Below are positions 1 to 64,000 of a stretch of DNA of 64,000 nt, one piece after another. The DNA comes from Shinella kummerowiae (GTDB lineage Bacteria; Pseudomonadota; Alphaproteobacteria; Rhizobiales; Rhizobiaceae): positions 682,001 to 746,000 of the forward strand of contig NZ_WUMK01000001.1 of NCBI RefSeq assembly GCF_009827055.1, given 5' to 3'. A model generated the notes under the pieces. That model saw only the letters and a list, made by a program, of their open reading frames with translations, was not told the DNA's origin and did not search any database. Numbering within the stretch: position 1 is the first letter of the stretch; the number at the start of each line of letters is the position of its first letter. Made by a program: the position numbers and the translations under genes.

Positions 1-1496
1 AACAGCAGGCCGGGATGGTTGACCACGGTGAGCGCCAGCACGCTTTCGCGCAATGCCGGCAGATCCTGCGCGCCGCGCACCAGCGCCGAACGCATCAGCC
101 GGTCGGAGATGCCGGTCGGAGCGGTATTGGCCTGCGATGCGTTGCGCCCGCCGCCCTTGCCCTGCCGGTTGCCGGAAAAGGTGCCGCCGCCCTGACGCTG
201 TGCGGGACGGAAGAAAGTGTTCAGCCGGTCGCGCATGTTCTGCTGATAGTGCCGGCGCACGTCCTCGTCGGCGATCACGGCGGTCACCTGGCGCAGGCGC
301 GCTTCCAGCGCCGCGCGGCTTTCCGGCGTGTCGAAATTCGCGCCCTGCACCTCGCGGCCCCAGATCATCTCGGCAAGCGGTCGGGCACCGGCCATCACCT
401 TGTCGAAGGGCGCGCGCCCCTCGTGGCGCACCAGATCGTCCGGGTCCTTGCCGTCCGGCAGCAAAGCAAAGCGAACGGTGCGCTCCGGCTTGATGAACGG
501 CAGCGCCAGATCGGCGGCGCGGTTGGCCGCCCGGATGCCCGCACCGTCGCCATCGAAGCACAGCACCGGCTCCGGCGTCATCTTCCACAGCAATTCGAGC
601 TGATTTTCGGTGAGCGCCGTACCGAGCGGCGCCACCGCATTCTCGATGCCCGCCTGATGGAGCGCGATCACGTCCATATAACCTTCGACGGCAATGATGG
701 TGCCCGGGCCGTCGGCGCCCTGCGCACCCTTGCGGGCACGGGCGTGATTGTAGAGCACGCTCCCCTTGTGGAACAGCTCGGTCTCGTTGGAATTCAGATA
801 CTTCGCCGGCGCATCCGGCGACATGGCGCGGCCGCCGAAGGCGATGACCTTTTCCCGGATCGACAGGATCGGGAACATGATGCGATCGCGAAAGCGGTCA
901 TAGGAGACCGGAATCTCCGGTCCGTGCACGACGAGGCCACACGCCTCGATCGCCTCCTTCGGCACGCCCTTGCCGGCCAGGAATTCCTTCAGCGCATTGC
1001 GGCTCTCCGGCGCAAAACCGAGCCGGAACGTCTCAATGGTGCGCCCCGTCAGGCCGCGATCGCGCAGATAGGCGCGCGCCTTCGCGCCGGCCGGTGTCTG
1101 AAGCTGGTCCTCGAAGAATCCGGTCGCCATTTCCATGACCTCGACGAGGCCCATGCGCTCCTTCTCGCGCAGCTCGGCCTGCGGATCCGGTTGCGGCATG
1201 GCGACGCCGGCAAGATCGGCGATCTGCTGCACGGCTTCCGGGAACGACAGCCCGTCGAGATCGGTGAGGAAGCGGAAATGATCGCCGGAAACGCCGCAGC
1301 CGAAACAATGGTAGCGGCCCTTGCGATCCTCGCAGTGGAAGCTCGGCGACTTTTCGCCGTGGAACGGGCAGCACGCCCAATAGTCACCGCGCGAGACATT
1401 GGTCTTGCGGCGGTCCCAGGTCACGCGCCTGCCGATCACGTCCGAAATGGAAACGCGGTCACGAATCTCGTCTAGGAAGGCGTTGGAAAAGCGCAT
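1..1496 (-). CDS. dnaG: DNA primase, C-terminal end cut by window edge
   Basis: This gene makes the RNA primers for DNA replication. The 498 visible codons start at the ATG at 1494-1496 and stay open to base 1, so the C-terminal helicase-binding part lies outside the window. The CHC2 zinc ribbon is visible near the start (Cys43, His46, Cys64, Cys67), followed by the Toprim catalytic core with EGYMD at about residues 271-275 and FDGDGAG at about 314-320. All these residues are intact, so the protein looks functional. In rhizobia dnaG sits near yqeY and carA, as here. The identification is very secure; only the missing 3' end is unknown. Confidence 0.97.
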   Translation of the reverse strand, partial: MRFSNAFLDEIRDRVSISDVIGRRVTWDRRKTNVSRGDYWACCPFHGEKSPSFHCEDRKGRYHCFGCGVSGDHFRFLTDLDGLSFPEAVQQIADLAGVAMPQPDPQAELREKERMGLVEVMEMATGFFEDQLQTPAGAKARAYLRDRGLTGRTIETFRLGFAPESRNALKEFLAGKGVPKEAIEACGLVVHGPEIPVSYDRFRDRIMFPILSIREKVIAFGGRAMSPDAPAKYLNSNETELFHKGSVLYNHARARKGAQGADGPGTIIAVEGYMDVIALHQAGIENAVAPLGTALTENQLELLWKMTPEPVLCFDGDGAGIRAANRAADLALPFIKPERTVRFALLPDGKDPDDLVRHEGRAPFDKVMAGARPLAEMIWGREVQGANFDTPESRAALEARLRQVTAVIADEDVRRHYQQNMRDRLNTFFRPAQRQGGGTFSGNRQGKGGGRNASQANTAPTGISDRLMRSALVRGAQDLPALRESVLALTVVNHPGLL

Positions 1497-1738
1497 GGGT
1501 CCCTCGGTCAGGCTTCATATAACCATGCCGGTGGCCCGCCGCCAGCAATAGTCGCCCACCCACAGCAATTCACAGGGGCAGAGTGCCGAAGCGCCGCTTG
1601 ATCCATTCTCTTTTGAGGGAATAGGTCGTTGGCGCCGGCGCACCAGATCGAACCACGGAACAGTACCTATCGCGCAATTTCGGTGTTTTTGTTCTCGCGC
1701 AGAACCGATATGGCATTCGGAACTGGGAACTCTGGAAG

Positions 1739-2287
1739 GTGATGGCAATTCCGATCATACCGCCCCTCTCGTTTACAACGCCCCGGCTGACATTGCAGGC
1801 CGCTCGATCTGAACACGCCGAAAGCCTGTTCGAGGCATATACCGGACAGCCTGAGGCCGCGCTTTACCTTCAGCGCCGCGAGCATTCGTCGCCTGCGCAA
1901 ACGCTCGCTGTCATAGAGACCTGGGGAGCAGGCAAATGGCTGGATAACAACCGTTTCGCCTGGACCATCCTTCTTCCGGAAGGCAAGGCGATCGGGTTGT
2001 TCCTCATGCTGATCGACAACACATCGGCCGAAATCCACTATGGAATCGGCACGACCCATTGGGGGCACGGGTTTGCGACAGAAGCGGGAAAAGCCGTCAT
2101 GAGTTGGGTCGTCAACGAATCGGGCCTGTCGGACGTCGCGACCTGCTGTGCCACGCAGCATATTGCCAGCCTGAAGGTGCTGGAAAAAATCGGCCTCGCG
2201 CGCATCAAACTGTTGCCTGCGCATATCCAGCTTGCCGCGAAGGGGCTGGCGACGGACGGATGGCTCTATCGCTGGACGCGATCCTGA
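1739..2287 (+). CDS. GNAT-family N-acetyltransferase (RimJ/RimL type)
   Basis: The protein of about 181 residues opens with a beta strand ending in TPRLTLQ, typical of RimJ/RimL-like acetyltransferases that use acetyl-CoA to modify amino groups. A segment GIGTTHWGHGFATEA near residue 103 corresponds to the acetyl-CoA-binding motif A (usually R/Q-x-x-G-x-G/A), though the motif is poorly conserved. A GTG at 1739 is followed directly by ATG at 1742; the purine run at 1734-1739 is too close to either to be convincing, so the start is uncertain. The gene diverges from dnaG and runs towards yqeY. The substrate cannot be deduced. Family call is fairly confident. Confidence 0.75.
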   Translation: MMAIPIIPPLSFTTPRLTLQAARSEHAESLFEAYTGQPEAALYLQRREHSSPAQTLAVIETWGAGKWLDNNRFAWTILLPEGKAIGLFLMLIDNTSAEIHYGIGTTHWGHGFATEAGKAVMSWVVNESGLSDVATCCATQHIASLKVLEKIGLARIKLLPAHIQLAAKGLATDGWLYRWTRS

Positions 2288-2414
2288 CCGCTTGAAAATC
2301 CGGTGGTTCGTAACGAACGCAGGCACTGAAAAGCCCTGCGGGGACTCTGTGGCAAAATCCAAGTTTCGCCACAGAGAATGATCGGTATCCAAGGCTCGTG
2401 CGGAGCCGGGATTC

Positions 2415-2864
2415 TTATTTCAGCAGTTCCTTCACCACACCGGAGGCCTTGGCGAAGTCCATCTGGCCGGGATAACGTTCTTTGAGCGCATTCATGCACT
2501 TGCCCATGTCGCGCAGGCCATGTGCACCGGTCTCGCTGACCAGGGACGCACAGAGCTCCTTCATCTTCTCTTCGGGAATCTGCGCCGGCATGAAGCTTTC
2601 GATGACAACGATTTCCTGGCGCTCCTGAGCGGCAAGCTCCGGGCGGCCGTTGTCGGCAAAGATTTTCGCCGATTCTTCGCGCTGCTTGATCATCTTGGCC
2701 AGGATCTGCATGATTTCGTCCGCCTCGACCGGGCCCTTGCCCATGCCGCGGTTGGCGATATCGCGATCCTTGATCGTTGCCTGGATCAACCTGAGCGTCG
2801 AAACGCGGCAGGAATCCTTTGCCTTCAGCGCATCCTTCAACGCATTTGCGAATTGCTCGCGCAT
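2415..2864 (-). CDS. GatB/YqeY domain protein
   Basis: A 149-residue protein of the YqeY family, which resembles the C-terminal tRNA-binding domain of the amidotransferase subunit GatB. The family hallmark is visible at the start (REQFANALKDALKAKD, then RVSTLRLI) and the C-terminal part has DMGKCMNALKERYPGQMD. The reading frame is open further upstream to 2975, but the ATG at 2862-2864 is preceded by GGAG at a 6-base distance and gives the usual family length of about 150 residues, so that start was chosen. It diverges from carA. Family proteins are implicated in tRNA metabolism but the precise role here is unknown. Confidence 0.85.
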   Translation of the reverse strand: MREQFANALKDALKAKDSCRVSTLRLIQATIKDRDIANRGMGKGPVEADEIMQILAKMIKQREESAKIFADNGRPELAAQERQEIVVIESFMPAQIPEEKMKELCASLVSETGAHGLRDMGKCMNALKERYPGQMDFAKASGVVKELLK

Positions 2865-3188
2865 CATTTTCTCCATTGGAAGCCGCCCGGCGCCGGTTGT
2901 CCGGACGGTCTTCGATTGTGCCTTCTCGTGCATGCTCATAGACCGACGAAGGGGGCGGTCGCAAACGGATTGCATAAGCGATTGAATTTACTCGCTTTAT
3001 ATTTCCACGCAATCCACAGGCGGCGGTTGACCCCGTCATCCGCTTTGTCTATTTTCCGGCACCTGCACGAAATTTGGCAATCAGGGCGAACCAACGCGGG
3101 TTTCCGCGCGCCCTTGCCTGCGACTTAAATGGTGCCCGGTCCCTTGGCTTTCAAGCCTTGGCACCCCGGCTCCGGAAAAGGGATGCTC
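2865..3188. other. Divergent yqeY/carA intergenic region, no gene
   Basis: These 324 bases separate the divergent yqeY and carA genes and should hold both promoters. I see no convincing protein gene. Near carA there is a modest imperfect hairpin at about 3130-3165 (outer arms GGTGCC and GGCACC, inner CTTG and CAAG) without a T run, so it is not an intrinsic terminator. No canonical -35/-10 pair stood out. Confidence 0.5.
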
Positions 3189-4397
3189 ATGACCTCGACC
3201 CCCGCATGGACCACCGAAAAGCCAACCGCCCTGCTCGTCCTTGCCGACGGCACGGTGATCGAAGGCAAGGGCATCGGCGCCACCGGCAAGGTGACGGCGG
3301 AAGTCTGCTTCAACACGGCACTGACCGGCTACCAGGAAATCCTCACCGACCCCTCCTATCTCGGCCAGATCGTCACCTTCACCTTCCCGCATATCGGCAA
3401 TATCGGCGCCAATGACGAGGATATCGAAGACCTGACGCCCGCCGCCCGCCACGGCGCCGTCGGCACGATCTTCAAGGCCGATATCACCGAGCCGTCGAAC
3501 TACCGCGCCACGAAGCACCTCGACGCCTGGCTGAAGGCCCGCGGCATCATCGGCCTCTCCGGCATCGACACGCGCGCGCTGACCGCCTGGATCCGCGAAA
3601 ACGGCGCACCGAACGCGGTGATCGCCCACGACCCGAACGGCGTCTTCGACATCGAGACGCTGAAGGCGGAAGCCAAGGCCTGGAGCGGTCTCGTCGGCCT
3701 CGATCTCGCCAAGGTCGCCTCCTCCGGCCAGTCCGCGCGCTGGAGCGAAAAGCCCTGGGTGTGGAACGAGGGTGCCGAAGACCTCGCGGATGCCGACGTG
3801 AAATACCACATCGTCGCGCTCGACTATGGCGTGAAGCGTAACATCCTGCGCCTCTTCGCCGGCCTCGGCTGCAAGGTCACCGTCATGCCGGCAACAACGA
3901 GCGCTGACGAGGTGCTCGCCCAGAAGCCGGACGGCATCTTCCTCTCGAACGGCCCGGGCGATCCGGCCGCCACCGGCGAATATGCCGTGCCGGTCATCAA
4001 GAGGCTGATCGAAACCGGCATCCCGGTCTTCGGCATCTGCCTCGGCCACCAGATGCTGGGTCTCGCCGTCGGTGCCACCACCGAAAAGATGCACCAGGGC
4101 CACCACGGCGCAAACCACCCGGTGAAGGACCACACGACGGGCAAGGTCGAGATCGTCTCGATGAACCACGGCTTCGCCGTCGCCTCGTCCTCGCTGCCCG
4201 CCGGTGTCGAAGAAACCCACATCTCGCTGTTCGACGGCTCGAACTGCGGCCTGCGCCTCACCGGCAAGCCAGTCTTCTCCGTCCAGCACCACCCGGAAGC
4301 CTCCCCCGGCCCGCAGGACAGCCACTACCTCTTCCGCCGCTTCATCAACCTGGTGCGTGAGAAGAAGGGTGAAGAGGCCATTCCAGAGCGGGCGTAA
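3189..4397 (+). CDS. carA: Carbamoyl-phosphate synthase small (glutaminase) subunit
   Basis: CarA hydrolyses glutamine and channels ammonia to CarB for carbamoyl phosphate, feeding arginine and pyrimidine synthesis. The 402-residue protein has the CarA N-terminal domain (VLADGTVIEGKGIGA, then FNTALTGYQEILTDPSY) and a class I glutamine amidotransferase domain with the nucleophile motif GICLGHQM near residue 280 and the His-Glu pair in HHPEASPGPQDS near the C-terminus. The ATG at 3189 was chosen over 3183 and 3129 because AAGGG lies at a proper distance and the length matches rhizobial CarA. Unlike enteric bacteria, carB lies 13 kb away rather than directly downstream. A strong terminator follows. 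Confidence 0.97.
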   Translation: MTSTPAWTTEKPTALLVLADGTVIEGKGIGATGKVTAEVCFNTALTGYQEILTDPSYLGQIVTFTFPHIGNIGANDEDIEDLTPAARHGAVGTIFKADITEPSNYRATKHLDAWLKARGIIGLSGIDTRALTAWIRENGAPNAVIAHDPNGVFDIETLKAEAKAWSGLVGLDLAKVASSGQSARWSEKPWVWNEGAEDLADADVKYHIVALDYGVKRNILRLFAGLGCKVTVMPATTSADEVLAQKPDGIFLSNGPGDPAATGEYAVPVIKRLIETGIPVFGICLGHQMLGLAVGATTEKMHQGHHGANHPVKDHTTGKVEIVSMNHGFAVASSSLPAGVEETHISLFDGSNCGLRLTGKPVFSVQHHPEASPGPQDSHYLFRRFINLVREKKGEEAIPERA

Positions 4398-4416
4398 GCG
4401 TCCCCACCACACAATC

Positions 4417-4448
4417 AAGGCCCCGGACAATGTCCGGGGCCTTTTAGT
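4417..4448 (+). terminator. Intrinsic terminator after carA
   Basis: Complementary arms AAGGCCCCGGACA and TGTCCGGGGCCTT flank a two-base loop and are followed by a short T tract. It lies 20 bases after the carA stop and ends the carA transcript. Confidence 0.9.
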
Positions 4449-4527
4449 TTTGGCATCCTAGAAACCTGCCGCTGCCCCCAAGCGCGGCTTGCTGCCGCCG
4501 GCCACGCTCCCATAGGGGAGCGACGGC

Positions 4528-5913
4528 TCATGCTGGGCGAACGACAGCTCTCTGCCGCACCAGCCGATAAAAACGCCAGTTGAGCAAAACCGACGCGGCG
4601 GCGAGGCCGGCGAGGAAGCCGAACCAGACGCCGATGCCGCCGAAACCGGCCGGGAAGGCGAAGAACCAGGCGGCAAGAAAACCGATCGGCCAGTAGGAGA
4701 TCAGCGCCAGGATCATCGGGATGCGCGTATCCTTCAGGCCACGCAACAGGCCGGCGGCGATCGCCTGCAAGCCGTCGACGAGCTGGAAGACACCGGCAAT
4801 CACCACGAAGGGGCCGGCGATGGCGAGCACGGCCGCCGAATCCCTGCCCGCCTTGTCGAGGAAGATCGAGGCGAGCGTCGTCGGAATGACGGCGAAGAGG
4901 ATGCCGCCACCGACGGCGATGACCGCGGCGACGATGAGCACGGCCCAGGCGGCGCGCACGACGCCGAGATGATCACCCCGGCCATGGGCTACGCCGACAC
5001 GCACCGTGCCGGCCTGCGCCAGGCCGAGCGGGATCATGAAGGCGATGGAGGCGAGCTGCAGCGCGATGCCATGGGCGGCAAGCTCCAGCGTGCCGATATT
5101 GCCCATCAGAAGCGAGGCCCCGGTGAAGAGGCTGACCTCTGCCAGCATGGTCAGGCCGATCGGCAGGCCGAGATGAACGACCTCGCGAAAAGCCTGCCAG
5201 TCCGGCCGCCAGAAGCGCACGAAGAGCTCGTAGCGGCGCATGTCGGCACGCGACTGGATATAGGCGGTGATCAGCAGGAAGCTCAGTACGTTGACGACGA
5301 CGGAGGCGATGGCCGCCCCCTCCATGCCGAGCGCCGGGAGACCGAAATGGCCGAGCACCAGGGCGTAGGCGAGGATCGCGTTGACCGTCAGGATGGTGAA
5401 CGTGACATAGAGCACGATGCCGGCCCGGCCATGCGCGCTGACGAGGCCACGCAGCGTCATAAAGAGTAGCGCCGGGCCCATGCCCCATTGCGCGATCTTC
5501 AGATAATTGCCGGCAAGGGCCGCCACTTCCGGCTTCTGGCCGGAGTAAAGCAGGATGCTTTCAGCGCTGTAGAAGAGCGGGATCATCAGCACGGAATAGA
5601 GCAGCACCACCCACATACCCATGCGCACCGAGCGGCGCACGGAAACGGTGTCGCCCCGGCCATAGGCCTGCGCCACCATGGGCATGACGGCATTGGCAAA
5701 ACCCGAGCCGAGGATGAAGATGGTGAAGAAGAACTGGCTCGACAGCACGATCGCCGCCAGATGCGCAGCACCGAGCCGACCGAGGATGACCACATCCGTC
5801 GTGTGAATGCCGAGCTGGGCGAGCTGCGCGCCGATCAACGGCACGCCGAGGGTAAAGGTCGTCCGGAAATGGGCGGCCCAGCTATTGTCCTCGCGATGCG
5901 TGGCGATGTGCAT
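4528..5913 (-). CDS. MATE-family multidrug/Na+ or H+ antiporter (NorM-like)
   Basis: A 461-residue membrane protein with about 12 hydrophobic segments, matching the MATE family length. The N-terminal region FTLGVPLIGAQLAQLGIHTTDVVILGRLG is the conserved first-helix signature of NorM-type exporters, which use ion gradients to expel cationic drugs. The start ATG at 5911-5913 was chosen over an upstream in-frame start at 5946 because homologues begin with a short hydrophilic tail. It is followed on the same strand (reading leftwards) by nothing; upstream lies another efflux gene in the same direction, 151 bases away, so the two could be cotranscribed but need not be. Substrate unknown. Confidence 0.92.
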   Translation of the reverse strand: MHIATHREDNSWAAHFRTTFTLGVPLIGAQLAQLGIHTTDVVILGRLGAAHLAAIVLSSQFFFTIFILGSGFANAVMPMVAQAYGRGDTVSVRRSVRMGMWVVLLYSVLMIPLFYSAESILLYSGQKPEVAALAGNYLKIAQWGMGPALLFMTLRGLVSAHGRAGIVLYVTFTILTVNAILAYALVLGHFGLPALGMEGAAIASVVVNVLSFLLITAYIQSRADMRRYELFVRFWRPDWQAFREVVHLGLPIGLTMLAEVSLFTGASLLMGNIGTLELAAHGIALQLASIAFMIPLGLAQAGTVRVGVAHGRGDHLGVVRAAWAVLIVAAVIAVGGGILFAVIPTTLASIFLDKAGRDSAAVLAIAGPFVVIAGVFQLVDGLQAIAAGLLRGLKDTRIPMILALISYWPIGFLAAWFFAFPAGFGGIGVWFGFLAGLAAASVLLNWRFYRLVRQRAVVRPA

Positions 5914-6064
5914 GATAGTTCTCACTTTCGCGTTGCTTCGGATCACAAGTTCCGGCCGCGATCAATCGAATAGATTTGATGTTTTCATCAAATCCGCGCG
6001 AAACCGGGCTTTTCGCTCCCGATTCCGGCAAAAATTTCGTCAAAACGTCACGTTTGAAGGCGCT

Positions 6065-7318
6065 TCAGGCGTTTTCCGGCGCCAAAGTCTCCGCCGGGCC
6101 AGCACCGGCACCACGCAGCTTCACCGCGAAGATCGCCAGACCGACGAGCAGGATCACCGCGGCGAGCGCATAGGGCGCGCCGGCAAACACCACCGGCGCC
6201 TGAGGCCCGGTGAAGTGGCTGAACACCTGCGTGAAGATCAGCGGCCCGATGATCGTGGTGAAGCTGGAGACGCTGGTGAGCGCGCCCTGCAACTCCCCTT
6301 GCGCCGACGGCGGCACGCGGGCCGAAGCGATGGAGCGCAAAGGGGGATCCGCCAGGCTTTCCAGCGCCGTGCAGGCGATCACGACATAGACCATCCAACC
6401 CTGCCAGGCCGCACCGTAGCCGGCAAGACCCAGCATGGAGAAGGAAAGGCCGAGCACCGCCGTGCGATATTCGCCGAGCTTCGGCACGACACGCGGCAGC
6501 ACGAAAGCCATGACGATGGCGCCGCCGATGCCGAAAACACCGAGCGACAGGCCGATCTGTCCTTCGCTCCAGCCATAGCGGAACGCGGCGACGAAAGACC
6601 AGACGGAGGGATAGACGGCGTGCGCCAGCCAGTAACAGAAGAAGACGAGTCCGATCCACAGCACGCCGGGATAGTTGCGCATCTGGAGGAGCGCGCCAAG
6701 CGGATTGGCACGGGAGAACTCGAAGCGGCGGCGGTTGGCGGGTTCCAGGCTCTCGGGTAGCAGAAACCAGGCCGCGACGAAATTGAGGAAGGCAAGCGCC
6801 GCCGCGCCATAGAACGGGACGCGCGGCCCGAACTCGCCAAGCAGGCCGCCGACCACCGGCCCGAGCGCGAACCCCGTGCCGAAGGCAATGCCCATCAATC
6901 CGAAGTTTTTCGCACGCGTTTCATCGGTCGAGACGTCGGCGATATAGGCGGCGGCCGTGCCGAAGCTCGCGCCGCTGATGCCGGCCAGCACCCGGCCGAC
7001 GAAGAGCATCCAGTAGCTCGTCGCGAGCGCACAGATGAGGTTGTCGATGGCGAAGGTGAGAATGCACGCGAGCAGCACCGGCCGCCGGCCGAAACGATCG
7101 GACAGGTTGCCGATGAACGGCGCGAACAGGAACTGCATGCCGGCATAGACGAGCAGCAGCCAGCCACCATCAATCGCCGCCTCGCTGATGCTGTCACCCG
7201 TCAGCTCGCGCAGATAGGTCGGCAGAACCGGCATGATGATGGCGATGCCGATCACATCGAGGAACATGATCATGAAGACGAGGGAGAGCCCGCGCCGGGT
7301 GGTCCTGGCATCGATCAT
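6065..7318 (-). CDS. Major facilitator transporter, TetA-like drug exporter
   Basis: A 417-residue protein with 12 predicted membrane spans. The cytoplasmic loop 2-3 motif GNLSDRFGRRPVLL is the signature of drug:H+ antiporter-1 transporters, and the first span plus GIAIIMPVLPTYLREL closely resembles class TetA tetracycline exporters. Conserved motif C-like GFALGPVVGG lies in span 5. Such TetA-like proteins are common in rhizobial chromosomes and usually are not clinical tetracycline resistance genes; no TetR repressor gene is adjacent, which argues against an inducible tet cassette. The start ATG at 7316-7318 fits the family N-terminus. Confidence 0.9.
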   Translation of the reverse strand: MIDARTTRRGLSLVFMIMFLDVIGIAIIMPVLPTYLRELTGDSISEAAIDGGWLLLVYAGMQFLFAPFIGNLSDRFGRRPVLLACILTFAIDNLICALATSYWMLFVGRVLAGISGASFGTAAAYIADVSTDETRAKNFGLMGIAFGTGFALGPVVGGLLGEFGPRVPFYGAAALAFLNFVAAWFLLPESLEPANRRRFEFSRANPLGALLQMRNYPGVLWIGLVFFCYWLAHAVYPSVWSFVAAFRYGWSEGQIGLSLGVFGIGGAIVMAFVLPRVVPKLGEYRTAVLGLSFSMLGLAGYGAAWQGWMVYVVIACTALESLADPPLRSIASARVPPSAQGELQGALTSVSSFTTIIGPLIFTQVFSHFTGPQAPVVFAGAPYALAAVILLVGLAIFAVKLRGAGAGPAETLAPENA

Positions 7319-7461
7319 GCTATGCCCTCTGGAATGATCAGAGCCCGACCGGGCGGGCGAAAACGTCAGGCAGAGAGTTCTATTTCACTTTTCTACGCGA
7401 AACAATCCGTGAACATCGGAAACTTTTTGATGAATCCGATACATTTTGCTGATCCCACATG

Positions 7462-8364
7462 TCACTCGACCCAGGGGTTTGCCTTCACGAAATCCACGAA
7501 GGCGCGCAACGGAACGGGCATCAGGGTGCGGCTCGGATAATAGAGGAAGGGACCGGAGAACGTCTGGATCCAGTCCGGCATCACCACCTGCAGCGCACCG
7601 GAGGCAAGGCCGGGCGCCAAGAATTCCTCAAACGTGCAGACGATGCCAAGACCGGCGACGGCCGCATGCTGCTCGACCTCGTTCGATTCCGAGATCAGGC
7701 AGGCCGGCGGCGTGATCGACACCCTCTCCTCTCCCCGCTCGAACAGCCAGGTCAGGACGCGGCCGCTTGCGAAGCGGTGCAGGATGCAGCGATGCTGCAT
7801 CAGGTCGCGCGGATGTTCCGGCACGCCGTGTTCGGCAAGATAGGAGGGCGCGGCCGCCACCACAAAACGCTGGCGGCGCGGGCCGATCGGCACGGCGATC
7901 ATATCCTGGTGCAGCGCTTCTTCATAACGTATCCCGGCGTCGAAACCCGCGGCCAGCACATCCACCAGCGCATCGTTGGAGGCGACTTCCAGCGTGATGC
8001 CCGGATAGGCCTTGAGAAAGGGCGTGACGATCGGCGGCAGCACGAAGCGGGCAACAATGCCCGGCACGTTGAGCCGCAGCCGGCCAACCGGGCGGTCGCG
8101 AAGGCTATTGACGCCATCGATCGCCGCCTCGACCTCGGACAGCGCCGGCGCCAGCCGTTCGAGCAGACGCTCGCCGGCATCCGTCAGGGTCACGCTGCGC
8201 GTCGTGCGGTTGAACAGGCGAAGGTCGAGCCGCGCCTCCAGCCGCCGCATGGCCTCGGACAGTGTCGAGGCGGAGACGCCGCGCAGTTTTGCCGCAGCGC
8301 GAAAACTTTTCACGCGGGCGATCGCGACAAAGGCGTCGAGATCGGCAAGGGGAATGGAACTCAT
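7462..8364 (-). CDS. LysR-family transcriptional regulator
   Basis: The 300-residue protein has an N-terminal winged helix-turn-helix (LADLDAFVAIARVKSFRAAAKLRGVSASTLSEAMRRLE) and a LysR substrate-binding domain. The C-terminal piece resembles regulators of the CrgA/PA0477 kind that sit next to oxidoreductases. An ATG at 8362-8364 was preferred to 8391. It diverges from the aldo/keto reductase gene with 104 bases between them, the classic arrangement for a LysR activator and its target. I infer that it regulates that gene in response to an unknown small ligand. Confidence 0.9.
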   Translation of the reverse strand: MSSIPLADLDAFVAIARVKSFRAAAKLRGVSASTLSEAMRRLEARLDLRLFNRTTRSVTLTDAGERLLERLAPALSEVEAAIDGVNSLRDRPVGRLRLNVPGIVARFVLPPIVTPFLKAYPGITLEVASNDALVDVLAAGFDAGIRYEEALHQDMIAVPIGPRRQRFVVAAAPSYLAEHGVPEHPRDLMQHRCILHRFASGRVLTWLFERGEERVSITPPACLISESNEVEQHAAVAGLGIVCTFEEFLAPGLASGALQVVMPDWIQTFSGPFLYYPSRTLMPVPLRAFVDFVKANPWVE

Positions 8365-8468
8365 TGTTCGGATATCCGCACGGCTTGTCAAGCAGAGGCC
8401 GGATTATCGCACAAAGCCGGACGCGGTAAAAGAGCGTCGACCAGAAGGCAGATCACAGGAGAGACGCC

Positions 8469-9467
8469 ATGAAAACCGTAACCCTCGGCAAAACCGGCCC
8501 CACCGTTTCCACACTCGGGCTTGGCTGCATGGGCATGTCCGGCATGTATGGCCCGGCCGACCGGGCAGAAAGCATCGCCACCATCCACGCCGCATTGGAC
8601 GCCGGCATCAACCTGCTCGATACCGGTGATTTCTACGGCATGGGCCACAACGAGATGCTGATCGCCGAGGCGCTGAAGGAGCGCCGCCGCGAGGATGTGG
8701 TGCTGAGCGTGAAGTTCGGTGCGTTGCGCGGACCGGACGGCATATGGAGCGGCTATGATTCCCGCCCTGCGGCGATCCGGAACTTTCTCGCCTATTCCCT
8801 GCAACGGCTCGGCACCGACCATATCGACATCTATCGGCCGTCCCGTCTCGATCCGAACGTGCCGATCGAGGAAACCATCGGCGCCCTCGCCGACCTCGTG
8901 AAGGCCGGTTATATCCGCCATATCGGGCTTTCGGAAGTCGGCTCGGAAACGATCCGCCGCGCGGCCGCCATACATCCGATCTCGGATTTGCAGATCGAGT
9001 ACTCGCTGATCTCCCGCGGCATCGAGGACGACATCCTGCCGACCTGCCGGGCCCTCGGCATTCCCGTCACCGCCTATGGCGTGCTGTCACGCGGCCTGAT
9101 CAGCGGCCATTGGCAGAAGGGTGCAACCGCCGGCGGCGATTTCCGCACCATGAGCCCGCGCTTCCAGGAGGGCAATGTCGACCGCAATCTCGCCCTGGTT
9201 GAGGCGCTGCGCCGCGTGGCGGAGGAGAAAGGTGCAAGCGTCGCCCAACTCGCCATCGCCTGGGTGGCGGCACAGGGCGCGGACATCGTGCCGCTGGTCG
9301 GTGCACGCCGCCGCGACCGGTTGGTGGAGGCGCTGGGGTCGCAACAGGTCACGCTCAGCGAAACGGATCTTGCCGCCATGGAGGCCGCTATGCCAAAGGA
9401 CGCGGCCGCCGGCGAACGTTACCCGGCCGCCCAGCTCGTCCATATGGACAGCGAAAAACGGACGTGA
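8469..9467 (+). CDS. Aldo/keto reductase with catalytic His replaced
   Basis: A 332-residue TIM-barrel NADPH-dependent reductase. The N-terminal signature LGLGCMGMSGMYG and the tetrad residues Asp and Tyr (LLDTGDFYG) and Lys (LSVKFGA) are present. Where family members normally have His (Y-x-L-H-R/W-x-D) this protein reads IYRPSRLDP, so the catalytic His is a Ser. AGGAG lies 6 bases before the ATG. It is divergent from a LysR regulator that probably controls it. The reduced substrate is unknown; the His loss suggests altered catalysis or a distinct subfamily (such YRPxRLDP proteins are common in proteobacteria, from memory). Confidence 0.9.
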   Translation: MKTVTLGKTGPTVSTLGLGCMGMSGMYGPADRAESIATIHAALDAGINLLDTGDFYGMGHNEMLIAEALKERRREDVVLSVKFGALRGPDGIWSGYDSRPAAIRNFLAYSLQRLGTDHIDIYRPSRLDPNVPIEETIGALADLVKAGYIRHIGLSEVGSETIRRAAAIHPISDLQIEYSLISRGIEDDILPTCRALGIPVTAYGVLSRGLISGHWQKGATAGGDFRTMSPRFQEGNVDRNLALVEALRRVAEEKGASVAQLAIAWVAAQGADIVPLVGARRRDRLVEALGSQQVTLSETDLAAMEAAMPKDAAAGERYPAAQLVHMDSEKRT

Positions 9468-9510
9468 TCCGCCTCACTCCGTTGCAATGGATATAAGACC
9501 AACCTCTCTT

Positions 9511-9587
9511 TCGTCATGGTCGGGCTTGACCCGACCATCCACGCCACGGGCGTTGATGGATCCTCGGGTCAAGCCCGAGGATGACGG
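9511..9587. repeat. Double-palindrome intergenic repeat element
   Basis: Two palindromes stand in inverted orientation: the left one has arms TGGTCGGG and CCCGACCA, the right one CCTCGGG and CCCGAGG, and the outermost bases CGTCAT and ATGACG also pair. The core motif around GGGCTTGACCC is a very common interspersed repeat in alphaproteobacterial genomes. It sits between the 3' ends of convergent genes, where it may act as a transcript-end hairpin. Confidence 0.75.
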
Positions 9588-9628
9588 TAGCGGCTGGGGT
9601 TTTGGTTTCATTGCACCGGAGCAACGGA

Positions 9629-10567
9629 TCAGACATCGCCCTTGAACGTATCGCAGGCATCGACGCGGCCCGTGTCGAAGCCTCGCTTGAACCAGCGACG
9701 GCGCTGATCGGACGTGCCGTGGTTGAAGCTTTCCGGCACCACATAACCCTGCATGCGCTTCTGCAACGTGTCGTCGCCGATCTGGGTCGCGGCGTTCAGC
9801 GCTTCATCCAGATCGCCGCTCTCGAGCAAGCCCTTCTGCTGCGTGTACTTGCCCCAGATGCCGGCGTAGCAATCGGCCTGAAGCTCGACGCGGATCGACA
9901 TCTGGTTGGCTTCCACCTCGCTCATGCGCTGGCGCTGCTGGTTGAAGCGCGGCAGCACGCCGGTGAGGTTCTGCACGTGATGGCCGACCTCGTGCGCGAC
10001 GACATAGGCCTGGGCGAAGTCGCCGGCCGCATCGAACTTGTTGGCGAGCTCATCGAAGAAGCTCATGTCGAGATAGACCTTGCGGTCGCCCGGGCAATAG
10101 AACGGGCCGGAGGCCGCCGAGGCAAAGCCGCAGGCCGACTGCACAGAGCCCGAGAAGAGCACCATCTTCGGCTCCTCGTATTTTTCACCGGCCGACTGGA
10201 AGATGCCGTTCCAGGTGTCTTCCGTCTCGGCAAGCACCGTCGACATGAAGGCCTTGGTTTCTTCTTCCTGCGGCGACGTTCGCCGGCTGGCGCTTTCGGT
10301 CTGCTCGAAGCCCGGCATGCTGACCTGCCCGCCGCCGCCCTCGCCCATTACCTGCAACAGGTCGATGCCCATCATCTTAAAAACGAAATAGATGACGACG
10401 AGGAAGATGATCGTGCCGATGCTCATGCCGCCGCCGGCGCGACGTCCGCCCATCGGAATGCGGAAACCGCCATTACCACGACCGAACGGATTGCTTCCGC
10501 CTGCCGAAGGCCCGGCGCCGCGCTGGTCCTCGATGTTGCTCGACTGCCGACGACCTTTCCATTCCAT
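9629..10567 (-). CDS. YpfJ-type neutral zinc metallopeptidase (membrane-anchored)
   Basis: The 312-residue protein matches the YpfJ/KPN_02809 family. A Gly/Arg-rich N-terminus (starting MEWKGRRQSSNIEDQRG) is followed by one membrane span at about residues 49-67 (GTIIFLVVIYFVFKMM). The zinc site HEVGHH lies at about residue 190, with a downstream Glu in VELQADCYAGIW as probable third ligand. The C-terminal block SFNHGTSDQRRRWFKRGFDTG is a family signature. The peptidase domain probably faces the periplasm. Its substrate is unknown. No operon partner is evident; the PAP2 gene upstream on the same strand is 100 bases away. Confidence 0.92.
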   Translation of the reverse strand: MEWKGRRQSSNIEDQRGAGPSAGGSNPFGRGNGGFRIPMGGRRAGGGMSIGTIIFLVVIYFVFKMMGIDLLQVMGEGGGGQVSMPGFEQTESASRRTSPQEEETKAFMSTVLAETEDTWNGIFQSAGEKYEEPKMVLFSGSVQSACGFASAASGPFYCPGDRKVYLDMSFFDELANKFDAAGDFAQAYVVAHEVGHHVQNLTGVLPRFNQQRQRMSEVEANQMSIRVELQADCYAGIWGKYTQQKGLLESGDLDEALNAATQIGDDTLQKRMQGYVVPESFNHGTSDQRRRWFKRGFDTGRVDACDTFKGDV

Positions 10568-10668
10568 TGCGAGATCTCCCGTTCACCCTCTGGGCGTTCC
10601 TGCGGACAAAAGTGCCCTCAGCTTCCTCAGATAACAGGGACCATTATAAATTCAATGGCGGCAACAGT

Positions 10669-11601
10669 CTAAGCCGCTGTTGCCGCCGCCGCTTCGTTCG
10701 CTCCTTGCCCGGGAGAGAGCCTGAACACGGCCGTGACGAGAGCAATCGCGACCGCCGCGACGCCGATGCCGGCAATGACATCAACGAGATAGTGCCCACC
10801 ATGCGTAATGGCAGAAATGCCCATAGAGAGATTGAGCACGAGGAACGGATATCTGAGGCGTCGGACCTCCCACAACGCCCAGGCACAGATCACCGCAACG
10901 CCCGCATGCACAGAGGGAAATGTCAGAATGCCCATCATCTCCGTCAGCGAGAAGGCAAAACTCGGATCGCCGCGAACACCGTTGAACTGTTCGAGAAACG
11001 CAAAGCCGAAATAGGTGTCGATGTTGTTGAGGCCTAGTGCGGACATATCGTAGGCAGCATAGGCACCGATGGCCGGGAACCAGACGGAAATCAGGCAAGC
11101 CGCAAAACAAAGCAGGCCATAGGCCGCAACCATGGCATAGGCCCGGACATGTTTGCCGCCAAACACGAGAAAGACCGGTGTCAGGAAAAGCTGCGGCGTG
11201 AAGCTTTGATAGGCATATTCCAGGACCGTAGCGAATACAGGACGAGCGTCAACCAAGCCGACGAAGGTTCGCCAGTCGAATCCGAGCGCCTTGTCCATCT
11301 GAGTGAGTGCATCGTCTGCCAAGGGAAAGTTCGCGCCAACGGCCGCGTAGCTGCACAGACCAATCGGAATCATCAAAAGAAAGCCGCAGAGGATCGCTTC
11401 CAGCGCCACGCGCATCGGTTCCATGCGGCGAAACATGGCGTAGAGAATGCCGGCCGCCGCCGGCAACACGATCGCTTTCAGCAGCACGCCGAAGGAACCG
11501 TAGTCGACCGCCATGCCTTGCAGCCAGACGATTGGAAACGCCACGACATAGGCGAGCCCCACGAAGGCGAACAGAACAATACGTGCGCGTGCGATGCTCA
11601 T
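10669..11601 (-). CDS. PAP2-superfamily membrane protein
   Basis: A membrane protein of about 310 residues with 6-7 spans. The phosphatase motifs of the PAP2 superfamily are recognisable as FPSVHAGVA (normally PSGH, here PSVH) and HGGHYLVDVIAG (normally SR-x5-H-x3-D), the form seen in inositolphosphotransferase-like (Aur1/Ipt1) members. The ATG at 11599-11601 has GGGG five bases upstream; an in-frame start 96 bases further upstream is possible. Lipid phosphate hydrolysis or head-group transfer at the inner membrane is the likely activity; the precise substrate cannot be told. Confidence 0.82.
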   Translation of the reverse strand: MSIARARIVLFAFVGLAYVVAFPIVWLQGMAVDYGSFGVLLKAIVLPAAAGILYAMFRRMEPMRVALEAILCGFLLMIPIGLCSYAAVGANFPLADDALTQMDKALGFDWRTFVGLVDARPVFATVLEYAYQSFTPQLFLTPVFLVFGGKHVRAYAMVAAYGLLCFAACLISVWFPAIGAYAAYDMSALGLNNIDTYFGFAFLEQFNGVRGDPSFAFSLTEMMGILTFPSVHAGVAVICAWALWEVRRLRYPFLVLNLSMGISAITHGGHYLVDVIAGIGVAAVAIALVTAVFRLSPGQGANEAAAATAA

Positions 11602-11717
11602 TCCTGCCCCGGCGGCGTCTCGACAAACCGTTTCCATGAAGGCGCAAACAGGTAAAGAAAGCAGAAAGACGGGACCGATCAATCCGCCATGTGGCAATTT
11701 AACCGGTACCTCTTCGC

Positions 11718-12236
11718 TCAGCGCCGCCGGAATGTTTCGAAACGCTCCAGCCAGCCGGCTTCGCGGATCGCAAGCGCACCGGCTGCGACCAGCAGGACGC
11801 AGACGAGAGCGGCGGCGACTCCGCTGACGAAACCTGATGCGCCATCGAAAATGATCGCCCCCATCACGCGGTGTGGCACCAGGGTGAACAGCCCCGCCAC
11901 GACGATGCCGCCGAAATACATGCCGGCGACTTGCGCCCGGTGCGCGCGGATATCGCCGCGGCGCGCGGCGCGGATCGCGGGGATGCTGCCGACGATGACA
12001 TAGATAGAGAGAAGATGGATCGGACTGAAGTTTCCGACCGTCTTCAGGTCATGGATGAAGAAGGTTGAAAAACTCGTCACGACCATCAGCACCAGCCAGA
12101 TTTTCCCCAGCAGGCGATGGGCGGGCGTTCCCTTCCGGCGCGCGAGCAGCACGGCCCCGAGCACGGCGGCGGGCAGCACCGTCGCGACATGGAATTGCAC
12201 GGCAATGGGAGCGTTGAGAAGCGGTTCGATGGTCAT
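11718..12236 (-). CDS. DUF2306 membrane protein
   Basis: A 172-residue protein with four or five hydrophobic spans. The segment HRLLGKIWLVLMVVTSFSTFFIHD and the later R-AHRAQVAGMYFGG are the conserved pattern of the DUF2306 (YozB-related) family, where His residues at membrane edges suggest haem or metal handling, but no function is established. It diverges from a membrane-bound LytTR regulator with only 91 bases between the starts, an arrangement suggesting that the regulator controls it or that the two form a regulatory pair. Confidence 0.85.
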   Translation of the reverse strand: MTIEPLLNAPIAVQFHVATVLPAAVLGAVLLARRKGTPAHRLLGKIWLVLMVVTSFSTFFIHDLKTVGNFSPIHLLSIYVIVGSIPAIRAARRGDIRAHRAQVAGMYFGGIVVAGLFTLVPHRVMGAIIFDGASGFVSGVAAALVCVLLVAAGALAIREAGWLERFETFRRR

Positions 12237-12327
12237 GGCGGGTTCCGGGCACGGTTGAAATCGGCCCCGTCTTCCGCCATTGATCGGATCGCCTCAAACG
12301 CTTTGGCCCGAACGGACGGAAAACTTC

Positions 12328-13119
12328 GTGAAACGCCCCCTCCTGCAATCCGCGCTTCGTGAACTGCAGGTGTTTCTGCGCTCGCCGCGGTTCTGGGCGA
12401 CCTTTGGCGCGGTCGTGCTGATCTTCTGGGTGACCGGCCCCTATGGCACCGCGGAGCGGCTGGCCACCGTGCCGCGCCTCGGCTTCTGGCTGGTGTTGCA
12501 CGCCGTCGCCTGGAGCATCGCTGTCACCGCCCTGGTGCTGGTGAACATGCTTCTTCTGCATCGCGTCCCCAGCCTCGCCGGCCGCATGGCGCTTGGCACG
12601 CTTGTGGCGGGAGTGCCGGTGGGGCTGGCGACGAAGGCGATCAGTCTTGCGACCTTTGGCGGCGCGGTGACGGTCTCGACCCTGGCCGAAAGCATCGCCA
12701 GCGGCCTTGTCCTCTCCGCCCTGTTCTGCGGCCTCACCTTCATGACGATGAGCAACAAGGCGGCGGACGCGCTCTCGCCCGCGCCTGAACCCACGGCGGA
12801 AGACCGGGCCGAGGTCGTTCTGTTGCGGCGCCTGAAGCCGGAAAACCGCGGGCCGATCCTGCATATGACCGTCGCGGATCACTATACCGACGTCATGACC
12901 AGCCGCGGGCGTGAGCTGATCCTGCTGCGCTTTTCCGATGCCCTGGAAGAACTCGGCGGCACGCCGGGGCTGCAGGTGCACCGCTCGCATTTCGTTGCCG
13001 ACAGCCATGTGGAAAAATTGCTGCGCGGCGACGGTAGGCTGACGGTCGTCTTGAAGGACGGGCAGGAAATCCCCGTGAGCCGCAGCCGCACCGAGGCGGT
13101 GCGCAACCGCTGGGGTTAG
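12328..13119 (+). CDS. Membrane-bound LytTR-family transcriptional regulator
   Basis: The 263-residue protein has four hydrophobic spans in the first 150 residues (for example FWATFGAVVLIFWVTG and ALVLVNMLLL) and a C-terminal LytTR DNA-binding domain (HYTDVMTSRGRELILLRFSDALEEL, then VHRSHFVA and the final SRSRTEAVR). A GTG at 12328 with GGACGGAAA upstream was chosen; a TTG at 12280 is also in frame. Such membrane-tethered LytTR proteins lack a receiver domain and probably sense a membrane signal directly. The divergent DUF2306 gene is the likely partner or target. Confidence 0.85.
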   Translation: MKRPLLQSALRELQVFLRSPRFWATFGAVVLIFWVTGPYGTAERLATVPRLGFWLVLHAVAWSIAVTALVLVNMLLLHRVPSLAGRMALGTLVAGVPVGLATKAISLATFGGAVTVSTLAESIASGLVLSALFCGLTFMTMSNKAADALSPAPEPTAEDRAEVVLLRRLKPENRGPILHMTVADHYTDVMTSRGRELILLRFSDALEELGGTPGLQVHRSHFVADSHVEKLLRGDGRLTVVLKDGQEIPVSRSRTEAVRNRWG

Positions 13120-13205
13120 GACAAAGAATTTTCGAGCGGCTGTCGGCTGGCAGATGCCCCGTTCGTCTCTAGGTATCAGTCCAACAAACGGCCAGGAGAA
13201 AACCC

Positions 13206-13865
13206 ATGAGAAAGATCATTGTCGGCGCCTTCGTCAGTCTCGACGGCGTCATGCAGGCGCCGGGCGGGCCCGAGGAGGACCCCATCGGCGGCTTCAAATT
13301 CGGCGGCTGGGTCGCGCCCCTTTTCGACGAGAAGATGGGTGCGTTCATCGGCGAACTCTTTTCGAGGCCGTTCGACCTGCTGCTGGGCCGCAAGACCTAC
13401 GATATCTTCGCCGCCCACTGGCCCTATGCGGCAAAGGACGACCCGATCGGCCCGCTCTTCGACCGCATCAACAAATATGTCGCGACCCGCAATCCGGCCT
13501 TCAAGACCAGCTGGCAGAACAGTCATCTGCTCGGCGCCGATGCAATCGCGGCCGTGAAGGCATTGAAGAGCGAGGATGGTCCGGACCTCCTGACGCAGGG
13601 TTCCACGGAATTCCTCAAGGCGCTGTTCGAAAACGACCTCGTCGACGAGATCCACGTCTCCGTCTTCCCGGTCATCCTGGGCAAGGGCAAGCGGCTGTTC
13701 GGCGACGCTTCTTTCCCACGCGCGCTGACGCTCGTCGAATCGCGCACGAGCGATTCAGGCGTCGTCATGAGCAAATATGCCCGCGCCGGCGACGTCACCA
13801 CCGGCTCCTTCGAGTTCGACACACCGACCGACGCTGAACTGGAGCGGCGCCGCAACCTGACATGA
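13206..13865 (+). CDS. Dihydrofolate reductase-like (RibD C-terminal domain) protein
   Basis: A 219-residue protein of the YyaP/YwjB type, built on the reductase fold of the RibD C-terminal domain. The N-terminus MRKIIVGAFVSLDGVMQAPGGPEED and the stretches LLLGRKTYDIF and FPVILGKGKRLF are family signatures. AGGAGAAAA lies properly before the ATG. NADPH binding is expected from the family, but its natural substrate is not known and it is not a true folate enzyme gene by context. It stands alone between the LytTR gene and the AmpR-type regulator. Confidence 0.88.
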   Translation: MRKIIVGAFVSLDGVMQAPGGPEEDPIGGFKFGGWVAPLFDEKMGAFIGELFSRPFDLLLGRKTYDIFAAHWPYAAKDDPIGPLFDRINKYVATRNPAFKTSWQNSHLLGADAIAAVKALKSEDGPDLLTQGSTEFLKALFENDLVDEIHVSVFPVILGKGKRLFGDASFPRALTLVESRTSDSGVVMSKYARAGDVTTGSFEFDTPTDAELERRRNLT

Positions 13866-13973
13866 CGGGCGCCGGAGCAAGTCCAGCAAAAGTGCGCAGC
13901 GGTTTTGCGTCCGCAATTGCGTAAAAACGAAGAGGTAGAGCGTTTTCGCGGTTCGAAGAAAAGCGGAAATGCT

Positions 13974-14861
13974 CTAGCCCAGCCCCTCCTCCGCCACCGT
14001 CTCCTGAAGCCAGTTGGCAAAGGCGGACATGGCAGGGGTGGCGCTGCGCGATTGCAGGCGCGTGAGCCAGTAGCTGCCGAGCACGACACTTGTCTTGAAC
14101 GGTTGCACGACGGCACCGGCCGACAGCAGCCGGGAAAACATCAAGGGCGGCGCAAGACCCACGCCCGCGCCCTGCAGCACCGCCTCCATCATCGCCAGTG
14201 ACGTATCGAAGACGATGGCGTTCTGCGGGGGCGGGGTGCGCGGCAGGCCGGCCGCCTCGAACCAGCGGGTCCATTCGTCGCGGCGGTAGGAGCGCAGCAG
14301 CGTCAGGCCGAGCAGGTCTTCAGGCGTGTTCAAATCCCGCGCGACCGGGGGCGTGGCGAGAACAGAGAGCGGCGCGTCGAAAAGCCGGAAGGCATCCGTG
14401 CCGTGCCAGGCGCCGGCGCCGAAGCGGATGGCGAAGTCCAGCCCCTCGGCGGCGAGGTCAACGCGGTTGTTGTTGGTGGACAACCGCACCTCCACGAACG
14501 GATGGCGCTCGCGGAAGCTGGCGAGACGCGGCAGCAGCCAGCCGACGGCGAAGGTGCCGACGGCGCCGACCGTCAGGATTTCCCGCACATGCCCGCCGCG
14601 AAAACGCTCCACGGCATCCGCCATGCGATCAAAGCTGTCGCGCAGCACCGGCAGCAGGCTTTCGCCCTCGGCCGTGATCATCAGCCCGCGCGGCAGGCGT
14701 TTGAACAGGATGACGCCGAGCTGCTCCTCCAGGCTCTTCACCTGATGGCTGACAGCCGCCTGCGTGACATTCAGCTCGATCGCCGCGCGCGTGAAGCTGA
14801 GATGCCGGGCGGAGGCCTCGAAAGCGCGAAAGGCGTTTAGCGGCAGATAAGGCCGAACCAT
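13974..14861 (-). CDS. ampR: AmpR-type LysR regulator of beta-lactamase
   Basis: A 295-residue LysR protein whose sequence follows Pseudomonas AmpR closely along its whole length: LPLNAFRAFEASARHLSFTRAA, TQAAVSHQVKSLEEQLG, FKRLPRGLMIT, VGAVGTFAVGWLLPRLASF, LLRSYRRDEWTRWFEAAGLP and VLGSYWLTRLQSRS. AmpR senses muropeptides from peptidoglycan recycling and switches beta-lactamase transcription. The gene diverges from a class D beta-lactamase with 110 bases between starts, exactly the ampR-bla arrangement, but the classic partner is class C or A rather than D. The symbol is given on similarity from memory; the GcvA subgroup is the alternative. Confidence 0.85.
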   Translation of the reverse strand: MVRPYLPLNAFRAFEASARHLSFTRAAIELNVTQAAVSHQVKSLEEQLGVILFKRLPRGLMITAEGESLLPVLRDSFDRMADAVERFRGGHVREILTVGAVGTFAVGWLLPRLASFRERHPFVEVRLSTNNNRVDLAAEGLDFAIRFGAGAWHGTDAFRLFDAPLSVLATPPVARDLNTPEDLLGLTLLRSYRRDEWTRWFEAAGLPRTPPPQNAIVFDTSLAMMEAVLQGAGVGLAPPLMFSRLLSAGAVVQPFKTSVVLGSYWLTRLQSRSATPAMSAFANWLQETVAEEGLG

Positions 14862-14971
14862 GGCAATGCCCCAGTTTTCCTAATGGCTGAGACCAGTATT
14901 GATCTTTTGTCAGTTCGTCAAAGCATTGCTATCCAGAATGCGCAAGCCATTCGGAATTCAAGGAAAACGTG

Positions 14972-15778
14972 ATGGATATTCGTCTATTCGCGGCCAGCGC
15001 CCTGCTCGCCGCTGGCGTCAGTGCGCCCGCGCAAGCCCGCATTATTTGTACGATCGTTGCCGATGCGGCAAGCAACGAGGTCATTCTGGAAAAGGGCGAT
15101 TGCGCAAGCCGTGTCACCCCTGCGTCAACGTTCAAGGTGCCGCTTGCCGTGATGGGCTACGATTCCGGCTATCTGGAAGATGCAAACGAGCCGGCGCTGC
15201 CCTTCATGAAGGGCTATCCGGACTGGGGCGGCGATGCCTGGCGCCAGCCGACGACACCGAAACGCTGGATGGAATTCTCCGTCGTCTGGTTCTCGCAGCG
15301 CATCACTGAGTTTCTCGGCTACGAACAGTTGCGTGACTATGCCGACGCTTTCGGCTACGGCAATGCCGACATGACGGGCGATCCCGGCAAGAACAATGGC
15401 CTGGAACGGGCCTGGATCGCCTCCTCGCTGCAAATCTCGCCGCGCGAGCAGATCGAATTCCTCAAGAAGCTAGTGAACCACGAACTGCCGGTCTCCGCCG
15501 AAGCGATGGATGCGGCCATGGCAATCGTCGAGCGCCGTGACATCGCCGACGACTGGGGCGCACAGGGCAAGACCGGCATGGCCTATCCGCGCAAGGCGGA
15601 CGGCAATTTCGACTACAACAAGCCGTGGGGCTGGTATGTCGGATGGGCACGCCGCGAGGAACGCACCGTCGTCTTCGCGCGGCTGGTGCAGGACGAGAAG
15701 AAGCAGGAACCGCGCACGAGCCTGCGGGCAAGGGACAGCATCTTGCAGGAACTGCCGGGCATATTGGCGACGGATTGA
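14972..15778 (+). CDS. Class D (OXA-type) beta-lactamase
   Basis: A 268-residue serine beta-lactamase exported by a signal peptide (cleavage probably after AQA at about residue 22). All class D motifs are present: STFK at 52-55 with the nucleophile Ser52 and carboxylated Lys55, SVV at 103-105, YGN at 129-131, and KTG at 200-202; the Trp in ERAWIASSLQISP at 148 corresponds to the carbamate-stabilising Trp154. The ATG at 14972 with AAGGA seven bases upstream was preferred to GTG at 14969. It is divergent from an AmpR-type regulator. Hydrolytic spectrum cannot be predicted from this. Confidence 0.93.
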   Translation: MDIRLFAASALLAAGVSAPAQARIICTIVADAASNEVILEKGDCASRVTPASTFKVPLAVMGYDSGYLEDANEPALPFMKGYPDWGGDAWRQPTTPKRWMEFSVVWFSQRITEFLGYEQLRDYADAFGYGNADMTGDPGKNNGLERAWIASSLQISPREQIEFLKKLVNHELPVSAEAMDAAMAIVERRDIADDWGAQGKTGMAYPRKADGNFDYNKPWGWYVGWARREERTVVFARLVQDEKKQEPRTSLRARDSILQELPGILATD

Positions 15779-15789
15779 GCGGGAGCATT

Positions 15790-15907
15790 GCCCCTCACCC
15801 GCCTGCCGGCATCCTCTGCCCGCAAGCGGGGCGAGGAGGGAAAGCCTCGCCGTTCTGCCCCTTCTCCCTGCTTGCAGGGAAAGGGTCCTGGCAGGGAGAT
15901 GAGGGGC
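15790..15907. repeat. Rhizobial-type intergenic mosaic repeat
   Basis: An approximately 118-base element with inverted ends (GCCCCTCA at 15790 and TGAGGGGC at 15900) and internal pairs such as CCCTGCTTGCAGGG and GCCCGCAAGCGGGGC-like arms. Elements starting with CCCCTCACCC and rich in such hairpins are abundant in Rhizobiaceae (RIME-like). It lies between convergent 3' ends of the beta-lactamase and the monooxygenase. Confidence 0.6.
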
Positions 15908-15920
15908 GGCCGCGCAACAC

Positions 15921-17102
15921 CTATCGCGGAGGAACCATGCCCAGCCCCTTGCGGGCGAGGCCCGACACATTGAGGGCAAGTTTTCGCCGAAAGACCGGCG
16001 AAGCATCGAGCACACGCAGGACAATGTTACGCCCGATCCGGCCAAGCGAACTGCGCATGGTCGCGATCGTCGTCAGGCGGCTCGCCAGTTCCAGCACCTC
16101 GGCGGCGGCGGGGCGGCGCTTCTCTTCGTAGAGGTCCAGCCTCGCCTCCGGCGCCTTGCCAAGCACGACATCGGCAAGCAATTGCCCGAGAACAACGGCA
16201 TCGACAAGCCCGGTGTTCATGCCCTGCCCACCGGCCGGGCTGTGCACATGGGCCGCATCCCCCATGATGAACAACGGACCCGAGCGATAGCGCGCGGCGA
16301 CACGGTGGTGCACGCGGAAACGCGAACTCCAGATGACATCGCGCACGCGACCCGGATTCTGCCGCGGGCCGCGCGCATCGAGAAGCGCCTGCACGAAGGC
16401 GGCGTCGGGCGCTTCCGGCGCCGCCTCGACCGGCGCGACGATACGATAGCGATGGCCGGGCAGTGGCGCGACGACACCCATGCCCTCCGGCGAAAAGAAC
16501 ACCGTCACCTCGTCGCCCAAGCCCCAGTCCATATGCACGTCGGCGAGCACGAAGGACTGCTCGTAGGTCTCACCGTCGAAGGTGATGCCGGCGGCACTGC
16601 GCACCACGCTGTGTATGCCGTCGCCGCCGACAACGTAACGCGCACGGATGGTTCTCGAGCCATCCGGTGTTTCGAGATGCACCGTTGCGCCGTTCGGATC
16701 GGGCTCGATCACCGTTGCGGACACACCACGCTCGACATGGCCGCCAAGGCTCACCAGCCGCTCGGCAAGGATCGCTTCTGTCTCGTCCTGCGGGACCATG
16801 AGAATCTGCGCGTAGCGCGAGGGCAGCATGGAGAAGTCGAGTTCCAGCAGCGCCTTGTCATGATCGCGCAAGGCAAAACGGGTGAGCACAAGGCCCCGCG
16901 CCTCCAATTCGTCAGTCACGCCGATGCGCTCCAGCACTTCGAGCGTATGCGCATGAATGACGGCGGCGCGAGAGGTGTTCTCGCCGACGGCCAGCCGGTC
17001 GACGATGACGGGACGGATGCCCGCCTGTTGCAGGGTGACGGCGAGCGCAAGGCCGCTTGGGCCCGCCCCGACGATCAGCACATCGGTTTCCTGCGGCAGC
17101 AT
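15921..17102 (-). CDS. FAD-dependent aromatic-ring-hydroxylase-type monooxygenase
   Basis: A 393-residue flavoprotein of the p-hydroxybenzoate hydroxylase class. The N-terminal Rossmann motif DVLIVGAGPSGLALA binds the ADP part of FAD, VGGDGIHSVVR is the DG motif contacting both FAD and NAD(P)H, and GDAAHVHSPAGGQGMNTGLVDA binds the flavin ribityl. It resembles rifampicin/tetracycline-type and phenol hydroxylases in this group; substrate unknown. The gene runs opposite to carB and the beta-lactamase and has no visible pathway partner. Confidence 0.9.
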   Translation of the reverse strand: MLPQETDVLIVGAGPSGLALAVTLQQAGIRPVIVDRLAVGENTSRAAVIHAHTLEVLERIGVTDELEARGLVLTRFALRDHDKALLELDFSMLPSRYAQILMVPQDETEAILAERLVSLGGHVERGVSATVIEPDPNGATVHLETPDGSRTIRARYVVGGDGIHSVVRSAAGITFDGETYEQSFVLADVHMDWGLGDEVTVFFSPEGMGVVAPLPGHRYRIVAPVEAAPEAPDAAFVQALLDARGPRQNPGRVRDVIWSSRFRVHHRVAARYRSGPLFIMGDAAHVHSPAGGQGMNTGLVDAVVLGQLLADVVLGKAPEARLDLYEEKRRPAAAEVLELASRLTTIATMRSSLGRIGRNIVLRVLDASPVFRRKLALNVSGLARKGLGMVPPR

Positions 17103-17411
17103 CGTTTAAACTCCCCAAATCGACCCGCATTGGCGTTTTCCCCGCGCGTCCGATTCTCCGCTCAGGAAGACGAAATTTGTCGGCATGTACAAGACTATTC
17201 TGGACATTGCCGCCTTGCCGACGGCAGGACAGTCTGCATCCCTGACTTTTCCTGTCGATGGGGCCATTTTCGGGGTTCCGCTCGCCCACGCATTTGCCTA
17301 TAAGCCGCTTCTAGCCTTGAAAGACCATTTTTGCGCGCCCGGCCCGGTGAACCCATCGCCATGGCCGGTTTTTCCGCGCACGCGGCCGAAGCGAAGAGAA
17401 CGGATAGAGAG
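17103..17411. other. Divergent monooxygenase/carB intergenic region, no gene
   Basis: This 309-base stretch holds the promoters of two divergent genes. A plausible -10 for carB, TATAAG, lies at about 17300-17305 with a weak TTCCGC 17 bases upstream. No protein gene, tRNA or clear riboswitch structure was recognised. The carB leader would be about 100 bases. Confidence 0.4.
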
Positions 17412-20894
<3,483 letters not shown>

Positions 20895-20916
20895 GGCTAC
20901 ATGCCGATCGACGTAT

Positions 20917-20952
20917 AAAAAGAGCCGGGCGACGCTGTCGCCCGGCTCTTTT
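20917..20952. terminator. Bidirectional terminator between carB and udgX
   Basis: A near-perfect hairpin with arms AAAAGAGCCGGGCGAC and GTCGCCCGGCTCTTTT around a three-base loop. T runs on both strands allow it to end both carB and the convergent glycosylase operon, whose stop codon directly abuts it. Confidence 0.92.
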
Positions 20953-22418
20953 CATTGTTGGGCAGCAAGGGTCTCGCCCAGATGCTTGATCAGCTGCATG
21001 TCCTCGACAAAGAGGGCGTGCTGACGTTTGCGCGCGGCTTCATCCGGCAGGCGCAGCAGATAGGAAGGGTGGATGGTCGGGTAGAGCACGATGTTGCGCT
21101 CCATGGTGATCGGCTTGCCGCGGAGCTGGCTGAGCGGTTTCTGTTCCCCGCTCAGCGCGAAGACGGCAGTGGCACCGAGCGCCACGATCAGGCGCGGCTT
21201 GACGAGTTCGACTTCCTTCGCCAGCCACCAGCGGCAATGTTCGATATCTCCCCGGTCCGGCTTCTGGTGAATACGCCGCTTGCCGCGCGGCTCATATTTG
21301 AAATGTTTGACCGCATTGGTGAGATAAAGGCCGTCCCGGGCGATATCCGCCTCTTTCAGCACCGCATCGAAGACCTTGCCGGCCGGGCCGACGAACGGGC
21401 GGCCGGCCAGATCCTCCTGGTCGCCCGGCTGTTCGCCGACCATCATGACGCGTGCATCCTGCGGCCCTTCGCCGAAGACGGTCTGTGTCGCCGTGCAATG
21501 CAGCGGGCAGCGCGTGCAGTGGCGTGCCTCTTCGCGCAGCGCCGCGATCGTACCGGGGCTGACGGGAACGAGTTGCGGCTCCGCATGAGCCGCGTCCTGA
21601 AGCCGGTAATGGAACAGCGGCGGGTCGCTGGCCGCCCGTTCTGCCATGGCCCGCACATTGGCCTCGGCATTGGCGATCATCTCTGGAATGAGGTCGGCCT
21701 CCGGCAGGTTGCGCCAGTATTTCTTCGGCATTTCTGTCTGCATGGCCTTCAACTTCAGCCGTGCGGGGTTGAATATGCTCGAATAATAGGTGCGCCAGAG
21801 TTCATCCGTCGGGTCGCCGTGGCCGGGGTTTTCGGCGGGCCGCACATCGAAGATCAGGCTCTCGCCATCCCAGCTTGCCGTCCCCATGGGCGTGGCGATA
21901 ATCCAGTCCATGTCGGCAAAGCGCCGGCGGAAGAAGGGCGCGGTGCGGGCGACGATGAAATGCGTTGGCTCGAACCAGGCAAAGAACCGGCGCCGCCCCT
22001 CCGCCACACCGGCGATTTCCTTGAAACGCACGAAGGCCGTCATCTTGTGGCTGTCGCGGTGAACGTTCTTGGCGAGGAGCCGCGCCCAGGCCACGTCCTT
22101 GTCGGCCGCCAGCTCCAGCAGGCGACGGTCCGATTGCAGGCGCCACAGCAGGCGATAGAGCAGATGATACCGACCCGGCTCCGTATGGCAGACCACGGCT
22201 TCGGCCAGCGGCAGGAAACCGGGCGGTACGGTGAGCGGCGGCGCGATGCCATCCGCTTTCGGCAATGGCGGCGGCACGACGGCTTCAAAGAGCTCCTCCT
22301 CCAGACCGTAGACGCGCCAATCCGCCTCGCGCGGCGAAACGCCGGCGGTCGCGAGCATACGTGCTGCATCCCGCCATTCGGAAAAATCGCCCCGGCCAAG
22401 AAGAGGGATCGTGTACAT
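20952..22418 (-). CDS. UdgX-type uracil-DNA glycosylase fused to DUF4130 domain
   Basis: A 488-residue fusion. Residues 1 to about 250 are a DUF4130 domain (for example [29 protein letters not shown]); residues about 285-488 are a UdgX-type glycosylase. The 4Fe-4S cysteines fit C301, C304, C308 and C395; the active-site motif GEQPGDQED is at 328-336; the insertion loop KRRIHQ at 380-385 carries the His384 equivalent to the UdgX His that bonds covalently to uracil-containing [12 protein letters not shown] is the leucine-loop region. Its ATG overlaps the TGA of the upstream radical SAM gene (TGATG), so the two are translationally coupled. Known UdgX binds uracil-DNA suicidally; the DUF4130 role is unknown. 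Confidence 0.93.
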
Positions 22419-23647
22419 CAGAGCAGGGAAAGCTGTTCCGGCTTGCGGGCGAACAGCGTCTTCAGATCCGCGCGATCGGCAAGCCGCCGCGGCGTCCAGC
22501 CATCCGCCTCGATGAAGGCACGCACCTTGCGCAGCGATACGCCGAGCCGGGCGAGATCCTCCAACCGCAGACGACGGAACCGGCGGCTGGAGACAATGGC
22601 ATCGACCGTCTTGGTGCCAAGGCCCGGAACGCGCAGCAGCGTCTCCCGCTCCGCGCGATTGACATCCACGGGAAAGGCGTGCCGGTTTGCCAGCGCCCAG
22701 GCAAGTTTCGGATCCATGTCGAGATCCAGCATGCCGCCGGTCGATGCGGTGATTTCGTCCACGCCGAAGCCGTAGAACCGATAAAGCCAGTCCGCCTGAT
22801 AAAGACGATGCTCGCGCACCAGCGGCGGTTTGATCAGCGGCAGAATGCGGGACGCATCCGGAATGGGACTGAAGGCCGAATAATAGACGCGCTTCAGTCC
22901 ATAGCTGCCATAGAGCCGCGCACTGGTCTTCAGAATGGTCGCATCGTCCGCACCATCGGCGCCAACAATCATCTGTGTGCTCTGCCCGCCCGGCACGAAG
23001 CGCTTGCGCTTTTTCGTCTGCAAGGTCGGATCGTCGGCCGCCTCAATCTTCCGGCGCAGGTCCCCCATGGCGCGGCGAATGCCCGACGGCCGCTTTTCCG
23101 GCGCGAACCGGCTGATGCCCGCATCCGTCGGCAATTCGATGTTGAGCGAGAGGCGATCGGCGTAAAGCCCCGCCTCCTCTATCAGTTCCGGTGCCGCATC
23201 GGGAATGGACTTCAGATGGATATAGCCACGAAAGCCGTGGGTGGTGCGCAGCTCCCGCGCCACGCGCACCATCTCGCCCATCGTGTGGTCCGGCGAGCGG
23301 ATAATGCCGGAAGACAGGAACAGCCCCTCGATATAGTTGCGCCGGTAGAATTCCAGCATCAGCCAAACCACCTCCTCCGGCGTGAACCGGGCGCGCTCCA
23401 CATTGCTGGAGGAGCGGTTGATGCAATAGGCGCAATCGAAGATGCAGAAGTTGGTGAGCAGGATCTTCAGGAGCGAAATGCATCGCCCATCCGGCGCATA
23501 GGCGTGGCAGATACCGGCCCCTTCCGTCGAGCCGAGTCCGCCGGACGTTACGGAATCACGCTTTACCGTTCCGCTTGACGCGCAGGAGGCATCGTATTTG
23601 GCGGCATCCGACAGGACGGCCAAGCGTTGCTGGAGCGATTTCTTCAT
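22418..23647 (-). CDS. Radical SAM protein, putative DNA modification/repair (UDG-linked)
   Basis: A 409-residue radical S-adenosylmethionine enzyme. The iron-sulfur motif is C-x3-C-x2-C in NFCIFDCAYC (Cys68, Cys72, Cys75), followed by a TIM-barrel core (LFLSSGIIRSPDHTMGEM, HLKSIPDA, SLNIELP). Residues about 339-356 (RVPGLGTKTVDAIVSS) are a helix-hairpin-helix DNA-binding motif. The family is known only by its strict pairing with the downstream UDG/DUF4130 protein and is annotated as putative DNA modification/repair; the reaction is unknown to me. It is the first gene of the operon and has an SOS box just upstream of its start. No ribosome-binding site is visible, consistent with a very short leader. 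Confidence 0.93.
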   Translation of the reverse strand: MKKSLQQRLAVLSDAAKYDASCASSGTVKRDSVTSGGLGSTEGAGICHAYAPDGRCISLLKILLTNFCIFDCAYCINRSSSNVERARFTPEEVVWLMLEFYRRNYIEGLFLSSGIIRSPDHTMGEMVRVARELRTTHGFRGYIHLKSIPDAAPELIEEAGLYADRLSLNIELPTDAGISRFAPEKRPSGIRRAMGDLRRKIEAADDPTLQTKKRKRFVPGGQSTQMIVGADGADDATILKTSARLYGSYGLKRVYYSAFSPIPDASRILPLIKPPLVREHRLYQADWLYRFYGFGVDEITASTGGMLDLDMDPKLAWALANRHAFPVDVNRAERETLLRVPGLGTKTVDAIVSSRRFRRLRLEDLARLGVSLRKVRAFIEADGWTPRRLADRADLKTLFARKPEQLSLL

Positions 23648-23653
23648 ATTTGT

Positions 23654-23668
23654 TCACTATATGTTCTT
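23654..23668 (-). promoter_or_regulatory. LexA operator (SOS box) of the radical SAM-udgX operon
   Basis: The plus strand reads GTTCACTATATGTTC, a perfect match to the alphaproteobacterial LexA direct repeat GTTC-N7-GTTC. It ends 7 bases upstream of the radical SAM start codon and overlaps a likely -10 (TATAGT on the minus strand, 23658-23663), so LexA binding would block transcription until DNA damage. Confidence 0.85.
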
Positions 23669-23684
23669 CATCGCTTGGTCAACG
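23658..23684 (-). promoter_or_regulatory. Probable promoter of the SOS operon
   Basis: On the minus strand TTGACC (23679-23684) is followed after 15 bases by TATAGT (23658-23663). Transcription would start within about 3 bases of the ATG, giving a leaderless or nearly leaderless message, which fits the missing Shine-Dalgarno sequence. The spacer is shorter than ideal. Confidence 0.55.
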
Positions 23685-23706
23685 AAAATGATGTTTTGCC
23701 GGCAGC

Positions 23707-24672
23707 TTAATAGCCGCCGACAATGGGAAGCACTTCACCCGTGATGTAACTGGAGCACTGTGGCGAGGCGAGAAAGACATAGGCGGGCGCCAGCTCTTCC
23801 GGCTGCGCGGGACGCTTCATCGGTGTATCGGCACCGAATGTCGCGACATCTTCGGCCTCCTTGTCGGACGGATTGAGCGGCGTCCAGACCGGCCCCGGCG
23901 CCACCGCGTTGACGCGGATGCCGCGTGGCACAAGCTGGCCCGCCAGCGAGCGCGTGAAGGCGTGGATGCCGCCCTTGGTCATCGAATAGTCGAGCAGCGC
24001 CTTCGAGCCCTCCAGACCGGTGACCGACCCGGTATTGATGATCGCCGATCCAGGCTTCATATGCGGCACCGCCGCCTGCGCCATGAAGAAATAGCCGTAG
24101 AGATTGGTCTTCAGCGTCTCGTCGAAATGTTCTTCCGAGAGATCGAGAATGTCCTTGGCATGGACTTGAAAGGCGGCGTTGTTGACGAGGATATCGAGCC
24201 TGCCCAGATCCTGCACCGTGCACGCGACCATCCGCTGGCAAAAAGCCTTGTCCTTGACATCACCGGCAAAGGCGATGCAGCGCCGGCCCTCCGCTTCCAC
24301 CGCGGCGATCGTGTCCCTGGCGTCCTGCCCTTCGGCCAGATGGGCGATGGCCACATCCGCGCCCTCTCGGGCGAAAAGCACCGCCACCGCCCGGCCGATG
24401 CCGGAATCGCCGCCGGTGATGAGCGCCACCTTGCCCTTCAGCTTTTCCGAGCCCGTGTAGAACGGGGCGTCGTACATCGGCGACGGGTCCAGCTTGGCCT
24501 CGCTGCCCGGCTTCGGCTGGTGCTGCCTGGGGAACGGCGGCACCGGATAGAGACGCGCCCCGGCCTGCATGGCCTTCGGCTTTTCGCCCGCGTCCTTGCG
24601 ATCGGCCTCGGCCACCTCGGCCTGAATGTCGCGCTGTTTCGCCGCCGTGCGGGCGGATTGGCTGCGGGTCAT
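23707..24672 (-). CDS. Short-chain dehydrogenase (YghA/GSP39-type)
   Basis: A 321-residue SDR oxidoreductase. The NAD(P) motif GGDSGIGRAVA is at about residue 88, the NNAA motif follows in DILVNNAAFQ, and the catalytic Ser-Tyr-Lys are in NTGSVTG and DYSMTKGG. The extended hydrophilic N-terminus with PPFPRQHQPKPGSEAKLDP is typical of the YghA/general stress protein 39 subgroup. GAGGAGA precedes the ATG at 24670-24672. It ends a three-gene operon with two small unknown proteins (10-base gaps), a setting seen with osmotic or envelope stress genes. Substrate unknown. Confidence 0.92.
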   Translation of the reverse strand: MTRSQSARTAAKQRDIQAEVAEADRKDAGEKPKAMQAGARLYPVPPFPRQHQPKPGSEAKLDPSPMYDAPFYTGSEKLKGKVALITGGDSGIGRAVAVLFAREGADVAIAHLAEGQDARDTIAAVEAEGRRCIAFAGDVKDKAFCQRMVACTVQDLGRLDILVNNAAFQVHAKDILDLSEEHFDETLKTNLYGYFFMAQAAVPHMKPGSAIINTGSVTGLEGSKALLDYSMTKGGIHAFTRSLAGQLVPRGIRVNAVAPGPVWTPLNPSDKEAEDVATFGADTPMKRPAQPEELAPAYVFLASPQCSSYITGEVLPIVGGY

Positions 24673-24682
24673 GGCGATCTCC

Positions 24683-25396
24683 TCAAAGCTCGGAGGGGCG
24701 GATATTGTCGACGCGGACCGTGCCGGCAACGACCCCACGCGGCCCCTCGATGGGATAGGCCGGGTCGGCCTCGTCGACGACCGTGTAGAGTTTCTCGTTG
24801 CGGAACGCACTCGACGAGGTCGTGGAATTGCCATCGCCGGGAAGCGCGTCGATCTCGAGATAGTCGAGTTCGGCTTCCGCCGCCACGACGCGGGCGTCGC
24901 CGCTCGAGCGTGCCAGTACCACCACCTCGCCCTGGTTCGGCGCGAGGTGCCAATTCGTATCCGTCGGCGAAGCGATCGGGACAAGGCGGTAGAGCTTGAG
25001 CTGCTCGACGTCGGAGTAGTCGGCGACCGGCCCCTCCATGTCCTGTCGCGGCGCCGTCTCGTCGAACCCGACCGACCAGTCGCGGGCAGACGCCTCGGTG
25101 CCGGTAAGGACGCGCGGCTTGGCACTCGAAATGCCGTCATTCGTCCGCCCGGCCTGGGAAACCGCAAACTGCGGCACGGCGTCGGCATGAATGACCTTCT
25201 CGCGGCCGGTTTCGGCCGAAACGACACTGTCGGCACCCGGCACGGAGCGCGGCGCGACCGGAACGGCCTGCTCGTCCTTCTCCTGATAGCCCGCCGGCGA
25301 GGCCTCGCGCCGCCCCTCGTCGTGCATCGCCTGATTGCCCGACACTTCGCCGGCAAGCTGCTTGAAATACCCGGAAATCGTGTGCATCACACCCAT
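24683..25396 (-). CDS. Hypothetical protein, stress-operon type
   Basis: A 237-residue hydrophilic protein I do not recognise. The N-terminus (HTISGYFKQLAGEVSGNQAMHDEGRRE) looks like an amphipathic helix reminiscent of CsbD-like proteins, while the rest is rich in charged residues and Ala/Gly, with a C-terminal repeat-like region (LYRLVPIASPTDTNW, VVVLARSSGDARVVAAEAELDYLEIDALPG). No signal peptide or membrane span. It lies between a small 87-residue gene and the dehydrogenase, 10 bases from each, clearly one transcript. The ATG at 25394-25396 has AGGAC upstream. Confidence 0.75.
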   Translation of the reverse strand: MGVMHTISGYFKQLAGEVSGNQAMHDEGRREASPAGYQEKDEQAVPVAPRSVPGADSVVSAETGREKVIHADAVPQFAVSQAGRTNDGISSAKPRVLTGTEASARDWSVGFDETAPRQDMEGPVADYSDVEQLKLYRLVPIASPTDTNWHLAPNQGEVVVLARSSGDARVVAAEAELDYLEIDALPGDGNSTTSSSAFRNEKLYTVVDEADPAYPIEGPRGVVAGTVRVDNIRPSEL

Positions 25397-25406
25397 GGTC
25401 CTGTCC

Positions 25407-25670
25407 TCATAGCTTGGTTTCAAGGCGCGCCATTGCCGCCTTGAGGATCGCTCGAATCTCGTCATCGGCGATCTGCTGGGCGGCAAACGCGGCGTCGGGC
25501 TCGATGCCCGGATCTTCTTCGTGGTCGGCAACAGTTTCGTTTTCACGCGCCATGGCGAGAAGCGTCGCGCGCGCCTCGGGGATTGTCGCCACCACCGAAA
25601 TCAGTTCGACGAGCAGGCGCCGATGGGCATTGGCCCTGCCTTCCAGATGAATCGAATTGCCGATTGTCAT
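25407..25670 (-). CDS. Small hypothetical protein, first gene of the stress operon
   Basis: An 87-residue soluble helical protein with an acidic centre (ENETVADHEEDPGIEPDAAF). A strong GGGAGG lies five bases before its ATG at 25668-25670, which supports it as a real gene. It leads the operon with the 237-residue protein and the SDR and is divergent from greA. I recognise no family. Confidence 0.7.
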   Translation of the reverse strand: MTIGNSIHLEGRANAHRRLLVELISVVATIPEARATLLAMARENETVADHEEDPGIEPDAAFAAQQIADDEIRAILKAAMARLETKL

Positions 25671-25783
25671 GCACGCCTCCCGCGATCTTCAACTAACGAC
25701 AGCACCAGGTGATTGTTCCTGAACCATTGTGGGCGGATGCTGCCCTGCGGCGAAAAAACTGGCTTTCGGCCGACGCAATCTGC

Positions 25784-25848
25784 TATAAGGATCGTTCAAA
25801 TGCTTTCGACGGTTCCGGGGAATCTTCTCCGGAGACCGTTTTCTTTTG
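25784..25848 (+). promoter_or_regulatory. greA leader with intrinsic terminator (attenuator-like)
   Basis: A -10 TATAAG sits at 25784-25789. About 13 bases beyond its expected start a hairpin begins: ACGGT TCCGG (25809-25818) pairs with CCGGA ... ACCGT (25829-25839, one bulged G), followed by a T-rich tail to 25847. This is a full intrinsic terminator inside the greA leader, about 50 bases before the start codon. Confidence 0.6.
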
Positions 25849-25898
25849 CGTTCGCGCGGGCGGGAGTTCGCGCGGCGCGGGCTGAAGGACGGGATAAA

Positions 25899-26375
25899 AT
25901 GGTTGAAAAGGTACCGATGACTCACGGCGGTTTCGTCAAGCTGCAGGAAGAACTGCGCTGGCGTCAGCAGGAAGAGCGTCCGCGAATCATTGAGGCGATT
26001 GCCGAAGCACGCGCCCATGGCGACCTGTCGGAAAACGCCGAGTATCACGCCGCCAAGGAAGCCCAGAGCCACAATGAAGGCCGCATCGGCGAACTTGAAG
26101 ACTTTGTCACCCGCGCGGAGGTCATTGATCTCTCCAAGATGTCCGGCACGACGATCAAGTTCGGCGCCAAGGTCAAGCTCATCGACGAGGACACCGAAGA
26201 AGAGAAGGTCTATCAGATCGTCGGCGACCAGGAAGCCGACGTGAAGCAGGGCCGTATTTCCATCTCCTCCCCCATCGCCCGCGCGCTGATCGGCAAGGAA
26301 GTCGGTGAATCGATCGAAGTGAACGCGCCCGGCGGCTCCAAGGCCTACGAAATCCTCGCCATCACCTGGGGGTGA
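25899..26375 (+). CDS. greA: Transcription elongation factor GreA
   Basis: GreA rescues backtracked RNA polymerase by stimulating transcript cleavage through its secondary channel. The 158-residue protein has the N-terminal coiled coil ([40 protein letters not shown]) with the acidic tip residues in GDLSENAEY, and the C-terminal FKBP-like globular domain ending [17 protein letters not shown]. The length equals the family standard when starting at the ATG at 25899. It is the left border of the lps-type glycosyltransferase locus and has a terminator-like hairpin in its leader. Confidence 0.97.
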
Positions 26376-26456
26376 TCGCGAGCGGCCGCTCGAGGGAGAA
26401 CCGCTATTCTGTCCGAAAAAGACAATAGTCAGACCGATGGCGGTCACGCCGCCATC

Positions 26457-27494
26457 GTGGTCAAGGTCATGGGCCCGATCAACCGGGCGCATGGCATAAG
26501 CCCGCTCGCCCGGCAGCTTTCGTCCGGTTTTGCGCAGCGCCACGGCGTAACCTTCACCTTCGATCCGGATGCGCGCGACTACGACTGGCTGGCGGTCTAC
26601 GAGAACATGCCACCGGCAGGCGGCGAACGTCGCCCGATGCGGGTGGAGAACCTCGCCTGCGCGCCGCAAAACACCATCCTCTTCACGACGGAACCCTCCG
26701 GCATCAAGATCTACAGCCGCGCCTATACGCGGCAGTTCGGCCACGTGGTGACGAGCCAGGAGCCCTTTGCATTGCGCCATCCCGGCCGGATCTACAGCCA
26801 GGCGGGGCTGCGCTGGTTTTACGGCAACGGCAGCCAGCACCTGATGACAGCGGATGAAATTGCCGGGCACTTTCCGGAAAAGACGAAAGTCATCGGCACC
26901 GTCTGCTCGACCAAGCGGCAGGGCCACACCCTACACCGGCTGCGGTACGACTTCACGCAGGCGATGGCCGCGCGCATGCCCGACCTCGATGTTTTCGGCC
27001 GCGGCCACCGGCCGGTCGACGACAAGGCTGAATCGATCGATCCCTATAAGTACCATCTGGCGATCGAGAACCATCTCGCACCGCATCATTTCACCGAAAA
27101 GCTCGCCGACCCCTTCCTCGGCCTGTCGCTGCCCTTCTATTTCGGCGCGCCGAATGCCGCCGACTATTTCCCGGTCGACAGTTTTATCGCCATCGACATC
27201 CGCAAGCCGGGCGAGGCGTTCGCCATCATGCGCGCGGCGATCGACAACGGCGAATACGAGAAGCGCCTGCCCGCCATTATCGAAGCGCGCCGCCGCGTGC
27301 TGGAAGACCACAATATCCTTACGCTGATTGCCAACGCCGTAGCCAAAAACGGCACGGCAGCGCGCGGCAATGGCGCGGCCGTCCTGAAGAGCCAGCGCGC
27401 ATCCCGCAAGGGCCATCCGCTGTTGACCGCAGGCGATTTTGTCTTCCGCGAGGCGCTCCATTTGAAGAACCGCATCGCCGGCCTGCTGGCATAA
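26457..27494 (+). CDS. Family 10 glycosyltransferase, alpha-1,3-fucosyltransferase type
   Basis: A protein of about 345 residues with the GT10 fucosyltransferase motif YKYHLAIEN followed by FTEKLADPFLGLSLPFYFG, which binds GDP-fucose. Directly downstream lie gmd and fcl, which make GDP-L-fucose, so fucosylation of a lipopolysaccharide or similar glycan is the natural inference. The start is odd: the frame is open back to the in-frame greA stop at 26373-26375 with no ATG. A GTG at 26457 was chosen for lack of better; GGGAG at 26394-26398 is spaced for the codons ATT or CTG at 26406-26411, so a non-canonical start giving about 16 extra residues is possible. Confidence 0.88.
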   Translation: MVKVMGPINRAHGISPLARQLSSGFAQRHGVTFTFDPDARDYDWLAVYENMPPAGGERRPMRVENLACAPQNTILFTTEPSGIKIYSRAYTRQFGHVVTSQEPFALRHPGRIYSQAGLRWFYGNGSQHLMTADEIAGHFPEKTKVIGTVCSTKRQGHTLHRLRYDFTQAMAARMPDLDVFGRGHRPVDDKAESIDPYKYHLAIENHLAPHHFTEKLADPFLGLSLPFYFGAPNAADYFPVDSFIAIDIRKPGEAFAIMRAAIDNGEYEKRLPAIIEARRRVLEDHNILTLIANAVAKNGTAARGNGAAVLKSQRASRKGHPLLTAGDFVFREALHLKNRIAGLLA

Positions 27495-27576
27495 TAAGAT
27501 CGGCCGCCCGGATTCGGCGGTTGATCACCCGGGCGTTCGGGTTTAAGCCGCTTGCACTTTTACCTGGAGAACAAAC

Positions 27577-28647
27577 TTGTCCAAGAAACCGGTGGCTTTG
27601 ATTACGGGCGTAACGGGTCAGGATGGCGCCTATCTCGCGCAATTGCTGCTCGACAAGGGTTATGTCGTGCACGGCATCAAGCGCCGCTCCTCCTCGTTCA
27701 ATACCGGGCGCATCGAGCATATCTATGAAGATCCGCACGAGCCCGATCCGCAGTTCTTCCTGCATTACGGCGATATGACGGACGCGACGAACCTCGTGCG
27801 CATCGTCCAGCAGACCCAGCCCGACGAGATCTACAACCTCGCCGCCCAGAGCCATGTGCAGGTCAGCTTCGAGACGCCGGAATACACCGCCAACGCAGAC
27901 GCGATCGGCACGCTGCGCATGCTGGAAGCAATCCGCATCCTGGGGCTGGAGAAAAAGACGCGCTTCTACCAGGCCTCCACATCCGAACTCTACGGCAAGG
28001 CGCAGGACGTTCCGCAGAGCGAGACGACGCCGTTCTATCCGCGCTCGCCTTATGCGGCGGCAAAACTCTACGCCTACTGGATCGTCGTGAACTACCGCGA
28101 GGCCTATGGCCTGCACGCCTCGAACGGCATCCTGTTCAACCATGAAAGCCCGCTGCGCGGCGAAACCTTCGTGACGCGAAAAATCACCCGCGCCGTCGCC
28201 GCCATCAAGCTCGGCCAGCAGGATCAGCTCTTCCTCGGCAATCTCGATGCCAAGCGCGACTGGGGCCATGCCAAGGAATATGTCCGTGGCATGTGGCTGA
28301 TGCTGCAACAGCCGCAAGGCGATGACTACGTGCTGGCAACCGGCACCACGACCACCGTGCGCCAGTTCGCCGAATGGTGTTTTGCCGAACTGGGCATGAC
28401 CATCCGCTGGGAGGGCCAGGGCATCGACGAGAAGGGTTTTGACGCGGTAACCGGCAAATGCCTGATCAGCATCGACCCGCGCTACTTCCGCCCGACGGAG
28501 GTCGACCTTCTGCTCGGCGATCCCAAAAAGGCCGAGACGGTGCTCGGCTGGCGCCACGAGACGAGCGCGCATGAACTTGCCCGCGAGATGGTTCGCGAGG
28601 ATCTGAAGCTCATGCAGAAAGAGTTTTCGAACAAGGGCACGCTCTGA
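27577..28647 (+). CDS. gmd: GDP-mannose 4,6-dehydratase
   Basis: Gmd converts GDP-mannose to GDP-4-keto-6-deoxymannose, the first step to GDP-L-fucose. The 356-residue protein has the NAD(P) motif [18 protein letters not shown] at the start, the Gmd signature [17 protein letters not shown] in the middle, and the catalytic Ser-Tyr-Lys in the [12 protein letters not shown] region. It begins with TTG preceded by TGGAGAAC, a good ribosome-binding site. fcl follows directly with its ATG adjoining the TGA, so both are in one transcript. Confidence 0.96.
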
Positions 28648-29580
28648 ATGTACGACCTCACGGGAAAACGCGTCTGGGTCGCTGGCCATCGCGGCATGGT
28701 CGGCAGCGCCGTTGCCAGGCGGCTGGAAGCGGAGAATTGCGAAATCCTCTTCGCCCAGCGCGACGCGGTCGATCTCGAAGAACGGTCCGATGTCGAGCGT
28801 TTCCTCGCAGAACACCGGCCGCACGCCGTGGTCATGGCCGCTGCCAAGGTCGGCGGCATCCTCGCCAATGATCGCAACCCGGTAGAGTTCCTCCAGCGCA
28901 ACCTGACGATGGAGCTGAACGTCATCAAATCCGCCCACGAGGCGGGTGTCGAAAAGCTGCTTTTCCTCGGCTCTAGCTGCATCTACCCGAAATTCGCGCC
29001 CCAGCCGATCAAGGAAAACGCGCTGCTCACCGGCGATCTGGAGCCGACCAACGAGTGGTATGCGATCGCCAAGATCGCCGGGATCAAGCTGTGCCAGGCC
29101 TATATGAAGCAGCACGGCGCCCGCTTCATCTCCGCCATGCCGACCAACCTCTACGGTCCGCACGACAATTTCGACCTCCAGACCAGCCACGTCGTGCCGG
29201 CGCTCATCCGCAAGGCGCATGAGGCAAAGCTTGCCGGCCTCGACCATGTGACGATCTGGGGCTCGGGCACGCCGCGCCGCGAGTTCCTGTTCAGCGACGA
29301 TTGCGCCGATGCGCTCGTCTTCATTCTGAAGAACTATGAGGACTACGAGCACATCAATGTCGGCTCGGGCGAAGACATCCCGATTCTCGACCTGATGAAA
29401 CTCATCGCAGACGTCGTCGGCTTCGAAGGCCGGATCGAGACCGATCCGTCAAAGCCGGACGGCACGCCGCGCAAGCTGATGTCGAACGAAAAGCTGGCGC
29501 GCCTGGGCTGGAAGCCGACCACAGACCTGCGCGACGGCATTTCCCGCGCCTATCAGTGGTATATCGAGAACGTGCGCTGA
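28648..29580 (+). CDS. fcl: GDP-L-fucose synthase
   Basis: Fcl epimerises and reduces GDP-4-keto-6-deoxymannose to GDP-L-fucose. The 310-residue SDR protein starts with the glycine motif VWVAGHRGMVGSAVARRL, has the catalytic YAIAKIAGIKLCQAY, and the family stretch LFLGSSCIYPKFAPQPIKE. The ATG immediately follows the gmd stop codon, so translation is likely coupled. With gmd and the upstream family 10 transferase it completes a fucosylation module. Confidence 0.96.
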   Translation: MYDLTGKRVWVAGHRGMVGSAVARRLEAENCEILFAQRDAVDLEERSDVERFLAEHRPHAVVMAAAKVGGILANDRNPVEFLQRNLTMELNVIKSAHEAGVEKLLFLGSSCIYPKFAPQPIKENALLTGDLEPTNEWYAIAKIAGIKLCQAYMKQHGARFISAMPTNLYGPHDNFDLQTSHVVPALIRKAHEAKLAGLDHVTIWGSGTPRREFLFSDDCADALVFILKNYEDYEHINVGSGEDIPILDLMKLIADVVGFEGRIETDPSKPDGTPRKLMSNEKLARLGWKPTTDLRDGISRAYQWYIENVR

Positions 29581-29636
29581 GCATTTCCAGCCAAAGCGGC
29601 ATCGCATTGGCGTCGGACAATGCGGCTAAACAAAAT

Positions 29637-30368
29637 CTAGCGCCAGTTCTCGTCGATCCACTTTGTCGGCCGGACGTGCTTGTAGGCCTTCTTCCACCAC
29701 GCCGTGACCGGCCATTCGCCGATGACGGCCTCGTCCGGGTCAGGCTTGCCGGTAAAGGCGACGATGCGCGTCGCCGGCGGCAGCGGCACGTCCTTGAAGA
29801 AGTTCAGCGGCCAGCGCGGCAAAAGCGTGTGCTTGAAGCTGACGCACCATTCGGCCGGCCAATAGGTCATGCCTTGGGCAGCGGCGGAGACGTAGCGCTG
29901 CGAGATGATGTGCTTGTTGACCTTGGCATCCGGGTCGCGGTCGAAATCGTCGAAGATGTGCGTGTTGGTGCCGACGGTCCAGCGATAGACCGAGGTGTTG
30001 CCGATACCCTGACCGAGTTGCGTCCAGTTTTCCGCAATGCAGAACTGGCCTGGCGCATAATCGAAAAAGTCGTCGAGCGGCCCGGTGATCACCACGTCGA
30101 GATCGACGAAGAGTACATCACCCTCCAGATCGGCCAGCGGCGCCTGCCACAGCGAGATCTTGCGCCACGGCCTCCAGGCGACACGTTCGGGAATGTTGAT
30201 CGGCGGCAGCGGGAAAACAGCGACGGCCGGGTCGATGCCGGTGGCATCTTCTGTAAAACAAACGAGCCGGGTCGGGCGAACCGTGTTGCGCTTGATCATG
30301 GACCACAAGCGGTTGACATAATCCGCCGGATATCTCGTGCCCCATTTCATGCATGCTATCGTCTGCAT
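29637..30368 (-). CDS. Putative glycosyltransferase with GT-A fold
   Basis: A 243-residue protein containing DVLFVDLDVVITGPLDDFF, in which VDLDVV is the DxD-like metal and nucleotide-sugar motif of GT-A enzymes, preceded by W-APL-DLEG. The rest (KHIISQRYVSAAAQGMTYWP, CVSFKHTLLP) is characteristic of a rhizobial group of unassigned surface polysaccharide transferases. It runs opposite to fcl. No signal peptide. Sugar and acceptor unknown. The start at 30366-30368 has AGGAG ten bases upstream, rather far. Confidence 0.78.
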   Translation of the reverse strand: MQTIACMKWGTRYPADYVNRLWSMIKRNTVRPTRLVCFTEDATGIDPAVAVFPLPPINIPERVAWRPWRKISLWQAPLADLEGDVLFVDLDVVITGPLDDFFDYAPGQFCIAENWTQLGQGIGNTSVYRWTVGTNTHIFDDFDRDPDAKVNKHIISQRYVSAAAQGMTYWPAEWCVSFKHTLLPRWPLNFFKDVPLPPATRIVAFTGKPDPDEAVIGEWPVTAWWKKAYKHVRPTKWIDENWR

Positions 30369-30491
30369 TCGTCATCGTCTCCTGTCGCGCGCGACTCCAT
30401 AAACCATATCGGCCCGCAGTGATAGGAGTTCTGCGAAACATGCCGCCGCCCGCACGCGGCATCCCATCCCTCGCGATGAAACCGGCTGTCT

Positions 30492-31610
30492 CTAGTCTGC
30501 CGAAACACCGAGATCCCGCTCCAGTTCCGCAATTTGCGTGGACCAATCCGCGTCCGCAGCGGCCTTGCGTGCGGCTTGGGACATTGTCAAACGTCGCTTG
30601 TCGTCGTCGACAACCGACGCGATAGCCGCAGCTATCGCAGCAATATCCTGCCCATCGACAAGAATACCCGCATCTTCATGGCGCAACACATCGCGAGCGC
30701 CGCCCGAGAGGCCGCCAACGATGGGCAGACCGCACTGCGCGGCCTCCAAATAGACCATCCCAAACCCCTCCTCCCGATCACCAACCCGGCGGGTTGGCAT
30801 GACGAACAGGTCGGCACTTTCATAAAGCGCCGTTTTGCGCCCTCCGGTGACAGGACCTGCAAAAACCACCCGGTTCTGAAAGCCATTTTCAGCTGCTAAG
30901 GACTGGAGACGAGACAGGTCATCTCCCGGACCCGCAACGACGTAGCGAATATCGGGATGCCGCTCCACAAGATGATTGAGGGCCAGAATCGTATGATCGA
31001 CACCTTTCAACGGCTCAAGGCGCGCGAGGGATAGCAGTCTCGGACGGCCACCTGCCCAAAGGCCCTCCGCCCAAGCCCTATCCTCCGGCGAACTCGGCAC
31101 AAGTTCCTCAACCGGCGGCGAACGCACGACGATCGTTTGGGAATCGTGGTAACGCTTGACCCGGTCGGCCGTGAACTGCGAAACAGCGACAACTTTCCCG
31201 ACACGCAAAAGGGCATCCGTAATGCGCCGCGCCTTCGACCCTTTTGGCGTCTGCGAATACTCATTGCCGTGCGCAAAACAGACAATGACAGCGTCGCCGG
31301 TCGGCACACCGCTGCGCACCAGCGTTTCCACGCTCTTCCAGCTGTCGGCCAGCACCGCCTGAACACCGCCGCTTCTCAGAAGATGGCGCAGTGCTCTGGC
31401 CTTGCGCCACCGGCGCAGTGGCTTCCAGCCGTCGAAATAGCGCACCGATCCGAAACGCCCGCTGTCATCGACGCGTCCCTTGTGCCCGTCGGCAAGGACG
31501 ACAACAGCGTGCCCGCGCGCGTGGAGCGCCTTCGCCGCACCACCCATCAAATTCTCGATTCCACCGATTGCCGGCGGAAAGCACTGCGTCACGACCACTA
31601 TCATTTTCAT
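30492..31610 (-). CDS. Family 4 glycosyltransferase
   Basis: A 372-residue GT4 enzyme with a GT-B fold. The N-terminal VVTQCFPPAIGGIENLMGGAAKAL carries the acceptor-side glycine motif, and the donor-binding signature is EEGFGMVYLEAAQCGLPIVGG near residue 285 (E-x7-E type). The start ATG at 31608-31610 gives the conserved MKMIVVVTQCFPP opening; longer in-frame extensions lack homology. It diverges from another GT4 gene about 105 bases away. Likely adds a sugar to the LPS core or another surface polymer. Confidence 0.88.
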   Translation of the reverse strand: MKMIVVVTQCFPPAIGGIENLMGGAAKALHARGHAVVVLADGHKGRVDDSGRFGSVRYFDGWKPLRRWRKARALRHLLRSGGVQAVLADSWKSVETLVRSGVPTGDAVIVCFAHGNEYSQTPKGSKARRITDALLRVGKVVAVSQFTADRVKRYHDSQTIVVRSPPVEELVPSSPEDRAWAEGLWAGGRPRLLSLARLEPLKGVDHTILALNHLVERHPDIRYVVAGPGDDLSRLQSLAAENGFQNRVVFAGPVTGGRKTALYESADLFVMPTRRVGDREEGFGMVYLEAAQCGLPIVGGLSGGARDVLRHEDAGILVDGQDIAAIAAAIASVVDDDKRRLTMSQAARKAAADADWSTQIAELERDLGVSAD

Positions 31611-31714
31611 CTTTTCTCGGGCAAAAGTCGCACTTCGGTCTGCAGACGACACCTGTCTTACGGCGGGAGACCACATGGCTCCTATGGACCGATATTCAAG
31701 CAGTGGCAAGAAAC

Positions 31715-32884
31715 ATGCATTCACCTGAAAATTCCCCGAAGCGGCCTGCAACCATGAAGGTCCTGCAACTTCTCCCCGCCCTCGGCGATGGTGGCGTGGA
31801 GCGTAGCGCGGTGGAGATGGCCGGCCATCTTGGCGCGCTTGGCTTGCCCAACTGGATCGCAAGTGCGGGTGGTCCGCTGGTGGCGGCGGCGGAAGCGGCG
31901 GGTGCGCAGCACGTCACCCTGCCTGTCGGGCGAAAATCGCTCTTCTCGGCGATTTCAGCGGCGCGCGCCATCGCCCGCCTGGTCGACCAGGAGGACATCG
32001 ACATCATCCATGCCCGCAGCCGTGTGCCCGCCTGGGTCGGGCTCCTGGCGCGGCGTCTTGCCCGAAAGCCGGTGCGCTTCCTCACGACCTTCCACGGGGT
32101 CTATAGCCACGGCAATGCGCTCAAACGCTTCTACAATGGCGCCATGTTGCGGGCGCCGCTGGTCATCGCGAATTCACAGTTCATTCGCCGCCATATCGTC
32201 GAGATCTATGGCTTCCCGGAAGCGCGCGTGATCGTCGCACCGCGCGGTGTCGAGCCTTCGCTTTTCGAGCCCGCAGCCATTTCGGCCGAAACGCGCGCGG
32301 CGTTGCGTGCAGAGCTGGGAGCCACGGAAAGCGGACCGCTGGTGGTGATGGTCGGCCGCATCACGCGCTGGAAGGGACATGCCGTGCTGCTGGAAGCCGT
32401 CTCCCGTCTCGCCCGGCCGGATGTTCGTCTCGCCTTCGTCGGCAGCGGTTTCGACACGCTGATCGCCGAATTGCAGCGCGATGTGACGCGCCTTGGTCTT
32501 GAGGGTCGGGTCGTGTTTACCGGAAGCCGGCGGGATGTGCCGGCCGTGCTCGCGGCCGCCGACCTCGCCGTATCCGCGTCCACGGACCCCGAAGCCTTCG
32601 GCCGGGCCGCCATCGAGGCGCAGGCCATGGGCACGCCCATCATCGCCACCGATCATGGCGGCAGCCGCGAAACCGTCCTGCCCGGCCAAACCGGCTGGCT
32701 CGTGCCGCCCGGCGATGTTGCCGCCCTGGCAACGGCCCTCGACGAGGCCCTCGCCCATCCCGACCGGCTGGCAGCCATGGGGCAACGCGGCCGAGAGCAT
32801 GTCCTGGCACACTTCACCACGGCGCAGATGCTGGAAAAGGAATTTTCCGCCTATCAAAGGCTGATGTCGGAGCCGCAGCGCTGA
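31715..32884 (+). CDS. Family 4 glycosyltransferase (LPS-locus type)
   Basis: A 389-residue GT4 enzyme beginning MHSPENSPKRPATMKVLQLLPALGDGGVERSAVEMA; the true start could be the ATG at 31754. The retaining GT4 donor motif is visible as EAFGRAAIEAQAMGTPIIATDHGG near residue 295, with GRITRWKGHAVLLEA as the core of the second Rossmann domain. In Sinorhizobium the equivalent locus between greA and lrp encodes LPS-core transferases (lpsB, lpsE, lpsD, lpsC), so this gene probably serves LPS core assembly; I cannot assign a specific lps symbol. The ELM1-like gene follows one base later. Confidence 0.88.
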   Translation: MHSPENSPKRPATMKVLQLLPALGDGGVERSAVEMAGHLGALGLPNWIASAGGPLVAAAEAAGAQHVTLPVGRKSLFSAISAARAIARLVDQEDIDIIHARSRVPAWVGLLARRLARKPVRFLTTFHGVYSHGNALKRFYNGAMLRAPLVIANSQFIRRHIVEIYGFPEARVIVAPRGVEPSLFEPAAISAETRAALRAELGATESGPLVVMVGRITRWKGHAVLLEAVSRLARPDVRLAFVGSGFDTLIAELQRDVTRLGLEGRVVFTGSRRDVPAVLAAADLAVSASTDPEAFGRAAIEAQAMGTPIIATDHGGSRETVLPGQTGWLVPPGDVAALATALDEALAHPDRLAAMGQRGREHVLAHFTTAQMLEKEFSAYQRLMSEPQR

Positions 32885-32885
32885 G

Positions 32886-33869
32886 ATGGCGGCGAACGCC
32901 CCTCCCTCCGTGTGGGTGCTGACGGACGGCAAGGCCGGCGACGAGCAGCCCTTGATCGGGCTTGCCGAGGCCATGGGCGCGGTGCCCGTCGTGCGCCGTG
33001 TCGCGCCGCGGCGCCTGTTCGCCCTCCTGATGCCTTGGGGGCCGATCGATCCGAGGGATACACCGGACAAACCCGGCTCGCCGCTCGCTCCCCCCTTTCC
33101 CGATATCTGCCTTGCCACAGGCCGACGGGCCGTGGCCTATCTCAGGGTGCTGAAATCCCGTTCGCCCAGGACCTTTTGCGTGCTCTTCAAGGATCCGCGC
33201 ATGCGGCGGCACAAGGCGGACCTGCTGATCGTGCAGCAGCATGACGCGCCGCGAGGCGAGAACGTGCTCGTCGTCACGACGGCGCCGAACCGGATGTCGC
33301 CGGCGCGTCTTGAAGCGGCGCGCCGCGCGATGGCCGACAGGCTTGGTTCCCTGCCCCAGCCAAGGGTCGCCGTGCTCATCGGCGGCAACAGCCGGCACCA
33401 TCAGTTTTCCGAAGGCGATATCAAGCGCCTTCTCGGCGGCCTCGAAGCGAAGATTGACGCGGGAAACGCGTTGATGATCACAGCGTCGCGCCGTACGCCG
33501 CCGTCACTTGCGACGTCCCTTGCCGAACTCGCCAAGCGACCGAACGTGCTCTTTTGGGATGGTACGGGAGAGAACCCCCTGCTCGCCTATCTCGCATGGG
33601 CCGATGAAATCGTTGTCACCGCGGATTCAACCAACATGGTGGGCGAAGCGGCAGCCTTGGGTGTTCCCGTACAGGTTTTCCACCCCTCGGGCGGGCACGC
33701 GAAGATCGGCCGGTTCCTTGCGGCGCTTTCGCAGGAAGCCGCCATTGGCCGCTTTCCCGAGACGCCGGCCACCGACCGCCGCGCCCCGGTCAACTCGACA
33801 CCGGGGCTCGCACGCGACATCCTCGCGCGCTGGCAGGATCTCAGAGTTCGACCAGCCCGACCTTCTTGA
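32886..33869 (+). CDS. ELM1-like (mitochondrial fission ELM1 family) protein
   Basis: A 327-residue protein of the family named after plant ELM1 but widespread in alphaproteobacteria, where its function is unknown. It has a GT-B-like look: WVLTDGKAGDEQPLIGLAEAMG at the start, ICLATGRRAV, VAVLIGGNSRHHQFSEGD, and VVTADSTNMVGEAAALGVPVQVF near the end. Context among LPS transferases suggests an envelope role. Its 3' end overlaps the convergent Lrp gene by 29 bases. The ATG starts one base after the GT4 stop. Confidence 0.85.
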   Translation: MAANAPPSVWVLTDGKAGDEQPLIGLAEAMGAVPVVRRVAPRRLFALLMPWGPIDPRDTPDKPGSPLAPPFPDICLATGRRAVAYLRVLKSRSPRTFCVLFKDPRMRRHKADLLIVQQHDAPRGENVLVVTTAPNRMSPARLEAARRAMADRLGSLPQPRVAVLIGGNSRHHQFSEGDIKRLLGGLEAKIDAGNALMITASRRTPPSLATSLAELAKRPNVLFWDGTGENPLLAYLAWADEIVVTADSTNMVGEAAALGVPVQVFHPSGGHAKIGRFLAALSQEAAIGRFPETPATDRRAPVNSTPGLARDILARWQDLRVRPARPS

Positions 33870-34308
33870 CCTGGCGGATCGTCAGCATGGTGCGCACTGT
33901 ATCGACCTGCGCGTTGGCGGTCAGTTCCTCGATCACGAAGTCCTGGAACCGGGTGAGATTTTCGGCAACGCAATGCAGCAGGAAATCGCTGTCGCCGGAG
34001 ACCATCCAGGCCTGGCGAACCATCGGCCATTCGCCGGTCGCAGCCGCGAAGGCCTTGAGGTTGGCCTCCGACTGGTGCTTGAGCCCCACCATGCAGAACG
34101 CGACGAGATCGTAGCCAAGCGCCGGCGCGTTCAGCAGCGCGGTATAGCCTTCGATGATGCCCGCCTCCTCCAGCTTGCGCACGCGGCGCAGGCAGGGCGG
34201 CGCGGAGATGCCGGCGCGCGACGCAAGCTCCACATTGGTCATCCGGCCATCGGCCTGAAGCTCCTTCAGGATACGGATGTCGATGGCGTCGAGTTCGGCA
34301 CGAAACAT
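33841..34308 (-). CDS. Lrp/AsnC-family transcriptional regulator
   Basis: A 155-residue regulator with an N-terminal helix-turn-helix (DIRILKELQADGRMTNVELASRAGISAPPCLRRVRKLE) and a C-terminal RAM ligand-binding domain (FCMVGLKHQSEANLKAF, VSGDSDFLLHCVAENL). In S. meliloti the lps core locus is bordered by an lrp gene just before trxB, as here. It diverges from trxB and overlaps the ELM1-like gene tail. Ligand probably an amino acid; targets unknown. Confidence 0.92.
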   Translation of the reverse strand: MFRAELDAIDIRILKELQADGRMTNVELASRAGISAPPCLRRVRKLEEAGIIEGYTALLNAPALGYDLVAFCMVGLKHQSEANLKAFAAATGEWPMVRQAWMVSGDSDFLLHCVAENLTRFQDFVIEELTANAQVDTVRTMLTIRQVKKVGLVEL

Positions 34309-34440
34309 GGGAATTTACAGACCTTTCGGGAAGGCGACCGGAAGTGACCCGAATCGCCGCATTAGCGCAACATTGTTACCGCAAGAGGCACAAATATGTC
34401 ACGCGGCATCGCTTGTCTGTTGGCAAAGCGCTGTGCACAC

Positions 34441-34469
34441 TTGAAACTCGATGCACTCCCTTCATAAAT
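34441..34469 (+). promoter_or_regulatory. Candidate trxB promoter
   Basis: TTGAAA at 34441-34446 is followed after 17 bases by ATAAAT at about 34464-34469, close to a housekeeping-sigma promoter. The leader then carries a GGGGC/GCCCC hairpin near 34528-34542 just before the trxB ribosome-binding site. Confidence 0.45.
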
Positions 34470-34556
34470 GGATATCGAACAACGATACATTGGCCGGTCC
34501 ATGCGCGGGATCGCGCGGCCGGCCCATTGGGGCCTGATGCCCCGGAAGGAACGACC

Positions 34557-35546
34557 ATGTCCGCCCGCCCCACGTCCACTCGGCACGTCAAGGTGCTGAT
34601 CATCGGATCCGGCCCCGCCGGCTACACCGCCGCCATCTATACCGCCCGCGCGATGCTGGAGCCCGTGCTGATCGCCGGCATGGAACAGGGCGGCCAGCTG
34701 ATGATCACCACGGATGTCGAAAACTATCCGGGTTATGCCGATCCGGTTCAGGGTCCGTGGATGATGGAGCAGATGCTGAAGCAGGCTCAGCATGTCGGCG
34801 CCGAGATCGTCAACGACCTCGTCACCAATGTCGACATGAGCGTGCGCCCCTTCCGCGTTTCCACCGACAGCGGCACCGAATGGACGGCGGATGCGCTGAT
34901 CATCGCCACCGGCGCCAAGGCGAAGTGGCTCGGCATCGACACCGAGCATAAGTTCATGGGCTTTGGCGTTTCGGCCTGCGCGACCTGCGACGGCTTCTTC
35001 TACCGCAACAAGGACGTCATCGTCGTTGGCGGTGGCAACTCGGCCGTCGAAGAAGCGCTCTACCTTTCGAACCTCGCCAAGACCGTGACGGTCGTGCACC
35101 GCCGCGATGGTTTTCGCGCGGAAAAGATTCTCCAGGAGCGCCTGTTCGCCAAGGAGAACGTCAAGATCGTCTGGGACCACGAGGTCGTCGAATATCTGGG
35201 CAGCGATCCCAAGCCGCCGATGCCGGCGTCCGTCAACGGCGTGAAGTTGCGCAACGTCAAGACCGGCGAGATGCGCGACGTCGCCATTGACGGCGTGTTC
35301 GTGGCGATCGGCCATGCGCCGGCGGTCGAACTGTTCAAGGGCAAGCTGCGCCAGAAGTCGAACGGCTATCTGTGGACGGCGGCCGATTCCACGGCGACGG
35401 ACGTGCCGGGCGTTTTTGCCGCAGGCGACGTCACCGACGACATCTATCGCCAGGCGGTTACGGCCGCCGGCATGGGCTGCATGGCGGCCCTCGAAACCGA
35501 AAAATACCTTGCAGGTCATATGCCTGTCGCAATTGCGGCCGAGTAG
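34557..35546 (+). CDS. trxB: Thioredoxin reductase
   Basis: TrxB transfers electrons from NADPH through FAD to thioredoxin. The 329-residue protein has the FAD motif VLIIGSGPAGYTAAIYTARA, the redox-active pair in SACATCDGFF (C-A-T-C), the NADPH motif VIVVGGGNSAVEEALYL, and the C-terminal FAD contact VFAAGDVTDDIYRQAVTAAGMG. GGAAGGA precedes the ATG at 34557. It is directly followed by lsrB, whose product regulates redox genes in relatives; both may share a transcript. A GCCGCC/GGCGGC hairpin without T run follows its stop. Confidence 0.97.
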   Translation: MSARPTSTRHVKVLIIGSGPAGYTAAIYTARAMLEPVLIAGMEQGGQLMITTDVENYPGYADPVQGPWMMEQMLKQAQHVGAEIVNDLVTNVDMSVRPFRVSTDSGTEWTADALIIATGAKAKWLGIDTEHKFMGFGVSACATCDGFFYRNKDVIVVGGGNSAVEEALYLSNLAKTVTVVHRRDGFRAEKILQERLFAKENVKIVWDHEVVEYLGSDPKPPMPASVNGVKLRNVKTGEMRDVAIDGVFVAIGHAPAVELFKGKLRQKSNGYLWTAADSTATDVPGVFAAGDVTDDIYRQAVTAAGMGCMAALETEKYLAGHMPVAIAAE

Positions 35547-35660
35547 AAGCCGCCAACAAAGGGCGGCGGATCCGATCCGACCGCCCACGTGGGAACAGCA
35601 AGATCAGCGACCAGGCGGGAAGCGAGCGCTCCCCGCCTCTTAGGACATATGGGGGATAGA

Positions 35661-36557
35661 ATGGCGCTCGACTGGGACAAGCTGCGGATTTTTCATGCCG
35701 CGGCCGAGGCGGGCTCGTTCACGCATGCGGCGGACAAGCTGCATCTTTCGCAATCGGCCATCAGCCGTCAGGTGAGTGCGCTGGAGCAGGATGTCGGCAT
35801 CAAGCTGTTCCACCGCCATGCCCGCGGCCTGATCCTGACCGAGCAGGGCGAAATCCTCTATCGCACCGCGCACGACGTGCTGATGAAGCTGGAAAGCGTG
35901 CGTGTCCAGCTCACCGAAAACACCGAGAAGCCGAGCGGCAAGCTGCGGATCACCACCACCGTCGGCCTTGGCCAGGGCTGGCTGACGGACAAGGTGCAGG
36001 AATTCCTGGCGCTCTATCCCGACATGCAGGTGCAGCTCATCCTCGACAACGAGGAGCTGGACGTGAACATGCGCCATGCCGACTGCGCGATCCGCCTGCG
36101 TGAACCGCAGCAGTCCGACCTCATCCAGCGCCGGCTGTTCACCGTGCACATGCACATCTATGCCGCGCCCTCCTACATCAACCGCTACGGCGAGCCGCAG
36201 TCGATCGACGATCTCGACAACCACAAGATCATCACCTTTGGCGAACCGGCTCCCAATTACCTGCTCGACGTCAACTGGCTGGAAATCGCCGGGCGCGATT
36301 CGGACAATCCCCGCCCCTCCGTCTTGCAGATCAACAGCCAGACCTCGATCAAGCGCGCCTGCCTGCTCGGCATCGGCGTCGCGATGCTGCCGGACTATAT
36401 TGTCGGCCGCGATCCGGGACTTATCCAACTGCCCGTCAGCGCCGATATCCCCTCCTTCGATACCTATTTCTGCTATCCGAGCGAGATGAAGAACTCGGCC
36501 AAGCTCAAGGTTTTCAGGGACTTCATCGTCGCCAAGGCGCGCAACTGGAACTTTTGA
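35661..36557 (+). CDS. lsrB: LysR-family regulator LsrB/VtlR
   Basis: A 298-residue LysR protein starting MALDWDKLRIFHAAAEAGSFTHAADKLHLSQ, which matches the LsrB of Sinorhizobium and VtlR of Brucella/Agrobacterium from memory along the full length. These regulate redox balance, LPS, transport genes and an AbcR sRNA. Three cysteines are visible (142, 234, 271), including the one in RHADCAIRLRE; redox sensing by cysteines is reported for LsrB. GGGGGA lies five bases before the ATG at 35661; an ATG at 35649 is also in frame. It follows trxB and precedes two AbcR sRNA genes, the known rhizobial order. Confidence 0.93.
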   Translation: MALDWDKLRIFHAAAEAGSFTHAADKLHLSQSAISRQVSALEQDVGIKLFHRHARGLILTEQGEILYRTAHDVLMKLESVRVQLTENTEKPSGKLRITTTVGLGQGWLTDKVQEFLALYPDMQVQLILDNEELDVNMRHADCAIRLREPQQSDLIQRRLFTVHMHIYAAPSYINRYGEPQSIDDLDNHKIITFGEPAPNYLLDVNWLEIAGRDSDNPRPSVLQINSQTSIKRACLLGIGVAMLPDYIVGRDPGLIQLPVSADIPSFDTYFCYPSEMKNSAKLKVFRDFIVAKARNWNF

Positions 36558-36587
36558 AAACGGCTACTTTCAAAGACCTGCGCCTCA

Positions 36588-36604
36588 TGCATGGCTGGCA
36601 TGCA
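36588..36604. promoter_or_regulatory. Palindrome upstream of the first AbcR gene, candidate LsrB site
   Basis: TGCATG and CATGCA flank five bases in perfect inversion. It lies about 46-62 bases before the predicted sRNA start, where a LysR activator normally binds, and contains the T-N11-A pattern of LysR boxes. The second sRNA gene lacks it. Confidence 0.5.
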
Positions 36605-36649
36605 CATTGAATCATTGATGTATGCCCAAAAAACCATCATATCGCACGC

Positions 36650-36770
36650 AGCTGATGCATTTTGGTGGCTTTTTCCTCCCAGTGCCACCGCACCAGCTGT
36701 TCCCCTCTGGAGGTTTTATTACCTTCAAAACTATAAAGGGCCCAAGTTCATCTTGCGGCCCTCTTTTTTT
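36650..36770 (+). ncRNA. AbcR-family (alpha-r15) small RNA, lsrB-proximal copy
   Basis: Trans-acting sRNA that in rhizobia represses many ABC-transporter mRNAs with Hfq. A promoter TTGATG-N17-CATATC at 36615-36643 predicts a start near 36650. The two conserved unpaired motifs of the family are present: CTCCCAGTGCC and CTGTTCCCCTCTGGAGG, the second able to mask ribosome-binding sites. The 3' terminator has GGGCC/GGCCC arms and an eight-T-like tract ending near 36770. Predicted length about 120 nucleotides, right for AbcR. Which of the two is AbcR1 or AbcR2 is not assigned. Confidence 0.88.
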
Positions 36771-36865
36771 GCCTTTCGTTAACCAAGACAAAATTTTCAA
36801 CATTCCCGTAAAACTTGGCACGCGCTTCTCTTGAAGAAACGCGCCCCCTCACCCATATTCAGGTT

Positions 36866-36982
36866 AGCCAGCGCACCTGCGGTCTTTCTCCTCCCAGTGC
36901 CGCGCGTTGGCTGTTCCCCTCTGGAGGTTTTTTGACCTTCAAACTTGCAGGGCCCAAGCTTCGCTTGTGGCCCTCTTTTTTT
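36866..36982 (+). ncRNA. AbcR-family (alpha-r15) small RNA, second copy
   Basis: Tandem paralogue of the previous sRNA. A promoter TTGAAG-N17-CATATT at 36831-36859 predicts a start near 36866, about 117 nucleotides long. It shares CTCCTCCCAGTGCC, CTGTTCCCCTCTGGAGG, the ACCTTCAAA linker and the GGGCCCAAG ... CTTGTGGCCC terminator with T run. The region between the motifs differs (CGCGCGTTGG against ACCGCACCAG), so target choice may differ. The order lsrB-abcR-abcR-arsR is as in S. meliloti. Confidence 0.88.
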
Positions 36983-37017
36983 GCCTTCACCCCTTGTATC
37001 GGCAACGAGCGAACCCA

Positions 37018-37040
37018 ATATCGGAATTGAACGATATAAT
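37018..37040 (+). promoter_or_regulatory. Probable ArsR operator over the -10 region
   Basis: ATATCG and CGATAT flank eight bases in perfect inversion, and the right half overlaps a perfect -10 TATAAT at 37035-37040. Position 25-46 bases before the ArsR start indicates autorepression. A further CCGATA half-site lies at about 37052-37057. Confidence 0.6.
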
Positions 37041-37063
37041 CATCGCCGAGCCCCGATAGACAA

Positions 37064-37369
37064 ATGACGACGCCCGACACCGACGAAATCCTGAAAGCCC
37101 TCGCCCATCCCAAGCGGATCGAGATTCTCGCCTGGCTGAAAGACCCTGAGGTCCATTTCGCCGGCCAGGAGCATCCGCTGGAGTTCGGCGTGTGCGCCGG
37201 ACAGATCGAAAAGCGCTGCGACCTGTCGCAGTCCACCGTTTCCGCCCACCTTGCCACCCTCCAGCGCGCCGGCCTCGTGACGACGCGCAAGGTCGGCCAG
37301 TGGGTGTTCTTCAAACGCGACGAAGACAAGATCGCGGCCTTTCTCCACCACATCAACCGCGCCCTCTAA
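37064..37369 (+). CDS. ArsR-family winged-helix repressor
   Basis: A 101-residue regulator with the ArsR fold: ILKALAHPKRIEILAWL, then DLSQSTVSAHLATLQRAGLVTTRKVGQWVFFKRDED. Two cysteines are visible (in GVCAGQIEKRCDLS) that could bind metal or react with electrophiles, but the usual ELCVCDL metal motif is absent. The old yellow enzyme gene follows 30 bases downstream, so the regulator probably controls that enzyme. By synteny this is the gene behind lsrB-abcR in S. meliloti. Confidence 0.9.
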   Translation: MTTPDTDEILKALAHPKRIEILAWLKDPEVHFAGQEHPLEFGVCAGQIEKRCDLSQSTVSAHLATLQRAGLVTTRKVGQWVFFKRDEDKIAAFLHHINRAL

Positions 37370-37399
37370 GCGCACTCCCAGCCAGAAGAAGGACTATCC

Positions 37400-38521
37400 A
37401 TGACCTCGCTCTTCGACCCTCTCAAGATCGGCGACATCCAGCTTGCAAACCGCATCGTCATGGCGCCGCTGACGCGCAACCGCTCCCCGGGCGCGGTTCC
37501 GAACACGCTGAACGCCGCCTATTACGAACAGCGCGCCTCTGCCGGCCTGCTGATCACCGAGGCAACCGCCATCTCCCACCAGGGTCAGGGCTACGCCGAC
37601 GTGCCAGGCCTCTACAAGCCGGAAGCGCTTGCAGGCTGGAAGCAGGTCACCGACGCCGTGCACAAGGCCGGCGGCAAGATCGTCGTGCAGATGTGGCATG
37701 TCGGCCGTATCTCGCATGACACGCTGCAGCCGGACGGCGGCAAGCCGGTCGCCCCGTCGGCGATCCGCGCCAAGTCGAAGACCTACCTGATCAATGCCGA
37801 TGGCTCGGGCAGCTTCGCCGAAACCTCCGAACCCCGCGCCCTGGAAAAGGATGAGCTTCCGGGCATCATCGAGGACTATCGCCGTGCCGCCCGCGCCGCC
37901 GTGGATGCCGGCTTCGATGGCGTCGAGATCCATGCCGCCAACGGCTACTTGCTCGACCAGTTCCTGCGCTCGGGCAGCAATGAGCGCACCGATGAATATG
38001 GCGGCTCGATCGAAAACCGCGCCCGCCTGCTCTTCCAGGTCGTCGATGCCATCACCAACGAGATCGGTGCCGGCCGCACCGCGATCCGCATCTCCCCGGT
38101 GACGCCGGCCAACGACGCCTTCGATCCGAACCCGCAGCCACTCTTCACCTATGTCGTAGAAGGGCTCGCGAAGTACGACCTCAGCTACATCCACATCATC
38201 GAAGGGGCCACGGGCGGCGCCCGTGATCACCAGCAGGGCGACACACCCTTCGACTATGCGGCACTCCGCGCCGCCTATCACAAGGCCGGCGGCAAGGCGG
38301 CCTGGATGGTCAACAACGGCTACAACCGCGAACTCGCCATCGACGCCGTGGAAGAAGGCAAGGCCGACCTCGTCGCCTTCGGCAAGCTCTTCATCGCCAA
38401 CCCGGACCTCGTTGAGCGCCTGAAGAACGACACCGTGCTGAACCCACCAGACCAGGCCACCTTCTACGGCGGCGGCGCCAAGGGCTACACCGACTATCCG
38501 GTCCTGGAAAACGTCGCCTGA
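37400..38521 (+). CDS. Old yellow enzyme family alkene reductase (NemA-like)
   Basis: A 373-residue FMN-dependent TIM-barrel ene-reductase. Signatures: LFDPLKIGDIQLANRIVMAPLTRNRS at the start, VVQMWHVGRISH, the active-site HAANGYLLDQFLRSGSNERTDEYGGSIENRARL and the FMN phosphate site LVAFGKLFIANPDLVERL. It reduces electrophilic alkenes such as enones, maleimides and nitro-esters in the family. GAAGAAGGA precedes the ATG. It is cotranscribed with an ArsR regulator, like E. coli nemR-nemA, suggesting an electrophile response. Confidence 0.93.
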   Translation: MTSLFDPLKIGDIQLANRIVMAPLTRNRSPGAVPNTLNAAYYEQRASAGLLITEATAISHQGQGYADVPGLYKPEALAGWKQVTDAVHKAGGKIVVQMWHVGRISHDTLQPDGGKPVAPSAIRAKSKTYLINADGSGSFAETSEPRALEKDELPGIIEDYRRAARAAVDAGFDGVEIHAANGYLLDQFLRSGSNERTDEYGGSIENRARLLFQVVDAITNEIGAGRTAIRISPVTPANDAFDPNPQPLFTYVVEGLAKYDLSYIHIIEGATGGARDHQQGDTPFDYAALRAAYHKAGGKAAWMVNNGYNRELAIDAVEEGKADLVAFGKLFIANPDLVERLKNDTVLNPPDQATFYGGGAKGYTDYPVLENVA

Positions 38522-38596
38522 CCACTTGCATGTCTGCAGCCGAGGCTTCCTCGGCTGCAGACGAAAGCGGGAATGAATCGAGGAAGGGCGCCTGTC

Positions 38597-38785
38597 ATGA
38601 GGGAATACAATGGCGAAGAGGCACTTTCGCGAACTCAAGTGTTGATCAAGATCAGGACGGATACCGAAACGTGGGAAACGGAGTTCAAGGACGAAGCAAC
38701 AGGCGAGACCTGGATTCTCGACTATCCCCACTCCCACCTGCATGGCGGCGGTAGTCCACGATTGAGAAAGACAGAGCGGAAATGA
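38597..38785 (+). CDS. Small Imm27-like immunity-type protein (orphan)
   Basis: A 62-residue protein, MREYNGEEALSRTQ at the start. Its second half, W-ETEFKDEATGETWILDYP then SHLHGGG-PRLRK, matches the hallmark of Imm27-type immunity proteins (W..x-Y/F-KD...G..W.L.YP.S..HGGG.P.L) as I remember it. Immunity proteins neutralise polymorphic toxins, but no toxin gene lies nearby. AGGAAGG lies upstream of the ATG at 38597 and a terminator follows, supporting an independent gene. Family assignment is moderate. Confidence 0.6.
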   Translation: MREYNGEEALSRTQVLIKIRTDTETWETEFKDEATGETWILDYPHSHLHGGGSPRLRKTERK

Positions 38786-38854
38786 GGCTCCGGCTTCGCC
38801 TGCATTTCCCGCCTGTATAAGGCGATCAGGCCCCTAGGGTCACGTTGCCGCCAA

Positions 38855-38892
38855 GCGCCCACGGTTTCCTCGTCCGTGGGCGTTTCCTTTTT
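38855..38892 (+). terminator. Intrinsic terminator after the Imm27-like gene
   Basis: Arms CGCCCACGG and CCGTGGGCG around a nine-base loop, followed by a T-rich tail (TTTCCTTTTT). It lies 53 bases before the antiporter start. Confidence 0.8.
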
Positions 38893-38945
38893 GCAGGGCT
38901 CGGCTACATCTACCTGTAGACATTTGCCGAGGAGCCCGCCCGCCC

Positions 38946-40040
38946 ATGCTCTCCAGCCTGCTGAAGGAACGTTTGCTGTTTGTCGGGCTCGCCGCCGCGA
39001 TCATCGCCTACGCGACGGAACACAGTTTGCTGGAGATGGGCCGCCTGCCGGTGCTCGTCGCGGCCTTCGCGCTGGTCGCCGCGATCATCCTCGTCTCCAC
39101 CCGTATTGCCCATCACGCCGAGATTCTCGCCTCCAAGGTCGGCGATCCCTATGGCACGATGATCCTGACGCTCGCCGCCGTGCTGGTCGAGGTGGTCGTG
39201 CTGGCGATCATGATGCAGGGCGAGACCTCGCCGACGCTGGTGCGCGACACGATCTATGCCGCCGTCATGCTCGACATCAACGGCATTCTCGGCCTTGCCG
39301 CGCTGCTCGGCGGCATCCGCCACGGCGAGCAGCCCTACAACGACGATTCGGCGCGGACCTACGGCGTGATGATCCTGACGGCCATGGGCATTTCCATGGT
39401 CGTGCCGGAATTCGTGCCGCGCGAGAGCTGGCACGTCTACTCCGCCTTCACCATCGGCGCGATGATTGCGCTCTATGCGCTCTTCCTGCGCATGCAGGTG
39501 GGCGCGCACAGCTATTTCTTCAGCTACGCCTATCCCCGCGCCGAGCGGAAGGGGAGCCTGCCGAGTGAGGCAACGGGCGAAAGCGAGCCAGCCACCGTGT
39601 CCATCGTCGTCATCATCGTCGGCGTGGTGCTGATCGGTGCTTTGGCGGAGGTGATGTCCGTGCTGCTCGGCGCCGGCCTCAAGGGCTCCGGCGCCCCGCC
39701 CGCGCTGATGGCCGTGGTGGTGGCGGCGATTTCCGCAGCACCGGAAATCCTGACCGCAATGCGGGCAGCACTCGCCAATCGCATGCAGTCCGTCGTCAAC
39801 ATCGCCATGGGCGCCTCGCTCTCGACGGTCATCCTCACGGTGCCCGTCATGGAGGCGATTGCGCTTTATACCGGCCAGCCGTTCATCATGGCCATGTCGC
39901 CGGCCCAGACGGTGATGGTGGCGATCACGCTGATCGTTGCCGCCATCAACCTCAATGACGGCGAAACGAATGCGATAGAGGGCATGACGCACTTCATCCT
40001 CTTCGCCACCTTCATCATGCTGACCTTGATCGGGCTTTGA
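38946..40040 (+). CDS. chaA: Calcium/sodium:proton antiporter ChaA-like
   Basis: A 364-residue CaCA-superfamily exchanger with about 10-11 spans. Both alpha repeats are visible: GDPYGTMILTLAAVLVEVVVL in the first half and SAAPEILTAMRAALANRMQSVVNIAMG in the second, containing the acidic residues that bind cations. ChaA exports Ca2+ or Na+/K+ in exchange for protons at alkaline pH. The ATG at 38946 gives the expected N-terminus. It stands alone after a terminator. Confidence 0.9.
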   Translation: MLSSLLKERLLFVGLAAAIIAYATEHSLLEMGRLPVLVAAFALVAAIILVSTRIAHHAEILASKVGDPYGTMILTLAAVLVEVVVLAIMMQGETSPTLVRDTIYAAVMLDINGILGLAALLGGIRHGEQPYNDDSARTYGVMILTAMGISMVVPEFVPRESWHVYSAFTIGAMIALYALFLRMQVGAHSYFFSYAYPRAERKGSLPSEATGESEPATVSIVVIIVGVVLIGALAEVMSVLLGAGLKGSGAPPALMAVVVAAISAAPEILTAMRAALANRMQSVVNIAMGASLSTVILTVPVMEAIALYTGQPFIMAMSPAQTVMVAITLIVAAINLNDGETNAIEGMTHFILFATFIMLTLIGL

Positions 40041-40091
40041 CGCCGCACCTATCGCATCGCAAAACCGCAGCACATATTTGCGCGCTCTGCG

Positions 40092-40343
40092 TCAGGGACG
40101 ATTATAGACGCGGGTCACGCCCTGGTAATATTCACCCGGATCGAAGCGCGTCGTGCGGGACTTCACCGGATTGTTGAAGAAGTAGTCGTAGAACGACATG
40201 TAGCGCGGGCCATCGCAGACCACGATGCTGCCGCGCGGGGCAGCGCCACTACGCTCGGCATATCCATCGCCATCCGCGGCAAAAGCGGACGTCGTGGTGG
40301 CAAGGGTCGCCAGGGCGAAAATGAGGAGTGACTTGGTTTTCAT
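40092..40343 (-). CDS. Small secreted hypothetical protein
   Basis: An 83-residue protein with a clear signal peptide (MKTKSLLIFALATLATTTSAFA, cut after AFA) and a mature part of about 61 residues containing VVCDGPRYMSFYDYFFNNP. GGAGCAGGA precedes the ATG at 40341-40343. I recognise it only as a rhizobial-type conserved small periplasmic protein of unknown function. Confidence 0.75.
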   Translation of the reverse strand: MKTKSLLIFALATLATTTSAFAADGDGYAERSGAAPRGSIVVCDGPRYMSFYDYFFNNPVKSRTTRFDPGEYYQGVTRVYNRP

Positions 40344-40417
40344 GGTCCTGCTCCGGTATTCATTGTCTCATCCACTATATCGGCACCGATGGCAAAAATT
40401 TCATGGGGGCCAAACAA

Positions 40418-40442
40418 AAAACCCGCCGTCGCCGGCGGGTTT
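40418..40442 (-). terminator. Intrinsic terminator after aatA
   Basis: Arms ACCCGCCG and CGGCGGGT with a short loop; on the minus strand the hairpin is followed by TTTTTTG. It lies 24 bases after the aatA stop codon. Confidence 0.85.
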
Positions 40443-40465
40443 CGAGATTAGTGGTGAAACACCCG

Positions 40466-41993
<1,528 letters not shown>

Positions 41994-42902
41994 ATGAGCG
42001 AAAGAAGCATTTTTTCGAATCTCGTCCGCCAGGCGGACGGCGCCTTCAGTGCGATCTATGGTCCATATCTGTTACAATCCGCACTTCAGCCGATTTTTGC
42101 CGAGCGGCCGGACGGCCGGTTGCAGATCGCCGTTCTGAAGGGCCTGATCCGTGCAAGCTCGCATGGCACCCCCTGCTCCCCCACGGATTTTTTCCAGAGC
42201 GTACCGGAAGACGAGCGCGTCGCCGTCGATGGCCTGTGCCGCAGCCTGCATATCCTGAATGCCGGAGCGCTCGGCCGCCGCGACGTCTCCCTCATCGTCA
42301 ACTTCCATCCCGGCCTGTACCTGACGCCCCAGGCCGTCCGCCAGGAGGTTGAACGCCTGCGTCTTGCCGCGCACGAGGCCGAGCTGCCGCCCGAGCGCAT
42401 AGCCTGCGAAATCCGCGAGCACGCCTATGATGATCGAGAGGTGCTGGCGGGTTTTTCGGCACGGTTGCATGAAGGTGGCTTTTCCATCGCCATCGACGAG
42501 TATACCGGCGAGGATCGCGATCTCGAGCGCCTGGAACGGTTTGCCCCGCAGTTCGTGACGTTCGATACGGCATGGCTGCACGGCTTCGTGGAAAACTCGG
42601 CCGGCCTCGCTCTGCTGCGCGTGCTCAACGGCCAGTTTTCCCACAAGAAAATCCGTACCATCGTCGCCGGTATCGAGGAGCCGGAAATGATCGCCCTGTG
42701 CCGCGACATGGGCGGCCCGCTGATGCAGGGTTATCTTCTGTCGCGCCCGGAACTTGCGCCGACGAGCTTCAATCTCACCTTCCCCGAACTGGAGGAGGAT
42801 ATGGCGCAACCGGTCCTCGAATCCGCCGGAGCAGGCGGTTTTCTGCCGGTCGAAATCCGGGCGACACGCCCCGTCCGCCAATTCGGAAAACGCGGCGCTT
42901 AA
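41994..42902 (+). CDS. EAL-domain protein with degenerate catalytic motif
   Basis: A 302-residue protein with the overall EAL phosphodiesterase fold (QPIFAERPDGRLQIAVLKGL, VSLIVNFHPG, ACEIREHAYDD, FSIAIDEYTGEDRDLERL, FVTFDTAW, LMQGYLLSRPEL). The EAL motif itself reads AVL, and DDFGTG reads DEYTGE, so key metal ligands are missing and cyclic-di-GMP hydrolysis is unlikely; it may bind the nucleotide or act structurally. The ATG at 41994 has GGATGG upstream. A CtrA-type site precedes it, hinting at cell-cycle control. Confidence 0.82.
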   Translation: MSERSIFSNLVRQADGAFSAIYGPYLLQSALQPIFAERPDGRLQIAVLKGLIRASSHGTPCSPTDFFQSVPEDERVAVDGLCRSLHILNAGALGRRDVSLIVNFHPGLYLTPQAVRQEVERLRLAAHEAELPPERIACEIREHAYDDREVLAGFSARLHEGGFSIAIDEYTGEDRDLERLERFAPQFVTFDTAWLHGFVENSAGLALLRVLNGQFSHKKIRTIVAGIEEPEMIALCRDMGGPLMQGYLLSRPELAPTSFNLTFPELEEDMAQPVLESAGAGGFLPVEIRATRPVRQFGKRGA

Positions 42903-43077
42903 GACGGCGCAGCGGTGCGCTCTATTCGCCGGAATGGCTTGAAAATCCGACCTTTTTCATTCGCCATCTTTTCGCCATAATAAATGTCGGCCCCTGCCGC
43001 AATTCGGTCCTTCTCGCGCCGACTTCGGCGGGCTTTTTCGTCCTCACAAGCGGAAAAGAGCAAGACAGGGGACGACG

Positions 43078-43278
43078 ATGTTCTGGGATGACGACAAGGT
43101 CGGCAGCAAGCGAAAGGCGCGCGAATCTCGCGCCATGTTCCTGATCGCCATGACGGCCCTCGCCGGCTGCGTCGCCATGGTCATCAGCCTCATGTCGCCG
43201 CCCGCGATCAATATCGACATGATCAAGACGTCTGGCATCGAGAAGACCAGCTCTTCGCACGCCACCACGCAAAATTGA
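43078..43278 (+). CDS. Small membrane protein, unknown
   Basis: A 66-residue protein with a basic N-terminus (MFWDDDKVGSKRKARESRA) and one membrane span (MFLIAMTALAGCVAMVISLM). GGGGACGACG precedes the ATG, supporting translation. No family recognised; context does not suggest a role. Confidence 0.6.
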   Translation: MFWDDDKVGSKRKARESRAMFLIAMTALAGCVAMVISLMSPPAINIDMIKTSGIEKTSSSHATTQN

Positions 43279-43352
43279 TGCCGCCCTGCCGGCGACGCTC
43301 TTGAAAGCCGTTCGGCTCTGGGCCAGTTAACGGCATTGGACGGGAGACGGCG

Positions 43353-44522
43353 ATGCGGCAGGAAAAACAGCGTTTGAAGACCACTCTGATGCGCGCAACG
43401 GCAGCTCTCTTTCTCGCCGCAACGCTTGCAGCCGCTTCGGCCGAAGCCGAAACCCGCGAATTCCCCAGCAAAAAAGCCACCCTCATCGTCGAGACGCTGG
43501 CGACCGGGCTCAACCAGCCCTGGTCCGTCGAAGCCCTGCCCGACGGCGCCTATCTCGTTTCGGAAAAAGGTGGCACGCTGCGCCTGGTGCGCGGCCACCA
43601 GATTTCTGCACCGATCAGTGGTGTGCCCGAGGTTGCAACGACCGGCCAGGGCGGCCTGCTCGATATCGCTCTTGCTCCCGATTTTGCCACCAGCCGTATC
43701 CTCTACCTGACCTACAGCGCCCGCGGCGACGGCGGCTCGGGCACGGCGCTCGCCAAGGCGAAGCTCTCGGCCGACGGCACGAGGCTCGAGGACACGACGC
43801 GCCTCTTCCTGATGAGCCGCCTTACCCCGCGTGGCCAGCATTTCGGCTCGCGCATCGCCGTCGCCGAGGACGGCAGCCTGTTCTTCGGCATCGGTGATCG
43901 CGGCGAAGGTGAGCGTGCGCAGGATCCGCGTGATCACGCCGGCGCCATCCTGCATATCAATCCGGACGGCAGCCCGCATGCCGACAATCCCTTCCTCGGC
44001 ACCACCGCAGGGCTGGCGGAAATCTGGTCGAAGGGGCACCGCAACCCGCAGGGCCTGACCATCGACCCCAAGGACGGCACGCTGCTTTCGGCAGAACACG
44101 GCGCGCGCGGCGGCGACGAGATCAACAACCCGCAGCCCGGCCGCAACTATGGCTGGCCGCTCGTCTCCTTCGGCCGGCATTACTCCGGGGCGGAATTCGA
44201 TCTCGGCTCTGCAGCGAAAGGCTACGAACCACCGCTCTATTACTGGGATCCCTCCATCGCGCCGGGCGCCATCGCCGTCTATCGTGGCGCGATGTTCCCG
44301 GAATGGGATGGCAACCTCATCGTCGGCGCGCTCAAATATCAGCTCGTCGCCCGCCTCGAACGGGATGAAAGCGGCGCGATCATTTCCGAGGAGCGGCTGT
44401 TCGACGGCGAACTTGGCCGCATCCGCGATGTGGTCGTGGCGCCGGATGGCGCGCTCCTTCTCCTGACGGACGACCCGCAAGGTTCGTTGCTGCGCGTCTC
44501 CCGCGCGACGGCGACGGACTGA
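43353..44522 (+). CDS. PQQ-dependent soluble aldose sugar dehydrogenase (YliI/Asd type)
   Basis: A 389-residue secreted beta-propeller enzyme. The signal peptide ends near AEA (residues 29-31). Family signatures: GLNQPWSVEALPDGAYLVSEKGG, TGQGGLLDIALAPDF, SRLTPRGQHFGSRIAV with the catalytic His, WSKGHRNPQGLTID, and EHGARGGDEINNPQPGRNYGWP which binds PQQ and Ca2+. It oxidises aldoses in the periplasm with PQQ as cofactor; no PQQ synthesis genes are in the window. The ATG at 43353 has a GGGAG-like site upstream. Confidence 0.92.
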   Translation: MRQEKQRLKTTLMRATAALFLAATLAAASAEAETREFPSKKATLIVETLATGLNQPWSVEALPDGAYLVSEKGGTLRLVRGHQISAPISGVPEVATTGQGGLLDIALAPDFATSRILYLTYSARGDGGSGTALAKAKLSADGTRLEDTTRLFLMSRLTPRGQHFGSRIAVAEDGSLFFGIGDRGEGERAQDPRDHAGAILHINPDGSPHADNPFLGTTAGLAEIWSKGHRNPQGLTIDPKDGTLLSAEHGARGGDEINNPQPGRNYGWPLVSFGRHYSGAEFDLGSAAKGYEPPLYYWDPSIAPGAIAVYRGAMFPEWDGNLIVGALKYQLVARLERDESGAIISEERLFDGELGRIRDVVVAPDGALLLLTDDPQGSLLRVSRATATD

Positions 44523-44616
44523 CACCAAACCCGGCTTGCGTAAAATTCGGGCAGCTGCTAGCAGGCGGCAAGGCGCTTTCGCGCCCGATTTCCTCCCAAT
44601 CCGGGTCAAAAGAGAC

Positions 44617-45519
44617 ATGACGCGCGTTCAGGCGAACACTCTTCTATTGCTGGCCGGCGCCATCTGGGGCGCAGGCTTCATCGCCCAGTCGACGGCAATG
44701 GAGACACTCGGGCCGATCTGGTTCATCGGCCTGCGCTTTGCCGTCGCCACGCTTGTCGCCCTGCCCTTCGCACTCTGGGAGAAGGCGCACGCGGATGGTC
44801 CCATCAGGCCAAACGACATTGGCGGCTTCATCCTGACCGGCCTCGCTCTCTTTGCCGCGGCCGCCTTTCAGCAGGTCGGCCTGCTCACCACGACCGTCAC
44901 GAATTCCGGCTTCCTCACCGGCCTCTATGTCGTCTTCACACCCATCCTCACCGTGCTGCTGCTGCGCCGCCGGCCGCACTGGGTCATCTGGCCCGCTGCC
45001 TTGCTGGCGTCCTTCGGCATCTTCCTCCTGTCCGGGGGCACGTTCGCCGCGCTGACACTCGGCGACATGCTCACCATCGTCTGCGCGGTCCTATGGTCCG
45101 TGCAGATGATCTGCGTCGGCGTTTTTTCCGGCCGATCCGGCCGACCGGTCGCGCTCTCCCTCGTACAGTTTTCGGTCTGCGCGGTGCTCGGCTGTGCGGC
45201 CGGCCTGCTGTTCGAACCGATCAGCCTGGCGGCGATCAAGGGCGCGCTGCCGGAAATCCTCTATGCCGGCTTCTTCTCGAGCGGCCTGGCCTTCATTTTC
45301 CAGAACGTCGCCCAGCGCTATACGACAGCCCCGCAAGCCGCCATTTTCCTGTCCAGCGAGGCGCTTTTCGCCGCGCTCTTCGGTGTGCTCCTGCTCGGCG
45401 AGACGATCAGCCCCGCCGGCTACGTCGGCTGCGCCATCATCTTCGTTGCAATGCTTGCCGTAGAACTCTTGCCGGTGTTGCTGCGCGAACGGCACCAGGG
45501 CACGCCCGTCGAAGTATGA
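44617..45519 (+). CDS. EamA-family (DMT) transporter
   Basis: A 300-residue inner-membrane protein with ten spans in two EamA repeats: LLLLAGAIWGAGFIAQSTAMETLGPIWFIGLRF at the start and the second beginning near LGDMLTIVCAVLWSVQMICVGVF. AIFLSSEALFAALFGVLLLGETISPAGYVGC is the conserved C-terminal repeat end. Such transporters export amino acids or metabolites; substrate unknown. The ATG at 44617 is preferred to an upstream in-frame start. Confidence 0.9.
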   Translation: MTRVQANTLLLLAGAIWGAGFIAQSTAMETLGPIWFIGLRFAVATLVALPFALWEKAHADGPIRPNDIGGFILTGLALFAAAAFQQVGLLTTTVTNSGFLTGLYVVFTPILTVLLLRRRPHWVIWPAALLASFGIFLLSGGTFAALTLGDMLTIVCAVLWSVQMICVGVFSGRSGRPVALSLVQFSVCAVLGCAAGLLFEPISLAAIKGALPEILYAGFFSSGLAFIFQNVAQRYTTAPQAAIFLSSEALFAALFGVLLLGETISPAGYVGCAIIFVAMLAVELLPVLLRERHQGTPVEV

Positions 45520-45933
45520 CGCCCTCCCCGCTGCTGCCGGTGTCTTCGGCGGCGCAATATAAGTCGTACCAGAACTGCGGCCGGCCCAGGGAATCTGCGG
45601 GATTTTTTGGCAATCGCCCGGAATTTGACCAAAGTGAGGCGCGGCCAAGTTGCGCCAAAACTTTTGCTTGCCAATTTAATGTAAACGCATCACTCTTGCG
45701 CCGTTCGGGCAATTTGCGAACACGGGAAGACCTTGAATAAAAGCGCGCCGGAGACGCGAAATAATTCCGGGCAGCCAATATCCGGATGATCCTATGGATC
45801 ATGCGGTTGGCTGGCTGCGGTGAAAACGGGACCCTTTCCTCAACCTCGAGAACTGCCTGCCTAACGCCCCTCGGGGCAAAACTGATATGCTGCCCGCCGC
45901 CAATATACGGGCAGTGAGAAAAGGACCTGACGC
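45520..45933. other. 414-base stretch without a gene before the cold-shock gene
   Basis: No convincing protein gene or tRNA is present. It contains a long stem-loop at 45772-45813 (arms CAGCCAA, CCG and ATGATCC pairing with GGATCAT, CGG and TTGGCTG) and two hairpins close to the cold-shock gene (45866-45877 and 45890-45914). A reading frame on the minus strand at 45437-45802 overlaps the transporter and was not believed. Confidence 0.5.
45866..45914 (+). promoter_or_regulatory. Structured leader of the cold-shock gene
   Basis: Two hairpins, GCCCC/GGGGC and CTGCCCG/CGGGCAG, end 19 bases before the ATG and next to the AAAAGGA ribosome-binding site. Cold-shock genes commonly have temperature-responsive leaders, so a thermosensing role is an inference only. 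Confidence 0.4.
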
Positions 45934-46149
45934 ATGGCCGAGACTGGCACTGTTAAATTCTTCAACACCGAGAAGGGCTTTGGCTTCATCAAGCCCGACA
46001 ACGGTGGTGCGGACATCTTCGTACACATTTCTGCTGTACAGGCTTCCGGCCTGAACGGCCTTTCCGAAAATCAGAAGGTAAGCTTCGACACGGAACCCGA
46101 TCGCCGCGGCAAAGGGCCGAAGGCGGTTAACCTGCAGATCGACGGCTGA
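45934..46149 (+). CDS. CspA-family cold-shock protein
   Basis: A 71-residue OB-fold RNA chaperone that melts mRNA structure. Both nucleic-acid binding motifs are present: KGFGFIKPD (RNP1-like) and DIFVHISAV (RNP2-like). AAAAGGA lies eight bases before the ATG. The length equals the family standard. The leader is structured and an intrinsic terminator follows, so it is a single-gene unit. Confidence 0.96.
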
Positions 46150-46178
46150 GCCGGCGCTTTCAGGATTTTCAAGTTGGA

Positions 46179-46203
46179 GCCCGGCAGCGATGCCGGGTTT
46201 TTT
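46179..46203 (+). terminator. Intrinsic terminator after the cold-shock gene
   Basis: Arms CCCGGCA and TGCCGGG around a four-base loop, followed by TTTTTT. It lies 30 bases after the stop codon. Confidence 0.9.
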
Positions 46204-46285
46204 CGTTCAGCCTCCGTTCAGCCTTGTTCTTCTAGTTTGCTCTCGTCATCTACCGGCGATGGGCCGGATCCAAAGGAACGACGTC

Positions 46286-46747
46286 ATGAACAAAGTCATC
46301 AAGACAATCGTGCTGTCGCTTGCCGTCGCAGCCTCGACGCTCACCGCAACCGCGGGCGTCTCTGAAGCGCGCGATCGCAATCGTGACGGCTACTGGCGCG
46401 AAGGCGACGACTATCAGTATCGCAAGCCGCGGCGCCACCGCGACCGCGACCATAACTACGGCCGCGATGCCGCCATCGGCGGCGCGCTCGGCCTCGCCAC
46501 CGGCGTCATCATCGGCGGCGCGCTGGCCTCCCAGCCGCGCTACGAAGAACGCCGCTACGTGGAGCCGGATTATTATCCCGAGCCCGAGCCGCGCGTGATC
46601 TACCGCCGTCCGGTGGTCGTGGAAAGCTATGAGCCGTGGACCCGGGCCTGGTACGATTACTGCGCGCAGCGCTACCGCTCGTTCAACCCCAGCACCGGCA
46701 CTTTCGTCGGTTATGACGGCCGCGAGCATTTCTGCAACGCAGGCTGA
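46286..46747 (+). CDS. BA14K-family exported protein
   Basis: A 153-residue protein with a signal peptide (KVIKTIVLSLAVAASTLTATAG) and an Arg/Asp/His-rich mature region, then a hydrophobic glycine-rich span (AIGGALGLATGVIIGGALA). The C-terminus WYDYCAQRYRSFNPSTGTFVGYDGREHFC is the BA14K signature. BA14K proteins, first seen as Brucella immunogens, are lectin-like surface proteins. The ATG at 46286 has AAAGGA upstream. A bidirectional terminator follows. Confidence 0.9.
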   Translation: MNKVIKTIVLSLAVAASTLTATAGVSEARDRNRDGYWREGDDYQYRKPRRHRDRDHNYGRDAAIGGALGLATGVIIGGALASQPRYEERRYVEPDYYPEPEPRVIYRRPVVVESYEPWTRAWYDYCAQRYRSFNPSTGTFVGYDGREHFCNAG

Positions 46748-46766
46748 GATCAAACCGGTCAAAATC

Positions 46767-46799
46767 AAAAGGCGGGCGCCGCGCGGCGCCCGCCTTTTT
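46767..46799. terminator. Bidirectional terminator
   Basis: A 12-base-pair GC stem (GGCGGGCGCCG pairing with CGGCGCCCGCC) flanked by AAAA on the left and TTTTT on the right, ending the BA14K gene and the convergent hydrolase gene. Confidence 0.9.
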
Positions 46800-46804
46800 G
46801 TTGT

Positions 46805-47452
46805 TTAAAGCCCGCGCAGGAACGGATTGGTGCGCCGCTCCTCGCCGATCTTGCCGCCCGGCCCGTGGCCGCAGAGGAAACCAACCTCGTCGCCGAGCGG
46901 GAAAACCTTGTCGCGGATCGACTCCAGCAATTGCTGATGATTGCCGCCCGGCAGGTCGGTGCGCCCGATCGAGCCCTGGAAGAGCACGTCGCCGAGATGG
47001 GCCACACCCTGCTTGCGGTGGAAGTAGATGACATGGCCCGGCGCATGACCCGGCGTGTGATAGACCTCGAATTCGTGATCGCCGAAAGAGACCTTGTCAC
47101 CGTCTTCCAACCAGCGGTCCGGTACGACATTCATCACCTTCATCGGCACGCCGAACATCGAGGCCTGCGCCTCCAGTCGCTGCAGCAGCGAGAGATCGTC
47201 CTTGTGCGGGCCGACAATCTCGAGCCCGAGCGCGTCCTTCAGTTCCTTGGCACCGCCGGCATGATCGATGTGGCCGTGGGTAAGCCAGATCGCCTTCAGC
47301 GTGATACCATTGTCCTTCACCGTCTGCAGGATCACCTCGACATCGCCGCCCGGATCGACGACGACACCCTCTTTGGTCTCCGTATCGAAGAGAATGGTGC
47401 AGTTCTGCTGAAAGGGAGTGACGGGAATGATGCCCGCCTGAAGCATGCCCAT
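46805..47452 (-). CDS. Metallo-beta-lactamase fold hydrolase (glyoxalase II-like)
   Basis: A 215-residue protein of the GloB/YcbL type. The metal motif THGHIDHAGG (H-x-H-x-D-H) is at about residue 58; further ligands are HTPGHAPGHV, LGDVLFQGSIGRTDLPGG and CGHGPGG. It probably hydrolyses a thioester such as S-lactoylglutathione, though the short C-terminus lacks the full glutathione-binding domain of GloB. AGGACCCC precedes the ATG at 47450-47452. Confidence 0.92.
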   Translation of the reverse strand: MGMLQAGIIPVTPFQQNCTILFDTETKEGVVVDPGGDVEVILQTVKDNGITLKAIWLTHGHIDHAGGAKELKDALGLEIVGPHKDDLSLLQRLEAQASMFGVPMKVMNVVPDRWLEDGDKVSFGDHEFEVYHTPGHAPGHVIYFHRKQGVAHLGDVLFQGSIGRTDLPGGNHQQLLESIRDKVFPLGDEVGFLCGHGPGGKIGEERRTNPFLRGL

Positions 47453-47520
47453 GGGGTCCTCGCTCGGTTGCCGCGTTGCGCCTGATATAGCCGCAAGGGC
47501 GAACGAAGACCAAGCGCGAA

Positions 47521-47685
47521 CTAACGCAGGCTCGCCATCTCCTGTGCGGGACCGGTGGCAAGCGTCGGGGAAACGGTGGAGAAGAGCAGCGCGACAACGG
47601 CGAGGTTGATCACGGCATAGAGATAGACCACGGGGCGCAGGCGCGCGGCGACCGGGTTCTGCTGGCTGATGGTGTGCGGCTGCAT
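47521..47685 (-). CDS. Small one-span membrane protein
   Basis: A 54-residue protein with one hydrophobic segment (VVYLYAVINLAVVALLF). AGGGA lies nine bases before the ATG at 47683-47685. The frame is open further upstream to 47829 without homology. Unknown function; weak gene call based on ribosome-binding site and membrane span. Confidence 0.5.
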   Translation of the reverse strand: MQPHTISQQNPVAARLRPVVYLYAVINLAVVALLFSTVSPTLATGPAQEMASLR

Positions 47686-47825
47686 CGTTCTGTTCCCTGA
47701 TATTGTCGGCCGCGTGGCCTCTTGTGGTGCTTGGTTGGCTTGGTTGTACAACGGCACCAAAGTCCGGCATGTTCCGCCGGGAACAGCGCAAGGCGAGCAG
47801 CCTGTTGCCAAAGCGCCACAGCCGG

Positions 47826-48284
47826 TCACAGCGGCAGGGCTGTCGTCTCCTTCAACGTATCGAGCACGATCGCGGTCTTCACATGCGAGACCGATTCATG
47901 CGGCAGCAGCACGTCGTTGACGAAAGCGGAGAGGGCCTTGAGGTTCGGCACCACGACCTTGATGATGTAGTCCATCTCCCCCGTCAGCGAGAACGCCTCC
48001 AGCACCTCCGGCAGGTTGGAGATCAGCTTGGCGAAGCGTACTGCATTGTCGCGGTTGTGCGTCGAAAGCGTCACGGTCACAACGATGACGATGCCGAGGT
48101 CGAGTTTTTCCCGGTCGAGTTCCGCCCGGTAGGCGCGAATGATGCCCTCCTCCTCCAGCCTTATGCGCCGACGCGAACATTGCGAGGGCGAAAGATGGAT
48201 GCGCTCTGACAGTTCGTTGTTCGTCAGCCGCGCATCCTGCTGCAAATGCGCAAGGAGCTTACGATCGAAATCGTCAAGCTGCAT
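47826..48284 (-). CDS. Lrp/AsnC-family regulator
   Basis: A 152-residue regulator with helix-turn-helix (DFDRKLLAHLQQDARLTNNELSERIHLSPSQCSRRRIRLEEEGII) and RAM domain (AFSLTGEMDYIIKVVVPNL). It diverges from the HPPD gene with 130 bases between starts; in many proteobacteria an Lrp-type regulator beside hppD controls tyrosine/phenylalanine degradation. I infer that this one regulates hppD, probably with tyrosine or phenylalanine as ligand. Confidence 0.92.
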   Translation of the reverse strand: MQLDDFDRKLLAHLQQDARLTNNELSERIHLSPSQCSRRRIRLEEEGIIRAYRAELDREKLDLGIVIVVTVTLSTHNRDNAVRFAKLISNLPEVLEAFSLTGEMDYIIKVVVPNLKALSAFVNDVLLPHESVSHVKTAIVLDTLKETTALPL

Positions 48285-48330
48285 GAATTGCCCTCCAAAT
48301 CCTCAACTCCTGCACGAACATCGCATGGAA

Positions 48331-48371
48331 TTGCCAAAACACAACCACTATGCACGCACTTTGCATGGCAA
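48331..48371. promoter_or_regulatory. Nested palindrome between Lrp gene and hppD
   Basis: TTGCC (48331) and GGCAA (48367) bracket an inner ATGCA-N7-TGCAT at 48350-48366. Dyads of this size in an Lrp-target intergenic region are plausible Lrp-family operator sites. Inference from position and symmetry. Confidence 0.4.
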
Positions 48372-48414
48372 ACGCGCCATACTCCTCCCAGATAGTTTTC
48401 GAGGAGGACGAACG

Positions 48415-49518
48415 ATGGGCCCTTTCCCGCATGATGCCCCGCCGGCACTGATCACCGCCGACAACCCGGCCGGCACCGATGGCTTCGAGTTCGTCGAATT
48501 CGCCCATCCGGAGCCGGAGAAACTGGAAGAGCTGTTTGCCCGCATGGGCTACAGCAAGGTTGCCACGCACCGCACCAAGGCAATCTCCGTCTGGCGCCAG
48601 GGCGACATCAACTATGTCATCAATGCCGAGCCCGGCTCGCACGCCATGAAGTTCGCCGACGTGCACGGCCCCTGCGCCGCCTCCATGGCCTGGCGCGTGG
48701 TCGATGCGGAACATGCCTTCAAGCATGCGCTCTCCAAGGGCGCGACACCCTATGAAGGCGACGACAAGGCGCTCGACGTGCCTGCCATCGTCGGCATCGG
48801 CGGCTCGCTGCTCTACTTCGTCGAAAAATACGGCGCCAAGGGCTCGGCCTATGACACCGAGTTCGCCTGGACCGGCGAACGCGATCCCAAGCCGCAGGGC
48901 GTCGGCTTCTATTTCCTCGACCACCTTACCCACAATGTCTATCGCGGCAACATGGACAAGTGGTGGGATTTCTACCGCGAACTGTTCGGCTTCAAGCAGA
49001 TCCACTTCTTCGACATTGACGGCCGCATCACCGGCCTCGTCTCGCGCGCCATCACCTCGCCCTGCGGCAAGATCCGCATTCCGCTGAACGAATCGAAGGA
49101 CGAGACGAGCCAGATCGTCGAATATCTGAAGAAGTACAAGGGCGAAGGCATCCAGCACATCGCCGTCGGCACGGACGGGATATACGACGCGACCGACAGG
49201 CTCGCCGATAACGGCGTGAAGTTCATGCCCGGCCCGCCGGACACCTATTACGACCGCTCCTATGTGCGCGTCGTCGGCCATGAAGAGCCGGTCGCCCGCA
49301 TGAAGAAACACGGTATCCTGATCGATGGCGAAGGCGTCGTCGATGGCGGCATGACGAAGATCCTGTTGCAAATCTTCTCCAAGACCGTCATCGGGCCGAT
49401 CTTCTTCGAGTTCATCCAGCGCAAGGGTGACGAAGGTTTTGGCGAAGGCAATTTCCGCGCGCTCTTCGAATCGATCGAAGAGGACCAGATCCGCCGGGGC
49501 GTCATCGCAGCAGAATAA
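48415..49518 (+). CDS. hppD: 4-Hydroxyphenylpyruvate dioxygenase
   Basis: HPPD converts 4-hydroxyphenylpyruvate to homogentisate in tyrosine breakdown, with Fe2+ and O2. The 367-residue protein has the three iron ligands: His in LDHLTHNV, His in IQHIAVGT, and Glu in FFEFIQRKGDEGFGEGNF. GAGGAGGACG precedes the ATG at 48415. Homogentisate dioxygenase and fumarylacetoacetase are not adjacent. A divergent Lrp-family regulator likely controls it. Confidence 0.96.
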   Translation: MGPFPHDAPPALITADNPAGTDGFEFVEFAHPEPEKLEELFARMGYSKVATHRTKAISVWRQGDINYVINAEPGSHAMKFADVHGPCAASMAWRVVDAEHAFKHALSKGATPYEGDDKALDVPAIVGIGGSLLYFVEKYGAKGSAYDTEFAWTGERDPKPQGVGFYFLDHLTHNVYRGNMDKWWDFYRELFGFKQIHFFDIDGRITGLVSRAITSPCGKIRIPLNESKDETSQIVEYLKKYKGEGIQHIAVGTDGIYDATDRLADNGVKFMPGPPDTYYDRSYVRVVGHEEPVARMKKHGILIDGEGVVDGGMTKILLQIFSKTVIGPIFFEFIQRKGDEGFGEGNFRALFESIEEDQIRRGVIAAE

Positions 49519-49550
49519 CAACCGCGGCAAGCAAGCCACTCGCGGGGAAG

Positions 49551-49583
49551 GAAGAGGCGGTCGCTTTGCGGCCGCCTCTTTTC
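49551..49583 (+). terminator. Intrinsic terminator after hppD
   Basis: Arms AGAGGCGG and CCGCCTCT around an eleven-base loop, then TTTTC. It lies 33 bases after the stop codon. Confidence 0.85.
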
Positions 49584-49762
49584 GTTGAAAACTCCGGTGC
49601 ACGGCGCACACGGCCAAATTGACTTATCCCAAATTTATCCGCACCTTGCGGGTGCCGAATTTTTCGGCAACGGACGCGGGCTTCAGACCGCGTTCCGGTA
49701 GCGAGGCAAGTGTCCTGCTCGGACCACTCTCTATTCCGGGCGGACCTTTCGGAGGGGAAGTC

Positions 49763-50032
49763 ATGGAAGCATTGATGCCCATCATCACGCAGCTCATCGC
49801 GGGCGCGGTTGGCGGTAACGTCGCCGGAGCGGCCCTGAAACAGGCCGCTGTGAGCGTGATCGTCCGCACCATTGTCGGCGCCATCGGCGGTGTCGGCGGC
49901 GGCTTTCTCTTGCAGATGCTGGGTGGGGAAGCCGGCCTCTCGGGCCTCGTCGCCAATGGCATCGGCGGCCTCGTCGGCGGCGGCGTGCTGACGGCGATCG
50001 TCGGCGCCGTGCTCGGCAAAAAGCCGGCATGA
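49763..50032 (+). CDS. Glycine-rich hydrophobic small protein
   Basis: An 89-residue protein composed of hydrophobic, glycine-rich repeats (AGAVGGNVAGAALKQAAV, GAIGGVGGGFLLQMLGG, NGIGGLVGGGVLTAIVGAVLG), a glycine-zipper pattern suggesting membrane-embedded oligomers. GGAGGGGAAG is a strong ribosome-binding site before the ATG at 49763. I recall related unnamed proteins in rhizobia; no function known. Confidence 0.7.
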   Translation: MEALMPIITQLIAGAVGGNVAGAALKQAAVSVIVRTIVGAIGGVGGGFLLQMLGGEAGLSGLVANGIGGLVGGGVLTAIVGAVLGKKPA

Positions 50033-50033
50033 A

Positions 50034-50062
50034 CAAAAAAGGCGGCCCTCATCGGGCCGCCC
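50034..50062 (-). terminator. Intrinsic terminator after ilvE
   Basis: Arms GGCGGCCC and GGGCCGCC with a five-base loop; the minus strand continues with TTTTTT. It ends ilvE and may also stop the convergent small gene. Confidence 0.85.
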
Positions 50063-50090
50063 TATCCAACGGATGGCGTTTTCCGCCTGC

Positions 50091-50978
50091 TTATTCGGCA
50101 GCGGCGGCGACCGGATAGACTTCCTTCATGTAGTCGTTCATCAGCGTCTCCGAGATCGTGCCCGGCGTGAAGCGGTACGGGCCGATTTCGGAAACCGGCG
50201 TCACTTCGGCGGCAGACCCCGTCAGGAAGCATTCGGAGAAGTCCGGCAGCTCTTCCGGCAGGATCGCCCGCTCGATGATCTGATAGCCACGGCGCTTGGC
50301 CAGTTCGATCACGGTACGACGGGTGATGCCGTCGAGGAAGCAATCCGGCACCGGCGTGTGGATGACGCCATCCTTGACGAAGAAGACGTTGGCGCCCGTG
50401 GCTTCCGCCACCTGGCCCCGGTAGTCGAGCATCAGCGCATCCGCATAGCCCTTGGCTTCGGCGGCATGCTTGGAGATCGTGCAGATCATGTAGAGGCCGG
50501 CGGCCTTCGACTTCGACGGCGCGGTCTTCGGGTCGGGACGACGGTATTCGGCGATGTCGAGGCGAATGCCCTTCAGCTTCTCGGCCGGATTGAAGTAGCT
50601 GCCCCACTGCCAGATGGCGATGGCCACGTTGATGCGGTTGTTCTGCGCCGAGACACCCATCATTTCCGAGCCGCGCCAGGCGATCGGCCGCGCATAGGCT
50701 TCGGAGAAGCCCTGCCGCTTCAGGAGTTCGATGGTTGCCGCATCCAGCTCTTCCACCGAATAGGGAATCTTGAAGCCGAGGATTTCGGCCGATGCGTGCA
50801 GGCGCTGGTTATGCTCCGTGAGCTTGAAGATGCGCCCGCCATAGGCGCGCTCGCCTTCGAACACCGCGCTCGCATAGTGCAAACCGTGCGTCAGCACGTG
50901 AACCTTGGCATCCTTCCAGTCGACGAATTCGCCGTTGAACCAGATTTGTCCGTCCATTTGGTCAAAGGGAACTGCCAT
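50091..50978 (-). CDS. ilvE: Branched-chain amino acid aminotransferase
   Basis: IlvE is a fold-IV PLP enzyme for leucine, isoleucine and valine. The 295-residue protein has the fold-IV hallmarks ALMLDYRGQVAEATGANVFFVKDG (Glu in EATGAN) and HTPVPDCFLDGITRRTVIELA, plus HGLHYASAVFEGERAYGG near the start. The catalytic Lys is in KSKAAGLYMI. The ATG at 50976-50978 has GGAGGA upstream. It is divergent from a MarR-regulator operon. D-amino acid transaminase is a less likely alternative. Confidence 0.94.
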   Translation of the reverse strand: MAVPFDQMDGQIWFNGEFVDWKDAKVHVLTHGLHYASAVFEGERAYGGRIFKLTEHNQRLHASAEILGFKIPYSVEELDAATIELLKRQGFSEAYARPIAWRGSEMMGVSAQNNRINVAIAIWQWGSYFNPAEKLKGIRLDIAEYRRPDPKTAPSKSKAAGLYMICTISKHAAEAKGYADALMLDYRGQVAEATGANVFFVKDGVIHTPVPDCFLDGITRRTVIELAKRRGYQIIERAILPEELPDFSECFLTGSAAEVTPVSEIGPYRFTPGTISETLMNDYMKEVYPVAAAAE

Positions 50979-51158
50979 CGTGTCATCCTCCGGCGCTCTC
51001 ACGCCATTCTTTCTGTTGATTGTTTCGTCTGTTGCGGTCTAACCAGAAACAGGCGGGGTTACCTGAAGAAAAAGGTAGTCCACATTGGGAATCGGGGAAA
51101 TACCGGATATCAGCGCCCGGAACCGCAAATTCGGCGGGACCCTAACAAGGGCGGAAAA

Positions 51159-51181
51159 ATATGTCAACAAACCTGACATAT
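51159..51181. promoter_or_regulatory. Perfect palindrome before the MarR gene, likely MarR operator
   Basis: ATATGTCA and TGACATAT separated by seven bases, a perfect 8-base inversion. It lies 32 bases upstream of the MarR start and directly beside a TATAAA -10 (51187-51192), the expected place for autorepression; it could also affect divergent ilvE. Confidence 0.65.
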
Positions 51182-51212
51182 CTTGCTATAAATTACGCGG
51201 GGGCGGCACAGC

Positions 51213-51719
51213 ATGAAAGGAAATGACAACGTGGCCCGACACATGCCGGACAGGAACGGCGGAAGCGAGCTGCACGAAGACGCCATGACGGGCGACGGGC
51301 GCATCGACTTCGAAATCATCGAAGGCCTGTTCTTCGCCTATCGCGACTTCATTTCCGATCCCGACGCGATCCTAGAAAAGAGCGGCTTCGGCCGCGCCCA
51401 TCACCGCGTCGTGCACTTCGTCAACCGCGAGCCCGGCATGACGGTCGCCGACCTGCTCGACACGCTGAAGATAACCAAGCAGAGCCTGGCGCGTGTCTTG
51501 AAGGAACTCATCGATTCCGGCTATATCCAGCAGGTGGCAGGGCCTGAGGATCGCCGCCAGCGTAAGCTCTACCCGACGAAGGCCGGGCGGGAACTCGCTC
51601 TGGCGCTCGCCGAGCCGCAATCCCGCCGCATCGCCCGTGCATTTGAGGAGATGAACGCAAACGACCGTCGGGCGGTGATCCGGTTCCTCACCGGCATGCA
51701 GAACGCCAAGACCGAATGA
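51213..51719 (+). CDS. MarR-family transcriptional regulator
   Basis: A 168-residue winged-helix regulator. The recognition region ADLLDTLKITKQSLARVLKELIDSGYIQQVAGPEDRRQRKLYPT is typical MarR, including the wing residues DRRQR. The response regulator gene follows 23 bases later and the kinase after that, so three regulators form one operon. MarR proteins release DNA on binding small ligands; the ligand is unknown. Confidence 0.93.
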   Translation: MKGNDNVARHMPDRNGGSELHEDAMTGDGRIDFEIIEGLFFAYRDFISDPDAILEKSGFGRAHHRVVHFVNREPGMTVADLLDTLKITKQSLARVLKELIDSGYIQQVAGPEDRRQRKLYPTKAGRELALALAEPQSRRIARAFEEMNANDRRAVIRFLTGMQNAKTE

Positions 51720-51742
51720 CAGACTGACTGGAGGACAAGACG

Positions 51743-52450
51743 ATGACCGCTGCCGGCGCGCCCTCCGACGACGCTTCCCATCTTCTCGTCGTCGATGACG
51801 ACACCCGTATCCGCGAGCTACTGAACCGCTACCTCATGGAGCAAGGTTTTCGCGTCACCGTCGCCGGTGACGCCGACGAGGCGCGGCGCAAGCTCCGGGG
51901 CCTGGATTTCGACTTGATCATCATGGACGTGATGATGCCCGGCGAAAGCGGCCTGTCGCTGACGAAGAGCCTGCGCGACATCCGCCCCGTGCCGATCCTG
52001 ATGTTGACGGCGCTTGCCGAGTCCACGGCGCGCATCGAAGGCCTGGAGGCCGGCGCCGACGACTATCTGTCAAAACCGTTCGAACCGCGCGAACTGGTGC
52101 TTCGCATCAACAATATTTTGAAGCGCAATGCGACACCCTCCGCCCCCAAGATCGAGCAGGTCATGTTCGGCCCCTACACGTTCTCCATCGTGCGCAAGGA
52201 GCTGAAACGCGGTGGCGACACCATCCGCCTGACGGATCGCGAACAGGAGATCATGCTGCTCTTTTCGTTGCGGGCCGGCGAGACCATTCCGCGCCACGAA
52301 CTGATCGGCGAAGAAACCGACGTGGGTGAACGTACTATCGACGTGCAGATCAACCGTTTGAGGCGTAAGATCGAGGAAGACCCTTCCAATCCGGTGTGGC
52401 TGCAGACCGTGCGCGGCATCGGCTATCGATTGAGCGTGGAGCAAGTCTGA
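51743..52450 (+). CDS. OmpR-family response regulator
   Basis: A 235-residue regulator: receiver domain with acidic pocket DDDT, phosphoacceptor Asp62 in LIIMDVMMPGESG, Thr in MLTALAES and Lys in YLSKPFEP, then a winged-helix DNA-binding domain (IRLTDREQEIMLLFSLRAGETIPRHELIGEETDVGERTIDVQINRLRRKIE). It resembles Rhodobacter PetR from memory. It lies in the MarR operon, with the kinase gene 67 bases downstream. Confidence 0.94.
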   Translation: MTAAGAPSDDASHLLVVDDDTRIRELLNRYLMEQGFRVTVAGDADEARRKLRGLDFDLIIMDVMMPGESGLSLTKSLRDIRPVPILMLTALAESTARIEGLEAGADDYLSKPFEPRELVLRINNILKRNATPSAPKIEQVMFGPYTFSIVRKELKRGGDTIRLTDREQEIMLLFSLRAGETIPRHELIGEETDVGERTIDVQINRLRRKIEEDPSNPVWLQTVRGIGYRLSVEQV

Positions 52451-52517
52451 CCGTGTGCCGCCAACAGCCATTCCAGGACGCGTTCATCGCATCCTTCCCT
52501 GCGGAAATGCCGGTGCG

Positions 52518-53900
52518 ATGACCACCTTCGAGACATTCAAGCGCGATATCGAACGCGCGCCGGCCCTTGGCTGGAAGCGTTTCGGCCGGTGGATGCGCCG
52601 CCAGCTTCCGACAGGCCTCTATGCGCGCGCGCTGCTCATCATCATCATCCCGATGGTGCTTCTCCAGTCCGTCGTGGCCTTCGTCTTCATGGAGCGCCAT
52701 TGGCAGCTCGTGACACAGCGCCTTTCCACGGCCGTCACCCGCGACATTGCCGCCATTATCGACCTGATCGAAACCTATCCGCAGGACACCAACTATACCG
52801 AGATCGCCCGCATCGCGCGCGAAAGGCTGGAGCTCAACGTGGCGATCGAGCCCGGCACGGAGCTGCCGCCGCCGCGTTCGAAGCCGTTCTTCAACATCCT
52901 TGACGAGATCCTCAGCGAGGAAATCGTCCGGCAGATCCGCCGGCCCTTCTGGATCGATACGGTCGGCGAAAGCAATCTCGTCGAGATCCGCATCCTGCTC
53001 GACAACAAGGTCCTGCGCGTCTACGCGCGGCGCAACCAGGCCTACGCCTCCAACACGCACATCTTCCTGCTCTGGATGGTTGGCACCTCGCTCGTGCTGA
53101 TCGGCATCTCCATCCTGTTCCTGCGCGGCCAGATCCGCCCGATCCTCAACCTGGCGCAAGCGGCCGAGAGTTTTGGCAAGGGCCAGAAGATGCGGGAGGA
53201 CTTTGCACCGCGAGGCGCCGATGAAGTGCGCCGCGCCGGCCTCGCCTTCATCCTGATGCGCGAGCGCATCGAACGCCAGATGGAGCAGCGTACCGCCATG
53301 CTCACCGGCGTCAGCCACGACCTGCGCACCATCCTCACCCGCTTCAAGCTGCAGCTGGCACTGGCCGGCGACAATCCCGACCTGCAGGGCCTCAACAAGG
53401 ACGTCGAGGACATGCAGACCATGCTCGAAGGCTATCTCTCCTTCGCGCGCGGCGATGCGGAAGAGGATGTCGGCGAGCTGCGGCTGTCGAACCTGTTCGA
53501 GAAGTTTTCGCTCGAGGCGGAACTGCATGACCGCGCCTTCTCCAGCGACATCGACGGGGAAGATGAGGTCATGGTGCGCCCGACCGCCTTCAGCCGCCTC
53601 GTCGGCAATCTGGTTTCCAATGCCATGCGCTATGCCAAGACCGTGCATGTCGAAGCACGTCACCGCGCCAAGTGGCTGACCATCACCGTGGATGATGACG
53701 GGCCGGGCATTCCCGAGCGTTCGCGCGATGATGTCTTCAAACCGTTCTTCCGCCTGGACGAAGCGCGCAATCTCGATGCGTCAGGCACCGGCTTGGGTCT
53801 CGCTATTGCCCGGGACATCGCCCGCAGCCATGGCGGCAATGTCACGCTCTCGGACAGCCCGATGGGCGGCCTGCGGGCGACGATCCGTATTCCAGCCTGA
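52518..53900 (+). CDS. EnvZ-type sensor histidine kinase
   Basis: A 460-residue inner-membrane kinase: spans at about residues 36-57 and 182-203 enclose a roughly 120-residue periplasmic sensor; a HAMP region follows, then H267 in SHDLRTILTRFKLQL, the N box NLVSNAMRYA, DDDGPGIP and GTGLGLAIARDIA. The usual Pro after HDLRT is Ile. It phosphorylates the upstream response regulator. Signal unknown. The ATG at 52518 is chosen; the frame is open upstream to 52455. Confidence 0.93.
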   Translation: MTTFETFKRDIERAPALGWKRFGRWMRRQLPTGLYARALLIIIIPMVLLQSVVAFVFMERHWQLVTQRLSTAVTRDIAAIIDLIETYPQDTNYTEIARIARERLELNVAIEPGTELPPPRSKPFFNILDEILSEEIVRQIRRPFWIDTVGESNLVEIRILLDNKVLRVYARRNQAYASNTHIFLLWMVGTSLVLIGISILFLRGQIRPILNLAQAAESFGKGQKMREDFAPRGADEVRRAGLAFILMRERIERQMEQRTAMLTGVSHDLRTILTRFKLQLALAGDNPDLQGLNKDVEDMQTMLEGYLSFARGDAEEDVGELRLSNLFEKFSLEAELHDRAFSSDIDGEDEVMVRPTAFSRLVGNLVSNAMRYAKTVHVEARHRAKWLTITVDDDGPGIPERSRDDVFKPFFRLDEARNLDASGTGLGLAIARDIARSHGGNVTLSDSPMGGLRATIRIPA

Positions 53901-53919
53901 TAGTCGAAGGGGTGAGCCG

Positions 53920-54504
53920 ATGAACGACGAACCCTTCAACGATATGGCCTGGCTCAACCCGCCAGCCGCGACCTCGGTGCACGATGGCCATCTGCACGTC
54001 CGCACCGGTCTAAAGACCGATTTCTGGCAGCGCACCTACTATGGCTTCCAGCCGGACAGCGGCCATTTCCTGCATCGGCAATGGACCGGTGACTTCACCC
54101 TGGAAACGACCTTCCGCGGCCAATATCAAGCGCTCTACGATCAGGCGGGCCTGATGATCCGCCACGACGAAACGAACTGGGTGAAATGCGGCATCGAGTT
54201 CACCGATGGCGCGAAGCATATCAGCGTTGTCGTGACGCGCGGCCACTCGGATTGGTCCGCTTTCCGAGTCGATCACGATTTCGATCTGGTTTCGGTGCGC
54301 GTCACGCGCAATGGCGATGCGCTTTTCATTCAGTACCGGACAGACGCCATGACCGAATGGCGGGTGGCCCGCCTCGCCTACTTTCCACCAGGCTTTTCAG
54401 AGCTTTCCGTCGGGCTGATGGCCTGTTCGCCCCAGCGCGAGGGTTTCGAAGCTGAATTCACCGACTTCCGACTAGGGCCGCCAGTGTCGCGCGATATTCA
54501 CTGA
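53920..54504 (+). CDS. DUF1349 protein
   Basis: A 194-residue beta-rich protein of the DUF1349 family, related to concanavalin-like jelly rolls. Signatures: WLNPPA, YYGFQPDSGHFLHRQWTGDFTLETTFRGQYQALYDQAGLMIRHDETNWVKCGIEF and GLMACSPQREGFEAEFTDF. No signal peptide. It follows the kinase by 19 bases and may belong to that operon. It may bind a carbohydrate; function unproven. Confidence 0.88.
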   Translation: MNDEPFNDMAWLNPPAATSVHDGHLHVRTGLKTDFWQRTYYGFQPDSGHFLHRQWTGDFTLETTFRGQYQALYDQAGLMIRHDETNWVKCGIEFTDGAKHISVVVTRGHSDWSAFRVDHDFDLVSVRVTRNGDALFIQYRTDAMTEWRVARLAYFPPGFSELSVGLMACSPQREGFEAEFTDFRLGPPVSRDIH

Positions 54505-54514
54505 CCTTTTCGGA

Positions 54515-54856
54515 TCAGCACATCTTTTTGCCGTTCGGCACCGGGTGGTCGACGCTGGCGAGAACGATCGCGCCTGTTTCGTCCTCAAAGCCGAGCGTCA
54601 GCACTTCGGACCGCACCGGGCCGATCTGGCGCGGCGGAAAATTGACGACGGCAAGCACCTGGCGGCCGACGAGCTCTTCCAGCGTATAGTGCACGGTAAT
54701 CTGCGCCGACGACTTCTTGGTGCCGATCTCCGGTCCGAAATCGATCGTCAGCTTGTAGGCCGGCTTGCGTGCTTCCGGGAAGGGCAGCGCCTCGATGATC
54801 GTGCCGACGCGAATGTCGACGCGTTCGAAATCAGCGTAGGTAATGGTCTCTGTCAT
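54515..54856 (-). CDS. CsaA-like tRNA-binding-domain protein
   Basis: A 113-residue EMAP-II-like OB-fold protein. DFERVDIRVGTIIEALPFPEARKPAYKLTIDFG and VLAVVNFPPRQIGPVRSEVLTLGF are the CsaA signatures. CsaA proteins bind tRNA and act as export-related chaperones. It converges with the DUF1349 gene (10 bases apart) and follows proC on the same strand. Confidence 0.9.
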   Translation of the reverse strand: MTETITYADFERVDIRVGTIIEALPFPEARKPAYKLTIDFGPEIGTKKSSAQITVHYTLEELVGRQVLAVVNFPPRQIGPVRSEVLTLGFEDETGAIVLASVDHPVPNGKKMC

Positions 54857-54877
54857 GGAATATTCCTCGGAAGGCGA

Positions 54878-55696
54878 TCAGCCCGCCAGTTCCTCGGCGC
54901 GCGTGCGGGCGGCGGCAATGGCCTTGTCGAAGAGCGGCTGCATGCCATCCTCCGCCATCAGAACGGACAGTGCCGCGGCCGTGGTGCCGCCGGGAGACGT
55001 CACGTTCTGGCGCAGGCGGCTGGCGTCGTCGGGGGACTGATGAAGCAATTCACCAGCCCCCGCGACGGTTTCCCGTGCGAGCCGCATGGCGAGGTCCGCC
55101 GGCAGGCCAGCTTTGCGACCTGCCTCCGCCATGCACTCGACGAGATAAAAGACATAAGCCGGGCCGCTGCCCGAGACCGCCGTGACGGCGTCGATATCGC
55201 CCTCGGTCGCGACCCATTCGACGGGGCCGCTCACCTTGAGCAAGGAATGCACGAAATCGCGCTGCGCTTCGGAAACACGCGCATTGGCGAAAGCACCGGT
55301 GACACCGCGACCGATCATTGCCGGCGTGTTGGGCATGGCACGCACGGTGGCGGCCTCGCCGAGATGGCTTTCGAGATTGGCGATCGTCTTGCCGGCTGCG
55401 ACCGAGACGACGACGGTCTCAGGCCCGACGAGGCCCTTCAACGGCGGCAGGACCTGATCGATGACCTGCGGCTTCACGGCAACGAAGATCACGCCGGCTT
55501 TCACGCCGTCCGGCGCGGATGTTTCATGGCGTGCGCCGTTGTCGGCGATCAGCATGGCCATGGCGGGCTGCGGGCCGGGATCGATCACGATCACCGAGGA
55601 GCCGGAAAGGCCGCTCTTCAGCCAGCCGGCAAGCATGGCGCCGCCCATGTTTCCGGCGCCGATGAGAACGATGGGACCCAAGCCTGCAACCGTCAT
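54878..55696 (-). CDS. proC: Pyrroline-5-carboxylate reductase
   Basis: ProC makes proline from pyrroline-5-carboxylate with NADPH. The 272-residue protein has the Rossmann motif IVLIGAGNMGGAMLAGW at the start, FVAVKPQVIDQVL, VRAMPNTPAMIGRGVTG, and the signature SGSGPAYVFYLVECMAEAG ... LRQNVTSPGGTTAAAL. The ATG at 55694-55696 starts two bases after the YbjN stop codon (55699-55701), so the two are one transcript. Confidence 0.95.
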   Translation of the reverse strand: MTVAGLGPIVLIGAGNMGGAMLAGWLKSGLSGSSVIVIDPGPQPAMAMLIADNGARHETSAPDGVKAGVIFVAVKPQVIDQVLPPLKGLVGPETVVVSVAAGKTIANLESHLGEAATVRAMPNTPAMIGRGVTGAFANARVSEAQRDFVHSLLKVSGPVEWVATEGDIDAVTAVSGSGPAYVFYLVECMAEAGRKAGLPADLAMRLARETVAGAGELLHQSPDDASRLRQNVTSPGGTTAAALSVLMAEDGMQPLFDKAIAAARTRAEELAG

Positions 55697-55698
55697 TG

Positions 55699-56199
55699 TC
55701 ACGCTTCCCCGACTGTCTCGAAGAGCACCGCATCGACGGCGGACTGGGCGTCCATGCCGGACCAGACGACGAACTGGAAGGCCTGGAAATAGGCTTCGCA
55801 GGATTCGAGCGCGCTGGACAGCAACACCTCGACCTGTCGGTTCGTGGGCTCCGCACCGCCGGCCAGCAGCAGCGACTGACGGAAGATCACCACGTCCTCG
55901 CGGCGCCACAGATCGAAATGCCCCATGAGCACCTGACCGTTCACATGCGACAGCAGGCAATGCACTTCGGCGACCCGGCTTTCCGGAACCTTGATGTCGA
56001 AGGCGCAGGCAAGGTGCAGCGCTTCGAACTCTTCCATCCAGGAGAAGGAGACGTGGTAGTCCGCCCACTTGCCTTCGACGGTCATCGCGATCTCGTCTTC
56101 GCCCGACCGCTCGAACGTCCAATCATTGTTGGCTGCGACGAACTCGATCATGTCGACCGGGTTGGACTGACGTCCGATATCCAATTCCATAAGGCTCAT
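55699..56199 (-). CDS. YbjN-domain protein
   Basis: A 166-residue protein of the YbjN family (type III secretion chaperone-like fold). The segment W-FERSGEDEIAMTVEGKWADYHVSFSWMEEFEALHLACAFDIKVPE matches the domain. The gene is directly followed by proC, and the CsaA-like gene, forming a ybjN-proC-csaA-like unit seen widely in alphaproteobacteria. Biological role unknown. Confidence 0.9.
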   Translation of the reverse strand: MSLMELDIGRQSNPVDMIEFVAANNDWTFERSGEDEIAMTVEGKWADYHVSFSWMEEFEALHLACAFDIKVPESRVAEVHCLLSHVNGQVLMGHFDLWRREDVVIFRQSLLLAGGAEPTNRQVEVLLSSALESCEAYFQAFQFVVWSGMDAQSAVDAVLFETVGEA

Positions 56200-56591
56200 G
56201 CATCACCTTCTAGGCCGGAAGGCATGCGCCATCGTGCTTACACACACGACGCGGCAAACCCAAACTCCGGATACAACACTGAATGATTGCTCGGCACTGC
56301 AAGCACTCTGGACGACTTACCCTGTCCGAAGCTTGCGCTGCCATTCTCGAATCATCATTTAAAATCAGTGTATAACGGCGGAGTCACGACGCCAGCCCCT
56401 GACCGCCCATTTTCTCCGCCCGGTTGTGGACAGAGGTTGTGAAAAAGATTCAGGTCGGGCGGGTAAGGGACTCTGCGAAAACAGCTTTTCGAAAGTGTCC
56501 ACAGGGGTAAAAATTTTATTAAAAAAAACGGTTGGCGCGATGTGAATCACGCCAACCGAGTCCTGCCGGTCAAAACCTGTGCTGAAACGGT
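56200..56591. other. 392-base gene-free region between YbjN and ubiK
   Basis: No protein gene is convincing. It holds the YbjN promoter side, the ubiK terminator and an AT-rich run at 56508-56528. Two DnaA-box-like sequences in inverted orientation lie at 56425-56432 (TGTGGACA) and 56496-56503 (TGTCCACA). Confidence 0.5.
56521..56558 (-). terminator. Intrinsic terminator after ubiK
   Basis: Arms GGTTGGCG and CGCCAACC with a 12-base loop; on the minus strand followed by TTTTTTTT. It lies 34 bases after the ubiK stop. Confidence 0.9.
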
Positions 56592-56849
56592 TCAGCCGTT
56601 GGTATTGAGGCGCGCTTCGAGGGCCTCGATGCGCTTCAGAAGCGCGTCGTTTTCATCGCGCGCCTTGATCGCCATCTCGCGCACCGCTTCGAACTCCTCG
56701 CGCTTGACGAGGTCCATGCCGTTGATGAAACGCTCGGCCTGGGCGCGGAACACCGTCTCCGCCTCCTTGCGCACACCCTGGGCGGCGCCGGCGGCATCGG
56801 TCATCAGCTTGGCGAAGTCGTCGAGAATGCGGTTCGCACCGGTGGTCAT
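56592..56849 (-). CDS. ubiK: Ubiquinone biosynthesis accessory factor UbiK (YqiC/BMFP)
   Basis: An 85-residue helical protein; the C-terminal half (REEFEAVREMAIKARDENDALLKRIEALEARL) is the conserved coiled coil that trimerises in YqiC/BMFP proteins. UbiK assists ubiquinone synthesis in enteric bacteria; the N-terminal helix is membrane-active. It diverges from lgt, the common rhizobial order. A terminator follows. Confidence 0.9.
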   Translation of the reverse strand: MTTGANRILDDFAKLMTDAAGAAQGVRKEAETVFRAQAERFINGMDLVKREEFEAVREMAIKARDENDALLKRIEALEARLNTNG

Positions 56850-57060
56850 TGTCTGCCCTCCTCGGGTGTCGATGGTGGTTCTGCGGGCATTGTCATCCCG
56901 CGCCTTGGCACTGAGGTAGGGTCTGACGCCGCGCCTTGCAAGCGGATTCCGGTGGATCGGGCGCCTGTGGCGGCCGCTGCGGCTCCTCCATCACGATTTA
57001 TCGCCTTGACCCTGCCACGAGGCGTCGCCATCTTCCGCGCAAAACAGGAAGATCAAAACC

Positions 57061-57903
57061 TTGACGAACATCGCCCAGCTTTTCGCCATCATGCCCTATC
57101 CGGAGATCGACCCGATCGCCTTTTCGATCGGCCCGGTCGCCGTCCACTGGTACGGCATCGCCTATGTCGTGGGCATCATGCTGGGCTGGCTCTATGCGCG
57201 CCGGCTGGTCGAAACGCCGCGGCTCTGGGCTGGCGACGCGCCGTTGACACGCGTGCAGCTTGACGATTTCCTCGTCTGGGCCGCCGTCGGCATCATTCTC
57301 GGCGGCCGTATCGGCTATATCCTGTTCTACGATTTTCCCAACGTGGCCGCCGACCCTCTGCGCGCCGTCCAGGTCTGGAACGGCGGCATGTCCTTCCACG
57401 GTGGCCTTGCCGGCACGACGCTTGCCATGATCCTGTTTGCCCGGCGCAACGGCATTGCAGTCTGGAGCCTGTTCGACATTGTCGCCGCGGTGGTGCCGAT
57501 CGGCCTGTTCTTCGGCCGCATCGCCAATTTCGTCAACGGTGAACTCTGGGGCCGCCTTTCCGATGCGCCCTGGGCCGTGATCTTCCCGGAAGCCGGCCCC
57601 TTCGCCCGCCACCCGAGCCAGCTCTACGAGGCAGGCCTGGAAGGCATCGTGCTTCTCATCGTTCTGGCGATCGCCATCTACCGCTTCGGCGCACTGAAGC
57701 GCCCGGGCTTCGTCACCGGTCTCTTCGTTGCGGGCTACGCGCTCTCGCGCATCACGGTCGAATTCTTCCGTGAGCCGGACCCGCAACTCGGCTACCTCCT
57801 CGGCGGCTGGCTGACCATGGGCATGCTGTTGTCGCTGCCGATGCTGGTACTTGGCCTCTGGGCGATTGCTCGCGCCCGAGCGGCCCGTCCGGCCAGCGCC
57901 TGA
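57061..57903 (+). CDS. lgt: Prolipoprotein diacylglyceryl transferase
   Basis: Lgt attaches diacylglycerol to the lipobox cysteine of prolipoproteins. The 280-residue membrane protein has seven spans and the family signatures [45 protein letters not shown], and the catalytic stretch [29 protein letters not shown] is the conserved C-terminal block. TTG at 57061 with AGGAAGA upstream is used; ATG at 57091 is an alternative. Two lipoproteins in this window are candidate substrates. Confidence 0.96.
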
Positions 57904-57917
57904 GCGGACGGTCGCCC

Positions 57918-59018
57918 ATGCCGACACCCCTCGCCCACAAGATCAAGGCGCTGATCAGAGTAAACGGTCCGATCAGCGTCACCGACTATTTCGCACTCTG
58001 CCTGGCCGATCCCGAGCACGGCTATTACCGTACCCGCGACCCTTTCGGCCGGGCCGGTGATTTTGTCACCGCACCGGAAGTGAGCCAGCTGTTCGGCGAA
58101 ATGATCGGCATCTTCCTCGTACACGCCTGGCAGAAACATGGTGGGCCGACCGATGTGCGGATCGCCGAGATCGGTCCCGGCCGCGGCACGATGATGGCCG
58201 ACATGCTGCGCGTCATCGCCAAGCTCGCGCCGCAGCTGTACGAGCACGCGACGATCCATCTCATCGAGACCAGCCCGAAGCTGCGGGCCGTCCAGCATGA
58301 GACGCTCGGCATGCACGCCGCCCGCATCACCTGGCACGATAGTTTCGAGGAACTGCCTGATGGCTTCGTGCTGCTTGCCGCCAACGAGCTTTTCGACGCC
58401 ATACCGATCCGCCAGTTTATCAAGACCCCCTCCGGCTTCCGCGAGCGCATGGTCGGCCTCGATGCCAATGACGACCTGACCTTCGCCGCCGGCGTCGCGG
58501 GCCTCGATCCAGCCCTGCTGCCCGAGCATCACAAAAACGTTCCAAACGGCACGATCTTCGAGATCGCTCCCGCCCGTGAAGCGGTCATGGCGACGATCGG
58601 CGAACGCATCGCCCGCTTCGGCGGCACGGCATTGGCGATCGACTACGGTCATTTCGTCACCGGCTTCGGCGATACGCTTCAGGCCGTACTGAAACACGAC
58701 TTCGACCCACCGCTCGCCCATCCCGGCGAGGCGGACCTGACAAGCCATGTCGATTTCGAGCGTCTTGCCGGTGCTGCCGCCGCGGCCGGCCTCCATGTGC
58801 ACGGCATGCTGCACCAGGGCGATTTCCTCGTCGGCCTCGGCATCGGCGAACGCGCCTCAGCACTCGGCCGCCACCGCGACGAGGCGACGCAGCAATCGAT
58901 CCTGAACGACGTCGCCCGGCTCGCCGGCTCCGGCGCGGGTAAAATGGGCGATCTTTTCAAGGTCTTGGCCGTCGGCAGCGCGCCGCTTTCCCTTTTTCCC
59001 TTCCGCAAGCCGGATTGA
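57918..59018 (+). CDS. MidA/NDUFAF7-family SAM-dependent methyltransferase
   Basis: A 366-residue protein of the family whose human member NDUFAF7 symmetrically dimethylates an arginine of a complex I subunit. Signatures: GPISVTDYFALCLADPEHGYYRTRDPFGRAGDFVTAPEVSQLFGEMIGIF, the SAM motif IAEIGPGRGTMMADMLR, and LLAANELFDAIPIRQF. It lies 14 bases after lgt, in one operon. A role in complex I (Nuo) assembly is a family inference. Confidence 0.93.
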   Translation: MPTPLAHKIKALIRVNGPISVTDYFALCLADPEHGYYRTRDPFGRAGDFVTAPEVSQLFGEMIGIFLVHAWQKHGGPTDVRIAEIGPGRGTMMADMLRVIAKLAPQLYEHATIHLIETSPKLRAVQHETLGMHAARITWHDSFEELPDGFVLLAANELFDAIPIRQFIKTPSGFRERMVGLDANDDLTFAAGVAGLDPALLPEHHKNVPNGTIFEIAPAREAVMATIGERIARFGGTALAIDYGHFVTGFGDTLQAVLKHDFDPPLAHPGEADLTSHVDFERLAGAAAAAGLHVHGMLHQGDFLVGLGIGERASALGRHRDEATQQSILNDVARLAGSGAGKMGDLFKVLAVGSAPLSLFPFRKPD

Positions 59019-59119
59019 CAGGGGGGGCAAGGCCGGACAACATCCGGCCCGATTTGCACCCCGCATGCCCCGGCGACATTCTTGCCTGGCGATCCGTCCC
59101 CAAGCCCAGCCGAGAGACC

Positions 59120-59911
59120 ATGAAGGACCAAGCACTTCCCGCCCCGATCGAAAGTCCGCTGTTGGCAGAACGCGCCGGCAGCGCCGCCCAGCACGGCTTC
59201 TTCACCCGCATCGGCGGCGTGTCCGAAGGCATCTATCGCGGCCTCAATGTCGGCCTCGGCTCGAAGGACGAGCGCGAGAACGTCGTCGAGAATCGTGCGC
59301 GCATCGCCCGCTGGTTCTCCGCGGCACCCGATCGCCTTGCGACCGTGCACCAGGTCCATTCGCCGGATGTCGTGGTTGTCGATGACGGCTATGACGGTGC
59401 CCGCCCGGAGGCCGATGCGATGGTGAGCGCCACACCCGGCATCGTACTCGGCGTGCTGGCCGCCGATTGCGGCCCGATCCTGTTCTGCGATCCCGAGGCC
59501 CGCGTCGTCGGCGCCGCCCATGCCGGCTGGAAGGGAGCGCTCTACGGCGTGCTGGAAAGCACCATTGCCGCCATGGAAAAGCTCGGCGCAAGCCGGCAGA
59601 ACATCCTCGCCAGCCTCGGCCCTTCGATCAGCCGGCGCAACTATGAGGTCGGCCCGGAATTCATCTCGCGTTTTCTTGGCGTCGACAAGGCCTATGCGCG
59701 TTACTTCACGCCGTCGGAAAAAACCGATCACGCAATGTTCGACCTGCCGGGCCTGACCACGCAACGCCTGAGCGATGCCGGCGTGACGGCGGAAAACCTG
59801 GATATCTGCACCTATCCCGACGAGGATCGTTTCTTCTCCTACCGGCGCACGACGCACCGGCAGGAACCCGACTACGGCCGCCAGATATCGGCGATCATGA
59901 TACGGGCGTAA
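59120..59911 (+). CDS. pgeF: Laccase-domain protein, PgeF-like
   Basis: A 263-residue protein of the YfiH/PgeF family, now known to hydrolyse misincorporated peptidoglycan or act as a polyphenol/adenosine-related enzyme with a Zn site. Signatures: HGFFTRIGGVSEGIYRGLNVGLGSKDE, VHSPDVV, ADCGPILFCDPEARVVGAAHAGWKG (with the His and Cys ligands), and LGPSISRRNYEVG. The ATG at 59120 was chosen over a TTG at 59015. It follows the methyltransferase gene in the lgt operon. Confidence 0.9.
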   Translation: MKDQALPAPIESPLLAERAGSAAQHGFFTRIGGVSEGIYRGLNVGLGSKDERENVVENRARIARWFSAAPDRLATVHQVHSPDVVVVDDGYDGARPEADAMVSATPGIVLGVLAADCGPILFCDPEARVVGAAHAGWKGALYGVLESTIAAMEKLGASRQNILASLGPSISRRNYEVGPEFISRFLGVDKAYARYFTPSEKTDHAMFDLPGLTTQRLSDAGVTAENLDICTYPDEDRFFSYRRTTHRQEPDYGRQISAIMIRA

Positions 59912-59946
59912 CGCCCCAAACAGACAAAGACGACGGAGACACCACA

Positions 59947-61098
59947 ATGGCACTTCACTTCGATACCGAGGAATACGCCAACCGGCTCCAGCGCCTGACC
60001 GCCCGCATGCGGGAGGAAAAGATCGACGCCATGCTGCTTTTCGCGCAAGAAAGCATGTACTGGCTGACCGGCTACGACACGTTCGGCTATTGCTTCTTCC
60101 AGACGCTGGTGGTGAAGGCGGATGGCAACATGGTGCTGCTGACGCGTTCGGCGGACCTGCGTCAGGCACGCCACACCTCCAACATCGGGAAAATCGAGAT
60201 CTGGATCGACCGCATGAATGCGGATCCGACGATGGATTTGAAAAACCTGCTGTCCGATCTGGATCTGCTCGGCTGCCGCATCGGTGTTGAATACGACACG
60301 CACGGCCTGACCGGCCGCAACGCACGCCTGCTCGACAACCAGCTCCAGAGTTTCGGCCAGATCGTCGATGCCTCGAACATCGTCAGCCGGCTCCGCCTCA
60401 TCAAGAGCCCCGCCGAGATCGCCTATGTCGAGCGTGCGGCCGTGCTCTCGGACGAGGCGCTGGCGGCCGCGCTGCCGCTCATCGTGCCGGGTGGCGACGA
60501 GGCAGCGATCCTTGCGGCCCTACAGGGTGCGGTGCTTGCCGGCGGCGGCGATTATCCCGCCAACGAATTCGTCATCGGCTCGGGCATCGATGCCCTGCTC
60601 TGCCGCTCGAAATCCGGCCGACGCCGGCTCGATGCCCAGGACCAGTTGACGATCGAATGGGCCGGCGTTAGCGCCCGGTATCATGCGCCCATGATGCGCA
60701 CCGCGCTCATCGGCGAGCCGACCGCCCGCCATCGCGAACTCTACAGCACCTGCCGCGAGGCCATACAGGCGATGGAAATGGTGCTTCGGCCCGGCAACAC
60801 ATTCGGCACCGTCTTCGAGACCTTTGCCCGCATCATCGATGAACGCGGCCTCGCCCGCCATCGGCTGAACACCTGCGGATATTCGGTCGGCGCCCGCTTC
60901 GCCCCCTCGTGGATGGACCTGCAGACATTCCTCCTCGGCAACCCTCAGGAAATCGAGCCGAACATGTCGCTCTTCGTGCATACGATCATTTTCGATTCCG
61001 ATACCGGCACCGCGATGACGCTCGGCCAGACCTATCTGACGACGACCGACACGCCGAAGCCGCTGTCACGCTACGGCCTCGATTTCATCGAGGTATGA
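59947..61098 (+). CDS. M24-family creatinase/prolidase-like protein with altered metal site
   Basis: A 383-residue pita-bread-fold protein with N-terminal creatinase domain (EEYANRLQRLTARMREEKIDAMLLF, YWLTGYDTFGY) and C-terminal M24 domain. Where metal peptidases carry Asp-x10-Asp, this one reads TIEWAGVSARYHAPMMRT: the Asp pair is replaced by Glu and His, as in creatinase and ectoine hydrolase (DoeA). A hydrolase of a small N-containing compound is therefore more likely than an aminopeptidase; substrate unknown. It follows pgeF by 35 bases. Confidence 0.88.
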   Translation: MALHFDTEEYANRLQRLTARMREEKIDAMLLFAQESMYWLTGYDTFGYCFFQTLVVKADGNMVLLTRSADLRQARHTSNIGKIEIWIDRMNADPTMDLKNLLSDLDLLGCRIGVEYDTHGLTGRNARLLDNQLQSFGQIVDASNIVSRLRLIKSPAEIAYVERAAVLSDEALAAALPLIVPGGDEAAILAALQGAVLAGGGDYPANEFVIGSGIDALLCRSKSGRRRLDAQDQLTIEWAGVSARYHAPMMRTALIGEPTARHRELYSTCREAIQAMEMVLRPGNTFGTVFETFARIIDERGLARHRLNTCGYSVGARFAPSWMDLQTFLLGNPQEIEPNMSLFVHTIIFDSDTGTAMTLGQTYLTTTDTPKPLSRYGLDFIEV

Positions 61099-61211
61099 GG
61101 GGTCGATCGCCAGCCTGCCAGATCCCGCAATTGACAGGCCCTGGGGCGCCACCCATAAATTGCTGCGGGAAACGGAGGCCGCTCAGCCTTCGCAGGACAC
61201 GGACGAGAACA

Positions 61212-61997
61212 ATGCAAGAGCTGATAAAGCGACTGGCACTGATCGGCCTGGTTGCCGCCCTTGCCGGCTGCAACAGCACGGACGCGCTGACACCGCAGGT
61301 CGACGTCGGCGGCGGGTTCAATTCGCCGCCTGTCACTCAGAACGACCTCGATCAGATGAGTGCCCAGACCACACCGGTTACCACGACGCCGGTCACCACG
61401 ACGACCCAGACAACGGCGTTTACGCCGGCGGCCGAGGCCGGCAACACGACGGGCGCGGATACGGCCGGCTCGCTGGAAGGCCAGGCCGAGGCGCTGGCCC
61501 GTAACAATGCCAGCCGTAACACGGCACAATCCGACGCAGCACTTTCCCGCACAGCAGCGCAACGCTCGCTCGCTGCGGAAACGTCGACCGGCGCGGAAGA
61601 GGTTGCCGCTGTCTCGCCTGCTGCGGAGGCTGGAGAGACCATCCGCTTCCTGCCAATCATCGGCGCACCGGTCGAGGCCGTCACCCCGCTCTCCAAGCGC
61701 CTAGGCGCTGAAGCCCGCTCGAACGGCCTGAAGATCCGCAGCGCCTCCGACAGTTCCAGCAAATACATCCTGAAGGGCTATTTCTCCGCCTTGAACGACG
61801 GTGGCAAGACGACCGTCGTCTATGTCTGGGACGTGCTCGATGGCAGCGGCGCGCGGCTGCATCGCATCCAGGGGCAGGAAACCGTCTCGGGCACCGCGTC
61901 GGATCCGTGGGCGGCCGTACCCTCCCGCACGATGGAAGGCATCGCCCAGAAGACGATCCGCCAATATCTCGACTGGCGAGGTACCGCACCAGGTTAA
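61212..61997 (+). CDS. Lipoprotein, unknown
   Basis: A 261-residue lipoprotein: signal peptide with lipobox LAGC (lipidated Cys20). Residues about 45-150 are low-complexity Thr/Ala-rich (TTPVTTTPVTTTTQTT), then a globular C-terminal domain (FLPIIGAPVEAVTPLSKRLGAEARSNGL, KYILKGYFSALNDGGKTTVVYVWDVLD) with a conserved feel. The start ATG is at 61212. Its domain is the type seen in rhizobial lipoproteins beside prs; no function known. Confidence 0.8.
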   Translation: MQELIKRLALIGLVAALAGCNSTDALTPQVDVGGGFNSPPVTQNDLDQMSAQTTPVTTTPVTTTTQTTAFTPAAEAGNTTGADTAGSLEGQAEALARNNASRNTAQSDAALSRTAAQRSLAAETSTGAEEVAAVSPAAEAGETIRFLPIIGAPVEAVTPLSKRLGAEARSNGLKIRSASDSSSKYILKGYFSALNDGGKTTVVYVWDVLDGSGARLHRIQGQETVSGTASDPWAAVPSRTMEGIAQKTIRQYLDWRGTAPG

Positions 61998-62124
61998 CGC
62001 TGCTGAAACGGTAAATCACAGCGAAATGCGAAGATTCGCTTTTCCGATGCGGCAAGGCCCTTGCATTCGCGGTTTGAGCCGCTTAAAGGCCCCCCATCGA
62101 GCATAATCCACAGGCGGACCATAA

Positions 62125-63057
62125 ATGAAGGTTTTCGCGGGTAATTCGAACCGGCTTCTGGCCGAAGCGATCTGCAATTATCTGAATGTCCCGCTCGGCC
62201 GTGCCACGGTCAGACGCTTCGCAGACCAGGAAATCTTCGTTGAAATCCAGGAGAATGTGCGTGGCGAGGACGTTTTCGTCGTTCAATCGACCTCGTTCCC
62301 GACCAACGACCACCTGATGGAAATGTTGATCATGATCGATGCCATGCGCCGCTCCTCGGCGCGCCGCATCACGGCCGTGATCCCCTATTTCGGTTACGCC
62401 CGCCAGGACCGCAAACCCGGCCCGCGCACGCCGATTTCCGCCAAGCTCGTCGCCAACCTGATCACCGAAGCCGGCGCCGACCGCGTGCTGACGCTCGATC
62501 TTCACGCTGGCCAGATCCAGGGCTTCTTCGACATTCCGACGGACAACCTCTACGCCGTGCCGATCCTGGCGCGTGACGTGAAGGAAAACTACAATCTCGA
62601 AAACGTCATGGTCGTTTCGCCCGACGTCGGTGGCGTGGTGCGCGCCCGCGCACTGGCCAAGCGTCTCGATTGCCAGCTGGCGATCGTCGACAAGCGCCGC
62701 GAACGCGCCGGCGAATCCGAAGTCATGAATGTCATCGGCGATGTGACCGGCAAGGACTGTCTGCTGATCGACGACATCGTCGATTCCGGCGGCACGCTCT
62801 GCAACGCCGCCGAGGCGCTGCTCAAGAACGGCGCGACCAGCGTCACCGCCTATATCACACACGGCGTACTGTCCGGTGGCGCCGTGGCGCGCGTCACCTC
62901 CTCCAAGCTCAAGGAACTTGTGATCACCGACTCGATCCAGCCGACCACGGCGGTCCAGTCGGCGCACAATATCCGCGTCATCTCGACGGCCAATCTGCTC
63001 GGCGAAGCGATCAACCGCACCAGCGCCGAAGAGTCGGTTTCGAGCCTTTTCGACTGA
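62125..63057 (+). CDS. prs: Ribose-phosphate pyrophosphokinase
   Basis: Prs makes PRPP from ribose 5-phosphate and ATP for nucleotide, His and Trp synthesis. The 310-residue protein has [15 protein letters not shown], the flexible-loop and Mg motif region [18 protein letters not shown], the regulatory flag stretch and the PRPP-binding motif [20 protein letters not shown]. The ATG is at 62125. It follows the lipoprotein by 127 bases, with no terminator between. Confidence 0.97.
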
Positions 63058-63214
63058 CGCCAATCCGGCAGTCACAGGCCCAGGCAGCCTACGCTCCGCG
63101 TAGGTTGCGCTCCACTGCGGCCTGGTTCAACCAGCCCCTGCTTTTTACCCTGGCGCCGATACCGGACCCGTTCGTTTTGCGATAGGGTCCGCAGAGATTC
63201 GCTTGGAGGACACC

Positions 63215-63886
63215 ATGATATCGACGTCTTTCTTTTCCCGGCTGGCGGGACGCATAGCCATTCTTCTCGCCGCCGGCACGCTGGCAGCCTGCCAGGTCGA
63301 CGTTGACCAGGGCGGCGGCTACGATCCGGGCCCGCAGATGTGCACCAGGGAATACAACCCGGTTTGCGGTTCGCGCCGTGGCGATCTCCAGACATTCGCC
63401 AATGCCTGCGAGGCTCGCTCCAGCGGCTTCCAGATCGTCGGCCGTGGTGAATGCCGCATTGGCGGTCGTCCGGATCCCCGTCCCGATGAAGGCCGTGCCT
63501 GCACACGCGAGTATGCACCGGTCTGCGGCGCGCGCGGTCGTGACCGCCAGACATTCGCCAATTCCTGCGAGGCGCGCTCGAGCGGCTTCGACGTCATCGG
63601 CCGCGGCGAGTGCCAGATCCGCCGTCCCGATAACGGCGACGGCTGGGATCGCCCGCGTGATCGTGATCGCGATCGCGACGACGACCGCAGCAACCGCGAG
63701 CGCGAACGGGATCGCAACCGTGACGGCGGCGACCGTGAGCGCCCGCGCGACCAGCGCGCCTGTACGATGGAATACAATCCGGTCTGCGGACAGCGCGGCC
63801 GTGACATCAAGACCTTCGGCAACACCTGCTCTGCTGGCGCTGCGGGCTACCGGGTCATTCGCCCCGGCGAGTGCCCTGCACGCTGA
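63215..63886 (+). CDS. Lipoprotein with three Kazal-like domains
   Basis: A 223-residue protein with a signal peptide and lipobox LAAC. It carries three Kazal-type repeats, each with four cysteines and the core E-Y-N/A-P-V-C-G ... TF-N-C-A ... G-GEC: at about residues 43-81, 94-133 and 183-220. Between the second and third lies a charged linker of Arg/Asp repeats (RDRDRDRDDDRSNRERERDR). Kazal domains inhibit serine proteases, so it may protect the envelope from host or competitor proteases. TTGGAGGACACC precedes the ATG at 63215. Confidence 0.88.
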   Translation: MISTSFFSRLAGRIAILLAAGTLAACQVDVDQGGGYDPGPQMCTREYNPVCGSRRGDLQTFANACEARSSGFQIVGRGECRIGGRPDPRPDEGRACTREYAPVCGARGRDRQTFANSCEARSSGFDVIGRGECQIRRPDNGDGWDRPRDRDRDRDDDRSNRERERDRNRDGGDRERPRDQRACTMEYNPVCGQRGRDIKTFGNTCSAGAAGYRVIRPGECPAR

Positions 63887-63914
63887 GCATCAGTTCTACC
63901 AATGCGCATGACCA

Positions 63915-63944
63915 GAACCCCGCCGTCCAAACGGCGGGGTTTTG
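63915..63944 (+). terminator. Intrinsic terminator after the Kazal gene
   Basis: Arms AACCCCGCCGT and ACGGCGGGGTT with a four-base loop and TTTT tail, 29 bases after the stop codon. Confidence 0.9.
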
Positions 63945-64000
63945 CATTTGAGCCAACCGGATGACGTTCAGCGTGCCGGCAACGGGCAGGCCTCGCCGCC

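Follow-up and report, generated by a model that had tools for sequence, protein, structure and literature searches.

A conserved radical SAM–DUF4130 gene pair with a LexA-type box and a clamp-type tail, probably a DNA-repair system to which UdgX is accessory

Introduction

What might a radical SAM protein do when its gene adjoins one encoding a DUF4130-UdgX fusion, directly behind a sequence resembling a LexA box? The question is raised by an operon of Shinella kummerowiae lying within a 64,000-nucleotide stretch of DNA (hereafter ‘the window’, to which all coordinates refer). An initial reading of the sequence alone had proposed damage-induced expression of a radical enzyme acting on a DNA lesion, or on the adduct between UdgX and DNA.

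The system itself is not new, as SOS control of the pair has already been predicted in two papers. The Clostridium acetobutylicum operon CAC3343-CAC3344 is putatively LexA-controlled, based on footprinting and expression data (PMC3828012), and a Bacteroidetes COG1573-COG4277 operon has been placed in LexA networks in a paper that cites Verrucomicrobia and Alphaproteobacteria (Caulobacter) for the same SOS control (PMC8565304). Going by the operon naming in the latter, COG4277 is the COG name of the TIGR03916/TIGR03915 pair. Two further papers describe DUF4130 as a predicted mutagenesis-related enzyme linked to SplB-like radical SAM photolyases and uracil-DNA glycosylases (UDGs) (PMC3765255), and a radical SAM protein of the same annotation as upregulated in Acinetobacter Tol 5 during desiccation at 8% relative humidity (PMC13130816). 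LexA-regulon radical SAM genes, possibly of other families, are reported for Streptomyces, gram-positives and Balneolaeota.

A search of largely open-access literature found no work on DUF4130 beyond PMC3765255, and no paper joining UdgX to a radical SAM protein or a radical SAM protein to the beta clamp; among publications on radical SAM proteins and sliding clamps, nothing concerned the TIGR03916 family, going by titles. As far as we could find, the TIGR03916/TIGR03915 pair is without a known function, and three of the features described below appear, as far as searched, to be new: a clamp-type tail and extra invariant cysteines in the radical SAM protein, and the status of UdgX as an accessory.

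Results

Operon layout and family membership

Both genes lie on the minus strand, the radical SAM gene (22418..23647, 409 amino acids) preceding that of the DUF4130-UdgX fusion (20952..22418, 488 amino acids), with the stop codon of the first and the start codon of the second overlapping by one base, as the sequence-only reading had described. Each open reading frame matches NCBIfam models well above their curated cut-offs: TIGR03916 for the radical SAM protein (565 bits vs. 343.5), and, for the fusion, TIGR03915 at residues 9-241 (198 bits vs. 112.25) and TIGR03914 at residues 243-477 (327.9 bits vs. 189.95). Among Pfam models, Radical_SAM (33.4 bits vs. 29.5), PF13566 (DUF4130; 129.5 bits vs. 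27) and, in the fusion protein, UDG are also above cut-off. The proposed C-terminal helix-hairpin-helix (HhH) can be placed at about residues 326-356 of the radical SAM protein, though HhH models match there only under their cut-offs (HHH_3, 21.9 vs. 27).

The operon is, without essential difference, a member of the TIGR03916/TIGR03915 pair (rSAM_link_UDG, SAM_7_link_chp), and its gene order and coupling are those of the other TIGR03916/TIGR03915 loci fetched. It has no match in Rfam or PADLOC, and PHROGs returned no match to DUF4130. Between the 3′ end of the operon and a convergent gene ending at 20894 (presumably carB, judging from its translation) lies a GC-rich hairpin, bordered by T runs on either strand (20915..20955; −33.9 kcal/mol, z −9.3), a probable bidirectional terminator that a consensus scan did not list.

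A conserved LexA-type box at the promoter

The perfect GTTC-N7-GTTC box that the first reading had placed directly before the start codon is present at 23652..23666 (GTTC-N7-GTTC on the plus strand; GAAC-N7-GAAC, GAACATATAGTGAAC, on the coding, minus strand), ending 4 bp before the ATG of the radical SAM gene. Counting occurrences lends it no significance, as the window holds two such boxes vs. 1.85 expected; its assignment is based on position and conservation. All 31 loci examined from the GTDB family (the 30 best-scoring of a family search plus the window) have a box no more than 350 bp before the radical SAM match, against a background of three sites in 82.5 kb downstream in the same loci, and so do 24/24 loci of the window’s class in a phylum sample (the window being one of the 24). 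Among the best 80 of 585 confirmed places, mostly alphaproteobacterial, 76 carry a box within 250 bp, where 0.008 are expected per stretch; these boxes end 1-47 bp before the start codon, and 26 sites occur in 817 kb elsewhere. The three sets have some loci in common, and their members are related by descent. Four of the 80 lack a perfect box: near boxes can be made out by eye in L063 and L082, a relaxed CTG-N10-CAG is present in L128 (Acidovorax), and L129 (Xanthomonas) has none within 250 bp upstream. The first three spacer positions favour A-T-A (102, 102 and 103 of 117 boxes in the main orientation).

Outside the window’s class, the eight proteobacterial loci sampled (L031, L051, L055, L058, L128, L129, L142, L153) include three with a perfect CTGT-N8-ACAG, one with a relaxed form and four with no recognised box. 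Four clostridial loci were scanned: in L145 (Lachnospira) a pair of GAAC-N4-GTTY boxes sits at the start codon, L143 has GAAC-N4-GTTC twice, at 156 and at 185 bp upstream, L144 has a looser box, and L151 none. The boxes of classes other than Alphaproteobacteria and Bacteroidetes, CTGT-N8-ACAG and GAAC-N4-GTTY among them, are taken as LexA-type. Of four Bacteroidota loci, L150 has a GGA-N5-TCC 211 bp upstream and L149 a loose match. For Alphaproteobacteria and Bacteroidetes, LexA boxes are given in PMC8565304.

Upstream of lexA in the host genome stands GAACACATATGGAAC, which resembles the operon box; at host recA no exact box was found, only a half-kept GAAC-N7-GTAC read by eye. What marks a LexA regulon in sequence, a class-specific box at the promoter that is conserved in orthologues, is present at this operon. 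Control of the SOS/LexA type, as initially proposed, is predicted both from the conserved boxes and from the published predictions for relatives; the putative LexA-type control, the operon structure and a likely role in DNA repair are well supported.

A possible promoter can be read on the minus strand (23656..23682), comprising TTGACC (23682-23677), 15 nt, and TATAGT (23661-23656), the latter inside the box; transcripts from this candidate would have a very short leader or none. A consensus promoter scan did not report it. TTGnC occurs at most 28 bp before the box in 45/117 loci, starting 16-18 bp before it in 31.

A beta-clamp-type motif at the C-terminus

The window’s radical SAM protein ends in EQLSLL, of which QLSLL (residues 405-409) is encoded at 22421..22435 on the minus strand. 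Neither this C-terminus nor the three additional cysteines considered below was mentioned in the sequence-only reading. Q405 is present in 151/151 aligned proteins, 125 of which fit a strict QLxLF-type pattern within their last 35 residues (third place required; identical rows and L046, L146 and L147 dropped). The clamp pattern had been chosen once a handful of tails were known and ahead of the first count, in which its third place could be missing. A looser pattern, drawn up after the misses had been seen and admitting QQSLF, QGSLF, QRSLF, QASLF, QLGFGF, QLSLAL and similar, fits 24 further tails of the 151; in L151 and L159, QLSLF or QLSMF lies further in from the C-terminus. When the third place is allowed to be missing, 126/144 tails match in their last 30 residues, vs. 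3.3 expected from shuffles, in a set that leaves out L090 and L140 (short or cut) and includes L046 (the window copy), L146 (identical in its tail to L142) and other near-copies.

The motif is specific to one gene of the pair: within the last 12 residues it is found in 71/79 radical SAM proteins of the best-80 loci, in 0/77 DUF4130 proteins, and in 0/432 other open reading frames of at least 150 amino acids in the same loci; a single DUF4130 protein matches within its last 35 residues. Among 27 representatives sharing less than 70% identity, the Q is kept in 27, L406 in 24, L408 in 23, and F or L at position 409 in 23, in a variable flank. A beta-binding consensus of Q-L-x-L-F, usually C-terminal, is given in PMC4549789, and the conserved tail carries the same signature, which suggests that the radical SAM protein may dock on the beta sliding clamp, although so short a motif is no proof of binding.

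Two sets of invariant cysteines in a radical SAM fold

The window’s radical SAM protein contains exactly six cysteines. Three form the C-x3-C-x2-C motif noticed at first reading (C68, C72, C75); the others (C22, C47 and C56, spaced C-x24-C-x8-C) and H48 are, like those of the SAM cluster, invariant in 151/151 aligned proteins. This suggests that C22, C47 and C56 may be ligands of a second, N-terminal Fe-S cluster. Both the clamp-type tail and the extra cysteines are features of the TIGR03916 family as sampled, beyond the window protein.

An AlphaFold model (pLDDT 82.4, pTM 0.81) falls below a pLDDT of 50 at residues 23-43, between C22 and C47. The PDB fold matches listed (50 of 66 with E up to 0.001; TM-scores by query 0.30-0.44) are radical SAM enzymes as far as titles tell, including HydE, PFL-AE, lipoyl synthase, biotin synthase, MiaB and viperin. 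By both cysteine motif and fold, the protein belongs to the radical SAM superfamily.

Aravind and colleagues’ SplB-like reading would make the protein an enzyme of the spore photoproduct lyase kind, reversing a UV photoproduct. The C-x3-C-x2-C motif and a DNA-binding HhH agree with it, as does the reported association of DUF4130 with SplB-like radical SAM photolyases (PMC3765255). SplB, too, is a radical SAM enzyme of DNA repair, under SOS regulation in several species (PMC8565304). The window protein differs from SplB in its extra cysteines, HhH and clamp-type tail. No photoproduct lyase model appears among the NCBIfam matches listed for six family members (for one of them, 25 of 27), nor any such enzyme among the 50 of 66 PDB fold matches listed. 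The NCBIfam library presumably includes spore photoproduct lyase models. The pair, moreover, occurs in gut-type anaerobes, which encounter little UV, and we regard this identity as improbable.

MiaB and lipoyl synthase also have three N-terminal cysteines outside the SAM motif, and both, along with biotin synthase, are among the fold matches listed (50 of 66), in keeping with an enzyme that modifies nucleic acids, for example by sulfur insertion of the MiaB/LipA type, rather than repairing them. However, the C-x24-C-x8-C spacing is not known from either MiaB or lipoyl synthase, fold matches to the radical SAM core are generic, and damage-type regulation together with a clamp-type tail suits repair, making a modification enzyme an unlikely alternative.

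Distribution of the pair

Co-occurrence of the two genes across genomes, a check called for by the first reading, is strong and incomplete. In the window’s GTDB family, the radical SAM gene is above cut-off in 54/121 genomes and DUF4130 in 53, all of them among the 54; the odd genome (G043) is 76% complete, with a partial match, and another, below cut-off (G082), retains remnants of radical SAM and UdgX. In a phylum sample of 299 genomes, radical SAM is above cut-off in 53 and DUF4130 in 56, with both in 53/53 radical SAM genomes. The three genomes with DUF4130 and no radical SAM match (G317 and G334, which both have UdgX, and G403, matched at residues 1-224 only) each carry a box roughly 150-220 bp upstream, indicating that DUF4130 can outlive its partner and counting against an obligate pair. 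In G022 the radical SAM and DUF4130-UdgX genes both persist about 500 kb apart, with no LexA-type box above chance at the split DUF4130-UdgX gene.

The pair is widespread, and also occurs in Bacteroidota and Clostridia. Caulobacter vibrioides, the control genome, matches all three families. Viral relatives were found on two contigs only, one of the matches being a fragment; the record of an Acinetobacter phage seems to be host DNA, next to glyS/glyQ.

UdgX as an add-on

The fusion’s C-terminal half has the attributes of UdgX: the TIGR03914 score, a GEQPG motif, and the cross-linking histidine within KRRIH (residues 380-384), which the first reading had reported as intact. The histidine is kept in 72/73 fusions and GEQPG in 70/73. 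The predicted UdgX domain is 46-48% identical to UdgX of Mycobacterium smegmatis, with GEQPG, KRRIH and HPSYLLR kept, and differs from it in standing behind DUF4130, within an operon that bears a LexA-type box and also encodes a radical SAM protein.

The pair is independent of UdgX. Profile searches found DUF4130 in all 20 loci examined and UdgX in just one, L153, which served as the positive control; no UdgX match was obtained in the 19/19 loci outside the fused set (Bacteroidota, Clostridia, Acinetobacter, gut contigs, one proteobacterium, and five unfused loci of the best-80 set). A radical SAM gene followed by a stand-alone TIGR03915 protein is annotated in Bacteroides, Pusillibacter, Lachnospira, Spirosoma, Parabacteroides and Acinetobacter. 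In the best-80 loci, window included, UdgX is missing from 5/78 closed DUF4130 proteins. In the GTDB family it is above cut-off in 62/121 genomes, 52 with the pair and ten without, and one genome (G089) has the pair and no UdgX. On a 48-row radical SAM tree, it takes four changes to explain the UdgX fusion, which can be read as a single gain plus three losses. One side of the midpoint-rooted tree, with 100/100 support, is made up of ten unfused rows (Clostridia, Bacteroidota, Acinetobacter and one proteobacterium). The predicted core of the system is radical SAM plus DUF4130, with UdgX fused on in one clade and then lost repeatedly.

This pattern bears on two readings centred on UdgX. One, proposed for the COG1573-COG4277 operon, is uracil base-excision repair against ribonucleotide misincorporation by SOS polymerases, which would account for the UDG domain and the SOS control (PMC8565304). 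Against it, UdgX captures rather than turns over, according to PMC10359453, 19/19 loci tested retain the pair with no UDG domain, and radical chemistry would be left unused; we give it a low probability. Least probable of all, and very doubtful, is a role for the radical SAM protein in resolving the covalent adduct that UdgX, its operon partner, forms with DNA: the operon, the fusion and the near-universal histidine (72/73) would suit such a role, yet UdgX is absent from the 19/19 DUF4130 loci and from 5/78 closed proteins, occurs without the pair in 10/121 genomes, and changes four times on the tree while the pair stays. Of the initial proposal for a radical enzyme acting on either a DNA lesion or the UdgX adduct, the predicted DNA-repair role is well supported, whereas adduct processing is disfavoured as a core function by DUF4130 without UdgX (19/19) and UdgX without the pair (10/121).

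The evolution of DUF4130 is fast: the window sequence shares 12-21% identity with six homologues from other lineages, against 48-56% to a clostridial sequence among the radical SAM proteins. Eleven sequences share invariant R131, F132, P151, R166, I174, W208, R220, P231 and E240. The 50 PDB matches listed for the fusion protein are all UDG-type. The fast evolution and the set of invariant residues hint, weakly, that DUF4130 may serve its partner in recognition or as a scaffold, and is less likely to be a metal nuclease of the classical kind.

Discussion

Our preferred reading, which we hold to be probable, is that the operon encodes a radical SAM DNA-repair pair that is repressed by LexA and tethered to the clamp, and to which UdgX, in some lineages, adds an arm for capturing uracil. 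The LexA box at the promoter, recognised by its conservation, would mediate repression, so that damage should derepress both genes. The QLSLL/QLxLF tail would dock the radical SAM protein on the beta sliding clamp and the HhH would help to hold DNA, placing the protein at replication forks or gaps. There, the SAM [4Fe-4S] cluster and a second, N-terminal cluster at C22/C47/C56 may serve a radical reaction on DNA that is damaged or blocked, as the invariant cysteines suggest. DUF4130, going by its co-occurrence, would be a fast-evolving partner, probably in DNA or substrate recognition. Uracil capture through the R-loop histidine is the known chemistry of M. smegmatis UdgX; in the proteobacterial clade, fusion of UdgX to DUF4130 may add the capture of uracil or abasic sites by the same residue.

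Such an arrangement has precedents among SOS-induced proteins with a short clamp-binding motif, namely ImuB, Pol IV and UmuC. The window pair is likewise of SOS type with a predicted clamp-type motif, but those are polymerase-type proteins, whereas the window protein is a radical enzyme of unrelated fold. A fuller version of our preferred reading, offered tentatively and with rather less confidence, is that a two-cluster radical SAM clamp client is brought, in the course of the SOS response, to gaps or to forks that have stalled, where it would use radical chemistry to repair or remodel lesions directly while DUF4130 presents the DNA and, in many Proteobacteria, UdgX covalently holds uracil or abasic sites.

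These observations move the emphasis off UdgX, which appears to be accessory. With the tail indicating where the radical SAM protein would act, and the extra cysteines which cofactor it may use, an orphan SOS pair becomes a concrete biochemical problem; if the fuller reading is true, the pair would constitute a radical repair pathway coupled to the replisome and shared by anaerobes of the gut and aerobes of the soil.

Variants and genomic settings of the module

At three of the loci recovered by homologue searches (L122, L132 and L137), an ORF of ∼160 amino acids lies between the radical SAM and DUF4130-UdgX genes, which are separated there by 550–571 bp; inspected by eye, the sequence of this intervening ORF looks hemerythrin-like. 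The module is in decay in one sampled genome (G082, locus L164), and in another (G073, locus L169) the UdgX match falls within a single open frame, preceded by a short remnant of DUF4130 that lies in a different frame.

The second GTTC-N7-GTTC in the window (46205–46219; GTTCAGCCTCCGTTC) has a spacer that is not A/T-rich and is probably a chance occurrence.

The record ‘Acinetobacter phage MD-2021a’ (L146) carries the pair among glyS, glyQ and further host-like genes, and because of these neighbors we regard it as probably bacterial DNA deposited under a phage name. Replicons catalogued as plasmids are a frequent location of the pair; a plasmid search found the radical SAM gene in 158 PLSDB records, 58 of them from Phaeobacter.
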